Assembly (NCBI GenBank): GCA_903828245.1 | Contig: CAIKLP010000025.1 | Span: forward strand, 1-49,719 | Length of the DNA stretch: 49,719 nt | Source of the DNA: an uncultured bacterium | GTDB lineage: Bacteria; Bacteroidota; Bacteroidia; Sphingobacteriales; Sphingobacteriaceae | Direction of reading: 5' to 3' | Shown here: positions 1 to 49,719 of the stretch, piece after piece | How positions within the stretch are numbered: position 1 is the first letter of the stretch | Layout: each line of letters starts with the position of its first letter | Program-made: the position numbers and the translations under genes | The notes under the pieces: generated by a model | Databases searched by the model: none | What the model was told of the DNA's origin: nothing | Seen by the model: only the letters and a program-made list of their open reading frames with translations

Positions 1-10
1 AAACAAAAAA

Positions 11-30
11 ACCACTCTTTTCAGAGTGGT
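11..30. terminator. Bidirectional intrinsic terminator after tRNA-Lys
   Basis: An 8-bp perfect stem (ACCACTCT with AGAGTGGT) closes a TTTC loop and is flanked by an A tract on the left and a T tract on the right. It can therefore stop transcription from either side. It lies just past the 3' end of the minus-strand tRNA gene, so it most likely ends that transcript. Confidence 0.85.
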
Positions 31-36
31 TTTTTG

Positions 37-109
37 TGATCCCGCTGGGACTCGAACCCAGGACCCCAACATTAAAAGTGTTATGCTCTACCAGCTGAGC
101 TACGAAATC
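37..109 (-). tRNA. tRNA-Lys (anticodon TTT)
   Basis: The minus strand folds into a 73-nt cloverleaf. The acceptor stem GATTTCG pairs with CGGGATC (two G-T pairs), followed by discriminator A. The D arm is GCTC/GAGC, and the anticodon loop CTTTTAA reads TTT, which decodes lysine AAA/AAG. The T arm is CTGGG TTCGAGT CCCAG. The 3' CCA is not encoded. A consensus promoter lies 16 nt upstream and a terminator directly downstream, so the gene is transcribed alone. Confidence 0.96.
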
Positions 110-129
110 ATTCCCTTTTTCAAGGTCTG

Positions 130-160
130 CAAATGTACAAGTTTCTGTTAAAACTGCAAA
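130..160 (-). promoter_or_regulatory. Promoter of tRNA-Lys, perfect Bacteroidota consensus
   Basis: On the minus strand TTTG (157-160) is followed by exactly 19 nt and then TACATTTG (130-137). This matches the published Bacteroidota -33/-7 pattern TTTG-N19-TAnnTTTG at every fixed base. The expected start site is near 125, about 16 nt before the mature tRNA 5' end. Confidence 0.8.
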
Positions 161-218
161 TGTTAATCCTAATTATTAATCAACAATTCTTTAATCTATT
201 TAAAATCAGCAAATTTAC

Positions 219-1415
219 TTATTCAGTTTTGTCTGAAACGGCCTTTTCTTTGGTATCTCGAGCAATTACAGTAGATCTTTTAAAGTCTTTGGTATGGCTA
301 AACAAACACCTATATGTATAATGTGTTTTGGCTAATACCGCGCCAACAGATTCGTGTAAAGCACGCATTTTAGGATTAAAATCACCCACCCAAGACAATT
401 CAATTTCTTTGTATTGATTGGTCTTTCTAATCATCTCAATGCTCTTCATGATGAGTGCCGATTCTAAACCCGTTTTTTGATACGCAGGTTTTACGCCCAT
501 GATTACCACACGCAAGCGGTCCATCTTACCCATCATTCGGTAATAAGCAAATTTCAATTTGGCAAATAAGTTAGTTTTGCCATTCATATATTTAATAACT
601 TGATTGACATCTGGAATGGTAATGACAAATGCGGCAGGATCGCCATCAACATAAGCAAACCAAATGAAGCGTTCGTCCATAAAGGCTTTCATTTTCTCTA
701 AACTTTCCAAAACAGTTTGGTTGCTCATAGGGCTAAAGTTCTCGTGAAATTGCCAAGCATCATTGTAAATATTTTGAAAATCTTGAGAGTACTTATTCAA
801 ATTCGAAAGCTTCAAATGTTCGAAGCTATAGCCCGGTTTTTTGGAAACCCATTCGGCAATTTTTGCAAATCTTTCGGGCAAAGGTTTATGCGCATCCATG
901 TGGTTCGAAATTTGTTCGAAATACATGTTGAAACCATAGTTTTCAAACAGACTTTGGTAATAGTTTGGATTATAGTTCATGCCAACTGCCGGATGCGTAA
1001 AGCCTTGCACTAATAAGCCCCAGAAATTATCGTTTTCGCCAAAGTTAATTGGGCCATCCATGGCTTCCATGCCACGAGCCTGCAACCAATTGCGAGCCGT
1101 GTCCATTAATAATTTTGCTGCGCTGGCATCGTTAATACATTCAAAGAAACCCATGCCGCCAGTAGGCTGTTCGAAGGTGTAGGCTTTTTTCTGATTGATG
1201 AATGCAGCTACGCGACCAATGATTTTATCACCATCTTTTAAGATCCATCTTGCGGCCTCGCCATGTTGATGAAAATTATTTGTAGCAGGATTAAAAATAT
1301 TATTGATTTCGATATCGAGTGGACGAACATAAACCTCATCGTTTTGATAAATAATTTGCACCATGTCTAAAAATGACTGTGCTTGTGTGGCTGTTGTTAC
1401 GGCAATAATTTCCAT
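219..1415 (-). CDS. GNAT-fold N-acetyltransferase-like protein, conserved in Bacteroidota
   Basis: This encodes a soluble 398-aa protein without a signal peptide. The C-terminal third resembles a GNAT acetyltransferase fold: a strand LRVVIMGV is followed by a loop where acetyl-CoA would bind (AYQKTGLESALI) and a closing segment with MRALHESVGAV. The N-terminal part is less familiar and carries RHGEAxRWIL-like and GFFECIND motifs that I recall from conserved Bacteroidota proteins of unknown function. The ATG at 1415 is preferred to the in-frame TTG one codon earlier. The gene is third in a tight run after thyA and folA (12-nt gap to folA), but nothing in its sequence ties it to folate. Its substrate is unknown. 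Confidence 0.7.
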   Translation of the reverse strand: MEIIAVTTATQAQSFLDMVQIIYQNDEVYVRPLDIEINNIFNPATNNFHQHGEAARWILKDGDKIIGRVAAFINQKKAYTFEQPTGGMGFFECINDASAAKLLMDTARNWLQARGMEAMDGPINFGENDNFWGLLVQGFTHPAVGMNYNPNYYQSLFENYGFNMYFEQISNHMDAHKPLPERFAKIAEWVSKKPGYSFEHLKLSNLNKYSQDFQNIYNDAWQFHENFSPMSNQTVLESLEKMKAFMDERFIWFAYVDGDPAAFVITIPDVNQVIKYMNGKTNLFAKLKFAYYRMMGKMDRLRVVIMGVKPAYQKTGLESALIMKSIEMIRKTNQYKEIELSWVGDFNPKMRALHESVGAVLAKTHYTYRCLFSHTKDFKRSTVIARDTKEKAVSDKTE

Positions 1416-1427
1416 CAATTTCTTTCG

Positions 1428-1907
1428 CTATTTTTTATCGTAAACACAAAACGAAAAAGCATATGCATGTTTTTCGTCTGCATGGTGTTCTTCTTCAGAT
1501 ACCAATGTCCATTCGTCCCAATTGATAGTAGGGAAGAAGGTGTCGGCATCAAATTTGTCTGCTACTTTGGTAATGTATAATCTATCTACTAATGTTAAGG
1601 ATTGTTGGTAGATACTTCCACCTCCAATAATATAACAATCGGCGTTTCCAACTAATTCAATAGCGGCATTTAAAGAAGAAGTAATTTCTGCACCAGCATA
1701 TTGCAAATCTTTTTGTGTGCTGATGACAATATTTCTTCTGTTGGGTAGGGCTTTGCCAATAGACTCGAAAGTTTTTCGGCCCATAATAATGGCATTACCC
1801 GATGTTACATTTTTAAAAAAACTCAAATCTTTGGGTAAATGCCATAGTAATTGATTGTCTTTACCAATGGCATTGTTTTGATCGATGGCAACAATTAAGG
1901 CTATCAT
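1428..1907 (-). CDS. folA: Dihydrofolate reductase
   Basis: The product reduces dihydrofolate to tetrahydrofolate with NADPH in the cytoplasm. At 159 aa it matches the usual bacterial length. Visible signatures are the N-terminal IALIVAID strand, the active-site segment LLWHLPKDL with Trp22 and the catalytic acid Asp27, the NADPH-binding GRKTFES at 43-49, and a late IIGGGSIY cofactor loop. It lies 13 nt downstream of thyA in the same direction. That pairing fits the chemistry, because thymidylate synthase makes the dihydrofolate that this enzyme recycles. Confidence 0.97.
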   Translation of the reverse strand: MIALIVAIDQNNAIGKDNQLLWHLPKDLSFFKNVTSGNAIIMGRKTFESIGKALPNRRNIVISTQKDLQYAGAEITSSLNAAIELVGNADCYIIGGGSIYQQSLTLVDRLYITKVADKFDADTFFPTINWDEWTLVSEEEHHADEKHAYAFSFCVYDKK

Positions 1908-1920
1908 TTTTTATTTAAAA

Positions 1921-2715
1921 TTAAACAGCAACCGCTGCTTTGATGTGTGGGTGAGGATCGTAGCCTTCTATGCTAAAATCTTCGAATTGAAATGCAAAAA
2001 TATCTTTAATGGCAGGATTCATTTTTAACTGTGGCAAATCTCTGCAATCTCGCGTCAATTGAAGTTTGGCTTGTTCCAAATGATTGGTATACAAATGCGC
2101 ATCGCCCAAGGTATGGATAAATTCACCAACTTGTAAATCGCATACTTGCGCCACCATATGCGTAAGCAGGGCATAAGAAGCTATGTTAAAAGGCACGCCT
2201 AAAAAAATATCGGCACTGCGTTGGTATAATTGACAACTCAATTTGCCATCGGCTACATAAAATTGAAAGAAAGCATGACAAGGAGGGAGCGCCATTTGTG
2301 GAATCACGCCAACATTCCAAGCACTCACAATTAAACGGCGCGAATCGGGGTTGTTTTTAATTTGTTGAATAACTTGTGAAATTTGATCAATTGATTGACC
2401 ATCTGGCGCTGGCCAAGAACGCCACTGCGAACCATAAACTGGTCCAAGGTTACCTTGTTCGTCGGCCCATTCGTTCCAAATGCTCACGCCATTGTCTTTC
2501 AGGTATTGAATATTGGTATCACCCTTTAAAAACCAGATGAGCTCATGCAAAATCGATTTAAGGTGTAGTTTTTTAGTTGTAAGCATCGGAAAACCATCGG
2601 CTAAATCGAATCGCATTTGATATCCAAATACACTCAGGGTACCGGTTCCGGTTCGATCTTCTTTGTGCGTGCCATGGTCTAAGACATGCTGCATTAATTG
2701 ATGATATTGTTTCAT
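1921..2715 (-). CDS. thyA: Thymidylate synthase
   Basis: This enzyme methylates dUMP to dTMP using 5,10-methylenetetrahydrofolate and releases dihydrofolate. Its 264 aa equal the length of the E. coli enzyme. The catalytic cysteine is Cys146 in [11 protein letters not shown]. The phosphate-binding RTGTG lies at 21-25, and the dUMP-binding segment [17 protein letters not shown] follows the cysteine. It is the first gene of the run thyA-folA-acetyltransferase. Its start overlaps nothing once the divergent ispE is given its internal ATG, leaving a 69-nt divergent spacer in which I see no full consensus promoter. Confidence 0.98.
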
Positions 2716-2784
2716 GCTAAGGAATCTTCTCTTGCAAAGAAAATAAATGTATTTTTACCATCCTATACTTGTGGAAAAAGAAGG

Positions 2785-3588
2785 ATGATAAACTTTCCGA
2801 ACGCCAAAATAAATATTGGGCTAAATATTACCGAAAAAAGGAGCGATGGTTACCATAACATCGAAACCATTTTCTATCCAGTTCGTTTGCACGATGCCCT
2901 CGAAGTACTTCCGAGCGATCGGATAGCAATGGAAACATTTGGTTTGCCAATTCCGGGCGATGCCCAACAAAATTTATGTTTGAAAGCGCTCGATCTAATC
3001 AGAGCTGATTTCGCCATTAAACCAATCGCTATTCGATTATTGAAAAACATTCCCATGGGAGCGGGTTTGGGTGGTGGTTCGGCCGATGCCGCATTTTTCA
3101 TCAAACTCCTCGATGCTTATTTCAATTTAAATATGTCAAAGGAACAGATGATAACCTATTGCAATCAATTAGGAAGCGACTGCGCTTTTTTCATTGAGAA
3201 TAAGCCCATGTTTGCTTCGGGTAGGGGAAATGTGTTCGAATCGCTTCCGGTTACCTTAGAGGGGCTTAAAATCGTGCTAGTGAAGCCGGAGATTCATGTG
3301 AGCACCTCCGAGGCTTACTCTTCTGTTAAGCCGCATCAACCAAGTCAAAATTTAAAAGATTTAATCAGCTTGCCCATCGATCAATGGCAAGCGCATATTT
3401 TCAACGATTTTGAAAATGCCATTTTTCCAAAATACCCCGAGTTGTTAAAAATCAAAAATCAACTCTTAAGCATGGGCGCAAAATATGCTGCCATGAGTGG
3501 GAGCGGATCTACCCTTTATGGAATTTTTGAAGACTATCCATCGGAGCTCGAAAAATCTTTCCCAGGCACGCAAGTTTTTTGCTGCTAA
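2785..3588 (+). CDS. ispE: 4-(cytidine 5'-diphospho)-2-C-methyl-D-erythritol kinase
   Basis: A GHMP-family kinase that phosphorylates the 2-hydroxyl of CDP-methylerythritol in the MEP route to isoprenoid precursors. The true start is the ATG at 2785. A longer frame opens at 2698, but that would add 29 residues that look unlike the family and overlap thyA. The 267-aa protein has NAKINIGL with Lys8, the glycine-rich ATP loop PMGAGLGGGSADAA at 90-103, and the catalytic acid Asp132 in LGSDCAFF. A late AAMSGSGST loop completes the GHMP set. Its stop codon overlaps that of the convergent LapA-like gene. Confidence 0.95.
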   Translation: MINFPNAKINIGLNITEKRSDGYHNIETIFYPVRLHDALEVLPSDRIAMETFGLPIPGDAQQNLCLKALDLIRADFAIKPIAIRLLKNIPMGAGLGGGSADAAFFIKLLDAYFNLNMSKEQMITYCNQLGSDCAFFIENKPMFASGRGNVFESLPVTLEGLKIVLVKPEIHVSTSEAYSSVKPHQPSQNLKDLISLPIDQWQAHIFNDFENAIFPKYPELLKIKNQLLSMGAKYAAMSGSGSTLYGIFEDYPSELEKSFPGTQVFCC

Positions 3589-3872
3589 TCTTCGCTTAAA
3601 AAATCTCGGTCTTCTTGCGATAAATTTTGGTCACCATCTATTTGGGCAGCATCCGAATTTTCTATTGGGTTGCCTGTCGAATTTGCTTTGGATTTTGGCG
3701 CGATCAATAATCCGACAATAAGTCCGATTAAGAAAATAGCAAGAACCAAAACAAATTGGGTAATGGGGAAGGAGTACCATAAAAATTGGAGTGTCACATT
3801 TGTTTGATTTTGGATGGCAAATAATCCAAGCGCTGCACTGACTAAGATTAAAATTACTGTTTTAAGCTTCAT
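3585..3872 (-). CDS. LapA-like (DUF1049) small inner-membrane protein
   Basis: A 95-aa protein with two predicted membrane helices (about 4-20 and 38-57) and a hydrophilic, acidic tail. The segment NQTNVTLQFLWYSFPITQ between the helices fits the LapA domain (DUF1049) family. In enterobacteria such proteins act with LapB to control LPS synthesis; whether that holds here cannot be seen. The stop codon overlaps the ispE stop codon on the other strand. A 479-base gene-free region lies upstream and presumably holds its promoter. Confidence 0.75.
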   Translation of the reverse strand: MKLKTVILILVSAALGLFAIQNQTNVTLQFLWYSFPITQFVLVLAIFLIGLIVGLLIAPKSKANSTGNPIENSDAAQIDGDQNLSQEDRDFLSED

Positions 3873-4351
3873 ATTGGTTTTTTCTCAAATTAACTTTATT
3901 TATTTTTTGTAAAGTGCTGATTATTAGTATTATAAATCGTTAATATTAATCGAATGCTAAAATAATTAGGAATATTTTTCATTTTATATTTATAATCACT
4001 TTTAATAGATGTTATAAATATACTGATTTATAGTTAGTTATAAATTTTAATTAAATTGATATTTTACAAATATTTTCTTCAAAATTGCCTCCATTGAGGC
4101 TCAAAATCGCTTTTTTATTTTGGCTATAATTTGCAATATAGGAAAATAATCAATGGATTTTTGAGCCTTAAAATAGGCTAAGGTTATAAAAAATCCAACT
4201 GATTTTAATTGCCCTTTTAGGTAAAATATAAGCGCATTTAATTAATTGCCCTAGCTCATTTACTGACAATTTAGCTTGTTTTAGCTCGCCCCCACCCCAT
4301 CGGAGCGCATATTATTGAAAATACATAACTGGGTTTAAAGCTATTTCAGGC
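3873..4351. other. 479-base AT-rich spacer without a gene; inverted repeats in its right half
   Basis: This is the longest gene-free stretch in the window. No reading frame of protein-like composition is visible. The left half is nearly pure A/T. The right half has a 5-bp hairpin GCCTC-CATT-GAGGC (4087-4100), whose right arm begins a larger inverted repeat, GGCTCAAAATC (4098-4108) with GATTTTTGAGCC (4156-4167). A further small hairpin, CCTTA with TAAGG, lies just beyond. The region must end the tgt-lptF/G-eamA transcript and start the LapA-like gene, but I see no canonical terminator or promoter. Confidence 0.6.
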
Positions 4352-5233
4352 CTATTTTTGATTTGCTTGAAGTTTCGATTTGATCAAAGGATAGCTAAAA
4401 ACAGCAAGTAAAATGAGCGCAGCACCCTGGTAAAAACCAGCCGACATGAGCTCTTTTGAGCCAAAAATAAGGTAAGCTAACACAATTCCATAGAGTGGTT
4501 CGAGGTTAGTGGTGAGCACAACCGTATAGGCACTGAGCTCTTTCATTACTGCAACTCCAAACACATAAGCAATTGCAGTACAGACAGTTCCAAGAATAAT
4601 TAAGTAAAATAAATCGGAATTCGATAATTGCATCTGAAAATGTTCAGCGCCTGGATTAAGCGACATATACGCGCTCAAAAAGGCCAATCCTCCCAACATT
4701 TCGTAGAAAGAGATGCTTGCGGCTTCGATTTTTTTGACTGCTTTTTCGTTTAAAATGGTAAAAATACTCGCCATTAAAGAGGCTAATAAGCCATAAATAA
4801 TGCCCAAAGTATAATTGGTTTCGAAGTGAAAAATTAAAATAATGCCAACAATAATGACCAATCCAATGATTAAATCGAGCGCTGAAGTTTTTAATTTGGT
4901 ATAAAAAGGAGACAATAAACTGGTGAATAATGCACTCGAAGAAAGGCAAACTAAGGCGACAGATATGGTCGAAGTTTTAATAGAATGGTAAAAAAAGAAC
5001 CAATGTAAAGCCACAATTCCTCCAATTCCGATTAATTTACCCAGGTCTTTTTGGCTTATTTTTAAAGATTTTTTGGTCCAAACATGGTAAATCAAGAGCG
5101 AAATACAAGCAATTAACATGCGATACCAGACCAATTCTAGGGCAGCAATACTAATTAATTGACCTAAAATGGCCGTAAATCCCCATATAAAAACGGTTAA
5201 ATGGAGTATAATAAGGTTCTTATTTAGGTGCAA
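4352..5233 (-). CDS. EamA/DMT-family drug or metabolite transporter
   Basis: A 293-aa integral membrane protein with about ten hydrophobic helices arranged as two EamA repeats of five, the usual form of the drug/metabolite transporter superfamily. The start FIWGFTAILGQL is typical of the first helix and loop. The substrate cannot be read from the sequence. The only start that keeps the first helix is the TTG at 5233, because an in-frame stop lies two codons upstream and the next ATG is 38 codons in. The start overlaps the end of the LptF/LptG gene by 14 nt, which suggests translational coupling. Confidence 0.85.
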   Translation of the reverse strand: MHLNKNLIILHLTVFIWGFTAILGQLISIAALELVWYRMLIACISLLIYHVWTKKSLKISQKDLGKLIGIGGIVALHWFFFYHSIKTSTISVALVCLSSSALFTSLLSPFYTKLKTSALDLIIGLVIIVGIILIFHFETNYTLGIIYGLLASLMASIFTILNEKAVKKIEAASISFYEMLGGLAFLSAYMSLNPGAEHFQMQLSNSDLFYLIILGTVCTAIAYVFGVAVMKELSAYTVVLTTNLEPLYGIVLAYLIFGSKELMSAGFYQGAALILLAVFSYPLIKSKLQANQK

Positions 5234-6308
5234 TTTTCAATAAATAAAGTCCGTAAATACCAAATAATAGGTTGGGAATCCATACTGCAACCATCGGATG
5301 CAGGCCACCTTTTATGGCAAAAGTGGTGGTGAATTGCATCAATAATATATAGGCAAAACTACTACCTATGCCAATACCTAATTGTATGCCAATGCCACCT
5401 CTTACTTTTTTTGAACTCAGCGAAACGGCAATTAATATTAAGATAAAAGTGGAAATGGGCATCGCATATCGGGTGTATTTTTCAATCTCATATGCGACTA
5501 AATCTGCTGCGCCTCTTTTCTTTTCTTTTGCGATATAAGCATTTAATTCAGAGAGGGTTAAAGTCTTTATGCTATTGTCTTTTCTAGCAAAATCCTCGGG
5601 GCTCATGGCTAAAGTGGTATCTAATAATGTCCCCCTAATAATTGACTCGTTTAAGCCATTTATATAGCGAATAGAATAGTTTTGAATGCGCCAATTTTTA
5701 AGAACCGAATCCCAGCTAATTTGGTCTGCAAGCAATTTATAATGTAAATCTTTGCCTTTAAATTTTTCTAAAGAAAACAAATAACCCACATTATTGATAT
5801 TGCTATAGCTCTCTAAATAGGCATAGGTACTATCGTCAAGCTGCATATGGATATTTCTTTCTTTATAAACAAACTGGTTGTTGATGTATTTATTTTCGAA
5901 ATCAACCCTTATTTTATTGGCATTTGGGATGATAAAGGCATTGAATACAAAACTCACAATGGCTAAAAAAAGCGCTACAATAAAGTAGGGATACAATAAC
6001 CTGCGAAAACTGATTCCACCACTCAAAATGGCTACAATTTCGGTGTTATTAGCCATTTTTGCAGTAAAAAATATAGCAGCTATAAATATTAATAATGGGC
6101 TTAACATGCCCGCATAGTAGGGAATGAAGTTGATATAATACAAGCCAATTATTTCAGAAAGCGGGGCTTTTTTGGCGATGAAATCGTCAACTTTTTCGGA
6201 ATAGTCAAACACCACCGCAATGGCTAAAAATATAGCGAGCGTGAAGAAAAAGGTGCCTAAAAATTTCTTAATTAAATACCAATCGAGTGTTTGTAACTTC
6301 CATTTCAT
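5220..6308 (-). CDS. LptF/LptG-family permease of LPS export
   Basis: YjgP/YjgQ-family proteins are the transmembrane subunits of the LptB2FG ABC transporter that extracts lipopolysaccharide from the inner membrane. This 362-aa protein has the expected layout: an N-terminal amphipathic segment and helix (LDWYLIKKFLGTFFFTLAIF), more helices to about residue 120, a periplasmic beta-jellyroll region around 125-265, and three C-terminal helices. The segment IVAILSGGISFRRLL is characteristic of the coupling region that contacts LptB. Whether it is the F or G paralogue is not clear. It lies between tgt (43-nt gap) and an EamA gene. Confidence 0.88.
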   Translation of the reverse strand: MKWKLQTLDWYLIKKFLGTFFFTLAIFLAIAVVFDYSEKVDDFIAKKAPLSEIIGLYYINFIPYYAGMLSPLLIFIAAIFFTAKMANNTEIVAILSGGISFRRLLYPYFIVALFLAIVSFVFNAFIIPNANKIRVDFENKYINNQFVYKERNIHMQLDDSTYAYLESYSNINNVGYLFSLEKFKGKDLHYKLLADQISWDSVLKNWRIQNYSIRYINGLNESIIRGTLLDTTLAMSPEDFARKDNSIKTLTLSELNAYIAKEKKRGAADLVAYEIEKYTRYAMPISTFILILIAVSLSSKKVRGGIGIQLGIGIGSSFAYILLMQFTTTFAIKGGLHPMVAVWIPNLLFGIYGLYLLKIAPK

Positions 6309-6351
6309 CCTTTACGAAGATAATTTTTTGGCTTCATATTAGCTAAATATA

Positions 6352-7482
6352 TTACAAACGGGTGGCCATTTGTTTTACCATTTGTTCTTTCCAAGGCATA
6401 AAACTTCCTTCTATGATCTTTATTCTAGCTTCTTTGACCAACCATAAATAAAAATGGAGGTTATGTAAACTAGCAATTTGAGCGCCTAATAATTCTTTGG
6501 AGATAATTAAATGCCTTAAATAGGCTTTAGAATAAGTTAAATCGGCATACATACTGCTACTGGAATCAATAGGAGAAAAGTCGTTTTTCCACTTTTCATT
6601 TTTGATGTTAATAAATCCTTCGGCAGTAAATAGCATGCCATTTCGGGCATTTCGGGTTGGCATTACGCAATCAAACATGTCAATTCCTAGGGCAATACAT
6701 TCTAAAATATTGATTGGTGTACCCACGCCCATTAAGTAGCGCGGTTTATCCTTGGGCAATATTTCGGTCACAATATCGGTCATTTCGTACATATCTTCGG
6801 CCGGTTCACCTACCGATAAACCACCAATTGCATTGCCTTCTCTTTCAAAACTAGCAATCACTTCTGCCGATTGTTTTCTTAAATCTTTATAAGTACTGCC
6901 TTGAATTATTGGGAATAAAGATTGTTGATAACCATATAAAGGTTCGGTTTGATCAAACTGTTGACAACATCTTTTTAACCATCGATGGGTCATTTCCATC
7001 GATTTTTTAGCGTATCGATAATCGCAAGGATAGGGCGTACATTCATCAAATGCCATGATAATATCTGCACCAATAATGCGCTGAATATCCATTACATTTT
7101 CGGGCATAAATAAATGCTTCGATCCGTCAATATGAGATTTAAAAGTAACGCCTTCTTCTTTTATTTTACGCACTCCCGATAAAGAATAGACTTGGTATCC
7201 GCCGCTATCTGTTAAAATGGGCTTATCCCAGCCATTAAATTTGTGTAATCCACCAGCTTGCTGTATGGTTTCTAAGCCAGGTCTTAAATATAAATGATAG
7301 GTATTGCCTAATATAATATCCGCTTTAATATCGTCTGCAAGTTCGCGTTGGTGAACACCTTTTACTGTTCCAGCTGTTCCAACTGGCATAAAAATAGGCG
7401 TTTGAATAGTACCATGATCGGTAATGAGTTCGCCTGCTCTCGCTTTAGATCGACTATCGGTTTGTGTTAAATTGAATTTCAT
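6352..7482 (-). CDS. tgt: tRNA-guanine(34) transglycosylase (queuosine)
   Basis: The enzyme swaps guanine 34 for preQ1 in tRNAs with GUN anticodons. The 376-aa TIM-barrel protein has Asp92 in TDSGGYQVYS and the likely nucleophile Asp271 in IDMFDCVMPTRNARNG. QGSTYKDLR and GGLSVGEP bind substrate. The usual zinc site CxCxxC before the C-terminal helix is missing: the matching stretch near 307-315 reads SSSSMYADL. The fourth ligand, His340 in SLHNLHFY, remains. The ATG at 7482 is used rather than the TTG at 7491, which would overlap a -7 promoter box. It heads a run with the LptF/G and EamA genes. Confidence 0.96.
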   Translation of the reverse strand: MKFNLTQTDSRSKARAGELITDHGTIQTPIFMPVGTAGTVKGVHQRELADDIKADIILGNTYHLYLRPGLETIQQAGGLHKFNGWDKPILTDSGGYQVYSLSGVRKIKEEGVTFKSHIDGSKHLFMPENVMDIQRIIGADIIMAFDECTPYPCDYRYAKKSMEMTHRWLKRCCQQFDQTEPLYGYQQSLFPIIQGSTYKDLRKQSAEVIASFEREGNAIGGLSVGEPAEDMYEMTDIVTEILPKDKPRYLMGVGTPINILECIALGIDMFDCVMPTRNARNGMLFTAEGFINIKNEKWKNDFSPIDSSSSMYADLTYSKAYLRHLIISKELLGAQIASLHNLHFYLWLVKEARIKIIEGSFMPWKEQMVKQMATRL

Positions 7483-7488
7483 TGTTTG

Positions 7489-7496
7489 CAAAGATA
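7489..7496 (-). promoter_or_regulatory. -7 element TATCTTTG immediately before tgt
   Basis: TATCTTTG on the minus strand matches TAnnTTTG exactly. Its last base lies 7 nt from the A of the tgt ATG, so transcription would begin about 2 nt before the start codon. No TTTG is found 19 nt upstream; a CAAA on the plus strand lies 23 nt away instead. Confidence 0.5.
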
Positions 7497-7584
7497 AATT
7501 TAATTCTATAAGTAGAATCCAAAAAAAGATGCTTGTTTTTTAGCTTTTAAATGATAGTTTCGCATAGCATTTAAAATATCGCTT

Positions 7585-8694
7585 GTGTTAGTTTATATCG
7601 TATTCATCTCGTTTTTTGGTCTGGTAACCCTTATTCAACTTTATTATATATTAAAGTATTATTGGAGATTGGCTTTTAAAGCGCTACCAATTGCAAATCA
7701 AACAAGTCTATTGCCGGTTTCTATCATTATTGCAGCACGCAACGAATCCGAAAATTTGCAAAAATACCTAGACAGTATCTTGCAGCAAGATTATCCAAAT
7801 TTTGAAGTAATTGTAGTAAACGATTGTTCTTATGATCTTTCGACCGATTTATTAAAAGGGTATAAAGAAAGATATGCACATTTAAAAGTATTAGAATTAG
7901 CAGAAGACGACCGATTCAAACATGGTAAGAAATTTGCTATTACGCTAGGTATAAAATCGGCACAACATGAACATTTATTGTTCACAGATGCAGATTGTAT
8001 GCCTGTTTCGAACCAATGGTTAAGAAATATGCAATCCTTTTTTGAAGGAAAAGAAATTGTTTTAGGTTATTCTCCATTCGAAAAATCAAGCGGTCTATTA
8101 AATAGAATTGCTCGTTTCGAAAACTTTCAAACAGCATTAAATTATTTATCATTTGCTTTAAAAGGCAATACCTATATGGGAGTAGGTAGGAATTTAGCCT
8201 ACGAAAAATCTTTATTTTTTAAGCATAAAGGATTTGCATCACATATGCATTTGCAATCTGGCGACGACGATTTATTTGTGAATCAGGCGGCAACCAATAG
8301 TAATGTTTCGGTTTGTTTACATCCAGATAGTTTTGTTTATACGCCCGCAAAGCAAACATGGTCGGGCTATTTCATTCAAAAACTAAGACATTATGGCGTT
8401 GGCTCGGAATATAAAAAATCAAACAGAATTGCTATTACCATGCAATCTTTGTCTGGTATGCTTTTTTATATTGTTGGAATTACTTTGGCATGTTTGAATA
8501 TTATGCCAATATATGTTGCCGCAATTGCAGCCTTAAGAATTCTGCCTTTAACTTTTATTTATTTTAAAGCAATGAAAAGGTTGCAAGTAATAGATTTATA
8601 CTGGTCGTGGATTATTCAAGATTTTTTATATTATTTATTTATTCCATTTTGGAGTTTATTAGTGTTATTTAGTTCTAAAAAAAGATGGAATTAA
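7585..8694 (+). CDS. Membrane-associated family 2 glycosyltransferase
   Basis: A 369-aa GT-A fold glycosyltransferase. A membrane helix occupies about residues 1-24. The catalytic domain follows, with VSIIIAARNESENL, the nucleotide-binding VVNDCSYD, the DxD-type metal motif TDADCMP, and the acceptor-side QSGDDDLFV. Two or three further helices close the protein (about 285-360). The donor and acceptor are unknown; it could build a surface glycan or glycolipid. The start is GTG at 7585, because the frame closes with a stop 10 codons upstream and no ATG keeps the first helix. Its end overlaps the rsmG start by 10 nt. Confidence 0.85.
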   Translation: MLVYIVFISFFGLVTLIQLYYILKYYWRLAFKALPIANQTSLLPVSIIIAARNESENLQKYLDSILQQDYPNFEVIVVNDCSYDLSTDLLKGYKERYAHLKVLELAEDDRFKHGKKFAITLGIKSAQHEHLLFTDADCMPVSNQWLRNMQSFFEGKEIVLGYSPFEKSSGLLNRIARFENFQTALNYLSFALKGNTYMGVGRNLAYEKSLFFKHKGFASHMHLQSGDDDLFVNQAATNSNVSVCLHPDSFVYTPAKQTWSGYFIQKLRHYGVGSEYKKSNRIAITMQSLSGMLFYIVGITLACLNIMPIYVAAIAALRILPLTFIYFKAMKRLQVIDLYWSWIIQDFLYYLFIPFWSLLVLFSSKKRWN

Positions 8695-9308
8695 TTCAAC
8701 GTTATTTCCCACACTTAAGCGACTTGCAATACAACCAGCTAAAGGCTTTGGGCGAATTATACTCCGATTGGAATGCGAAAATAAATGTAATTTCTAGAAA
8801 AGACATGGCGCATTTTTACGAGCGTCATGTATTACATTCTTTAGCCATTGCAAAAGTAATTCAATTTAAACCCGATACCCAAATATTAGACGTAGGAACA
8901 GGTGGTGGTTTTCCTGGCGTGCCTTTGGCTATACTTTTTCCAGATGTTAATTTTCATTTAGTAGATTCTATTGGCAAGAAAATAAAAGTGGTCCAAGAAG
9001 TTTCAAATGCCATTGAATTAAGAAATTTAAGTGCCGAACATGCCCGTGCAGAGCAGGTTTCGGGACAATTCGATTTTGTAGTTTCTAGGGCAGTAACCCG
9101 ATTAGCCGAGTTTTATCCATGGGTCCAAAATAAATTCAATAAAAAATCTTTCAACGATTTAGACAATGGAATTTTATACCTCAAAGGATTAGACCTCATG
9201 GAAGAGTTTGATCAATTAAAAAAACCATATCAATTGTTTTCTTTAAAAGATCACTATTCCGAAGAATGGTTTGAAAGTAAAGGCCTGGTTTTTGTACCGC
9301 GTTTTTAA
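8685..9308 (+). CDS. rsmG: 16S rRNA (guanine(527)-N7)-methyltransferase
   Basis: A 207-aa SAM-dependent methyltransferase that modifies G527 in the 530 loop of 16S rRNA. The N-terminal YSDWNAKINVISRKD segment and the SAM loop ILDVGTGGGFPGVPLAILFP (about 67-86) are diagnostic of RsmG/GidB. The length is normal. The start overlaps the upstream glycosyltransferase by 10 nt, so the two are probably coupled. The TAA stop overlaps the stop codon of the convergent TPR gene. Confidence 0.96.
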   Translation: MELIQRYFPHLSDLQYNQLKALGELYSDWNAKINVISRKDMAHFYERHVLHSLAIAKVIQFKPDTQILDVGTGGGFPGVPLAILFPDVNFHLVDSIGKKIKVVQEVSNAIELRNLSAEHARAEQVSGQFDFVVSRAVTRLAEFYPWVQNKFNKKSFNDLDNGILYLKGLDLMEEFDQLKKPYQLFSLKDHYSEEWFESKGLVFVPRF

Positions 9309-10063
9309 TTCAACTTTTTTAACAATGCCTTGCAATCTTGCACCCTGTATGGATCATCGGGAGTGAGCATCGGCAAAGAAAGCGCTTTATCTATATACTT
9401 TTTAGCTTCTGCATTCTTATTCATATAGCTTGCATTTAAAGCTGCATCATAATAATACAAAATATAATTAGGCCTATTGGCAATGGCTTTGTTAAAATAA
9501 TTCTCCGCTTTTTCAAAAGTACAATTCTCTGGAACACCACCAAATAGTGCTTTTGCAGCCATCACTTTAATGCTCGACATATTTGCAATTTCTCTGTTTA
9601 AGCGGCCTATTACATGAAAAGAAGGCGCATGTTTAGGGTTGATTTTAATAGCTATTTCGGCTTCCGTTTTAATCTGTTTTGCATACCTTAATTTTTCTTC
9701 GCTACCCGAAAGTAAACTTATTTTTCCAAGGGCTAATGCTAGATTATAGTGGTTCTCGGCGTTTTCTGTTTCTAAAGACAAAGCTTTTTCTGCATATTTT
9801 TTTGCTATAGCAAAGTAATTTCTTTTTTCGGTCTCTGTTTTTTTTCTTTCGCCTTCGATAGAATATAAATAAGATGCATGTTGTAAGGCAATCATATTTT
9901 CTGGGTCTTTGCGAATAATGTTATCAAATTTTTGAAGTGCAACACTTTCTTTATATTGTTCTTGTAATCGAATGGCTTCATTTAATTGTGCAGGAATATC
10001 TTGTGCAAATAAAAAGCTGTTTACCAATAGTAAAGCGAATAAGATTGTTTGAATTTTTTTCAT
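9305..10063 (-). CDS. Secreted TPR-repeat protein of unknown function
   Basis: A 252-aa protein with a Sec signal peptide (MKKIQTILFALLLVNSFLFA, cleavage after about residue 20) and several tetratricopeptide repeats. Typical TPR cores such as ALQHASYLYSIEG and AENHYNLALALGKI are visible between about 50 and 240. No catalytic motif is present, so a protein-binding role in the periplasm is likely. The ATG at 10063 is chosen over 10093 because it places the signal peptide at the N terminus. The gene converges on rsmG with overlapping stop codons and diverges from dprA. Confidence 0.75.
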   Translation of the reverse strand: MKKIQTILFALLLVNSFLFAQDIPAQLNEAIRLQEQYKESVALQKFDNIIRKDPENMIALQHASYLYSIEGERKKTETEKRNYFAIAKKYAEKALSLETENAENHYNLALALGKISLLSGSEEKLRYAKQIKTEAEIAIKINPKHAPSFHVIGRLNREIANMSSIKVMAAKALFGGVPENCTFEKAENYFNKAIANRPNYILYYYDAALNASYMNKNAEAKKYIDKALSLPMLTPDDPYRVQDCKALLKKLN

Positions 10064-10179
10064 AGTGCTAAATTTTGTTACAATATAAAGCATGTCAATA
10101 CAAATTCAAAAATTCTTTGTATAAATAATCTATCAATTAAATGGTTGATTGAAATGCTTTAAATAGGCACATTGGCTAT

Positions 10180-11277
10180 ATGAAACCCGATTTTTACTAC
10201 GAAATTGCCTTGAGTTCCCTTCCACAAATTGGTGCCAAAACAATTCAACATTTATTAGATCACTTTGATTCTGCAGAAGAAATACTCAAAGCAAATACTA
10301 AAGCATTCGAAAATATTCCTAAAATAACCCTTAGAACCATCGAATTATTAAAACAAAAACCAAACGAGGCAGCAATTTATGCAGAAATTGATTTTATTCA
10401 AAAGCATCAGATTGAAGTACTCAACTATACAAATCAACAATACCCCGAACGATTAAGAAACTGTGTTGATGCCCCATTTATAGTGTATTATAAGGGGACC
10501 GCAAATTTAGCAAAAAAGAAAGTGATAGGTATTGTAGGATCCCGAATGGCAACCGAATACGGCAAAAATTTTATTAAAAATTTAATGCAAGATTTAGCAC
10601 CTTTCGACCCATTAATTATTAGTGGTTTAGCCTATGGCATAGATATTACAGCACATCAAGAGGCACTTAATAACAACCTCGAAACTATTGGTGTTTTAGC
10701 CCATGGTTTAGATATGATTTATCCCAAAGCACATGTTTCTATTGCAAAAGAAATGCACTTACAAGGAGGTTTACTCACGGAATACCGCTTTGGACAAATG
10801 CCCGAGAAAGGTAATTTTCCTTCAAGAAACAGAATTATTGCAGGTTTATGTGATGCCATTATTGTAGTAGAAGCTAGGCAGCGCGGTGGGGCCTTAATTA
10901 CCGCTGAGTTAGCTAATTCTTATGATCGTGAAGTATTTGCATTACCTGGTAGAATTTACGATACCCAAAGTATGGGTTGTAATGATTTAATAAAAACCAA
11001 TGCGGCCCAATTAATTCAATCTGCAGAAGATGTAATTATTGGATTGGCTTGGGATGCCCCACAAACCAATCGGCAAATTCAAACTAAATTATTAGCCAAT
11101 TTAACACCTTTTGAACAAGAAATTATCTGTCAATTACAAGAACAACCCCTTCAAATCGATAACCTCATGTTGGCCTTAGGATGTTCTGCTGCAGCACTTT
11201 CCATTAGCCTAACAAGCTTAGAAATAAAGGGTGTTATTGCCTATTTACCTGGTAAATTGATCAGGTCATATTATTAA
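10180..11277 (+). CDS. dprA: DNA-processing protein DprA (DNA uptake)
   Basis: DprA binds incoming single-stranded DNA and loads RecA during natural transformation. The 365-aa protein has an N-terminal helix-hairpin-helix region (about 8-60, LPQIGAKTIQHLLDHF), the Rossmann-like core with GIVGSRMATEYG near 120 and ISGLAYGIDITAHQEAL, the conserved FPSRNRIIAGL, and EARQRGGALITAELA. A C-terminal winged-helix domain (about 300-360) ends the protein. This is the full domain set. No other competence gene is adjacent, and recX lies 14 kb away. DprA is common outside competent species, so transformation cannot be inferred. Confidence 0.95.
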   Translation: MKPDFYYEIALSSLPQIGAKTIQHLLDHFDSAEEILKANTKAFENIPKITLRTIELLKQKPNEAAIYAEIDFIQKHQIEVLNYTNQQYPERLRNCVDAPFIVYYKGTANLAKKKVIGIVGSRMATEYGKNFIKNLMQDLAPFDPLIISGLAYGIDITAHQEALNNNLETIGVLAHGLDMIYPKAHVSIAKEMHLQGGLLTEYRFGQMPEKGNFPSRNRIIAGLCDAIIVVEARQRGGALITAELANSYDREVFALPGRIYDTQSMGCNDLIKTNAAQLIQSAEDVIIGLAWDAPQTNRQIQTKLLANLTPFEQEIICQLQEQPLQIDNLMLALGCSAAALSISLTSLEIKGVIAYLPGKLIRSYY

Positions 11278-11350
11278 ATTGTGAACATGCTAATTTCTAT
11301 TTAAATCTATTTGAATAATGAGTAAATTGCGAGCATAAACCAATCAAAAA

Positions 11351-12448
11351 ATGAAAAGAAATTACACAATCCTTTCTTTAAGTTTAATCCTAATTTTAAG
11401 TATTTCCTCTTTTGCACCCCCTAAAAAAATGGATGCAAGGCCAACCAATATTATTTTAATGATTGGAGATGGAATGGGATTATCGCAAATCAGTTATTCC
11501 TTATTAACGGCTACTCAAAAAATGAATTTTGAGCGCTTCAACTATATTGGATTTAGTAGAACATCTTCTAGTAATCATAAAATTACCGATTCTGCTGCAG
11601 GAGCTACAGCGATGTCTTGTGGAAGAAAAACATATAACGGTGCCATAGGAGTGTTTACTAATAAACAACCCATGACCACTATTTTAGAAATGGCCGAGAA
11701 AAACGGATTAGCAACGGGTTTGGTTGCAACCTGCGATATTACACACGCTACACCTGCTTCATTTATTGCGCATCAGCCTTCTAGAAATATGTATGAAGAA
11801 ATTGCCAAAGATTTTTTGTCGACTGATATCGATTTATTTTTAGGCGGTGGATTGGCTAATTTCAATAACAGAAAAGATGGTGATGACCTTACTAGGCAAT
11901 TACGCATTAGAAATTATGATGTATTAACTAGTTTAGCTGAACTATGGAATTACGAACCAAGCAAAAAGAAAATTGCTGGTTTATTTGCCGATAAACATTT
12001 GCCTAAAATGCAAGAAAGCAGAGGAGATTATTTGCCGTTTTCTACCAATTTTGCAATTGATTTTTTGAAGAAAAACAAAAAAGGGTTTTTCTTAATGATT
12101 GAAGGTTCTCAAATTGATTGGGGTGGACATGATAACGATGCAGAATATATTAGAAGAGAGCTCAACGATTTTGATATTGCAATAGGAAGAGCCCTTGATT
12201 TTGCGGAGTTGAATGGCAATACCCTAGTAATTGTTACAGCCGATCACGAAACAGGTGGATTTGCATTAAGTGGCAACGAAGACGATAAAACACAAGATGG
12301 CATAGAACCAAAATTTGTTACCAAAAACCATACGGCTACCATGGTTCCTGTATTTGCTTATGGTCCAGGCGCAGAAAAGTTCACAGGAATTTATGAGAAC
12401 ACAGCCATATTTGATAAAATGGTGGAGCTATTTAATTTTTCGAGGTAG
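11351..12448 (+). CDS. Secreted alkaline phosphatase (PhoA family)
   Basis: A periplasmic or secreted metallophosphatase that releases phosphate from monoesters. The 365-aa protein begins with a signal peptide (about 1-23). It then has the metal-binding MIGDGMGLSQ, the nucleophile serine in TDSAAGATA, IEGSQIDWGGHDN and TADHETGGF for the zinc ligands, and a late KNHTATMVPVFAYGP for the last histidine. It is shorter than E. coli PhoA but complete for the small Bacteroidota form. I see no Pho-box-like repeat upstream. The stop codon directly abuts that of the convergent GT9 gene. Confidence 0.9.
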   Translation: MKRNYTILSLSLILILSISSFAPPKKMDARPTNIILMIGDGMGLSQISYSLLTATQKMNFERFNYIGFSRTSSSNHKITDSAAGATAMSCGRKTYNGAIGVFTNKQPMTTILEMAEKNGLATGLVATCDITHATPASFIAHQPSRNMYEEIAKDFLSTDIDLFLGGGLANFNNRKDGDDLTRQLRIRNYDVLTSLAELWNYEPSKKKIAGLFADKHLPKMQESRGDYLPFSTNFAIDFLKKNKKGFFLMIEGSQIDWGGHDNDAEYIRRELNDFDIAIGRALDFAELNGNTLVIVTADHETGGFALSGNEDDKTQDGIEPKFVTKNHTATMVPVFAYGPGAEKFTGIYENTAIFDKMVELFNFSR

Positions 12449-13414
12449 TTAATTTACTTGCCCAATTAACTTTGTAATGTCTTGTAGATTCATACAATTG
12501 AAATGACCTTTAGGACATTGTTGAAATCCAATTTTACTGCAGGGCCTACAATTTAAATCGGCTACTTCGTAATGATAGGTATTGTTACTCGCATATGGAC
12601 CCATGCCAAATGCAGGAATGGTATTTCCCCATAACAAATGAATTTCTTTTTGAAAAGCCGCTGCAATGTGCATAAGGCCAGTATCATTACAAATTATTTT
12701 TTGTGCTTGTTTAACCAAAGAAGCCGATTGGTTTAAGTTGTATTTTCCACATGCATTGTAAATGCGAGTGGGAGCTAGCTTACACAGTTCTTCTGCTAAT
12801 TCAGCATCTGTTGGGCCTCCTAAAATTATCACTGGCTGTGTGAGGTGCTGGAGTAATTCAAAAAGCTTTTCTTTTGGTAATCTTTTGGTGAAATGTTGCG
12901 CGCCAATTACTAAACCGATGTAGCCATTTTGAAAGGCTAGGGGCAAAGAACTCATCGAAACTTCATCATTGCTTGCTATAAAATAATCAAGGCCTTCTAG
13001 GTCTTTATTTACGCCCAATGGTTTTACGCAAGCTAAATATCTGTCTACAATATGTAAAGCGGGCATTCGATCGATTTTTAAATTCACCAAAAGCCATTTT
13101 TGAATATTTAATTTATCGAAAGAATAAGCCTTCACACCTAATGCCAGCTTGAGTTTAAGCGTTCTTACATTATGATGTAAATCGATGATATAATCAAATT
13201 TTTCGGCTTTTAATAGCGCTACAATTGCTGACCAATTGGTAGGGTTTAATAAATGTAGTTGATCGATATGTGGATTCGAAGCGAGCACTTCTTGAAAATT
13301 TGATTTAGTGAGGTAATGCACTTCGGCACCCAGTTGTTTTTTCAATCCACGGACAACAGGCGTGGTTAACACGATATCACCGATTGAACTAAAACGAACG
13401 ACTAAAACCTTCAT
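12449..13414 (-). CDS. Family 9 glycosyltransferase, ADP-heptose:LPS heptosyltransferase-like
   Basis: A 321-aa GT-B enzyme. VVRFSSIGDIVLTTPVVRGLK at the N terminus and the donor-site motif CNDTGLMHIAAAF near 240 identify the heptosyltransferase family, which adds sugars to the LPS core at the inner membrane. The C terminus has five cysteines within about 25 residues (CRPC, then QQCPKGHFNCM), a recurring feature of this family. The actual sugar is unknown. Its ATG overlaps the TAA of the upstream PolX-like gene by one base (TAATG), a classic coupled start. Confidence 0.88.
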   Translation of the reverse strand: MKVLVVRFSSIGDIVLTTPVVRGLKKQLGAEVHYLTKSNFQEVLASNPHIDQLHLLNPTNWSAIVALLKAEKFDYIIDLHHNVRTLKLKLALGVKAYSFDKLNIQKWLLVNLKIDRMPALHIVDRYLACVKPLGVNKDLEGLDYFIASNDEVSMSSLPLAFQNGYIGLVIGAQHFTKRLPKEKLFELLQHLTQPVIILGGPTDAELAEELCKLAPTRIYNACGKYNLNQSASLVKQAQKIICNDTGLMHIAAAFQKEIHLLWGNTIPAFGMGPYASNNTYHYEVADLNCRPCSKIGFQQCPKGHFNCMNLQDITKLIGQVN

Positions 13415-15096
13415 TAAATTTTATTTTTTCTTTGTTGAAAATAGGTATAAATAGCTTCTCGCGAAAATGTATTTAAACAATTGGCTTTACTCATGCCACC
13501 TTTGCGTGCCACGGCTATACCATAAAACATATCTAAGTAACCTTCCTTTCGGTGCGCGTCGGGATTGATAGCCAGCATCACACCTTTTGAAATGGCATAG
13601 TCTATATAGCGCCAATCTAAATCTAAACGCAAGGGATTGGCGTTTATTTCAATGGCCACATCATTAGCCGCACAGGCATCAATTACTTTAATATGATCAA
13701 TTGGATAGCCAGCCCTTGCCAACAAAAGTCGACCTGTTGGATGACCAAGCATGGTGGTGTAAGGATTTTCAATGGCTTTCAATAATCTGGCCGTTGCTTT
13801 TGCTTCATCCATTTTTAAATTCGAATGAATGGAAGCCACAATAAAATCAAAGGAGGCTAAAATTTCAGCTGGATAATCTAAAGAGCCATCCGATAAAATA
13901 TCAGATTCTATTCCCGAAAAAATCGTAAAATTAGCATTGGCTGCATTGAGTTTTTTAATTTCTAATTGCTGTGCTAATACGCGATCTGCCTTTAATCCGT
14001 TAGCATAAAATGCAGATTGTGAATGGTCGCAAATGCCTAAATAGCTATATCCTAGAGATTCGCAATAATCTGCCATTTCTTTTAAAGAATGAATGCCGTC
14101 GGAGTAGGTACTGTGATTATGTAACGATCCTTGTAAATCGCTCAACTCAATAAGGATAGGAATTTGCCCAGATTTAGCTTTATCAATTTCGTTTAAACCT
14201 TCTCTTAATTCGGGTGCGATATAAGGTAATTGAAAATGTTCGTAAATGGCTTGCTCGTTTTCGAATGCTATTTTCGTAAAAATGGTAGCATCAAAATTTT
14301 CGATTTTTTCGAGGTGATTTGCATGAGCAGTTAAGCTAAATTGTCGATTAGCAAATTGTTGCGCATCGCTAAAATAACATAAAATTATTGTTTGGCTTTC
14401 GGTGATAATTTTCCACTCCAATTCAGAAATAATCTGTAATTCGTAAGCCAATTTTTCGGTTATAACTAATTGCAAATCAGGTTTATTTGCAGTAATTAAT
14501 AAGAATTCAATTTGATGAATGATCTCGCATTTTCTGCGCATTTCGCCAGTGCATTCGATGATTATATCTTTGATTTCTTTTTTCAGAAATGCTTCGAATT
14601 CGTTAGCAATCGTTAATGCATTTGCATATAAATTTTTACCGGTATTAGACCAGAAAAATTCTATTTGTTTTTTAACATCTTCTTGTGTTTTATAACCAAA
14701 TCCTTTGGCCTCCACTAATCTATTTTCGTTACAGGCATAATATAATTCGCCTATAGTATCAATGTTTAATTCCGTCCAAATAATTCTGATTTTTTTTGGC
14801 CCGATGCCTTTAATTTGCAGCATATCTATAATGCCAGCAGGGGTAATTTCCTTGAGTACTTCTAACTCAGCAATTACGCCTGTTTCAATAAATTCTACAA
14901 TTTTGCCTGCAGCACTTTTTCCTACACCTTCTATTTTGGCTAAATCTTCTAAACTCTTGCTAAATAAGGGTTCTGCGTATTTACTCAGCTTAAAATTAGC
15001 ATTGGTAAAATTCTTTATTTTGAAAGGATTCTCTTCGTGCAATTCGAGTAATTGCGCAAATAATTTTAGCGTTTTTACAATTGATTTATTATCCAA
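13414..15096 (-). CDS. polX: PolX-like protein: HhH plus degenerate polymerase domain plus PHP nuclease
   Basis: Bacterial PolX joins a Pol beta-like polymerase to a PHP 3'-5' exonuclease for base-excision repair. This 560-aa protein keeps helix-hairpin-helix motifs (IEGVGKSAAGKI at 55-66, IKGIGPKKI at 95-103). The PHP metal site is full: His326, His328, Asp333, His358, Glu397, His424, His452, Asp513 and His515. In the palm, the family motif GSxRRxKExxGDxDxL reads TGEMRRKCEIIHQIEF (183-198). Both aspartates are therefore replaced (Gln195, Glu197), and the third is not seen near 236-242. Polymerase activity is probably lost. The start is TTG at 15096, because no ATG occurs before residue 92 and an in-frame stop lies 7 codons upstream. 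Confidence 0.88.
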   Translation of the reverse strand: MDNKSIVKTLKLFAQLLELHEENPFKIKNFTNANFKLSKYAEPLFSKSLEDLAKIEGVGKSAAGKIVEFIETGVIAELEVLKEITPAGIIDMLQIKGIGPKKIRIIWTELNIDTIGELYYACNENRLVEAKGFGYKTQEDVKKQIEFFWSNTGKNLYANALTIANEFEAFLKKEIKDIIIECTGEMRRKCEIIHQIEFLLITANKPDLQLVITEKLAYELQIISELEWKIITESQTIILCYFSDAQQFANRQFSLTAHANHLEKIENFDATIFTKIAFENEQAIYEHFQLPYIAPELREGLNEIDKAKSGQIPILIELSDLQGSLHNHSTYSDGIHSLKEMADYCESLGYSYLGICDHSQSAFYANGLKADRVLAQQLEIKKLNAANANFTIFSGIESDILSDGSLDYPAEILASFDFIVASIHSNLKMDEAKATARLLKAIENPYTTMLGHPTGRLLLARAGYPIDHIKVIDACAANDVAIEINANPLRLDLDWRYIDYAISKGVMLAINPDAHRKEGYLDMFYGIAVARKGGMSKANCLNTFSREAIYTYFQQRKNKI

Positions 15097-15103
15097 GGGA
15101 AAA

Positions 15104-16873
15104 TTATTGAATGTTTAAGTTAACAGGTAGTCTAGTTTGAATACCACTAATTGATTTGATTCTTGCGAATTCTTGATAATAGGTATAAGCCGAACCATAT
15201 TCCGATTTCAAATATTCCATTTTTATTTTACCCGAAATGCCAGTCAATATTTTTTCGATGGTATTGGTTTCTTCTGGTAAATTAACGATGCGGTAGTTTT
15301 TTAAATTTGCTTTTTGAGCAGCTAAATTAATGGCATCATTTAGGTTACCTAGGCTGTCTACCAAGCCAATGCTAATAGCATCTGTTCCGCTCCAAACCCT
15401 ACCTCCGGCTATGTTTAAAACCTTGTTGATAGGTAATTTTCTACCTGCTGCAACCTTTGTTGTAAAGTCGGTATAGATTTGATTTACGGAACGCTGAATA
15501 ATGTTTTTCTCGCTAGGACTCATGGCTCTAGTATAATCTCCTAAATCGGCGTATGCAGAAGTTTTTGTACCATCGAAAGTAATACCTAATTTATCTTTGA
15601 AGAATTTTTCGGCGTTAAATAATACCCCAAAAACGCCTATAGAACCTGTAATAGTATTGGGTTGTGCAATAATTTGATCGGCTGCACAGGCAATATAATA
15701 ACCACCAGATGCAGCTATATCGCCCATCGAAGCAATAACCGGTTTTGCTTTTTTGGCTAAAATTACTTCTCGCCAAATAACATCGGAAGCCAATGCGCTT
15801 CCGCCTGGCGAATTAATTCTCAATACAATTGCTTTTACCTGATCGTCTAATCTTGCTTTTCGAATAGCTTCCGAAACCCTTTCAGAGCCTATGTTATCTT
15901 CGTTTCCATCGCCCGAAACAATTTCGCCTGCAGCATAAATGATGGCAATTTTTTCCGTAGCGGTAGATATGCTAATTGGATTTGATTTTTGGTAATCTGA
16001 AATACTCACTAAGGAAAGATCTTCTATATTTTTGCGCTTTGTTTCATTGACAAGAATGGATAAAACTTCATCCTTATATTTTAAAGCATCTACCATTTTG
16101 TATTTTAGCGCATCTTGAGCCGATTGTATTTTTAGTTCATTAGCCATTGCATTTAAATCTGCAACACTTATTTTTCTTTCTTTCGCAATGGCATTTAAAA
16201 AATGTTGGTAAATCGAATTCAATAAAACCGATGTTTGTAATTTACTTGAATCACTCATATGGTCGAGCATATAAGGTTCTACGGCACTTTTAAAACTGCC
16301 AACCCTAATAATTTCTGGTTCGATGGCTAATTTTTCTAATGCGCCTTTAAAGAACATTACTTTACTACTAAAGCCTTTGAACTCGAGCAATCCAGCAGGG
16401 TTGAGGTATATTTTATCGGCTACACTGGCTAAATAATAGGCCTTTTGTGTATAGACTTCGCTATAACTATAAATTGTTTTTTTAGATTTTTTAAAATCAA
16501 TTAATGCATTTCTGATTTCTTCTATACTGGCTAGTCCACCCGAAATTTCATCGATATCTAAATAAATGGCTTTTATTTTTTCATCTGTAGCAGCAGCATG
16601 AATCAGTGCTACCATTTCTGTTAAACCAGGTTGTTTTTCCTGATCTAAATTCATGATATCGAAATTTTTGAATGGATTATCAGAACTGCGTTCCACTAAA
16701 TCATTATTTAAAACGAGGTGTAAAATGCTCTGTTCTTTAATATTGCTTGTTGTATCTTTGCTTGCATTAGCAACTAATCCAACAATAATTAAAATACCAA
16801 TAAAGAGTATAGCAAAAGCCGAAAGTATGGCGCCTAACATAGAGGCGAAGACCATTTTAAAAAATTGTTTCAT
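15104..16873 (-). CDS. sppA: Signal peptide peptidase SppA, long (67K) type
   Basis: A membrane-bound serine protease that degrades cleaved signal peptides. The 589-aa protein has one N-terminal helix (about 13-36) and two tandem SppA/ClpP-like domains. The catalytic dyad is visible: Lys195 in RVGSFKSAVEP in the first domain, and Ser359 in INSPGGSALASD in the second. The oxyanion-side segment GDIAASGGYYIACAAD follows. The ATG at 16873 is preferred over an upstream start at 16900, because it gives a normal charged N terminus before the helix. PolX starts 7 nt after its stop, and a GT9 gene follows. Confidence 0.94.
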   Translation of the reverse strand: MKQFFKMVFASMLGAILSAFAILFIGILIIVGLVANASKDTTSNIKEQSILHLVLNNDLVERSSDNPFKNFDIMNLDQEKQPGLTEMVALIHAAATDEKIKAIYLDIDEISGGLASIEEIRNALIDFKKSKKTIYSYSEVYTQKAYYLASVADKIYLNPAGLLEFKGFSSKVMFFKGALEKLAIEPEIIRVGSFKSAVEPYMLDHMSDSSKLQTSVLLNSIYQHFLNAIAKERKISVADLNAMANELKIQSAQDALKYKMVDALKYKDEVLSILVNETKRKNIEDLSLVSISDYQKSNPISISTATEKIAIIYAAGEIVSGDGNEDNIGSERVSEAIRKARLDDQVKAIVLRINSPGGSALASDVIWREVILAKKAKPVIASMGDIAASGGYYIACAADQIIAQPNTITGSIGVFGVLFNAEKFFKDKLGITFDGTKTSAYADLGDYTRAMSPSEKNIIQRSVNQIYTDFTTKVAAGRKLPINKVLNIAGGRVWSGTDAISIGLVDSLGNLNDAINLAAQKANLKNYRIVNLPEETNTIEKILTGISGKIKMEYLKSEYGSAYTYYQEFARIKSISGIQTRLPVNLNIQ

Positions 16874-16924
16874 TTTATTGTAATATTTGCAATTATACAA
16901 ATTATTTAGAGTAGAAATTATAGC

Positions 16925-17404
16925 ATGAATATAATCATTTTATTAGGTTCGAATTTGGGCGACCGATTAGCAAATTTAAAACAAGCAATTGCCTCTATAG
17001 CATCATTTTCAAGTATTTTACAGCATTCTAATATATATCAAACAGCGGCTTGGGGTAATACCGATCAGGCAGATTTTTTAAACCAAGCCATCGAAATTCA
17101 AACCCATCAAACAGCCGAAAATTTAATGCAGGCATTATTAGCTATTGAATCGCAAATGGGCCGCGTTCGCTTGCAAAAGTGGGAGCCTCGCATCATCGAT
17201 TTAGATATTATTTTTTACGAGTCGGCTATTCATAACAGCGACTTTATTCAAATTCCACATCCCGAAATGCAAAAAAGGGCATTCGTTTTAAAGCCCTTGT
17301 TAGATATCATTCCCAATTTCGAACATCCAATTTTGAATCAAACCATCACTCAATTGTGGGAAAAATGTCCAGATCAATTGGAAGTAAGCTTATTTGTCGA
17401 ATAA
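16925..17404 (+). CDS. folK: 2-amino-4-hydroxy-6-hydroxymethyldihydropteridine diphosphokinase
   Basis: This enzyme transfers pyrophosphate from ATP to hydroxymethyl-dihydropterin, one step before dihydropteroate synthase in folate synthesis. The 159-aa protein has the N-terminal LLGSNLGDRLANL, the substrate loop FLNQAIEI, and the diagnostic metal-binding stretch WEPRIIDLDIIFY near 93-105, followed by IPHPEMQKRAFVLKPL. It diverges from sppA over a 51-nt spacer and stands alone, away from thyA-folA at the window start. Confidence 0.96.
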   Translation: MNIIILLGSNLGDRLANLKQAIASIASFSSILQHSNIYQTAAWGNTDQADFLNQAIEIQTHQTAENLMQALLAIESQMGRVRLQKWEPRIIDLDIIFYESAIHNSDFIQIPHPEMQKRAFVLKPLLDIIPNFEHPILNQTITQLWEKCPDQLEVSLFVE

Positions 17405-17475
17405 ATCTCATTTTTTAAGCTGTTTTCGCCGTTTTTTACTATCTTCATTCCTTTAAATTTTGGTTAATTTATACT

Positions 17476-19092
17476 ATGAAGAAAATATTGGTTATTGCAT
17501 TTTTATTATTGGGCTTTCAAATGCCATTTGGTTTGGCGCAAAATAATAACATCATATTAAAAAGTTTTTTACCTTTTACCAATAGTGGAACGGCAAATAT
17601 TTGGGGTTTTGTAAAAGGGGCTAACGAATATGCCTTAGTTGGTTTGACAGGTGGAACCGGAAACAATGCAGCTTGTGCAATTGTAGATATTACCACAGCA
17701 ACTAATCCGGTTTTAAAATTTACCATACCAGGCCCAAATAGTATTTGGAGAGAAATTAGAACATGGGGAAACTATGCATACATCACTACCGAAGCTTCGG
17801 ATAATACATTTGGCATAACCATTGCAAACCTGAGTTATTTGCCAGATAGTGTACCCACCAAACAATTTACACTAGGAGGGGTCATTTCTAATGTACATGC
17901 ATTACACATAGATGCAGGCTTTTTGTATTTATATGGTGCAAACAATAATTTATCAAATGGTGGTGCTTTAATTTTAGATTTAACAGACCCATGGAATCCA
18001 ACCTATGCAGGGGCTTATAACACACGCTATATTCACGACGGTATTGTAAAAAATAATAAATTGTATGCCGGAGAAATTTTTTCGGGTCAATTTAGTATAA
18101 TAGATGTGACTAATAAAATGTCGCCGGTCGTTATCAATACACAACAAACACCTTTTCAATTTACGCACAACACCTGGCTTTCTAGTAATGGAAATATATT
18201 ATATATCACCGATGAAATAACCGACGCCACTGTTGCTGCTTACGATATTTCTGATAACTCGAATATTAAATTTTTAGATAGTTATAAGCGAACATTTTCA
18301 AATGGCGCGATTCCTCATAATACCTATGTGTTAAATAATCCATCGGTTACTGGTTTCAACTCAGATTTTGTACTCACTTCGTATTATAACGAAGGGGTAA
18401 CCATTGTAGATGCAGCGCGTCCAGCAAACTTAGTAGAAGTTGGTAATTACGATACCAATAACCTTTCTGGCTCAAGCTACGATGGTACTTGGGGCGTTTA
18501 TGGATTTTTACCTTCTGGTAATTTAATTTTATCAGACATGACCTTGGGTTTATTTGTAGTTAAACCAACTTATAAAAGAGCTGCTTATTTAGAAGGAACA
18601 ATCCTAGATGCTTCAACAGGATTACCTATTCCGAATGCGAGTATTGAAATTATTTCCAATTCAAAAATAAAATTCTCGGGATTAGATGGCACTTTTAAAA
18701 CAGGGACCGTAGATACTGGAATGATAAATGTGAGTATAGCTAAAACAGGTTATAGAACAGTGTCTACTACATTTAATTTTACAGCAGGTGTGGTGAATAA
18801 CCAAACAATTAATTTGTATCCTGATGGCACGGGAGTCAATGATTTCAACAATAATAGCCAGTGGAAAGTGTATCCAACTACCTTCGATGCGAGTATCAAT
18901 ATTCAATTAAAGGATAAAGAAAATGGAAACATTAGCATCACAGATGTTTCAGGCTGTCAAGTATTTCAAGCCAAAAGTAATGGAGCTGCATTGCAACAAT
19001 TAGATTTATCAAATTTAGCTGCTGGTATGTATGTGATCAAATACAGCAATCAATCAAACCAAACATTTCAACAAAAAATCTTTAAAAAATAA
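17476..19092 (+). CDS. Choice-of-anchor B family protein with type IX secretion C-terminal domain (copy 1)
   Basis: A 538-aa secreted protein of unknown function. A signal peptide covers about 1-21. The main domain (about 30-365) has LVIVD-like beta-propeller repeats, each a strand pair around short TITD/VIIDV phrases. Family signatures include THNTWLSSNGNILYITDE, YNEGVTIVDAARP and a repeated PSGNLILSDMTLGLFV end. A carboxypeptidase-regulatory-like beta sandwich follows (about 373-447), then a C-terminal sorting domain (about 460-538) ending GMYVIKYSNQSNQTFQQKIFKK-like residues of the T9SS type. It is probably exported and attached to or released from the cell surface. The stop overlaps the next start. 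Confidence 0.85.
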   Translation: MKKILVIAFLLLGFQMPFGLAQNNNIILKSFLPFTNSGTANIWGFVKGANEYALVGLTGGTGNNAACAIVDITTATNPVLKFTIPGPNSIWREIRTWGNYAYITTEASDNTFGITIANLSYLPDSVPTKQFTLGGVISNVHALHIDAGFLYLYGANNNLSNGGALILDLTDPWNPTYAGAYNTRYIHDGIVKNNKLYAGEIFSGQFSIIDVTNKMSPVVINTQQTPFQFTHNTWLSSNGNILYITDEITDATVAAYDISDNSNIKFLDSYKRTFSNGAIPHNTYVLNNPSVTGFNSDFVLTSYYNEGVTIVDAARPANLVEVGNYDTNNLSGSSYDGTWGVYGFLPSGNLILSDMTLGLFVVKPTYKRAAYLEGTILDASTGLPIPNASIEIISNSKIKFSGLDGTFKTGTVDTGMINVSIAKTGYRTVSTTFNFTAGVVNNQTINLYPDGTGVNDFNNNSQWKVYPTTFDASINIQLKDKENGNISITDVSGCQVFQAKSNGAALQQLDLSNLAAGMYVIKYSNQSNQTFQQKIFKK

Positions 19093-21521
19093 TGATGAAT
19101 TTTAATTTTACCAAAACGAAAGTATTCGCAATTATCTTATTTATGGGTGCAACTTTCACCCAACATGCAGCTGCACAAAATACCAACATTCAATATCGTT
19201 CAAACATTCCATATGCATTGCTTTCAAATATTTGGGGCTATGTTGATACGACGGGCAAAGAGTATGCGCTTGTAGGGGCTAATAATGGCCTCTCAGTAGT
19301 TAATGTTTCCAATCCAGCTCAACCATTTAAAAGATTTTTTGTACCAGGTCCTACATCTTCTTGGAGAGAAGTTCGAACATGGGGTAAATATGCTTATGTA
19401 ACAACCGAAGCGGGCACCGGTGTAAAAATTGTAGACATGAGTCATTTTCCGGATACCATATATTCAAAGAACTATACAGGTGATGGCGCTGTTGCCGGAT
19501 TTATTGATCAAATTCATGCATTGCATATAGACAATGGTAAATTGTATTTGTATGGAGGTAATCATCAAAATGGTCGTGCCAAAGTTTTCAGTTTATCAGA
19601 TCCATGGAACCCTCAATATTTAGGAACAGTTTCTAATAATTATGTGCACGATGGTTATGTAAGTAACGATACTTTGTATTCGGGACAAATTTATAATGGT
19701 ACTTTAGAAATTATTGATGCACGCAATTCTGCAGCACCAGTAGTTATTAATTCGCAAGTAACACCAAAACAATTCACGCATAATACTTGGATGTCTACTA
19801 ATAGAAAAGTGATTTATACTACCGACGAAGTAGTAGGTGCTTGGGTTACATCTTACGATATTTCGGATTATTCGAATATCAAAGAATTAGATCGTTACCA
19901 ATCACCAGCAAGTGTGGGTTCTATTTGTCATAATACTTATGTACTCAATAATGTAGCGGTAACTGGGCACAATACCGATTTTTTATTGACCAGTTATTAT
20001 ACCGATGGCGTAACTATAGTAGATGCAAGTCGTCCAGATAATTTAGTGCAAGTGGGCAATTATGATACTTCGCCAACTTATTCGGGCGGAACATTTAATG
20101 GAGCATGGGGTGTTTACGGTTATTTACCTTCAGGAAATTTACTTATTTCTGATATGGAAAATGGATTGTTTGTATTAACCCCAAGCTATCGTAGGGCTTG
20201 CTTCTTAGAAGGTTTAGTTTCAGATCAAATAACACAAAATGCCATTGCTAATGCAACTATTACCGTATTAAACAAAGCAGAATTAAACAGTATTACTAAA
20301 TTTAATGGGGTATTTAAAACAGGCACCGTAGATTCTGGAACATATACAATCCAAGTTTCTGCACCTGGTTATATACCTCAAACTTTGAATAATGTTGTTT
20401 TGAAAAATGGTGTTGTAACGAATCTGCCAATTTTACTTTCCCAACGATTGAATTTTAATTATATAAGTTATGTTCAACTTAAAGATAGTGCAAATATTAA
20501 AATTGAGAATGCCCAAGTGATCATAAAGAATGCCGAATTCAATATTAAAGCAAGTACCGATGTAAATGGAATGTTCTCTGTAATGCCTTTCTATGCTGGA
20601 GTGTACGCGGCATATATTGGTAAAGAAGGCTATAAAACTGCATTCTACGATTCAACATTATATACTCCTAGTACTGGTGTATTAGCTTATGAATTGGAAA
20701 AAGGTTTTTATGATGATTTTATTTTTCAAAACAATTGGACGGTGACCGGCAATGCGCAAAGAGGTGCATGGGTAAAAGGTGAACCCGTTGGAACCTTACT
20801 AAATGGACAAGCAATTGCACCCGAATTTGATGCAGCAAATGATTATGGTGATGAATGTTATGTTACAGGAAATGGTGGCGGAGCAGCAGGTACAGACGAT
20901 ATTGACAATGGTTATACCACTTTAACTTCTCCAGTTTTTGATTTGAGTAATTATATTGCACCTGCTATTTCTTATCAAAGATGGTTTGCCAATTCAGGTG
21001 GTTCGGGTAATCCAAACGATTCCTTAAAAGTTATTTTATCCAATGGAACTGTTCAAAAAGTAGTAGAAGTTATCACTGCTGCAACTGCGAATAATAATTC
21101 ATGGGTAACAAAGCAAGTGTTAGTCAACGATTATTTTCCTTCAACAGCTAATAAATCTCAAATGCAAATCTCCTTTTTATCAGGAGATGACGCAACAGGG
21201 CATTTAGTAGAAGCAGGGGTGGATAAAGTACAAGTATTGGAAACAGCAAAAGTGGGAGTACTAAACCATTCAACCATTGTTTCTTCTCTGATGGTTTATC
21301 CTAATCCATTGGCAGCAAATTCGCAAATTGTTTATCAATTAAATGATTTAGCAAAAGCAGCTAAAATAGAATTAATCGATTTTCAAGGAAAGGTTATTAA
21401 AACCTATGCATTGCATGCAGATAGGGGACATATGAATTTAGATTTTCCAGTAGCAACGGGCATTTACTTGCTTAAATTAACAAATGGAAACGAACAAATA
21501 ATTCAAAAAATCATCAAATAA
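19092..21521 (+). CDS. Choice-of-anchor B family protein with jelly-roll insert and T9SS C-terminal domain (copy 2)
   Basis: An 809-aa paralogue of the preceding gene, starting in the TAATG overlap at 19092 (a second ATG follows at once). A signal peptide covers about 1-28. The propeller-like domain (about 35-370) matches copy 1 motif by motif: FTHNTWMSTNRKVIYTTDE, YTDGVTIVDASRP, PSGNLLISDMENGLFV. Two carboxypeptidase-regulatory-like domains follow (about 375-540). An added region (about 540-715) resembles a concanavalin-like or jelly-roll domain, with LTSPVFDLSNY typical of that class. A T9SS sorting domain (about 730-809, YPNPLAANSQI to QIIQKIIK) ends it. A bidirectional terminator follows. 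Confidence 0.85.
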   Translation: MMNFNFTKTKVFAIILFMGATFTQHAAAQNTNIQYRSNIPYALLSNIWGYVDTTGKEYALVGANNGLSVVNVSNPAQPFKRFFVPGPTSSWREVRTWGKYAYVTTEAGTGVKIVDMSHFPDTIYSKNYTGDGAVAGFIDQIHALHIDNGKLYLYGGNHQNGRAKVFSLSDPWNPQYLGTVSNNYVHDGYVSNDTLYSGQIYNGTLEIIDARNSAAPVVINSQVTPKQFTHNTWMSTNRKVIYTTDEVVGAWVTSYDISDYSNIKELDRYQSPASVGSICHNTYVLNNVAVTGHNTDFLLTSYYTDGVTIVDASRPDNLVQVGNYDTSPTYSGGTFNGAWGVYGYLPSGNLLISDMENGLFVLTPSYRRACFLEGLVSDQITQNAIANATITVLNKAELNSITKFNGVFKTGTVDSGTYTIQVSAPGYIPQTLNNVVLKNGVVTNLPILLSQRLNFNYISYVQLKDSANIKIENAQVIIKNAEFNIKASTDVNGMFSVMPFYAGVYAAYIGKEGYKTAFYDSTLYTPSTGVLAYELEKGFYDDFIFQNNWTVTGNAQRGAWVKGEPVGTLLNGQAIAPEFDAANDYGDECYVTGNGGGAAGTDDIDNGYTTLTSPVFDLSNYIAPAISYQRWFANSGGSGNPNDSLKVILSNGTVQKVVEVITAATANNNSWVTKQVLVNDYFPSTANKSQMQISFLSGDDATGHLVEAGVDKVQVLETAKVGVLNHSTIVSSLMVYPNPLAANSQIVYQLNDLAKAAKIELIDFQGKVIKTYALHADRGHMNLDFPVATGIYLLKLTNGNEQIIQKIIK

Positions 21522-21544
21522 ATTAAAAATACCTCATAAAAAAA

Positions 21545-21569
21545 GGCTGCGTTTATTATAAACGCAGCC
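21545..21569. terminator. Bidirectional terminator between the T9SS gene pair and purS
   Basis: A perfect 11-bp stem (GGCTGCGTTTA with TAAACGCAGCC) and a 3-nt loop, flanked by seven A on the left and at least seven T on the right. It serves both convergent transcripts. Confidence 0.93.
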
Positions 21570-21594
21570 TTTTTTATGAATAGGTAAATGCTAT

Positions 21595-21846
21595 TTAGCA
21601 AGCAACAATCGTAAATTCATAGCTTTCCATAATAAGGTTGGCTAATAAGTTTTTACAGGCTTGATCTACTAGTTCTTTTGCCTCTGCTTCAGATTCTGCA
21701 GTAATTTCAAGGCTAATGTGTTTACCAATTCTTACATTTTGAATAGTAGTTAAGCCTAGGTTTTTCATGCTACTGCTCACTGCTTTTCCTTGTGGGTCTA
21801 AGATTTCTTTCTTAGGCATTACATTTATTTCTGCTTGAAATTTCAT
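21595..21846 (-). CDS. purS: Phosphoribosylformylglycinamidine synthase subunit PurS
   Basis: PurS is the small scaffold subunit that lets PurQ and PurL work as FGAM synthase in purine synthesis. The 83-aa protein has the family pattern: VMPKKEILDPQGKAVSSSMKNLG, VRIGKHISLEI, then LVDQACKNLLANLIMESYEF. Length is typical. purQ and purL are not nearby. The protein ends the minus-strand run rho-pssA-purS, with an 18-nt gap after pssA, so it probably shares the rho transcript. Confidence 0.92.
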   Translation of the reverse strand: MKFQAEINVMPKKEILDPQGKAVSSSMKNLGLTTIQNVRIGKHISLEITAESEAEAKELVDQACKNLLANLIMESYEFTIVAC

Positions 21847-21864
21847 ATAGATAATAGTTTTTAT

Positions 21865-22563
21865 TTAGCTAATAATTTTCTTTTTTGACACCATTGATAA
21901 TAGGAGATAACATATAATGATCAATGGAATGGCCACAAATTTAAGAATTACAAATAGGATTATTGATATGCCTATTAATATAAATTTTTCGAGGTTTTGA
22001 TTCCAATCAAAATTCTTGAACTTCAAGGAGATAAGTGGAATTTCTGCCACCATAAAAAAACTCATAAGTACAATTAGGCTTATTAAAAATGCTGGACTGT
22101 TAACAAATGTGTTGCTAATGGCTGGATGAGCTAATACAAAAGGGATACTCATAAAAAACAAAGTATTGGCCGGAGTTGGAAGCCCTACAAAATAAGTACT
22201 TTGACGGGTATCATTATTAAATTTTGCTAACCTTAAAGCAGAAAATACCGGTATAATAAAAGCGGCATAAGCCAAATAGCTAGGTAATTGCTGTGCTAAT
22301 AATAAATCGTTTAATACAATGTACATGATTGCACCAGGCGCAAAACCAAAACTAACCATATCGGCTAAAGAATCGAGGTCTTTTCCTATTACAGAATAAG
22401 CATTTAAAGCTCTTGCCGCAAGGCCATCAAAAAAATCGAATAGGGCACTGAGTGCTAATAAATATACCGTTATTTCTATTTGATGTTGGAAGGCAAAAAC
22501 AATAGCAATACAGCCAGCTAATAAATTCAAACACGTAATAAAATTAGGAATATGCTGCTTCAT
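21865..22563 (-). CDS. pssA: CDP-diacylglycerol-serine O-phosphatidyltransferase
   Basis: An inner-membrane enzyme that makes phosphatidylserine, the precursor of phosphatidylethanolamine. The 232-aa protein has several hydrophobic helices and the full CDP-alcohol phosphotransferase motif, with Asp43, Asp46, Gly47, Ala50, Arg51, Gly60, Asp64 and Asp68 in place. This is the membrane-embedded PssA type of Gram-positive and Bacteroidota species, not the E. coli phospholipase-D-like type. It follows rho by 6 nt, which indicates one transcript. Confidence 0.93.
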   Translation of the reverse strand: MKQHIPNFITCLNLLAGCIAIVFAFQHQIEITVYLLALSALFDFFDGLAARALNAYSVIGKDLDSLADMVSFGFAPGAIMYIVLNDLLLAQQLPSYLAYAAFIIPVFSALRLAKFNNDTRQSTYFVGLPTPANTLFFMSIPFVLAHPAISNTFVNSPAFLISLIVLMSFFMVAEIPLISLKFKNFDWNQNLEKFILIGISIILFVILKFVAIPLIIICYLLLSMVSKKKIIS

Positions 22564-22569
22564 GTTTGA

Positions 22570-24228
22570 TTAGCTATTCATCGAAATTAAAAACTCTTCA
22601 TTCGATTTTGTACCACGCATTTGTTTTTGTAAAAACTCCATGGCTTCTACTGGATTCATATCTGATAAATGATTTCTTAAAATCCATGCGCGTTGTAGCA
22701 CATCCTTATCTAATAATAAATCGTCGCGACGGGTAGAAGAAGCATTGATATCTATGGCAGGGAATACACGCTTATTAGCTAGTTTTCTATCTAATTGTAA
22801 TTCCATATTACCCGTTCCCTTAAATTCTTCGAAAATTACTTCGTCCATTTTTGAGCCGGTATCTGTAAGAGCTGTTGCAATAATGGTTAAAGAACCACCA
22901 TGTTCAATTTTACGTGCGGCACCAAAAAACCTTTTTGGTTTATGTAATGCATTGGCATCTACACCACCCGATAAAATTTTACCCGATGCCGGCGCTACGG
23001 TATTATATGCCCTAGCCAAACGGGTAATAGAGTCTAATAGAATTACCACATCATGACCACTTTCTACCATTCGTTTTGCTTTTTCTAAAACGATATTGGC
23101 AATTTTAACATGTCTTTCTGCGGGTTCATCAAAAGTAGAGCTTACTACTTCGGCACGCACGCTGCGGGCCATATCGGTTACCTCTTCTGGTCTTTCGTCT
23201 ATTAATAAAATAATTAAATATACTTCGGGATGATTTGCTGCTATGGCATTGGCTACATCTTTTAATAAAACAGTTTTACCTGTTTTAGGTTGCGCCACAA
23301 TTAATCCTCTTTGCCCTTTTCCAATTGGAGAAAATAGGTCCATTAAACGAGTCGAATAATTTCCAGGATCCGAAAATAAATTGAATTTTTCGAAAGGAAA
23401 CAATGGCGTTAAATAGTCGAAAGGCACACGGTCTCTCACTTCTGCGGGTGTACGGCCATTAATACTATCCACTTTTACTAATGGAAAATATTTCTCTCCT
23501 TCTTTAGGTGGACGAATACTACCTCTAACGGTATCTCCAGTTTTTAAACCAAATAATTTTATTTGTGATTGTGATACATAAATATCGTCTGGAGAAGTTA
23601 AATAATTATAATCTGCCGATCTTAAAAAGCCATATCCATCGGGCATAATTTCTAATACCCCTTCGTTTACAATAGAATTATCAAAATCCAAGGTTTGTAA
23701 AGTGGATTCTGTATTATTTCTTTGTTTATTATTATGGCGATCAAATCGGTTATCGTTATTTCTTTGTGGACGCTCCACTGCCGATTTTTCTAAATTGGCA
23801 GAGGTTTGACTATCGTCTTCTTGGTGTGTATTTTGTGGCGCTTGTACCGGTGTTTCGATATTTTCCGAAACGCTTTCGGATTCGTTAGCATTATTTTCAA
23901 TCACCGAAGCATCGTTGCCTGTATCTTGATTGGCATCGGTAGCTTTCTGTTTTTGTTTGGCAAGCATTGGATTTGATTTTAGAGCGGCTGCCGGTTCGGA
24001 AGTAGGCGATTCATCTTGTTCAGATTTTACACTTCTTTTTCTTTTCGTTTTTTCTGCAGGTGCCGATGCTGTTTCGGCTGCTACTGTTTTTTTGTTTGGG
24101 TTCGATTCCAATATGTGATAGATTAATTCTTGTTTTCTTAATTCTTCGTAACCTGTTATGGCTAAATCTTTTGCAATTTCTCTTAATTCTGAAACTAATT
24201 TTTCGTTTAACGAGCTATTATCGTACAT
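22570..24228 (-). CDS. rho: Transcription termination factor Rho with long disordered insert
   Basis: Rho is a hexameric RNA helicase that ends transcription. The 552-aa protein starts with a Rho N-terminal helical domain (about 8-45). A charged, Asn/Gln/Ser-rich insert of about 135 residues follows (45-180), then the RNA-binding cold-shock-like domain (about 187-260, [16 protein letters not shown]). The ATPase core has the P-loop QPKTGKTV at 313-320, [13 protein letters not shown] and the Q/R loops ([11 protein letters not shown]). The insert is typical of Bacteroidota Rho and may aid RNA binding or phase separation. The leader is described separately. pssA and purS follow closely. Confidence 0.97.
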
Positions 24229-24294
24229 GTATTGTGTTTAAATTTTTATTGGGGAGAATTTATAAAGGTGGGGATGATTGAAAGAGGTGTTAGA
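24229..24294 (-). promoter_or_regulatory. G-free, C-rich rho mRNA leader (rut-like)
   Basis: The 66 nt before the rho ATG contain no G and 21 C in the mRNA sense (no C and 21 G on the plus strand). Low structure and an excess of C over G define Rho-utilisation sites. Placed directly before the rho gene, this suggests that Rho binds its own leader and limits its own synthesis. The base counts are read directly; the function is inferred. Confidence 0.6.
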
Positions 24295-24303
24295 CATTAA
24301 CAC
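24287..24303 (-). promoter_or_regulatory. Hairpin at the 5' end of the rho leader
   Basis: GTGTTA and TAACAC form a perfect 6-bp stem with a 5-nt loop. The predicted start site (about 24303) coincides with its outer edge, so the rho mRNA would begin with a hairpin and continue into the G-free stretch. Confidence 0.45.
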
Positions 24304-24307
24304 ATTG

Positions 24308-24338
24308 CAATTTTAACCATTTTAATTAAATAATCAAA
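24308..24338 (-). promoter_or_regulatory. Promoter of rho
   Basis: On the minus strand TTTG (24335-24338), a 19-nt spacer and TAAAATTG (24308-24315) match the Bacteroidota consensus at all but one fixed base. The start site would be near 24303, giving a leader of about 75 nt. Confidence 0.6.
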
Positions 24339-24352
24339 AAAATGTCGTTTTT

Positions 24353-24368
24353 TTTGATGCTAATCAAA
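24353..24368. promoter_or_regulatory. Operator-like palindrome between rho and pyrF
   Basis: TTTGAT and ATCAAA flank a GCTA centre. The same TTTGATGC octamer returns in direct orientation at 24393-24400, exactly 40 bp away. The palindrome lies about 15 bp upstream of the rho -33 element. The regulator, if any, is unknown. Confidence 0.35.
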
Positions 24369-24438
24369 GTTTTTAAGAAAATAACCTCCATGTTTGATGC
24401 AAATTAGGCTTTTTAAACAAATTTCAAGCTAATTTTAT

Positions 24439-24446
24439 TAATTTTG
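24439..24446 (+). promoter_or_regulatory. -7 element TAATTTTG abutting the pyrF start
   Basis: This matches TAnnTTTG exactly, and the pyrF ATG begins 4 nt after its last base. The predicted start site falls at or next to the A of the ATG. No clear TTTG is present 19 nt upstream. Confidence 0.4.
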
Positions 24447-24449
24447 AAT

Positions 24450-25283
24450 ATGCAAAAAATAGACCTTATTCAGCAAATAAAAGCTAAAAAATCATTTTTA
24501 TGTATTGGTTTAGATACCGATTTATCAAAGATTCCAACGCATTTACTGCAGCAAGAAGATCCAATTTTTGCTTTTAACAAAGCCATTATCGATGCAACCG
24601 CCGATTTATGTGTGGCATATAAACCAAATTTAGCTTTTTACGAAAGCATGGGAGCTGCAGGTTGGGAAAGCTTACGCAAAACAATGGATTATATTCCCGC
24701 ACATTGTTTTACCATTGCAGACGCTAAAAGGGGCGATATAGGCAATACTTCTGCCATGTATGCCAAAACATTTTTTGAACCAGCTGCAGCAGGATTTAAT
24801 TTTGATTCTGTAACCGTTGCACCATATATGGGTTCCGATTCGGTTAGCCCATTTTTAGCCTATGCAAATAAGTGGGTTATTTTATTGGCCTTAACTTCTA
24901 ATGATGGAGCCAAAGATTTTCAATTCGATTCTTTTGAAAATGGCGAAAAAGTTTTTGAAAGAGTATTATTAAAATCCAGCAAATGGGGCAGCGATGAAAA
25001 TATGATGTATGTTGTTGGAGCCACCCGTGGCGAAGCATTTGCAGCTATTCGTACATTAGTACCCAATCATTTTTTATTGGTGCCAGGTGTGGGTGCACAA
25101 GGTGGTTCATTAGCCGAGGTTTGTAAGTACGGTCTGAATAAAGAGTGTGGTTTATTAGTGAATTCTTCGAGAGCAATTATTTATGCAAGCAATACAAAAG
25201 ATTTTGCATCAAAGGCAAGGGAGGCGGCATTAGCAATGCAACAAGAAATGGAAATAATTTTGCAAGAAAACAACATTATATAA
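24450..25283 (+). CDS. pyrF: Orotidine 5'-phosphate decarboxylase, type 2
   Basis: The last step of UMP synthesis, decarboxylation of OMP. The 277-aa TIM-barrel protein is the longer type 2 form, as shown by the start [14 protein letters not shown], the active-site [18 protein letters not shown] with the catalytic Lys-Asp set, [10 protein letters not shown] and the phosphate loop VPGVGAQGG. The start is the ATG at 24450, not the TTG two codons earlier that lies inside a -7 box. It diverges from rho and converges on recX, with a single base between the two stop codons. Confidence 0.96.
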
Positions 25284-25284
25284 A

Positions 25285-25776
25285 TTATTTTTTGCTTCCA
25301 GCTCTTAATAAATCCCAAACCAATTCGCTTTCAAACCCTTTGCCTATAAGATAAGCAGCTAGTTTATTTGTTTTTTTAATCACATTGCTTTCGGAAATTT
25401 CTTTTGCTTTTCTTTTGATTTCTTTTTTTAGCATTTGCGTATAAGTTTCCTGGTCGATGAGTTGTAGTGCTTTTCGAATACAGGGTTCAGAAGTTCCTTT
25501 TAAGCGTAAGGCATTTTTTATTTTTAATTTACCCCAATGTTTTACCCTAAATTTTCCACCTGCATAGGCAATGGCAAATCGCTCTTCGTTTAAGAAATTT
25601 TCTGAAATTAAAAATACGATAATGTCTTCTAGGTCATCGCTTGCAATGCCCATTTTTACTAGCTTTTCTCTTACTTCTTGTTGGCTTCTTTCTTGATAAG
25701 CACAAAAATTAGCGAGTTTTAACTGCGCTGTTTTTTTATCTATTGGGCTAGCTTGTTTTGATTTTTCTTGCTGCAT
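25285..25776 (-). CDS. recX: RecX regulatory protein
   Basis: RecX binds RecA filaments and limits recombination. The 163-aa protein is built of three-helix RecX repeats: ANFCAYQERSQQEVREKL (about 27-44), the second with FLNEERFAIAYAGGKFRVKHWGK (about 70-92), and a third degenerate repeat near the end. Length is normal. recA is not in the window. The gene lies 10 nt after hutD in the same direction, an unexpected partner. Confidence 0.9.
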   Translation of the reverse strand: MQQEKSKQASPIDKKTAQLKLANFCAYQERSQQEVREKLVKMGIASDDLEDIIVFLISENFLNEERFAIAYAGGKFRVKHWGKLKIKNALRLKGTSEPCIRKALQLIDQETYTQMLKKEIKRKAKEISESNVIKKTNKLAAYLIGKGFESELVWDLLRAGSKK

Positions 25777-25786
25777 GCTGTAAAAA

Positions 25787-26371
25787 TTAATACCAAATTC
25801 TGGCCATAATTAATTGTGCATTATCCATACATATTAATTGTAAAGTTTCGGGGGCATCTTCGTATTTCAAAATTAGGCAATCTCCTTTTGTTAATTTATT
25901 TGTTTCCGAAAGGTTAGTAAACGCAACTTCGCCTTGCCAAATATAAATCAAAGTAAGCGAACCAGGGCTCACCACCTGTTCGCTGTGTTGCTGTTGAGTT
26001 TGTAAAGTAAGGGCATCTAATTTGGCTAATACTTTGCCACGGTAAATAATATTAAAATCACTTACCATACCCTCGGCTTTGGTATTCCAATCCCCTTCAA
26101 AAGAATCAACATCAAAGACTTGGAGTGTTTTACTATATAAGTTTTCGTGATGAATGTTTAATTCACCAGCTAAAATAAGCAGCTCTCGCGAGTAGCCTTC
26201 AAATTTTGTAAAAGTGGTTTCGGCTTGTTCAACGGTGGCCGTACTGATCCTAAAATCAAAATCTCTTGCTATAAAATTGGCATGGCTTGGCCATATATAC
26301 AATTCGGAGGTGGTACCTGCTGCCCATCGATTGCAAGTTATTTCGGTATTTTTCTTTACTTGAATGCTCAT
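25787..26371 (-). CDS. HutD/Ves family cupin-like protein
   Basis: A 194-aa soluble protein of the HutD/Ves family, which has a bicupin fold without a proven activity. The start NRWAAGTTSELYIWP, the middle DFDFRISTATVEQ and FTKFEGYSRELLILAGEL are typical. In other bacteria hutD can lie in histidine-use operons, but no hut gene is present here; instead recX follows. A histidine-related role is therefore not supported by context. The upstream spacer has a switch-like set of repeats (26386-26415). Confidence 0.82.
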   Translation of the reverse strand: MSIQVKKNTEITCNRWAAGTTSELYIWPSHANFIARDFDFRISTATVEQAETTFTKFEGYSRELLILAGELNIHHENLYSKTLQVFDVDSFEGDWNTKAEGMVSDFNIIYRGKVLAKLDALTLQTQQQHSEQVVSPGSLTLIYIWQGEVAFTNLSETNKLTKGDCLILKYEDAPETLQLICMDNAQLIMARIWY

Positions 26372-26385
26372 AAATAGCGATTGAT

Positions 26386-26415
26386 GGCTTAAAAATAAGC
26401 CTAATTATCGGCTTA
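26386..26415. repeat. Three-part repeat able to form two exclusive hairpins
   Basis: GGCTTA (26386-26391), TAAGCC (26396-26401) and GGCTTA (26410-26415) occur in a row. The middle element can pair with either neighbour but not both. It lies 15 nt upstream of the hutD start codon, in the hutD leader. Confidence 0.35.
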
Positions 26416-26450
26416 TTGATTATATTTATATCCGAAATTAAGGATTTAGC

Positions 26451-26470
26451 TTTACAATTACGATTGTAAA
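26451..26470. promoter_or_regulatory. 20-bp operator-like palindrome upstream of murF-alr
   Basis: TTTACAAT and ATTGTAAA are perfect inverted 8-mers around a TACG centre. The site lies in the divergent spacer between hutD and murF-alr, 49 nt before the murF-alr ATG. Its form suits a dimeric regulator. No regulator is nearby, and A/T-rich sequence yields some palindromes by chance. Confidence 0.4.
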
Positions 26471-26519
26471 ATGTGAATTTAAAGAACCAATAAGCGCTAA
26501 ATTAAAACGATATTTGGAT

Positions 26520-28967
26520 ATGGAATTTAAGTACGATGTAAAAGCAATTCAAGATATATTCCATTGCGAATCCATCATTGCGGCACCTCATGCAACCATC
26601 GAATGGTTGTTGATAGATAGTAGGAAAATAATTCGTGCTTCCAGCTCTTTGTTTTTTGCTTTAAAAGGAAAAACAGATGCCATGCAATACCTTCCATATT
26701 TGGTAAAACAGGGTGTTTATAATTTTGTCGTTTCTCAATTACCAAATAATATAAAAGATTATCCAGCTTGTAATTTTTATGTAGTAGCAGATACCTTAAA
26801 GGCACTACAATTAATAGCTACAGCGCATCGTAAACAATTCGATATTCCGGTAATTGGTATCACAGGTAGTAACGGCAAAACCATTGTTAAAGATTGGCTG
26901 TATCAATTATTGAATCCCGAATATGCCATTGCCAGAAGCCCCAAAAGCTATAATTCGCAAATTGGCGTGCCTTTATCAGTTTGGCAAATTGCCTCACATA
27001 ATAATTTAGCAATCATCGAAGCAGGAATTTCTACTACAGACGAAATGGATGCTTTAGCCAATATTATTCAACCCAGTATTGGTGTATTAACGAATATTAA
27101 AACCGCACATGCCGAAGGCTTCCAAGACAAAGCGGCTAAGCTTGCAGAGAAATTAAAACTATTTGCTAATTGTAAGCAAGAGGTGATGCCACTTGATTAT
27201 GTACCGGAAAGTTTAGTGCTAAAAAACGCCTTTACATGGTCTGCTTCAAAACCAGCAGATTTAAGTATTACAGCTGTTCAGAAAGAAAATCAGTATAGTG
27301 TAATCACCGCAAGCTACCTTCATCAAAATTGTAGTATTCGAATTCCATTTGTAGATGATGCAGCCGTTGAAAATGCGATTACTTGTTGGGCAGTGATGCT
27401 TGCTATGGGATACGATCAACAAGTAATTGCCACCCGTTTTCCAACATTGCCTGCCATTCAAATGCGTTTAGAATTGAAACAAGGCATACACCAAACTTCT
27501 ATTATTAACGATAGTTATAGCGCCGATATTGAATCGTTATATATAGCAGTTGATTTTTTAAATCAACAACAACAATACACTAAAAAAACAATTATTCTAT
27601 CTGATTTTAGTGCTAACCTAGCACCCAATCAATACCAAGAAATAGCAGCCTACCTGCAATCAAAAGGCATTCAAAAATTTATTGGAATTGGTCCCGCAAT
27701 CAATAAAAACAAGGATTTATTCCAATTTGATCAATCATTTTTTTATGCGCAAACGAGCGATTTTTTAGCCTCATTTGATTTTACTCATTTTCAACAAGAA
27801 GTCATATTAATAAAAGGAGCAAGGGTTTTTGCATTTGAAAAAATTGTGAGTCGATTAGCATTAAAAGCCCACGAAACTGTTTTAGAAATCAACCTCAACG
27901 CCATTGTTCATAACCTAAATTTTTACCGTGCGCAATTAAATAAGCGAACAAAAATAATGGCTATGGTCAAAGCCTATTCTTATGGTAGTGGGAGTTTCGA
28001 AATTGCCAATGTGTTGGCTTATAATAAAGTTGATTATTTAGCAGTTGCTTATGTAGATGAAGGCGTTTCACTCCGAGCGGCGGGCATTCAAATTCCTATT
28101 ATGGTCTTGAGCCCCGAAGCGAGTGGGTTTGAGCTAATGGTACAACATCAATTAGAACCCGAAATATATAGTCTGCCAATTCTAAAATCTTTTGTTGATT
28201 TTTTAAAAATCAAACAAATTGATGCATACTCCATTCACTTAAAACTTGATACAGGCATGCATCGTTTGGGTTTTGATGAAACAGATATCAACGAATTATT
28301 AACTATTTTATCAGCGCATCAAGGATTGAAAGTACTTTCTGTATTTTCACATTTAACCAGTTCGGACGATCAGCAATTAGATGAATACACCCATGCGCAA
28401 CTAGCATTATTTGAACAATTAACCTCCAAAATTCAACAACATGTAGGTTATGAATTTATGAGACATATTGCTAACACTGCAGCTATACTTCGTTTTCCGG
28501 CTGCTCAATACGATATGGTTAGGTTAGGCATTGGTTTATATGGAATCGAAAATGTGGGTCATTTCGAAGATAAATTACAAACTGTGGGCACCCTTAAAAC
28601 AACTATTACCCAATTGCGAAAAGTTGCTGCTGGCCAAACCATTGGATACAGTCGAAAAGGTGTTTTACATAAAGACTCTATTATTGCTACCGTTAAAATT
28701 GGTTATGCCGATGGTTATGCAAGAAAATTTGGAAATGGTGTAGGAGAGATGCTTGTAAACGGTCATTTAGCAAAGGTGGTAGGGAATGTATGCATGGATA
28801 TGTGTATGTTAGATGTAACCGGAATAACGGTAAAAGAAGGAGACGAAGTAATTGTTTTTGGGGAGGATTTAACCATTAATTTTTTAGCTACAAAAATCGA
28901 TACCATTCCTTATGAAATTTTAACAAGTATTTCGCAGCGTGTCAAAAGAATATATTATTATGAATAA
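26520..28967 (+). CDS. murF-alr: Fused UDP-MurNAc-tripeptide:D-Ala-D-Ala ligase and alanine racemase
   Basis: An 815-aa fusion of two cell-wall enzymes. The MurF part (about 1-450) has the P-loop GITGSNGKT near 117-125 and NDSYSADIESL in the central domain; it adds D-Ala-D-Ala to the nucleotide precursor. The Alr part (about 455-815) has the PLP lysine in MAMVKAYSYGSG, LKLDTGMHRLGF and the tyrosine loop KIGYADGYARKFG; it makes the D-alanine. The fusion is known in Bacteroidota and lets one polypeptide supply and use D-alanine. The start is ATG 26520, not the TTG two codons earlier. DUF502 overlaps its end by 8 nt. Confidence 0.96.
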   Translation: MEFKYDVKAIQDIFHCESIIAAPHATIEWLLIDSRKIIRASSSLFFALKGKTDAMQYLPYLVKQGVYNFVVSQLPNNIKDYPACNFYVVADTLKALQLIATAHRKQFDIPVIGITGSNGKTIVKDWLYQLLNPEYAIARSPKSYNSQIGVPLSVWQIASHNNLAIIEAGISTTDEMDALANIIQPSIGVLTNIKTAHAEGFQDKAAKLAEKLKLFANCKQEVMPLDYVPESLVLKNAFTWSASKPADLSITAVQKENQYSVITASYLHQNCSIRIPFVDDAAVENAITCWAVMLAMGYDQQVIATRFPTLPAIQMRLELKQGIHQTSIINDSYSADIESLYIAVDFLNQQQQYTKKTIILSDFSANLAPNQYQEIAAYLQSKGIQKFIGIGPAINKNKDLFQFDQSFFYAQTSDFLASFDFTHFQQEVILIKGARVFAFEKIVSRLALKAHETVLEINLNAIVHNLNFYRAQLNKRTKIMAMVKAYSYGSGSFEIANVLAYNKVDYLAVAYVDEGVSLRAAGIQIPIMVLSPEASGFELMVQHQLEPEIYSLPILKSFVDFLKIKQIDAYSIHLKLDTGMHRLGFDETDINELLTILSAHQGLKVLSVFSHLTSSDDQQLDEYTHAQLALFEQLTSKIQQHVGYEFMRHIANTAAILRFPAAQYDMVRLGIGLYGIENVGHFEDKLQTVGTLKTTITQLRKVAAGQTIGYSRKGVLHKDSIIATVKIGYADGYARKFGNGVGEMLVNGHLAKVVGNVCMDMCMLDVTGITVKEGDEVIVFGEDLTINFLATKIDTIPYEILTSISQRVKRIYYYE

Positions 28968-29511
28968 ATTATTGAAATTAATTTTAAATTATTTTTTTAA
29001 AGGTGTACTAATTTTAGTACCTATTATATTCAGTGTTTATGTTATTTATTATGTAATCAAAAGCATTGATGGTATTATAAACATTGGCATTCCGGGGGCA
29101 GGTATACTTATTGTATTAATGATATTTACCTTAGTGGGAGCCTTAGTTACCTCTTTTATTACCGAACCTATTTTTAATTATTTTGATAGATTATTGAATA
29201 GAATGCCATTTTTTAAAATGATGTATTCTTCTATCAGAGATTTATTAGAAGCATTTGTTGGAGATGAAAAAAAATTCAACGAACCAGTAACAGTCACCAA
29301 CGATGCGGGATTCAAGCAAATTGGATTTTTAACGCAGAGAGATTTGTCAAATATTGGTTTTGCAGGCGAAGTGGCGGTTTACTTTCCTTTCTCCTATAGC
29401 TTTGCAGGTAAGGTGATGATCGTACCCAAAGACAAAGTAAAGCCATTGGCCATGAAATCATCTGATGCCATGAAATTTGTACTTTCTGGTGGCGTGACCG
29501 AATTAGAATAG
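28960..29511 (+). CDS. DUF502 family inner-membrane protein
   Basis: A 183-aa protein with two strong membrane helices (about 11-33 and 47-70) and a C-terminal soluble domain. The segments FKGVLILVPIIFSVYVIY, MPFFKMMYSSIRDLLEAF and VYFPFSYSFAGKVMIVPKDKV are typical of DUF502. The function is unknown; homologues occur in many bacteria and in chloroplasts. The ATG at 28960 overlaps the murF-alr end by 8 nt, and miaA starts 6 nt after its stop, so the three genes form one operon. Confidence 0.85.
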   Translation: MNKLLKLILNYFFKGVLILVPIIFSVYVIYYVIKSIDGIINIGIPGAGILIVLMIFTLVGALVTSFITEPIFNYFDRLLNRMPFFKMMYSSIRDLLEAFVGDEKKFNEPVTVTNDAGFKQIGFLTQRDLSNIGFAGEVAVYFPFSYSFAGKVMIVPKDKVKPLAMKSSDAMKFVLSGGVTELE

Positions 29512-29517
29512 CATTAC

Positions 29518-30447
29518 ATGAATGCAATACAACTCCCAATTATTTGCATTATTGGTCCAACAGCAATTGGTAAAACAAAAGTGGCTGTTGCATTAGCCAA
29601 GCAATTAAATGCCGAAATTATTAGTGTAGATGCGCGTCAGGTTTACCAACAATTAAACATCGGAACCGGTAAAGATTTAGCCAGTTATTTTATCGATGGA
29701 ATTAAAATTCCATATCATTTAATAGATATCATAGCAGTAAACGAACGCTACCATATCTATCAATTTCAACAAGATTTTTTTAAAGCAGTATCCGATATAC
29801 AATCAAGGGGAAAGCGCGTGATAGTTTGTGGAGGTACAGGCTTGTATTTAGAATCGGTTATTACGCCTTTTGAATATACTGCAGTCCCAATCAATGAAAG
29901 CCTTAGAGCAGGTTTGCTAAATTTAGATTTACCAAATTTGCAGCGTATTTTTGAACAAATTCCGGCTATTCCTTTTTCTAATTTTCAACCCGATTTAACG
30001 ACTCAAAAAAGAAGCATACGTGCCATAGAAATTAAAACCTTTTTACAAAAAAATACAATTCCAACTAATGATTTTCCGAAATTAACTTATCAAGTTTTTG
30101 CTTTAAATGTACCGGTAGCTATTCGAAATAAAAATATTGATGATCGGCTGCAAGCTAGGCTAGCGGAGGGTTTGCTTGATGAAGTAAAACAATTATTAGC
30201 AACTGGTGTGTTGCCCGAACAATTAAATTATTTTGGTTTAGAATACAAATATTGTTTAGCCTATTTACAAGGAAAGTTCGACCTGCCAACTTTACAATCT
30301 AAATTAAGTGTTGCCATTCATCAATATGCTAAAAGGCAATTAACTTATTTTAGGAAAATGGAAAAGGTTGGTATTGCTATCACTTGGCTTGATGCCCAAG
30401 ACCAGCCAGTAGCTAATGTTTTAGCTGCAATAGAGGCAAAAAAATAA
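29518..30447 (+). CDS. miaA: tRNA dimethylallyltransferase
   Basis: MiaA adds an isopentenyl group to A37 of tRNAs that read codons starting with U. The 309-aa protein has the P-loop GPTAIGKT, the substrate motif DARQVYQQLNIGTGKDL (Ala instead of the more common Ser after Asp), GGTGLYLESVI, and the C-terminal QYAKRQLTYFRKME. The GTGKDL form differs from the GTAKPS form of E. coli; Bacteroidota often carry two miaA paralogues, and this may be the second type. The TAA stop lies inside the terminator stem. Confidence 0.93.
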   Translation: MNAIQLPIICIIGPTAIGKTKVAVALAKQLNAEIISVDARQVYQQLNIGTGKDLASYFIDGIKIPYHLIDIIAVNERYHIYQFQQDFFKAVSDIQSRGKRVIVCGGTGLYLESVITPFEYTAVPINESLRAGLLNLDLPNLQRIFEQIPAIPFSNFQPDLTTQKRSIRAIEIKTFLQKNTIPTNDFPKLTYQVFALNVPVAIRNKNIDDRLQARLAEGLLDEVKQLLATGVLPEQLNYFGLEYKYCLAYLQGKFDLPTLQSKLSVAIHQYAKRQLTYFRKMEKVGIAITWLDAQDQPVANVLAAIEAKK

Positions 30448-30469
30448 CCTTCTGATGCAGAAGGTTATT
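30443..30469. terminator. Bidirectional terminator between miaA and accD
   Basis: A perfect 12-bp stem (AATAACCTTCTG with CAGAAGGTTATT) and an ATG loop, with A residues before and T residues after. The miaA stop codon lies within the left arm. Confidence 0.9.
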
Positions 30470-30473
30470 TTTG

Positions 30474-31319
30474 TTAGTTTTTGATCATTCGTAAAAAAGT
30501 GCCTAATCGTTTTTTGAGGTCTTTCCGATCTACAATAAAATCGAGGAAACCGTGTTCTAACACAAACTCTGCAGTTTGAAATCCTTTTGGCAAATCTCTT
30601 TTAATAGTTTCTTTGATTACTCTTGGGCCTGCGAAGCCAATTAAAGCCCCAGGTTCAGAGATGGTGATATCACCAAGCATTGCATAAGAAGCGGTAACTC
30701 CGCCCGTTGTAGGGTCTGTACAGAGTGAAATATAAGGTAATTTGTTTTGTGCTAATAAAGCCAGTTTAGCAGAAGTTTTAGCCATTTGCATTAAAGAGTA
30801 AGCGGCTTCCATCATTCTGGCTCCACCAGATTTTGAAATAATCATGAAAGCATATTTATTGGCAATGCAATAATCAATGGCTCTACTAATTTTTTCTCCT
30901 ACTACAGATCCCATGGAGCCACCAATAAAATTAAAGTCCATACAGCAAATCACTAAATCTTCGCCTTCCACTTTTCCGTGTGCTGTTCTCATAGCATCTT
31001 TGAGCCCGGTTTTAGCAATGGTATCTTTTACCCTTTCTGGATATTTTTTGGTATCAATAAATTTTAATGGATCGCCAGAGGTTAAATGCTCATCTAATTC
31101 CACAAAATGATTATCATCAAAAATAATATTAAAGTATTCTTTTGAACCAATTCTTAAATGGTAATTACAATGCGAGCAGAGGTAATGATGCGATTCTAAA
31201 TCGGAAGTATATAATGGTTTTTTGCATGATGGACATTTATTCCAAATACCATCTGGTACATCTAACTTTTCGTCTGTAGATGTTAAAATACCATCATCTT
31301 TTCTTTTAAACCAAGCCAT
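30474..31319 (-). CDS. accD: Acetyl-CoA carboxylase carboxyltransferase subunit beta
   Basis: The beta half of the carboxyltransferase that makes malonyl-CoA, the first step of fatty acid synthesis. The 281-aa protein has the zinc ribbon with Cys29, Cys32, Cys48 and Cys51, then the crotonase-like domain with [19 protein letters not shown] and [15 protein letters not shown]. accA is not adjacent. It follows fbaB by 19 nt on the same strand, so glycolytic aldolase and a fatty-acid gene are probably cotranscribed. Confidence 0.97.
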
Positions 31320-31338
31320 AGTAAATTTCCTATTTTAA

Positions 31339-32397
31339 TTATGCAATTGTAACACCCTTATTTAAATAAACATCTTGGATCGCATTTAAAATAGCTACCC
31401 CTTCGTTCATTGGACGCTGAAAAGCTTTTCTACCTAAGATTAAACCTTGTCCACCTGCTCTTTTATTGATAACAGCTGTGGTCACTGCTTCTGCTAAATC
31501 GACAGCACCCTTAGACTCGCCACCCGAATTAATTAAACCAATGCGTCCCATATAGCAATTAGCTACTTGGTAACGGCATAAGTCAATGGGATTCATCGTA
31601 GACAATTCTGAATACATTTTTGGATGCGATTTTGCAAAGTTAATGGCAGTAAATCCACCATTGTTCTCTGGTAATTTTTGTTTAATAATATCTGCTTGAA
31701 TGGTTACGCCTAAATGATTTGCTTGCGAAGTTAAATCGGCAGCAACGTGGTAATCTACGCCATCTTTTTTGAAACCGTTATTTCTAGTATAGCACCATAA
31801 AACTGTTGCCATGCCTAATTCGTGCGCACGCTCAAATGCTTTAGCCACTTCAATAATTTGACGATTTGATTCTGGGGCACCAAAATAAATGGTGGCACCT
31901 ACTGCAGTTGCTCCTAAATTCCAAGCATCATCTACAGAACCAAACATAATTTGATCGTATTTATTTGGGTAGGTCATTAATTCGTTGTGGTTAAGTTTAA
32001 CCATCATTGGAATTTTATGAGCATATTTTCTGGCAACAGATGCCAATACCCCAAAGGTAGTAGCTACTGCATTACAGCCGCCTTCTACCGCTAGTTCTAT
32101 AATTTTATCGGGATCAAAATAAATGGGATTGGGTGCAAATGAAGCGCCTGCTGTATGTTCAATGCCCTGATCAACTGGTAAAATCGATAAATAACCAGTT
32201 CCAGCTAAACGGCCGTGGTTATACATAGATCCTAAACTTCTCAAAACTTGAGGGTTACGACTAGATCCTACAAAAGAACGGTCTAAAAAGTCCATTCCAG
32301 GTAAGTGTAACATGTCTTTTGTAAATGTTTTTGATTCGTGTTTTAATAGGCTGTCTGCCTCTGCACCAAGTAATTCTGTGATTTTGTCGATGGTCAT
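31339..32397 (-). CDS. fbaB: Class I fructose-bisphosphate aldolase (FbaB/DhnA type)
   Basis: A Schiff-base aldolase that splits fructose 1,6-bisphosphate. The 352-aa protein has [37 protein letters not shown], and the likely Schiff-base lysine in [11 protein letters not shown] near residue 224, followed by the phosphate-binding INSGGESKG and [15 protein letters not shown]. This is the archaeal-type class I enzyme, not the zinc-dependent FbaA. It precedes accD by 19 nt. A TAAATTTG box ends 6 nt before its ATG. Confidence 0.94.
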
Positions 32398-32402
32398 TTG
32401 AT

Positions 32403-32410
32403 CAAATTTA
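32403..32410 (-). promoter_or_regulatory. -7 element TAAATTTG abutting the fbaB start
   Basis: An exact TAnnTTTG match on the minus strand whose last base is 6 nt from the A of the ATG, so a start site would fall about 1 nt before it. The -33 position is not conserved. A second weaker box, TAATATTG, lies at 32418-32425. Confidence 0.4.
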
Positions 32411-32546
32411 GGTTATGCAATATTACTCAATTTTAAGGTATTTTGAAAAATAAAAACTAAGGCTAATAATAGTATTTTGCTACTTTTTATATTTTCATTA
32501 AAGATAGGTAAACTTTAAATTTCGCTAAAACGTAGCTATTATTAAT

Positions 32547-32554
32547 TAACTTTG
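32547..32554 (+). promoter_or_regulatory. -7 element TAACTTTG of the GNAT-DUF5686 operon
   Basis: An exact TAnnTTTG match. The start site would be near 32559, leaving a leader of about 20 nt before the ATG at 32579. The -33 element is weak. Confidence 0.45.
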
Positions 32555-32578
32555 GGTTAAAAATAAGAATATTTTTAG

Positions 32579-33004
32579 ATGTCTATTCAAATTCAACTCA
32601 TCACTGCTTCCGATATGCTGCAACAAGCATTTAACATCAGACGCGAAGTATTTGTAATCGAGCAAATGGTATCGGAAACAGAAGAATACGATCAGGAGGA
32701 TTTTTCGACCCATTTTATTGCATTATATGATGGCTTACCAGTTGGTACCGCCAGATACAGAACTACTCCCAATGGTATCAAATTAGAAAGGTTCGCTATT
32801 TTAAAACCTTTCCGAAGTATGGGTGTGGGTTCGGCTATTTTGCAACATATGTTACAAGAGCTATCGGCTTTTGAAGGATTAATCTATTTACATGCGCAGT
32901 TAACGGCCATAGGTTTATATAGTAAATTTGGTTTCGAAGCCATTGGAGAACAATTTGAGGAAGCGGGAATTCAACATTTTAAAATGACCTACCAAAGGGC
33001 TTAA
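32579..33004 (+). CDS. GNAT family N-acetyltransferase (YjcF/ElaA-like)
   Basis: A compact 141-aa acetyltransferase. FNIRREVFVIEQMVSETEEYD begins the fold, KLERFAILKPFRSMGVGSAILQHM carries the pyrophosphate-binding R/Q-x-x-G-x-G/A loop, and LHAQLTAIGLYSKFGFEAIG with FEEAGIQHFKM closes it. The last phrase is characteristic of the YjcF-like group. The substrate is unknown. The TAA is directly followed by the ATG of the DUF5686 gene, so the two are cotranscribed. Confidence 0.88.
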   Translation: MSIQIQLITASDMLQQAFNIRREVFVIEQMVSETEEYDQEDFSTHFIALYDGLPVGTARYRTTPNGIKLERFAILKPFRSMGVGSAILQHMLQELSAFEGLIYLHAQLTAIGLYSKFGFEAIGEQFEEAGIQHFKMTYQRA

Positions 33005-35551
33005 ATGAATTTCAAAAAACACCTTTTCTTTTTATTACTGTTTCCGATTTTCTTTTTCGGATCAAAAGTTTATGCGCAAGATATTTATCTTAAAGGAAGG
33101 GTAACCGATGCCAATACCAACGAAGCCATTCCATTTGCAAACATCAAACTTAAAGGAAATTTTGCAGGCATCAGTACCGATTTTGATGGGTATTATACCA
33201 TTAAAACCAATGTCAGTGTTGACTCTATCAATGCCAGTAGTTTAGGCTATCGTAGCAAAAGCAAACGATTAAAAAATAAAACAAATCAAACCATTGATTT
33301 TCAATTAAGCGCAAATACATTAGGCATTAAAGAAGTAGTCGTATTTGCAGGCATCAACCCTGCCATAGCGATCATCAAAAAAGCACAAGATAATAGACCA
33401 TTACATAATAAAAATAACAGCATTGGAATCGAATACAGTAGTTATACCAAAATTCAAGTAGATGTAGATAATGTATCGCAGAAATTACGCAAACTAAAAA
33501 TCTTAAGCCCTATTACTTCTTTGTTTGATAGTTTGGCGCAAACTGCAGGAGAAGAAGGCGATTTGCATATGCCTGTTTTTTATACAGAAAACCTCTCTGA
33601 TGTGTATTTTGAATATAAACCCATCAACCGAAAAAAAGAAATCATCAAAGCCGCCAGAATCAATGCAGTGGGTATACGCACAGGAATGGCTTCCTCTCAG
33701 CTTACGGGAAATACATTGCAAGATCATAATTTCAACGATAACCGCGTTGGTTTTTTGGGTAAGGATTTTTTATCACCCATTGCAGATAATGCTTTTTTAT
33801 TTTATCAATTTTATTTAGTGGATAGTGTCAATGTCAATGGCTCGAAATGTTATTTAATTAAGGTCAAGCCCAAGAACAACCAAGATTTATTATTTGTTGG
33901 CAATATTTGGATAGAAAGTAAAACCTATGCCATTTTACAATTAGATTTATCCATCCCAAAAACTGCCAATATCAATTTCATTGAACGCATTTTAATCCAA
34001 CAAGAAATCACCATGATGCCTTCTGGTATTTGCATTCCAAGCAAAACAAGATTAGTGTATGATTTCGCAGATTTGACTAAAAACTTTGTTGGGCTAATTG
34101 CAAAAATTAATAATAGCAGTTATGATTTCAAAGAAGGCTTAGTCCATGATTCCACCTTTTTTGAAAGACCAGTTGTTTTAACCGAAGACGCTTTAGTCAA
34201 ATCGGACACTTTTTGGCAAGCCAATCGTCCAGAACAGTTGAATAATAACGATCGTTATGTATACAACATGATAGATAGCATTAAGGCTATTCCTATTGTT
34301 CAGTTTGGGGTAAGTGCATTCTACACAACCTTTACAGGGCATTATACCATTGGTAAAATAGATTATGGAAATGTATTGAATGTACTTTCTTATAATAATA
34401 TTGAAGGGTATAAATATAGAATTGGGGCCCGTACTAATTTTGATTTTAGCGATCGTTTAATTTTCAGAACGTATTTAGCTTATGGCCAAAAAGACCAACG
34501 CTTCAAATATAATTTACAAGCAGAATATTTATTGTCACGTAAACGATGGACAAAGCTTGGTTTAAATAGAAGAGTAGATATCGATCAAGTAGGTAATGAC
34601 TATAAGTTTGATGATACCCAAACGTTTAATTCGGAGCAAAGTTTTTTATACAATGCCACCTCTCAAATCAATCGTTTTGCCTTATTAACACTTAAAAAAG
34701 AAAACAGGATTTGGTTAACTTCTGAATTTAAAAACGGCTTAACGGGCCGTGTAACCATTCAAAACATTGCCTATCATAATTATTTAAATAATGTTACCGA
34801 TACTACTTTTAATATTTTACAAAAAGATTTTACCAGTTCAGAAATCATAATAGAAGGTCGATACGCTCACAATGAAATTAAAATTATTGATGACAATAAA
34901 AGGTATACCATTGAACGCTCGAGGTATCCCATTTTAATTGTTGGTTTAAAATTAGGTGTTAAAAATCTTTTGAATAGTGATTATAATTATTCGAGTTTAT
35001 ATTTTAACATCAGTCATAAATTACGCTTGGGTATATTAGGCAACTCCCGTTATACCATTAGAGGGGGAAAGGTTTTTACACCTGTACCATATAGTTTATT
35101 GGATGTTCCAAGAGGTAACCAAACGCCATTTTATGCTGCGGCTACCTTTAACCTAATGAACTATTTTGAATTCATCAATGATCAATATTTATCCATAGAT
35201 TATTCGCATAATTTTGGAGGACTTATTTTTAATAGAATTCCCCTCTTTAAACGTTTAAAACTCCGCGAAGTGATTGCCTTCAGAGCGGTAACAGGTTCTT
35301 TGAGTAAAGCCAATCAAATTCCTTTAATCGTGAATACTTTCGGCACACTTGGTAAAAAACCATATATGGAGGCAAGTTTTGGTTTAACCAATCTTTTTAG
35401 AATTGTGAGGTTAGATTTTATCTACCGATTGACTTATACCAATGCTAATTATATTCAACAATATAATGCCATTCAAATAGCCAATGGCATAGAGGTGCCC
35501 TATAAAATCACTCCTTTTGGCGTTAAAATTTCATTAGATTTTGACTTTTAA
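33005..35551 (+). CDS. DUF5686 outer-membrane protein with carboxypeptidase-like N-terminal domain
   Basis: An 848-aa protein with a signal peptide (about 1-24), a carboxypeptidase-regulatory-like domain (about 27-100, LKGRVTDANTNEAIPFANIKLKG), and a long DUF5686 region. The region from about 480 to the end alternates polar and hydrophobic residues and finishes with PFGVKISLDFDF, as in an outer-membrane beta barrel with C-terminal Phe. Function unknown; these are common in Bacteroidota and lack the TonB plug. It follows the GNAT gene with no gap. Confidence 0.85.
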   Translation: MNFKKHLFFLLLFPIFFFGSKVYAQDIYLKGRVTDANTNEAIPFANIKLKGNFAGISTDFDGYYTIKTNVSVDSINASSLGYRSKSKRLKNKTNQTIDFQLSANTLGIKEVVVFAGINPAIAIIKKAQDNRPLHNKNNSIGIEYSSYTKIQVDVDNVSQKLRKLKILSPITSLFDSLAQTAGEEGDLHMPVFYTENLSDVYFEYKPINRKKEIIKAARINAVGIRTGMASSQLTGNTLQDHNFNDNRVGFLGKDFLSPIADNAFLFYQFYLVDSVNVNGSKCYLIKVKPKNNQDLLFVGNIWIESKTYAILQLDLSIPKTANINFIERILIQQEITMMPSGICIPSKTRLVYDFADLTKNFVGLIAKINNSSYDFKEGLVHDSTFFERPVVLTEDALVKSDTFWQANRPEQLNNNDRYVYNMIDSIKAIPIVQFGVSAFYTTFTGHYTIGKIDYGNVLNVLSYNNIEGYKYRIGARTNFDFSDRLIFRTYLAYGQKDQRFKYNLQAEYLLSRKRWTKLGLNRRVDIDQVGNDYKFDDTQTFNSEQSFLYNATSQINRFALLTLKKENRIWLTSEFKNGLTGRVTIQNIAYHNYLNNVTDTTFNILQKDFTSSEIIIEGRYAHNEIKIIDDNKRYTIERSRYPILIVGLKLGVKNLLNSDYNYSSLYFNISHKLRLGILGNSRYTIRGGKVFTPVPYSLLDVPRGNQTPFYAAATFNLMNYFEFINDQYLSIDYSHNFGGLIFNRIPLFKRLKLREVIAFRAVTGSLSKANQIPLIVNTFGTLGKKPYMEASFGLTNLFRIVRLDFIYRLTYTNANYIQQYNAIQIANGIEVPYKITPFGVKISLDFDF

Positions 35552-35590
35552 TTTACCTGAAATATTATTTAGCTGCTTGGCTCAAAATCT

Positions 35591-35598
35591 TATCTTTG
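35591..35598 (+). promoter_or_regulatory. -7 element TATCTTTG just before mtaB
   Basis: An exact TAnnTTTG match whose last base is 5 nt from the A of the mtaB ATG; the predicted start site is the ATG itself. TTTA stands at the -33 position with a 19-nt spacer (3 of 4 bases). Confidence 0.5.
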
Positions 35599-35602
35599 TA
35601 TA

Positions 35603-36937
35603 ATGGTAGCGCAAAAAAAAGTAGCATTTTATACGCTTGGCTGTAAATTAAATTACTCCGAGACATCCGCTATTGGTCGCCTATTCGAAGATAGTGGCTA
35701 TCAAAAAGTCGAATTTACCGATACACCTGCAGTTTTTGTGATCAATACTTGTTCGGTAACCGAAAATGCCGATAAGAAATGCCGAAAGGTAGTAAAAGAA
35801 GCACTGAAAATTTCGCCAGCAGCTTTTATCGTTATTATTGGATGTTATGCGCAATTAAAACCAGCAGAAATAGCTACTATACCGGGCGTAGATTTGGTTT
35901 TAGGGGCATCCGAAAAATTTCAATTACTCGATTATTTAAATGATTTACAAAAAACGCCTAAAGCGAAAGTATATAACCAACCCATAGCACAGGCTACCGA
36001 ATTTATTTCTTCTTATTCTTACGGCGATCGAACGCGTACCTTTTTAAAAGTACAAGATGGTTGCGATTATACTTGTACTTTTTGTACTATTCCTTTGGCA
36101 AGAGGGAATAGTAGGAGCGATACCATCGAAAATGTGCTAGCCAATGCAAATCAAATTGCTGCTACGGGAACCAAAGAAATTGTATTAACTGGTGTAAACA
36201 TAGGAGATTTTGGGGATAAAGAGCAGGGCACTTTTTTTGATTTAGTAAAAGCCCTAGATACCGTTACAGGTTTAGATCGTATTCGTATTTCTTCTATCGA
36301 ACCTAATTTATTATCGGATGATATTATTCGCTTTGTAGCTAGTTCCAATCGTTTTGTTCCGCATTTTCATATTCCATTACAATCTGGATCTAATAAAATA
36401 TTAGCATTGATGCGCAGAAGATATAAGCGCGAATTATATACCGATCGGGTTAATCAAATTAAAACATTGATGCCAGATGCTTGCATCGGTGTCGATGTAA
36501 TTGTTGGATTTCCGGGCGAAACCAAAGAAGCCTTTTTAGAAACTTATCAATTCCTCAACGAATTGCCCATTTCTTATTTGCATGTATTTACTTATTCCGA
36601 AAGAGCCGACACGCTAGCCATTACCATGGACGGTGTGGTTCCGATGGCAGAAAGAAACGAACGCAGTAAAATGTTGCATATTTTATCAGAAAAGAAAAGA
36701 CACGCTTTTTACGAAAGCCAACTTGGAAAACAAGCAAGGGTTTTATTTGAAGCAGATAACAAAGAAGGGTTGATGCATGGTTTTACCAGAAACTATGTAA
36801 AAGTGAGCACTAAATTTGATCCAATTTTAGTGAACGAATTAAAAACAATTCAATTAGTTGACTTCGATTCCTTTGGCGATGTAAGCATTGCAGAAGCAAA
36901 CGAAGAAATTTTAAACCATCATTCTATCCAAGCCTAA
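35603..36937 (+). CDS. mtaB: tRNA t6A37 C2-methylthiotransferase
   Basis: A radical SAM enzyme that converts t6A37 to ms2t6A in ANN-decoding tRNAs. The 444-aa protein has the N-terminal UPF0004 domain with three cysteines (TLGCKLNYSE, INTCSVTENADKK, IGCYAQLKP) for the first Fe-S cluster. The radical SAM CxxxCxxC is in DGCDYTCTFC near 152-161, and a TRAM-like C-terminal domain (about 370-435) follows. The cysteine spacing and the KLNYSE phrase set it apart from MiaB and RimO. lgt starts one base after its stop, so mtaB-lgt-gtrA-IMPase form one run. Confidence 0.95.
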   Translation: MVAQKKVAFYTLGCKLNYSETSAIGRLFEDSGYQKVEFTDTPAVFVINTCSVTENADKKCRKVVKEALKISPAAFIVIIGCYAQLKPAEIATIPGVDLVLGASEKFQLLDYLNDLQKTPKAKVYNQPIAQATEFISSYSYGDRTRTFLKVQDGCDYTCTFCTIPLARGNSRSDTIENVLANANQIAATGTKEIVLTGVNIGDFGDKEQGTFFDLVKALDTVTGLDRIRISSIEPNLLSDDIIRFVASSNRFVPHFHIPLQSGSNKILALMRRRYKRELYTDRVNQIKTLMPDACIGVDVIVGFPGETKEAFLETYQFLNELPISYLHVFTYSERADTLAITMDGVVPMAERNERSKMLHILSEKKRHAFYESQLGKQARVLFEADNKEGLMHGFTRNYVKVSTKFDPILVNELKTIQLVDFDSFGDVSIAEANEEILNHHSIQA

Positions 36938-36938
36938 T

Positions 36939-38108
36939 ATGTATCCTACTTTTTCAGATTTACTTTACGATTTAATTGGTATTCAAATTCCATTGCCCAT
37001 TCAAATGTTTGGTTTAATGGTAGCCATTTCTTTTCTTGTAGGTAATTATATTATTGGATTAGAATTAAAAAGAAAATATTCCGAAGGGCTCTTAAGCAGT
37101 CATACAACAACCGTTATAGAGGGTTTACCCGCAACTAAAATGGAGCTATTGAGCAATGCTATTTTTGGATTTATTATTGGCTTTAAACTCTTTTTTTTAA
37201 TAGGAAATTATGCGCAGTTTACCGCCAACCCGCAAGCTGCATTATTATCATTAGAAGGTAGTTTTTGGGGCGGTATTATTTCGGCAATTGCAATGGCTTA
37301 TTGGGTTTACTACGAAAAAAATAGTAAAAAATTAGCCCAAGCCATCACTAAAACCATCGAAGTAATGCCGTATCAAGTAATGGGTAATTTAACCATATTA
37401 GCTGCGGTGTTCGGCATTCTTGGTGCTAAAATATTTCATAATTTAGAGAATTTCGATACCTTTTTAGCAGATCCAATTGGGTCTTTATTGAGCTTTTCTG
37501 GTTTGACATTTTATGGCGGATTAATTTGTGGATTTGCTGCGGCAATTTGGTATGCACGAAGCAAGAATATAAAAACCATTCACTTACTAGATGCAGCTGC
37601 TCCAGGAATCATGATTGCTTATGGCATTGGCAGATTGGGTTGCCAATTGTCTGGTGACGGCGATTGGGGAATTGTCAATACGACTGCAAAACCAAGCTGG
37701 ATAAGCTTTTTACCAGATTGGGTTTGGTCATTTAAATTTCCACACAATGTTATTTCCGATGGGGTTCCTATTCCAGGATGTGTTGGCAGACACTGTATGG
37801 AATTACCATTGCCAGTTTATCCAACATCATTATACGAAGCCATCATTGCCATTACTTTATTTTTTGTTTTATGGGCAATGCGTAAACGCATTAAAATTCC
37901 TGGATTATTGTTTTGTGTTTATTTGATGATGAATGGCATGGAACGGTTTTTTATTGAAAAAATTCGCATCAACAATCTTATCCAATTTGCTGGATTCCAA
38001 TTTACCCAAGCAGAATTAATTGCAAGTATTATTTTCCTACTTGGTTTGAGTGGCTTTGTTTACCTTATATTAAATAACAACAAAAAAAATGGAAGCATCG
38101 CAGCCTAA
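36939..38108 (+). CDS. lgt: Prolipoprotein diacylglyceryl transferase
   Basis: An inner-membrane enzyme that attaches diacylglycerol to the lipobox cysteine, the first step of lipoprotein maturation. The 389-aa protein has seven or more helices. The signature YGIGRLGCQLSGDGDWG holds the conserved Arg of the family GR(I/L)G motif. YPTSLYEAIIAI and MNGMERFFIEKIRIN are also typical. It is longer than E. coli Lgt (291 aa), mostly from loops between the first helices, as is usual in this phylum. The gtrA start lies 20 nt inside its 3' end. Confidence 0.94.
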   Translation: MYPTFSDLLYDLIGIQIPLPIQMFGLMVAISFLVGNYIIGLELKRKYSEGLLSSHTTTVIEGLPATKMELLSNAIFGFIIGFKLFFLIGNYAQFTANPQAALLSLEGSFWGGIISAIAMAYWVYYEKNSKKLAQAITKTIEVMPYQVMGNLTILAAVFGILGAKIFHNLENFDTFLADPIGSLLSFSGLTFYGGLICGFAAAIWYARSKNIKTIHLLDAAAPGIMIAYGIGRLGCQLSGDGDWGIVNTTAKPSWISFLPDWVWSFKFPHNVISDGVPIPGCVGRHCMELPLPVYPTSLYEAIIAITLFFVLWAMRKRIKIPGLLFCVYLMMNGMERFFIEKIRINNLIQFAGFQFTQAELIASIIFLLGLSGFVYLILNNNKKNGSIAA

Positions 38109-38574
38109 AAAAAGATTTCATCGCTTACATACGGCCAGAAAAAAGGCCTATCAAAATAAAGCCATTCGTTATATTTTTTCGGGCGGAACTGCAACGCTGG
38201 TAGATGTTTCGGTGTTTTTTATGATCTATAATTTTGTGTTGCATCAGCAAGATTTTGTTTACGATCATATCCGTATTGCTTCCCATGTAATTGCATTATG
38301 TGCTTCTTTCCTAATGGGTTTAATCACTAATTTTTTAATCACCAAATATTTTGTTTTCAGCGAATCGGCATTGCGAGGCAGAGATCAGTTTGCTCGTTAT
38401 TTAATGGTAGCGGCTATTACTTTTGTCGGTAATTATTTTATGATGAAAGTGTTGGTAGAAGTTTTTGGCGTTTGGCCAACGGCAGCAAGGCTGATGGCTG
38501 TTGCCACCATTGCGCTTTTAAGTTATCGATTACATAAAGCATTTACTTTTAAAGTAAAAATTCCTAAAAATTAA
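38089..38574 (+). CDS. GtrA family membrane protein
   Basis: A 161-aa protein with a basic N-terminal tail (about 1-25) and four membrane helices, starting IRYIFSGGTATLVDVSVFF and ending LLSYRLHKAFTFK, both diagnostic of the GtrA/DPMS family. Such proteins are thought to help move lipid-linked sugars across the inner membrane. No partner glycosyltransferase is adjacent. The start lies within the lgt 3' end (20-nt overlap), and IMPase starts right after its stop. Confidence 0.88.
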   Translation: MEASQPKKRFHRLHTARKKAYQNKAIRYIFSGGTATLVDVSVFFMIYNFVLHQQDFVYDHIRIASHVIALCASFLMGLITNFLITKYFVFSESALRGRDQFARYLMVAAITFVGNYFMMKVLVEVFGVWPTAARLMAVATIALLSYRLHKAFTFKVKIPKN

Positions 38575-39372
38575 ATGAGCAATTACCAAAAAATTACCGA
38601 AGAACTCACCTTGTTAACGCAATCGGTAGCTAATTATATTGCTTCAGAAGCCCTTCTTTTTTCGAGTGAGGCAATAGAACATAAAGGCTTAAACGACTTG
38701 GTTTCTTATGTTGATAAAACTGCCGAAATGCTATTGGTTAAAGGCTTACAGCAGATTTTACCAGGGGCTGGTTTTATTACTGAAGAAAATACCATTTCGC
38801 AACAAGCCAACGATTTTCAATGGATCGTGGATCCATTAGATGGCACAACCAATTTTATTCATTCCTTACCATGCTATTCTATTAGCGTTGCTTTAATGTT
38901 TCAAAACGAATTGGTAGTAGGAGTGGTGCACGAAGTAAATCGAAACGAATGTTTTTATGCCTGGAAAAATGGCGGTGCTTTTTTAAATGGTAAAGCCATT
39001 TCGGTATCTAACAAACCTACATTACAAGATTCTTTAATAGCTACCGGATTTCCCTATACCGTTTTCGAAGAAATTGACGATTATTTAAAATTATTAAAAG
39101 AACTCATGAAATGTTCTCATGGGCTACGCAGACTGGGTTCTGCGGCAGTAGATTTAGCCTATGTAGCCTGTGGTCGATTCGAATCTTATTTTGAATATAA
39201 CTTAAATGCTTGGGATGTAGCGGCAGGTTGTTTAATAGTAAAAGAAGCAGGAGGACAGGTTACAGACTTTAAGGGCGAAAACGACTTTGTATTTGGACGA
39301 AGAGTAGTGGCCAGTAATCAACTCACACACGAAGCTTTATTAACGATAATCCAAGCAAATTTTAAGAAATAA
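38575..39372 (+). CDS. Inositol monophosphatase family protein
   Basis: A 265-aa metal-dependent phosphatase. The family motifs are all present: DLVSYVDKTAE, GAGFITEEN for the first metal-binding Glu, WIVDPLDGTTNFIHSLP (motif A) near 82-98, and NAWDVAAGCLIVKEAGG (motif B) near 208-224. The substrate could be inositol phosphate, a sugar phosphate or PAP; SuhB and CysQ cannot be told apart here. It is last in the mtaB-lgt-gtrA run and is followed by a strong terminator. Confidence 0.92.
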   Translation: MSNYQKITEELTLLTQSVANYIASEALLFSSEAIEHKGLNDLVSYVDKTAEMLLVKGLQQILPGAGFITEENTISQQANDFQWIVDPLDGTTNFIHSLPCYSISVALMFQNELVVGVVHEVNRNECFYAWKNGGAFLNGKAISVSNKPTLQDSLIATGFPYTVFEEIDDYLKLLKELMKCSHGLRRLGSAAVDLAYVACGRFESYFEYNLNAWDVAAGCLIVKEAGGQVTDFKGENDFVFGRRVVASNQLTHEALLTIIQANFKK

Positions 39373-39386
39373 TTTTAGAAAAAAAA

Positions 39387-39409
39387 ATCCCCGAATAAGT
39401 ATCGGGGAT
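39387..39409. terminator. Bidirectional terminator between IMPase and smc
   Basis: ATCCCCGA and TCGGGGAT form a perfect 8-bp GC-rich stem with a 7-nt loop, flanked by a run of A and a run of T, which can extend the stem. It serves both convergent transcripts. Confidence 0.93.
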
Positions 39410-39447
39410 TTTTTTTATGTTATCGTATTTATACTGCAGCTATGATG

Positions 39448-42400
39448 TTAAGCAGCAGGTTCTGCTACTTCTCGTAAATCTACAGATACTAATCTCGAAA
39501 CGCCTTGTTCTACCATAGTTACACCATATACCACATCGGTACTTGCAATGGTGCGTTTATTATGGGTAACAATAATAAATTGCGATTCGTTCGAAAACTT
39601 GCGAATGATTTTATTGAATTTATCAATGTTTGTATCATCTAAAGGTGCATCCACCTCATCAAAAATACAGAACGGAGCCGGTTTCAATAAATAAAGGGAG
39701 AATAAAATCGCTGTAGCCGTAAGTGTCTTTTCTCCTCCAGATAATTGATTGATTGTTAAAGGGCGTTTGCCTTTTGGTTTTGCAATAATATCAATATCCG
39801 AATCCAATGGATCTTCTGGGTTTAACAAAATCAAATCACAAGAATCTTCTTCGTTAAATAATGACCTAAATACAATGATAAAGTTATCTCTGATTTGGGT
39901 AAAGGCTTCCATGAATTTCACTTTTGCCGTATCGTCAATCTCTTTAATGGTATCTAATAAAGAGGCTTTCGCTTCTAATAAATCGTTCTTTTGATCGGTA
40001 ATGAAAGTAAATCGTTTATTCATCTCGTCGTAGGCTTCCATTGCTAATGGGTTAATGGCGCCATAATTATCGATTTGATTTTTGATTTTATCTGTTTTGA
40101 TTTTTAATGCATTCTCGTCTTCTCCTTCTGGAATCTCCACTTCTGCTAAGTCGTCAATGTCTACGCTAAACTCTACCGATAGTCTTTCTTTTAATGAAGT
40201 TAATTCCATTCTTAACTCTGTTTTCTTATCTCGAAGATTGGTAAATACTTGTTCTGATTCTTCTTTTTCGTGACGAACCATACGCAATTTATCTTCCATT
40301 GTAGAGATTTGCGCTCTAGCTACTTGGTATTCGTTTTCCGCTTCAGTAGTTGCTTTTTCAATGGCATCTTTCTCTTCGTACATACTCAATAATTCGGTAT
40401 CCGAATTATCATGCATTTTTAAGATTTCTTCCATGCCTTTGCTTGCCGCTTCGTATTCTGCTGCATTGATCGCAATTCTGTCGGTTAAAATTTTCAGGTT
40501 GTTTTCTTTGTATTCAATTTCTTTTTCTAAAGCAGAAACCCTGTTTTGTTGTTGGTGGAAAGAAATATTTCTTTGATTATAAGTAGATGATCTTTCGGTT
40601 AATTGATCATTTAAATCATTGAAATTGGCCTGAACGGTTAATGCATGCTCCGAAAAGGATTCTTTATTTTGCAAAGCATTTGCTAATTCAGGAACCATAT
40701 TTGTTAACTGCGTTTCATAATCGGCAATTTTAGAAAGTATATCTTCTCTTCTAATACTGCTATTGCTTATGAAATTTAAATATTGCTCTTGTCTAGTTTG
40801 GTACGAAATTAATTCGGTGTTGATTTTATTAATTTCATCTTTCAAATTGGCAAGGTATTCTTGTTGGGTACTTTGCTTCAATTTTAAATGATGCGCCGTT
40901 AATTCATCCAGTTGTTGATTAAATTTATCGATAAACTGATTGATGTCTTTGATCTCTAATTCTAAAACCGCTAAGTTTTTAGCCCTACCAATTCTTTTAC
41001 CTTCAAATAAACCAACGGATCCGCCAGAAAGCGATACCTTGGTTTTATTGAATTTACCGCTTTTGGCTAATAATACTTTGCCTTCCAGGGTATCCGAACT
41101 AATCATTTGATCTTCGTCTTGTGTAATTACCATTACATTACCCAATAAATGGTAGGCAAGTCTTTGGTATTTATAATCCACGTTAATCACTTTTAATGCA
41201 GGAATTAAAGCGTTGTTATCGGCTGCAACTTCTGGCATCGGAAGGTCTTTAAGCGCTTCTAACACAAAAAAGTTTGCTTTACCTTTAGCAGACTGCCCAA
41301 GCAATTGAATGCCCGCGCGCGCCTCTTGATAGGTGTCTACAACATAATAATTTAAATAGCTCTCTAAATAACTTTCAATGGCAATTCTGTAATCTTCTTC
41401 GCAAAATAAAACATCCGAAAGTAAAAGTGCATTTTTAGACCAGTCGTTGTTTTTCTTTAAGAATTTAATAGACTCTGGAAAACCTTCTAAACTCTCTACT
41501 AAACTTTTGGTTAAGTTAAATTCGTTTTGTTTAGCATCTAGTTTTCTGGTCTCTCTTGCAAAGCGTTCTTTGATTTCGGCAATTTTCTGATCTGCCTCTT
41601 CAATGTCTTTCTTTAATTGCTCTTCTAAGTTATTGGTATTTTGATAAGCATCATTGGCTACTTTAAGTTGAGCGCTTAATCTATCGATTTCCTTATCAAA
41701 CTCAATCATTTCTTCTTGGCGAAGATTTGTTTCGGTGGTTGTTCTGGTAATCTCTTGCTCTAAACCTAATTTTTGAACGGTTAAAATTTCAATTTCTTTC
41801 TCGTTCTTATAAATAATATTTTGGTTTTCTTGCAATTGGGTTTGCGCAATTTCTAAGCTGCTTCTGCCTTGTTGATGCGATTCTTTAAGAATATCAACTT
41901 GCGATTTTAATTCGGCTAATTCGTACTCAATTTCGTTTAATATTTTTTGCTCGGTTAAAATTGATTGTTGAACAATGTCCAATTGCGAATTGATTTCTGT
42001 AACAGATGATTTGTCTATTGATAAATCAGTCGTAATTTTGCGTTCCTTTTCTTGAAGAAATGTCAAGCGTTCATTTTTAATTTTTTTTTCGTTTTCGTAG
42101 CTACGAATTTTAGCGATAAAATCGTTTAAGGTTTTTTGTTGGTGTGCAAGCTCTTTTTCTTTATTCAAAGAATCGAGTTTTATTTCTTGAATATTTGCTT
42201 CGATGGCATCTATGGAAGTCGCAAACTGACTTTTCTCGTCGTTAAAGGCAACTTCTTGTTTTTCTAAATCTTCCATTGAGCGCTTCAAGCCCCCAATTCT
42301 AAAGGTTGCTACTTGCGTGCTTAATTCTTTGTATTGCTCTTTAAGCTTATAATAACGTTCTGTTTTTTTAGCCTGAGATTCTAAGGTTTTTAAGTTCTTT

Positions 42401-42996
42401 TCAATTTCAAAAAGTAAATCGTCTACTCGATTTAAATCGTCTTCGGTATCTTTTAATTTATTAAGTGTTTGTTTTTTTCTGATTTTATATTTAGAAATTC
42501 CAGCAGCTTCTTCAAAAAGTGATCTTCTTGAATTGTCTTTGTTTGCCAAAATTTCTTCAATCATTTTTAATTCAATGATAGAGTAGGAGTCCGAACCAAT
42601 TCCTGTATCTAAGAATAAATCGGTGATATCTTTTAACCTACATTGCACATCGTTTAATCGATACTCGCTTTCGCCAGTTCGGTAAAGCTTACGGGTAATG
42701 GTAACCGTTGTATAATCGGTTGGTAATACATTTTTGGTATTATCAAAGGTTAAAGAAACCTCTGCTAAATTTGCTGGCTTGCGGGTTTTGGTACCATTGA
42801 AAATAATGTTTTCCATTTTTTCTGAACGCAAAGTTTTGGTGCTTTGTTCACCCAAAACCCAGCGAATGGCATCCACCACATTTGATTTACCACATCCATT
42901 TGGCCCAACAATGGCCGTAATTCCTTCATCAAAATTGACGGTTATTTTATCGCCAAAACTTTTAAAGCCTTTAATTTCTAATGATTTTAATCTCAC
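39448..42996 (-). CDS. smc: Chromosome segregation ATPase SMC
   Basis: SMC dimers with ScpAB form the condensin ring that organises and separates chromosomes. The 1182-aa protein has an N-terminal head with Walker A GPNGCGKSNVVDAIRW (32-47), then a long coiled coil (about 170-500). The hinge (about 520-650) carries GFPESIKFL and a glycine-bearing dimer interface. A second coil runs from 670 to 1010, and the C-terminal head has the signature QLSGGEKTLTATAILF with Walker B FCIFDEVDAPLDD. The start is GTG at 42996, backed by a strong GGAGGA four bases upstream. scpA and scpB are not in the window. Confidence 0.97.
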   Translation of the reverse strand: MRLKSLEIKGFKSFGDKITVNFDEGITAIVGPNGCGKSNVVDAIRWVLGEQSTKTLRSEKMENIIFNGTKTRKPANLAEVSLTFDNTKNVLPTDYTTVTITRKLYRTGESEYRLNDVQCRLKDITDLFLDTGIGSDSYSIIELKMIEEILANKDNSRRSLFEEAAGISKYKIRKKQTLNKLKDTEDDLNRVDDLLFEIEKNLKTLESQAKKTERYYKLKEQYKELSTQVATFRIGGLKRSMEDLEKQEVAFNDEKSQFATSIDAIEANIQEIKLDSLNKEKELAHQQKTLNDFIAKIRSYENEKKIKNERLTFLQEKERKITTDLSIDKSSVTEINSQLDIVQQSILTEQKILNEIEYELAELKSQVDILKESHQQGRSSLEIAQTQLQENQNIIYKNEKEIEILTVQKLGLEQEITRTTTETNLRQEEMIEFDKEIDRLSAQLKVANDAYQNTNNLEEQLKKDIEEADQKIAEIKERFARETRKLDAKQNEFNLTKSLVESLEGFPESIKFLKKNNDWSKNALLLSDVLFCEEDYRIAIESYLESYLNYYVVDTYQEARAGIQLLGQSAKGKANFFVLEALKDLPMPEVAADNNALIPALKVINVDYKYQRLAYHLLGNVMVITQDEDQMISSDTLEGKVLLAKSGKFNKTKVSLSGGSVGLFEGKRIGRAKNLAVLELEIKDINQFIDKFNQQLDELTAHHLKLKQSTQQEYLANLKDEINKINTELISYQTRQEQYLNFISNSSIRREDILSKIADYETQLTNMVPELANALQNKESFSEHALTVQANFNDLNDQLTERSSTYNQRNISFHQQQNRVSALEKEIEYKENNLKILTDRIAINAAEYEAASKGMEEILKMHDNSDTELLSMYEEKDAIEKATTEAENEYQVARAQISTMEDKLRMVRHEKEESEQVFTNLRDKKTELRMELTSLKERLSVEFSVDIDDLAEVEIPEGEDENALKIKTDKIKNQIDNYGAINPLAMEAYDEMNKRFTFITDQKNDLLEAKASLLDTIKEIDDTAKVKFMEAFTQIRDNFIIVFRSLFNEEDSCDLILLNPEDPLDSDIDIIAKPKGKRPLTINQLSGGEKTLTATAILFSLYLLKPAPFCIFDEVDAPLDDTNIDKFNKIIRKFSNESQFIIVTHNKRTIASTDVVYGVTMVEQGVSRLVSVDLREVAEPAA

Positions 42997-43000
42997 AAAT

Positions 43001-43006
43001 TCCTCC
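43001..43006 (-). promoter_or_regulatory. Strong Shine-Dalgarno before smc GTG
   Basis: GGAGGA is followed by ATTT and the GTG start, which is ideal spacing. Only one other gene in the window (the sigma factor) has such a site, so it stands out and fixes the GTG as the start. Confidence 0.75.
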
Positions 43007-43054
43007 GTTTTTACTCCTAAATATCCATAGAATAGCTTGCTTTATCAATATTAA

Positions 43055-43077
43055 TTATTCACAAAATATGTGGATAA
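43055..43077. promoter_or_regulatory. Convergent pair of consensus DnaA boxes upstream of smc
   Basis: TTATTCACA (plus strand, 43055-43063) and TTATCCACA (minus strand, 43069-43077) both fit the DnaA box TTATnCACA exactly. They face each other across 5 nt in an AT-rich 214-nt spacer, 59-81 nt upstream of the smc start. A weaker copy, ATATACACA, lies at 43152-43160. DnaA control of smc or a minor DnaA-binding locus is possible. Confidence 0.5.
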
Positions 43078-43162
43078 GTAAAGCATAAGTATTTTTTTAG
43101 ATAGCTAATTATCAATAGTTTAAAAAATTAATGTAAATTCTGTTAATAAAGATATACACAAA

Positions 43163-43190
43163 AAAAGAGGCTCCATTTGGAACCTCTTTT
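43163..43190 (-). terminator. Terminator of gap
   Basis: AAAAGAGG-C-TCC and GGA-A-CCTCTTTT form a 12-position stem with one mismatch and an ATTT loop, followed by T residues in the gap reading direction. It separates gap from smc. Confidence 0.85.
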
Positions 43191-43210
43191 TTATAGGGAA
43201 TATTTTAAGA

Positions 43211-44653
43211 TTAATAATACCTTAATCGAATCACACCAGCAATAGATTTTGCTAATCGGATAACTTGACGCGTATAACCATATTCGTTATCATACCAAAC
43301 ATATAAAACAGCACCTTTGCCATCTTTTGCTAAGATGGTTGCCGGGCTATCTACAATAGAAGCATGGGTATTACCAATTAAATCGCTCGAAACTAATTCA
43401 TTTGAAATAGAATACTCAATCTGTTCCACTAAATCTCCAAATAAGGAAGCTTGTTTTAAGGAATCATTGATAGCCGCTAAACTCACCTCTTTTTTAAAGT
43501 TTAAATTTAAAATGGCTAAGGAAACATCTGGTGTTGGAACCCTTACGGCATTGCCAGTTAAAATACCCGTTAAATGCGGTAATACTTTTGACACTGCTTT
43601 ATCCGCGCCAGTTTCTGTAATTACCATATTTAAAGCAGCCGAACGGCCTCTTCTATATTTTTCGTGGTAATTATCTAATAAATTTTGATCGTTGGTATAA
43701 GAGTGAACTGTTTCGATGTGTCCTTTTTCAATTCCAAAGGCTTCGTCAATTACTTTTAAAACTGGAACAATGGCATTGGTGGTACAAGATGCGGCAGAAA
43801 AAATATTTTCGTCGGCAGCTTGTTGTTCGTGGTTAACTCCAAATACAATATTGGGTACGCCTCCACCTGGTGCGGTTAATAAAACTTTGGCAACACCTTT
43901 TGCCTTTAAATGACTTGCTAAACCTTCTCGGTCTCTTAGTACACCGGTATTGTCGATCACTAATGCCTCGTTAATTCCGTAAACAGTATAATCTATGCTT
44001 GCCGCATCTTTAGCCGCAATCATGGCAATTGTTTGCCCATTAATAATTAACGCTTTGTTTTCGAAATCTTCTACAATGGTGCCATTGAATGGGCCATGTA
44101 CTGAGTCGTATCTTAATAAATCGGCTCTTTTGCTAATATCTTTATCCGAATTGCTACGGGTAACAATGGCTCTCAATCTTAATTGTTCTCCTTTGCCTGC
44201 TTGCATCACTAATTCTCTTGCGGCAATTCTTCCAATTCTACCAAAGCCATACAAAACAACATCTTTTGGCTTCAATACTTTTTTATCTAATCCAATATGT
44301 GCGGCTAATTTTGATTGCACAAAATTTGCAATGGAATTAAAATTATTTTTTTCTTCGAGCCATTCTGAAACTAATCTGCCAAGGTCTATGCGAGAAGGAG
44401 CAATGGCCAAAGATGCAATTTCATTGGCAATGGCAAGGGTGTCTTCAATTTCGATGGCTTTACCAATAATTTGTTGTGCATATAAATGACTACTTAAAAT
44501 TTCACTTGCACTTACATCAATTAATGGTTTTCTAAATAAAACCAATTCAATGGCATTATCGAAAGATAATTTGCCAACTACATTAATCAGTTCGATGGCC
44601 TGTTTTTCTTTGGCAATCCAAACTTTTAACTCTGTTTCGTATTTGTTTAACAT
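43211..44653 (-). CDS. gap: Glyceraldehyde-3-phosphate dehydrogenase, long form with N-terminal extension
   Basis: A 480-aa GAPDH. About 125 extra residues of helical character come before the NAD-binding start VVLYGFGRIGRIAAREL. The catalytic cysteine is in SAASCTTNAIVPVL and the partner His in VHSYTNDQN. The catalytic-domain phrases RRGRSAALNMVITETGADKAV, AVRVPTPDVS and YDNEYGYTRQV are present. The usual form is about 335 aa. This long type occurs as a second GAPDH in Bacteroidota and may run in one direction only. The role of the extension is unknown. A TATTTTTG box lies 21 nt upstream. Confidence 0.88.
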   Translation of the reverse strand: MLNKYETELKVWIAKEKQAIELINVVGKLSFDNAIELVLFRKPLIDVSASEILSSHLYAQQIIGKAIEIEDTLAIANEIASLAIAPSRIDLGRLVSEWLEEKNNFNSIANFVQSKLAAHIGLDKKVLKPKDVVLYGFGRIGRIAARELVMQAGKGEQLRLRAIVTRSNSDKDISKRADLLRYDSVHGPFNGTIVEDFENKALIINGQTIAMIAAKDAASIDYTVYGINEALVIDNTGVLRDREGLASHLKAKGVAKVLLTAPGGGVPNIVFGVNHEQQAADENIFSAASCTTNAIVPVLKVIDEAFGIEKGHIETVHSYTNDQNLLDNYHEKYRRGRSAALNMVITETGADKAVSKVLPHLTGILTGNAVRVPTPDVSLAILNLNFKKEVSLAAINDSLKQASLFGDLVEQIEYSISNELVSSDLIGNTHASIVDSPATILAKDGKGAVLYVWYDNEYGYTRQVIRLAKSIAGVIRLRYY

Positions 44654-44673
44654 AGGATGTTTTTATAGGTGCC

Positions 44674-44681
44674 CAAAAATA
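44674..44681 (-). promoter_or_regulatory. -7 element TATTTTTG of gap
   Basis: An exact TAnnTTTG match on the minus strand, giving a start site near 44669 and a leader of about 16 nt. It overlaps the U tract of the upstream sigma-gene terminator. The -33 position holds only TAAA. Confidence 0.5.
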
Positions 44682-44687
44682 AAAAAA

Positions 44688-44720
44688 GATTGAACATTAA
44701 TTTAATATTAACATTCAATC
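44688..44720 (-). terminator. Terminator of the sigma factor gene
   Basis: GATTGAA and TTCAATC pair, and with two mismatches the stem extends through TTAAT/ATTAA, closing on a short loop. A T-rich tract follows in the reading direction. The low GC content makes it weaker than the other terminators here. Confidence 0.6.
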
Positions 44721-44738
44721 TTTTTAACATTTAAGAAA

Positions 44739-45602
44739 TTATCCTAAATATGACTTCAGTATTTTGCTTCTAGAAGTGTGTCTGAGGCGTTGTAAGGCCT
44801 TATCCTTAATTTGGCGAACTCTTTCACGGGTAAGGTTAAATTTCTCGCCAATTTCTTCTAATGATAAGGCATGATTGGTTCCTAATCCAAAAAACAATAC
44901 GATAATTTCTCTTTCTCTTTCTGTTAAAGTAGCCAAAGATCTTTTAATCTCCTCACTCAACGATTCGTTGATTAACATGCTATCTGTTTGAGGCGTATCT
45001 TGGTTTTCTAATACATCTAATAAGGTATTTTCTTCCCCTTGAACAAAAGGCGCATCCATAGAAACATGGCGACCAGAATTACTCATGGTATCTGAAATTT
45101 TATCTACTGTAGTTTCTAATAAAATCGCTAATTCTTCTGGAGAAGGTTCTCTTTCGAATTCTTGTTCTAATTTAGAAAATGCTTTACTGATTTTACTTAA
45201 AGATCCTACTTGATTTAAAGGTAATCTTACAATTCTAGATTGCTCTGCAATTGCTTGTAAAATAGATTGGCGAATCCACCAAACGGCATAGGATATAAAT
45301 TTAAATCCTTTGGTTTCGTCGAAACGTTTAGCTGCTTTAATTAAGCCTAAATTACCTTCGTTAATCAAATCACCTAAGGTTAAACCTTGGTTTTGATATT
45401 GTTTAGCTACCGAAACCACAAAACGAAGATTGGTTTTGGTTAACCTTTCTAATGCGGCTTGATCGCCTTCTCTAATTTTTTGAGCTAAAATAACTTCTTC
45501 TTCAGCGGTAATTAAGTCTACTTTACCGATTTCGTGTAAGTATTTATCTAAAGACTGACTTTCTCTGTTCGTAATCGATTGGGTGATCTTGAGTTGTCTC
45601 AT
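44739..45602 (-). CDS. rpoD: Primary sigma-70 factor, RpoD/SigA type of Bacteroidota
   Basis: The 287-aa protein carries sigma regions 1.2, 2, 3 and 4 and lacks the long region 1.1, as is usual for the housekeeping sigma factor of this phylum. Visible are [15 protein letters not shown] (1.2), the -10 reading helix [37 protein letters not shown] (about 82-118, region 2), region 3 at about 125-200, and the -35 helix-turn-helix [21 protein letters not shown] near 246-266. It has its own promoter, a strong Shine-Dalgarno and a terminator, so it is transcribed alone. Confidence 0.95.
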
Positions 45603-45606
45603 TTAT

Positions 45607-45612
45607 CCTCCT
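45607..45612 (-). promoter_or_regulatory. Strong Shine-Dalgarno before the sigma factor gene
   Basis: AGGAGG is followed by ATAA and the ATG. In a phylum where ribosomes barely use such sites, a near-perfect one suggests special translational control. Confidence 0.75.
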
Positions 45613-45634
45613 GGTGGGTTTAAGTTAAAGGTTG

Positions 45635-45665
45635 CGAATTTACTAAAAAATATGCGAAAAACCAA
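45635..45665 (-). promoter_or_regulatory. Promoter of the sigma factor gene
   Basis: TTGG (45662-45665), a 19-nt spacer and TAAATTCG (45635-45642) on the minus strand match the consensus with one mismatch in each element. The start site would be near 45630, giving a leader of about 28 nt that carries the Shine-Dalgarno. Confidence 0.55.
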
Positions 45666-45770
45666 TTATCTGCCATATTACAGGCCTTTTAGCCAAAATT
45701 TCAGACATCGCTTTCTGCGCTCTGTTACTAGCAAAAATCGTACCTTAAAATGCTTTTGTCAGGTTTTAAA

Positions 45771-46610
45771 TTAGGTTAAATCTGCAAGTAGGTGAGTAGA
45801 AGCTATTTTTACCCCTTTTTCGCCTGCAATTATTTTTGCACATTCTACTTTTGGATCGTGTTCAAAAAATAGTGTCCAATTTTCTTGCATGGCAGTTGTC
45901 AAAAAATCTGCTTTTTCAGACATCGAAAGTAATGGTCGAGTATCGTAGGCCATAACATAGGCTAAGCCTAAATGACCGCTCGAAGGTATCAAATCTGCAC
46001 AGAATGCAATTTTTTCTTCTTTATAATTGATGATCGGCAGCATCATGTGATCGGTATGTCCAGAGCTGAATCGGATATTAATATTATTTGAAAATTGCCC
46101 ATGATCTGCCACAAATTGTAATTGACCACTTTCTTGAATGGGAAGAATATTTTCTTTTAGAAAAGAAGCCTTTTCTCGGGGATTTGGTTCGGTGGCCCAT
46201 TTCCAATGATCCGCATGGCTCCAATAGGTGGCATTTGGAAAAGCAGTGCTTAGTTTTCCATCAGCTTCTTTATTAATACTTCCGCCGCAATGATCAAAAT
46301 GTAAATGGGTTAAAAGCACATCGGTAATATCCGAAAAATCGACTCCTGCTGCATGCAATGATTTTTCTAAACTGGCATCACCATGTAAAAAATAATGGTT
46401 AAAAAATTTAGCTTCTTGTTTATTTCCAATCCCATTGTCAATTAAAATTAAGCGATTGCCATCTTCGACTAATAAACAACGCATGGCCCAGGTACACATA
46501 TTGTTTTCGTCGGGTGGATTGATATTTTGCCACATCGATTTTGGAACAACACCAAACATGGCACCTCCATCTAATTTGAAAAATCCGGTATCTATTGTTT
46601 GTATTCTCAT
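45771..46610 (-). CDS. MBL-fold metallo-hydrolase
   Basis: A 279-aa metallo-beta-lactamase-fold hydrolase. The zinc site is complete: THLHFDHCGG near 106-115, a histidine in SSGHTDHMM, and FCADLIPSSGH with the bridging Asp. The segment YWSHADHWKWATEPNPREKASFLKENI resembles the quorum-quenching lactonase-like group, but activity on lactones cannot be shown from sequence. It has no signal peptide, so it acts in the cytoplasm. It lies alone between lpdA's terminator and the sigma gene promoter. Confidence 0.88.
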   Translation of the reverse strand: MRIQTIDTGFFKLDGGAMFGVVPKSMWQNINPPDENNMCTWAMRCLLVEDGNRLILIDNGIGNKQEAKFFNHYFLHGDASLEKSLHAAGVDFSDITDVLLTHLHFDHCGGSINKEADGKLSTAFPNATYWSHADHWKWATEPNPREKASFLKENILPIQESGQLQFVADHGQFSNNINIRFSSGHTDHMMLPIINYKEEKIAFCADLIPSSGHLGLAYVMAYDTRPLLSMSEKADFLTTAMQENWTLFFEHDPKVECAKIIAGEKGVKIASTHLLADLT

Positions 46611-46661
46611 AGCCTAAATGTTAATGATGGTGGAAGATAAGACATATCGCTTAAACAAAAA

Positions 46662-46688
46662 AGCGCCATTAAAAAAATTAATGGCGCT
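46662..46688 (-). terminator. Terminator of lpdA
   Basis: AGCGCCATTAA and TTAATGGCGCT form a perfect 11-bp stem with a 5-nt A-rich loop, followed on the minus strand by T residues. It lies 18 nt past the lpdA stop. Confidence 0.88.
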
Positions 46689-46705
46689 CTTGTTATTGCT
46701 ATTGA

Positions 46706-48094
46706 TTACATGTGAATTACTTCACCGTAGGCATCTGCAGCCGCTTCCATTATCGCTTCAGACATGGTAGGGTGTGGATGAACTGTTTTAATTAATTCGT
46801 GACCTGTGATTTCTAATTTTCGAGCAACAACTGCTTCCGCAATCATCTCGGTTACATTGCTGCCAATCATATGACATCCTAAAAGTTCGCCATATTTAGC
46901 ATCGAAAACTAATTTTACAAAACCATCTTTACTACCAGATGCGCTTGCTTTACCAGATGCAGAGAAAGGAAACTTTCCAACTTTTACTTCGTAACCAGCT
47001 GCTTTAGCAGCTTTCTCTGTCATTCCAACAGAAGCTACTTCTGGATTACAATAAGTACAACCTGGTATGTTATTATAATTTAATGCTTCTACTTTTTTAC
47101 CTGCAATTTTTTCAACACAAATAATTCCTTCTGCAGAGGCTACGTGTGCTAAGGCTTGGCCTGGGACAATATCGCCAATGGCATAAATTCCAGGAATATT
47201 GGTTCTGTAAAATTCATCTACTAACACTTTTCCTTTATCTGTTTTTACACCACATTCTTCTAAACCAATATTTTCGATATTAGCAGTAATACCTACTGCA
47301 GATAACACTACTTCAGCTTCAATAATCTCTATTCCTTTTGCTGTTTTTATAGAAACTTTGCATAAATCTGCACTGCTATCTACCGATTCTACAGCAGAAC
47401 CTGTCATGATATTGATACCCGATTTTTTGAAAGAACGCGCTAAGTTTTTAGAAACGTCTTCATCTTCTAAAGGCACAATATTATCTAAAAATTCTACAAT
47501 GGTTACTTTTGTTCCCATTGCATTATATACATATGCAAATTCACAACCAATGGCTCCAGAGCCAACAATAACCATAGATTTAGGTTGTTTCGCTAAAGTC
47601 ATGGCTTGACGATAGCCAATCACTTTTTTACCATCTTGTTTTAAATTTGGTAATTCTCTTGATCTGGATCCTGTAGCTAAAATGGTATGTTTAGCCGTAT
47701 AATTTGTTTTTTTACCATCTGCTGCAGTCACTTCAATTTGACCACCTTTTTTGATAACGCCTGTACCTTCAATTACATCAATTTTATTTTTTTTCATTAA
47801 AAATTGAATGCCTTTGCTCATGCCATCGGCCACATCTCTACTTCTTTTTATTACAGCAGAAAAATCGGCAGATGCACCATTAACATTAATTCCGTAATCG
47901 TTTGCATGATTGATATATTCAAATACTTGCGCACTTTTGATTAAAGCTTTAGTAGGAATACAACCCCAATTTAAGCATACTCCGCCTAAATTTTCTTTCT
48001 CAATTACCGCTGTTTTTAAGCCTAATTGCGAAGCTCTAATGGCTGTTACGTAACCACCTGGGCCACTTCCTATAACAATAACATCATAATTCAT
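46706..48094 (-). CDS. lpdA: Dihydrolipoyl dehydrogenase (E3)
   Basis: The shared E3 subunit of the 2-oxoacid dehydrogenases and the glycine cleavage system, which reoxidises dihydrolipoyl groups with NAD. The 462-aa protein has the FAD dinucleotide motif VIGSGPGGYVTAIRA (7-21), the redox disulfide LGGVCLNWGCIPTKA near 38-52, the NAD motif VIVGSGAIGCEFAYVY, IYAIGDIVPG, and the catalytic HPHPTMSEAI near the end. No E1 or E2 gene is adjacent. It has its own -7 box and terminator. Confidence 0.97.
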   Translation of the reverse strand: MNYDVIVIGSGPGGYVTAIRASQLGLKTAVIEKENLGGVCLNWGCIPTKALIKSAQVFEYINHANDYGINVNGASADFSAVIKRSRDVADGMSKGIQFLMKKNKIDVIEGTGVIKKGGQIEVTAADGKKTNYTAKHTILATGSRSRELPNLKQDGKKVIGYRQAMTLAKQPKSMVIVGSGAIGCEFAYVYNAMGTKVTIVEFLDNIVPLEDEDVSKNLARSFKKSGINIMTGSAVESVDSSADLCKVSIKTAKGIEIIEAEVVLSAVGITANIENIGLEECGVKTDKGKVLVDEFYRTNIPGIYAIGDIVPGQALAHVASAEGIICVEKIAGKKVEALNYNNIPGCTYCNPEVASVGMTEKAAKAAGYEVKVGKFPFSASGKASASGSKDGFVKLVFDAKYGELLGCHMIGSNVTEMIAEAVVARKLEITGHELIKTVHPHPTMSEAIMEAAADAYGEVIHM

Positions 48095-48123
48095 ATGGTT
48101 CTTTTTTTCTTTAAATGAATGTA

Positions 48124-48131
48124 CAAAAATA
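48124..48131 (-). promoter_or_regulatory. -7 element TATTTTTG of lpdA
   Basis: An exact TAnnTTTG match on the minus strand with a predicted start near 48119 and a leader of about 25 nt. The base set at -33 does not match TTTG. Confidence 0.45.
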
Positions 48132-48160
48132 GCGATTTAGATGATAAAATGATCATGCTT

Positions 48161-48175
48161 TTAGAATTATTCTAA
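48161..48175. repeat. 15-bp palindrome over the stop codon of the MuiA-like gene
   Basis: TTAGAAT and ATTCTAA flank a single central base. The stop codon of the MuiA-like gene lies within it. It has no T tract of terminator type and is about 30 bp upstream of the lpdA -7 box, so it could be an lpdA operator or chance. Confidence 0.3.
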
Positions 48176-49714
48176 GCCAGAAATCATTTTGTTTTTTGGG
48201 TATTTTAGCTCATATCCAAAGCCCAATACTTTTTGTTCGTTTGGATTCAATTTCAGTTTCCAAGTTAACTTACCCGTTTCCATATCATATTTACCATCTA
48301 AGGAATGGAGCTTTACTTCAATTGATTTGTTTTTACTAATGGGCGCTTGGTCTTCGATAGTTAAATCGATGGATGTTTTTTTATTATTTAATATTTTAAT
48401 ATTGAAATTTAAACTGGCTGTTTGGTAGCCCGATAATAATTTATGTGAACTGAATTCTTTCACCTTTATTCTTTCTACCAAGATGTTGGGGTCTTTGCCT
48501 AAGGAAACCTGAAGCGTATCATCAAATTGCATGGTATTTAAAAATGTTTCCCCAACATATGCATCTTCGAAATAAACACTGGCATTACCTGCAAGTAAAT
48601 TTAAATTATTCCAATTTGGAATACGGCTAATGAGATAAGCATGAGGATCTAGTTTTGGAATAGCCATGTATTGATATAATGCAGCAAGGGTATCGGATTT
48701 TATTTCGATCACTTTATTTTCTTGTGAAGAGGCAACCGAGCTGAGGGCATTTATTTCATAGCTAATGGCTAATTGATTTTCTGTCTCTGTTACGCTAGGA
48801 GCCATAGCCATTTGGGTCACACTCGCTTTTTCCATCATATCGAAACTTTTCGTTCTTTGATAGGAATAAATATCGCTGTATAATGGATTTAAAGCTGGTA
48901 AAATGCCATTATCTATTGGGTTTCCGGTAGATAATGTAATTTTTACTTGCTCCCAATCGATGCCCGTGTTTTGAAACACATTTGCTTTTTGTTGTATAAA
49001 AATAGGGGCAGTAATGTTTGCCACTCTTAAATCATAAATTGGATTCCAACCCGCATCATTTACTAAATAATTTAGACGTAAGTTTTTGCTTGTATTTTCA
49101 TTTGCCATTAAACTAATTTTCAAAGAACAATAATCGTTGGTGTTGGACAAATTTGCCAATGTTTTTTCTAATTGATTAATAGTATTTAAAATGGGTTTAA
49201 TTTTTTTATCTAAACGATAAATATCTTCTTTAATAACCGGAATTCTTGATTTATAAATTGCGGTAAGATCTTCTATTTCGCCTGCAAGATCTGTTTTATT
49301 GCTTAAGTTTTTATTGGCTAATAATATTTCTAATTCTTGTTCGAGTGTATACTTTTTATTGTTTAAAGTGATCAATTGGTCTTGGTAATTAGCAATCGAG
49401 TCTGTAACTCTTAGACCAGCTTGGGTTTGTAGTGCAGCTCTTTTATAGTCGGTAATAGGTGTTAATTGGACAATTCGAATACCAGCATCGGCACTTACTT
49501 GGATACTATTTTTAAGGATAGATTTTGGTAAATTATCGATGATAACCGTATTTAAACCAGTATTAAGGTTCAATATGACCTTACTTTTGATCTCCGCAAG
49601 GTTTCTAAAAACAGTGATTTCTTGAATTTTTTCAGCGGCAAGGATGTTATTTTCTTGTGAGAAAAGAGTTAAACTACTGATTAATAATAAGTTTAATAAT
49701 AAAATATGCTTCAT
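48167..49714 (-). CDS. Mucoidy inhibitor MuiA-like protein (DUF4140/DUF4139)
   Basis: A 515-aa exported protein of unknown function. A signal peptide (about 1-19) precedes the DUF4140 N-terminal domain (about 28-130, EITVFRNLAEIKSKVILNLNTGLN). A coiled-coil stretch follows (about 90-180), then the DUF4139 beta-rich domain (about 200-515) with YLVNDAGWNPIYDLRV, NTGIDWEQVKITLSTGNP and the end KLNPNEQKVLGFGYELKYPK. The family name comes from a gene that affects mucoidy; the biochemical role is unknown. The start ATG lies 5 bases inside the window, so its promoter is not visible. Confidence 0.88.
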   Translation of the reverse strand: MKHILLLNLLLISSLTLFSQENNILAAEKIQEITVFRNLAEIKSKVILNLNTGLNTVIIDNLPKSILKNSIQVSADAGIRIVQLTPITDYKRAALQTQAGLRVTDSIANYQDQLITLNNKKYTLEQELEILLANKNLSNKTDLAGEIEDLTAIYKSRIPVIKEDIYRLDKKIKPILNTINQLEKTLANLSNTNDYCSLKISLMANENTSKNLRLNYLVNDAGWNPIYDLRVANITAPIFIQQKANVFQNTGIDWEQVKITLSTGNPIDNGILPALNPLYSDIYSYQRTKSFDMMEKASVTQMAMAPSVTETENQLAISYEINALSSVASSQENKVIEIKSDTLAALYQYMAIPKLDPHAYLISRIPNWNNLNLLAGNASVYFEDAYVGETFLNTMQFDDTLQVSLGKDPNILVERIKVKEFSSHKLLSGYQTASLNFNIKILNNKKTSIDLTIEDQAPISKNKSIEVKLHSLDGKYDMETGKLTWKLKLNPNEQKVLGFGYELKYPKNKMISGLE

Positions 49715-49719
49715 TTTGT

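What the first reader, a model, noticed from the sequence alone, without database searches (positions are those of the whole stretch)
24229..24294. rho leader is G-free and C-rich: a likely self-targeting Rho site
Seen directly: in the mRNA sense the 66 nt before the rho ATG have 21 C and no G, while the first bases beyond include G again. Rho-utilisation sites are defined by C over G and lack of structure (known for E. coli and B. subtilis Rho), and E. coli rho is autoregulated by premature termination in its leader. Inference: this Bacteroidota rho is controlled the same way by a purpose-built leader. A promoter at 24308-24338 gives a leader of about 75 nt, almost all of it this stretch.
Basis: partly seen in the sequence, partly recalled or inferred. 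Interest (0 to 1): 0.66.

Follow-up and report, generated by a model that had tools for sequence, protein, structure and literature searches.

The report
C-rich, G-free rho mRNA leader
The messenger RNA for the termination factor Rho starts with a stretch made to Rho's own taste (much C, no G, no folding), and a milder form of this is found before the rho gene in almost every family of its bacterial class, so these bacteria probably use Rho to switch off its own gene, as E. coli and Bacillus do.

Summary
Among 108 comparable leaders sampled from the same genome it is the extreme (C minus G = +21; next +11). The same bias, milder, runs through the class. With roughly one genome per family, rho leaders average C-G = +10 per 100 nt and 98% are positive, while recA, rpoD and dnaK leaders average +0.6 to +2.2 (p about 2e-9). 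Where a Bacteroidota-type promoter is recognisable, the bias begins at the predicted transcript start: C>G in 92% of leaders downstream, but in only 30% of the segments upstream. Rho leaders are C-rich and G-poor, carry more YC steps and fold less. Start-codon-proximal translation effects explain only the last 20-30 nt. The best reading is a Rho-utilisation site for autogenous attenuation, as known in E. coli and B. subtilis but, in the open literature searched, not reported for Bacteroidota. The exact window sequence is conserved only among near relatives; a sister species keeps promoter and 5' hairpin but a weaker bias. No RNA or protein experiment could be run. The case is a new member of a known kind, with unusually clear comparative support.

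The parts
24308..24338 (-). candidate rho promoter, TTTG-N19-TAAAATTG (Bacteroidota type: TTTG near -33, TAnnTTTG at -7)
   Evidence: 9/10 consensus positions; both elements kept in the same-genus genomes inspected, and as TTTG-N19-TATAATTG in another genus, L086; predicted TSS about 24302
24287..24303 (-). perfect inverted repeat GTGTTA-ATGTC-TAACAC at the predicted 5' end of the mRNA (6-bp hairpin, -4.3 kcal/mol, or a DNA operator)
   Evidence: only exact copy in the genome; 1-mismatch copies no more frequent than the reversed-pattern control; kept in all same-genus genomes and as GTGTTAA-TATTC-TTAACAC in L086; fold
24229..24294 (-). G-free, C-rich leader (C21 G0): predicted Rho-utilisation (rut) site
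   Evidence: unstructured (MFE 0 for 24229-24286), 15 YC steps in the 75 nt from the inverted repeat
24251..24294 (-). C-rich core of the leader (18 C in 44 nt), ahead of the ribosome landing zone
   Evidence: read from the sequence; class-wide the C maximum also lies 30-60 nt before the ATG
24229..24250 (-). A-rich start-codon-proximal segment AATAAAAATTTAAACACAATAC (3 C in 22 nt): probable ribosome landing zone without Shine-Dalgarno sequence
   Evidence: read from the sequence; Bacteroidota initiation favours A-rich unstructured sequence (PMC6847099)
24238..24297 (-). possible 19-codon upstream ORF (MSNTSFNHPHLYKFSPIKI) spanning the C-rich core; status doubtful
   Evidence: read from the sequence; its stop is not kept in near relatives (an extra A shifts the 3' end in L083, L084, L136, L137), it ends early in L085 and its ATG is absent in L086
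22570..24228 (-). rho, 552 aa, with a long N-terminal insertion between the N-terminal helices and the RNA-binding domain
   Evidence: NCBIfam PRK09376/TIGR00767 above cut-off; 63% identical to E. coli Rho over 370 aa, RNA-binding domain included

Best explanation
The leader of the rho mRNA is a Rho-utilisation site by which Rho limits its own synthesis. The transcript starts near 24302 with a small hairpin and then exposes about 44 nt of C-rich, G-free, unfolded RNA followed by an A-rich ribosome landing zone. When free Rho is plentiful it loads on this RNA before translation is established, runs 5' to 3', and releases RNA polymerase in the first part of the rho coding sequence. When free Rho is scarce, ribosomes take over the start site and full-length rho mRNA is made. 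Shown here: the composition, the predicted lack of structure, its restriction to the predicted transcribed leader, and its recurrence upstream of rho across the class. Inferred: Rho binding, termination, and negative feedback.
For: (1) Window leader C21 G0, extreme among sampled leaders of its genome. (2) Class-wide, about one genome per family: C-G per 100 nt +10.1 (n=43, 98% positive) against recA +0.6, rpoD +2.1, dnaK +2.2, pooled p = 2e-9. (3) A second set, 73 named rho loci against 182 neighbouring genes: +7.9 against +2.4, p = 4e-10; the skew fades beyond -130. (4) Promoters are recognised upstream of 43 of 73 rho genes (6.1 expected), giving leaders mostly of 90-180 nt. In 50 rho genes with such a promoter C/G is 0.188/0.112 downstream of the predicted start (C>G in 92%) but 0.139/0.173 upstream of the promoter (30%), so the bias belongs to the RNA; rpoD leaders defined the same way show none (0.142/0.149). 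(5) At -60..-30 C is enriched (0.226 against 0.167, p = 1e-4) as well as G depleted (0.095 against 0.179, p = 2e-7). (6) Rho leaders fold less than controls and have more YC steps (11.3 against 6.7-8.1 per 100 nt). (7) A rut site is described as single-stranded, ribosome-free, C-rich, low-G RNA of about 60-80 nt, and rho is attenuated at its own leader in E. coli and other bacteria (PMC6582626); C>G bias extends to B. subtilis Rut sites (PMC12350095). (8) The 66 nt before E. coli rho, a leader known to be autoregulated, have C20 G7. (9) The RNA-binding domain is well conserved with E. coli Rho.
Against: The exact sequence turns over quickly: L085 keeps promoter, hairpin and about the first 12 nt after it, but has C11 G3 in 66 nt. 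The B. subtilis study found no combination of descriptors that reliably separates Rut from Rut-less sequence (PMC12350095), so composition alone is not proof. At 74 nt the window leader is near the minimum for a rut site, so termination would have to fall inside the translated coding region. Transcript starts are predicted, not mapped. In many genomes of the window's own family the bias is weak or absent. P values treat genomes as independent.
Confidence: 0.7

Rival explanations
1. The leader is G-free to keep the ribosome-binding region unfolded and well translated (possibly bS1-bound); Rho has nothing to do with it.
For: Bacteroidota lack Shine-Dalgarno sequences and tune initiation by low structure and A-rich sequence around the start codon (PMC6847099). 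Control genes also lose G in the last 30 nt.
Against: The low-structure zone there is -20 to +20, whereas the rho bias runs to about -130 and includes C enrichment at -60..-30. recA, rpoD, dnaK and promoter-defined rpoD leaders lack it. The window's A-rich segment covers only the last 22 nt.
Confidence: 0.13
2. Rho binds the leader but represses translation or alters mRNA decay rather than terminating transcription.
For: The predicted leader is short (74 nt) and the C-rich core lies directly upstream of the ribosome landing zone, so bound Rho would compete with the ribosome.
Against: The described autoregulation in E. coli and other bacteria is transcription attenuation (PMC6582626); no precedent for translational control by Rho was found in the papers read.
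Confidence: 0.07
3. The composition in the window is drift or a lineage-specific accident in an AT-rich genome.
For: The 66-nt sequence itself is conserved only among near relatives.
Against: Chance of about 7e-8 for this composition; a similar, milder bias in nearly all families of the class; the skew flips at the predicted transcript start, which a regional replication-strand bias would not do.
Confidence: 0.05
4. The main control element is the inverted repeat GTGTTA-N5-TAACAC, as a repressor operator or 5'-stabilising hairpin, and the C-rich stretch is incidental.
For: It sits at the predicted transcript start, both arms are unchanged in another genus while the loop differs, and it is better conserved than the C-rich stretch.
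Against: No other exact copy in the genome, so no regulon; rho leaders class-wide show no excess of inverted repeats over shuffles, while the C>G bias is class-wide. The two elements are not exclusive.
Confidence: 0.05

Closest known systems
E. coli rho leader with rhoL (autogenous Rho-dependent attenuation)
   Same: C over G upstream of the start codon (C20 G7 in 66 nt); gene encodes Rho
   Different: E. coli has about 330 nt between trxA and rho with an annotated leader peptide; here the predicted leader is 74 nt, has no G after the first hairpin and no conserved leader peptide
B. subtilis rho leader (autogenous attenuation; Ingham 1999 as cited in PMC12350095)
   Same: Rho-dependent attenuation of rho in a distant phylum; Rut sites biased C>G and U>G and poorly structured
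   Different: no sequence relation tested; Rut peaks in B. subtilis rho were seen with E. coli Rho but not with the cognate Rho
Bacteroides thetaiotaomicron Rho with disordered insertion and condensates (PMC13269538)
   Same: Same phylum; the window Rho also carries a long N-terminal insertion
   Different: That work concerns protein-level control; a text search of it found no mention of rut, autoregulation or rho mRNA

Membership tests
Rho-utilisation (rut) site | C-rich, low-G RNA of about 60-80 nt (PMC6582626) | tested here: met
   C21 G0 in 66 nt, 68-nt G-free run
Rho-utilisation (rut) site | single-stranded, without stable structure | tested here: met
   MFE 0 for 24229-24286; only the 5' 17 nt can pair; prediction only
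Rho-utilisation (rut) site | spaced YC steps for the Rho primary site | tested here: met
   15 YC steps, spread over most of the core; class average 11.3 per 100 nt against 6.7-8.1 in controls
Rho-utilisation (rut) site | free of ribosomes | tested here: inconclusive
   A 19-codon uORF covers the core but is not conserved; translation not measurable here
Rho-utilisation (rut) site | binds and activates Rho | not testable with these tools
   needs cognate Rho in vitro
Autogenous Rho-dependent attenuation of rho | rut-like leader upstream of an intact rho gene | tested here: met
   552-aa Rho equivalog directly downstream
Autogenous Rho-dependent attenuation of rho | the stretch is transcribed | tested here: inconclusive
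   conserved Bacteroidota-type promoter upstream at 24308-24338; no RNA-seq of this genome
Autogenous Rho-dependent attenuation of rho | feature kept in related rho genes | tested here: met
   98% of class leaders C>G in 100 nt, rho-specific against three control genes; other classes of the phylum 12 of 13, without control genes
Autogenous Rho-dependent attenuation of rho | Rho level changes premature termination of rho mRNA | not testable with these tools
   needs Rho depletion or bicyclomycin RNA-seq
Leader-peptide (uORF) attenuator | conserved upstream ORF | tested here: not met
   uORF end differs among near relatives and its ATG is lost in L086

The most novel reading that the evidence does not exclude
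Autogenous attenuation of rho by a composition-only RNA element, with no conserved sequence or structure and under selection for C over G along the whole leader, is a general feature of Bacteroidota. In the window's genus it has been compressed into a near-minimal leader of about 74 nt with a 5' hairpin and a separate ribosome landing zone.
Probability: 0.55. Interest if true: 0.6.

Novelty: new member of a known kind. Interest (0 to 1): 0.5.

Why it matters
Rho is essential in gram-negative species, and in Bacteroides its activity is tuned by condensates (PMC13269538), yet how Bacteroidota set the amount of Rho was not described in the papers found. A leader whose C-over-G bias starts at the predicted transcript start in nearly every family suggests that feedback control of Rho is older and more general than the two model bacteria show. 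It also gives a ready natural substrate for testing what Bacteroidota Rho recognises, a question for which no rut data from this phylum were found.

Tried and rejected
Rfam search of the window found only a tRNA. An E. coli-type sigma-70 promoter and terminator scan gave only chance-level hits. The inverted repeat was tested as a regulon operator and rejected, as it has a single exact copy in the genome. A class-wide leader hairpin was tested and rejected: inverted repeats are no longer than in shuffles for rho. An upstream ORF was considered and set aside because its reading frame is not kept. Regional or replication-strand skew was rejected because the skew flips at the predicted transcript start. 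Misplaced start codons as a source of background bias were checked with recA, rpoD and dnaK, whose starts were set by N-terminal motifs or by position relative to the Walker motif. A first version of the control-gene script failed and was rewritten. Literature searches for Rho autoregulation in Bacteroidota found none, but the library is open-access only.

Full report
Observation. On the minus strand, 24229-24294 holds 66 nt with 21 C and no G directly before the rho ATG. The G-free run is 68 nt long. The downstream ORF (22570-24228, 552 aa) is a Rho equivalog, 63% identical to E. coli Rho over 370 aa. Given local intergenic base frequencies, such a 66-mer has probability near 7e-8. Of 108 genes with enough upstream sequence in a 288-kb sample of the same genome, this leader is first by C minus G (+21; second +11; median +1). 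Long G-free runs do occur elsewhere, but the two C-rich ones that were checked are antisense to coding sequence.

Anatomy. The consensus (TTTG near -33, TAnnTTTG at -7) is taken from PMC7366714. Both elements are kept in same-genus genomes and in another genus, L086. The predicted RNA begins with the inverted repeat GTGTTA-ATGTC-TAACAC (24303-24287), folds there weakly (-4.3 kcal/mol) and is otherwise unfolded. After it come a C-rich core of 44 nt with 18 C (24294-24251, the first bases shared with the repeat) and an A-rich 22-nt segment before the ATG.

Near relatives. Of the same-genus genomes, L083 and L084 keep C21 G0, L136 has the same leader as L083, and L137 has one G. The more distant L085 (Rho 90% identical) keeps promoter, inverted repeat and about 12 further nt, then differs: C11 G3 in 66 nt, C21 G6 over a predicted 106 nt. 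L086 (79%) has C14 G3 over a predicted 57 nt. So composition, not sequence, is what persists.

Class-wide test. Rho leaders were collected from a draw of 60 genomes, about one per family, with recA, rpoD and dnaK from the same draw as controls. In 100 nt, rho leaders average C 19.5, G 9.4, C-G +10.1, 98% positive (n=43); controls average +0.6, +2.1 and +2.2 (pooled p = 2e-9). In a second set of 73 named loci against 182 neighbouring genes with at least 200 nt upstream, C-G per 100 nt is +7.9 against +2.4 (p = 4e-10), and the skew disappears beyond -130. Between -60 and -30, C is raised and G lowered relative to controls. Rho leaders also have weaker predicted folding and more YC steps. Ten further rho genes from the class are all positive, and 12 of 13 from other classes of the phylum are positive in 100 nt; the latter have no control genes and less certain start codons.

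Link to transcription. Strong promoter matches occur upstream of 43 of 73 named rho genes against 6.1 expected in block-shuffled sequence, mostly predicting leaders of 90-180 nt; rpoD matches mostly predict 30-60 nt. In 50 rho genes with such a promoter, C/G is 0.188/0.112 downstream of the predicted start and 0.139/0.173 upstream of the promoter. Promoter-defined rpoD leaders show 0.142/0.149. Promoter-defined leaders of 27 neighbouring genes show a small bias (0.151/0.129; rho larger, p = 0.004). The bias therefore belongs to the rho RNA, not to the region or replication strand. From general knowledge, cytosine deamination on the non-template strand would lower C there, the opposite of what is seen.

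Mechanism. A rut site is described as single-stranded, ribosome-free, C-rich and low-G RNA of about 60-80 nt, and rho is attenuated in its own leader in E. coli and other bacteria (PMC6582626). C>G bias extends to B. subtilis Rut sites (PMC12350095). In B. subtilis, excess C plus T-richness explains 56% of the variability of Rho termination in a reporter library (PMC13323073). The 66 nt before E. coli rho have C20 G7, close to the window. The simplest explanation is autogenous attenuation: Rho loads on the leader and ends transcription early in rho when Rho is in excess. Loading, termination and feedback are inferred, not shown.

Rivals. Translation tuning explains G-poverty only near the start codon (-20 to +20 in F. 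johnsoniae, PMC6847099) and not C enrichment further up. The inverted repeat may add transcriptional or stability control in this lineage, but it is unique in the genome and rho leaders class-wide show no excess of inverted repeats. The upstream ORF is not conserved.

Verdict. It extends a known regulatory principle to a phylum for which no report was found in the open literature searched.

Noticed in passing
window 24287-24303 (minus strand); L083, L084, L085, L086, L136, L137: Perfect inverted repeat GTGTTA-N5-TAACAC at the predicted rho transcript start, arms unchanged across the genus and in another genus while the loop differs; no other exact copy in the genome.
   Followed up: partly
window 24238-24297 (minus strand): A 19-codon ORF whose ATG would lie in the loop of that hairpin and which spans the C-rich core; its end is not kept in relatives.
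   Followed up: partly
L014, L019, L020, L091, L092, L099, L100, L105 and others (Mucilaginibacter and relatives), last about 30 nt before rho ATG: A conserved block like AAAATCCYTTTGAACTATAATTCATATC abuts the rho start codon in several genera of the family; shorter versions with AAAATCC about 25-30 nt before the ATG occur in others. Function unknown.
   Followed up: no
L014, L020, L092, L099, L100, L105, about 50-80 nt before rho ATG: Mucilaginibacter rho upstreams share CCTGG(G) about 15 nt before CAGG(G), around a possible -7 element: a candidate operator-like inverted repeat.
   Followed up: no
window 21865-22563 and 21595-21846 (minus strand): Two ORFs follow rho closely on the same strand: a 232-aa membrane protein that looks like a CDP-alcohol phosphatidyltransferase and an 83-aa protein that looks like PurS; if co-transcribed, control of rho would affect them too. 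Identities judged by eye, not searched.
   Followed up: no
whole genomes of other classes of the phylum (for example G160, G185, G200): Several carry a second, shorter Rho-like protein about 44-50% identical to the window Rho besides the main one; possibly the NCBIfam short-form Rho2.
   Followed up: no
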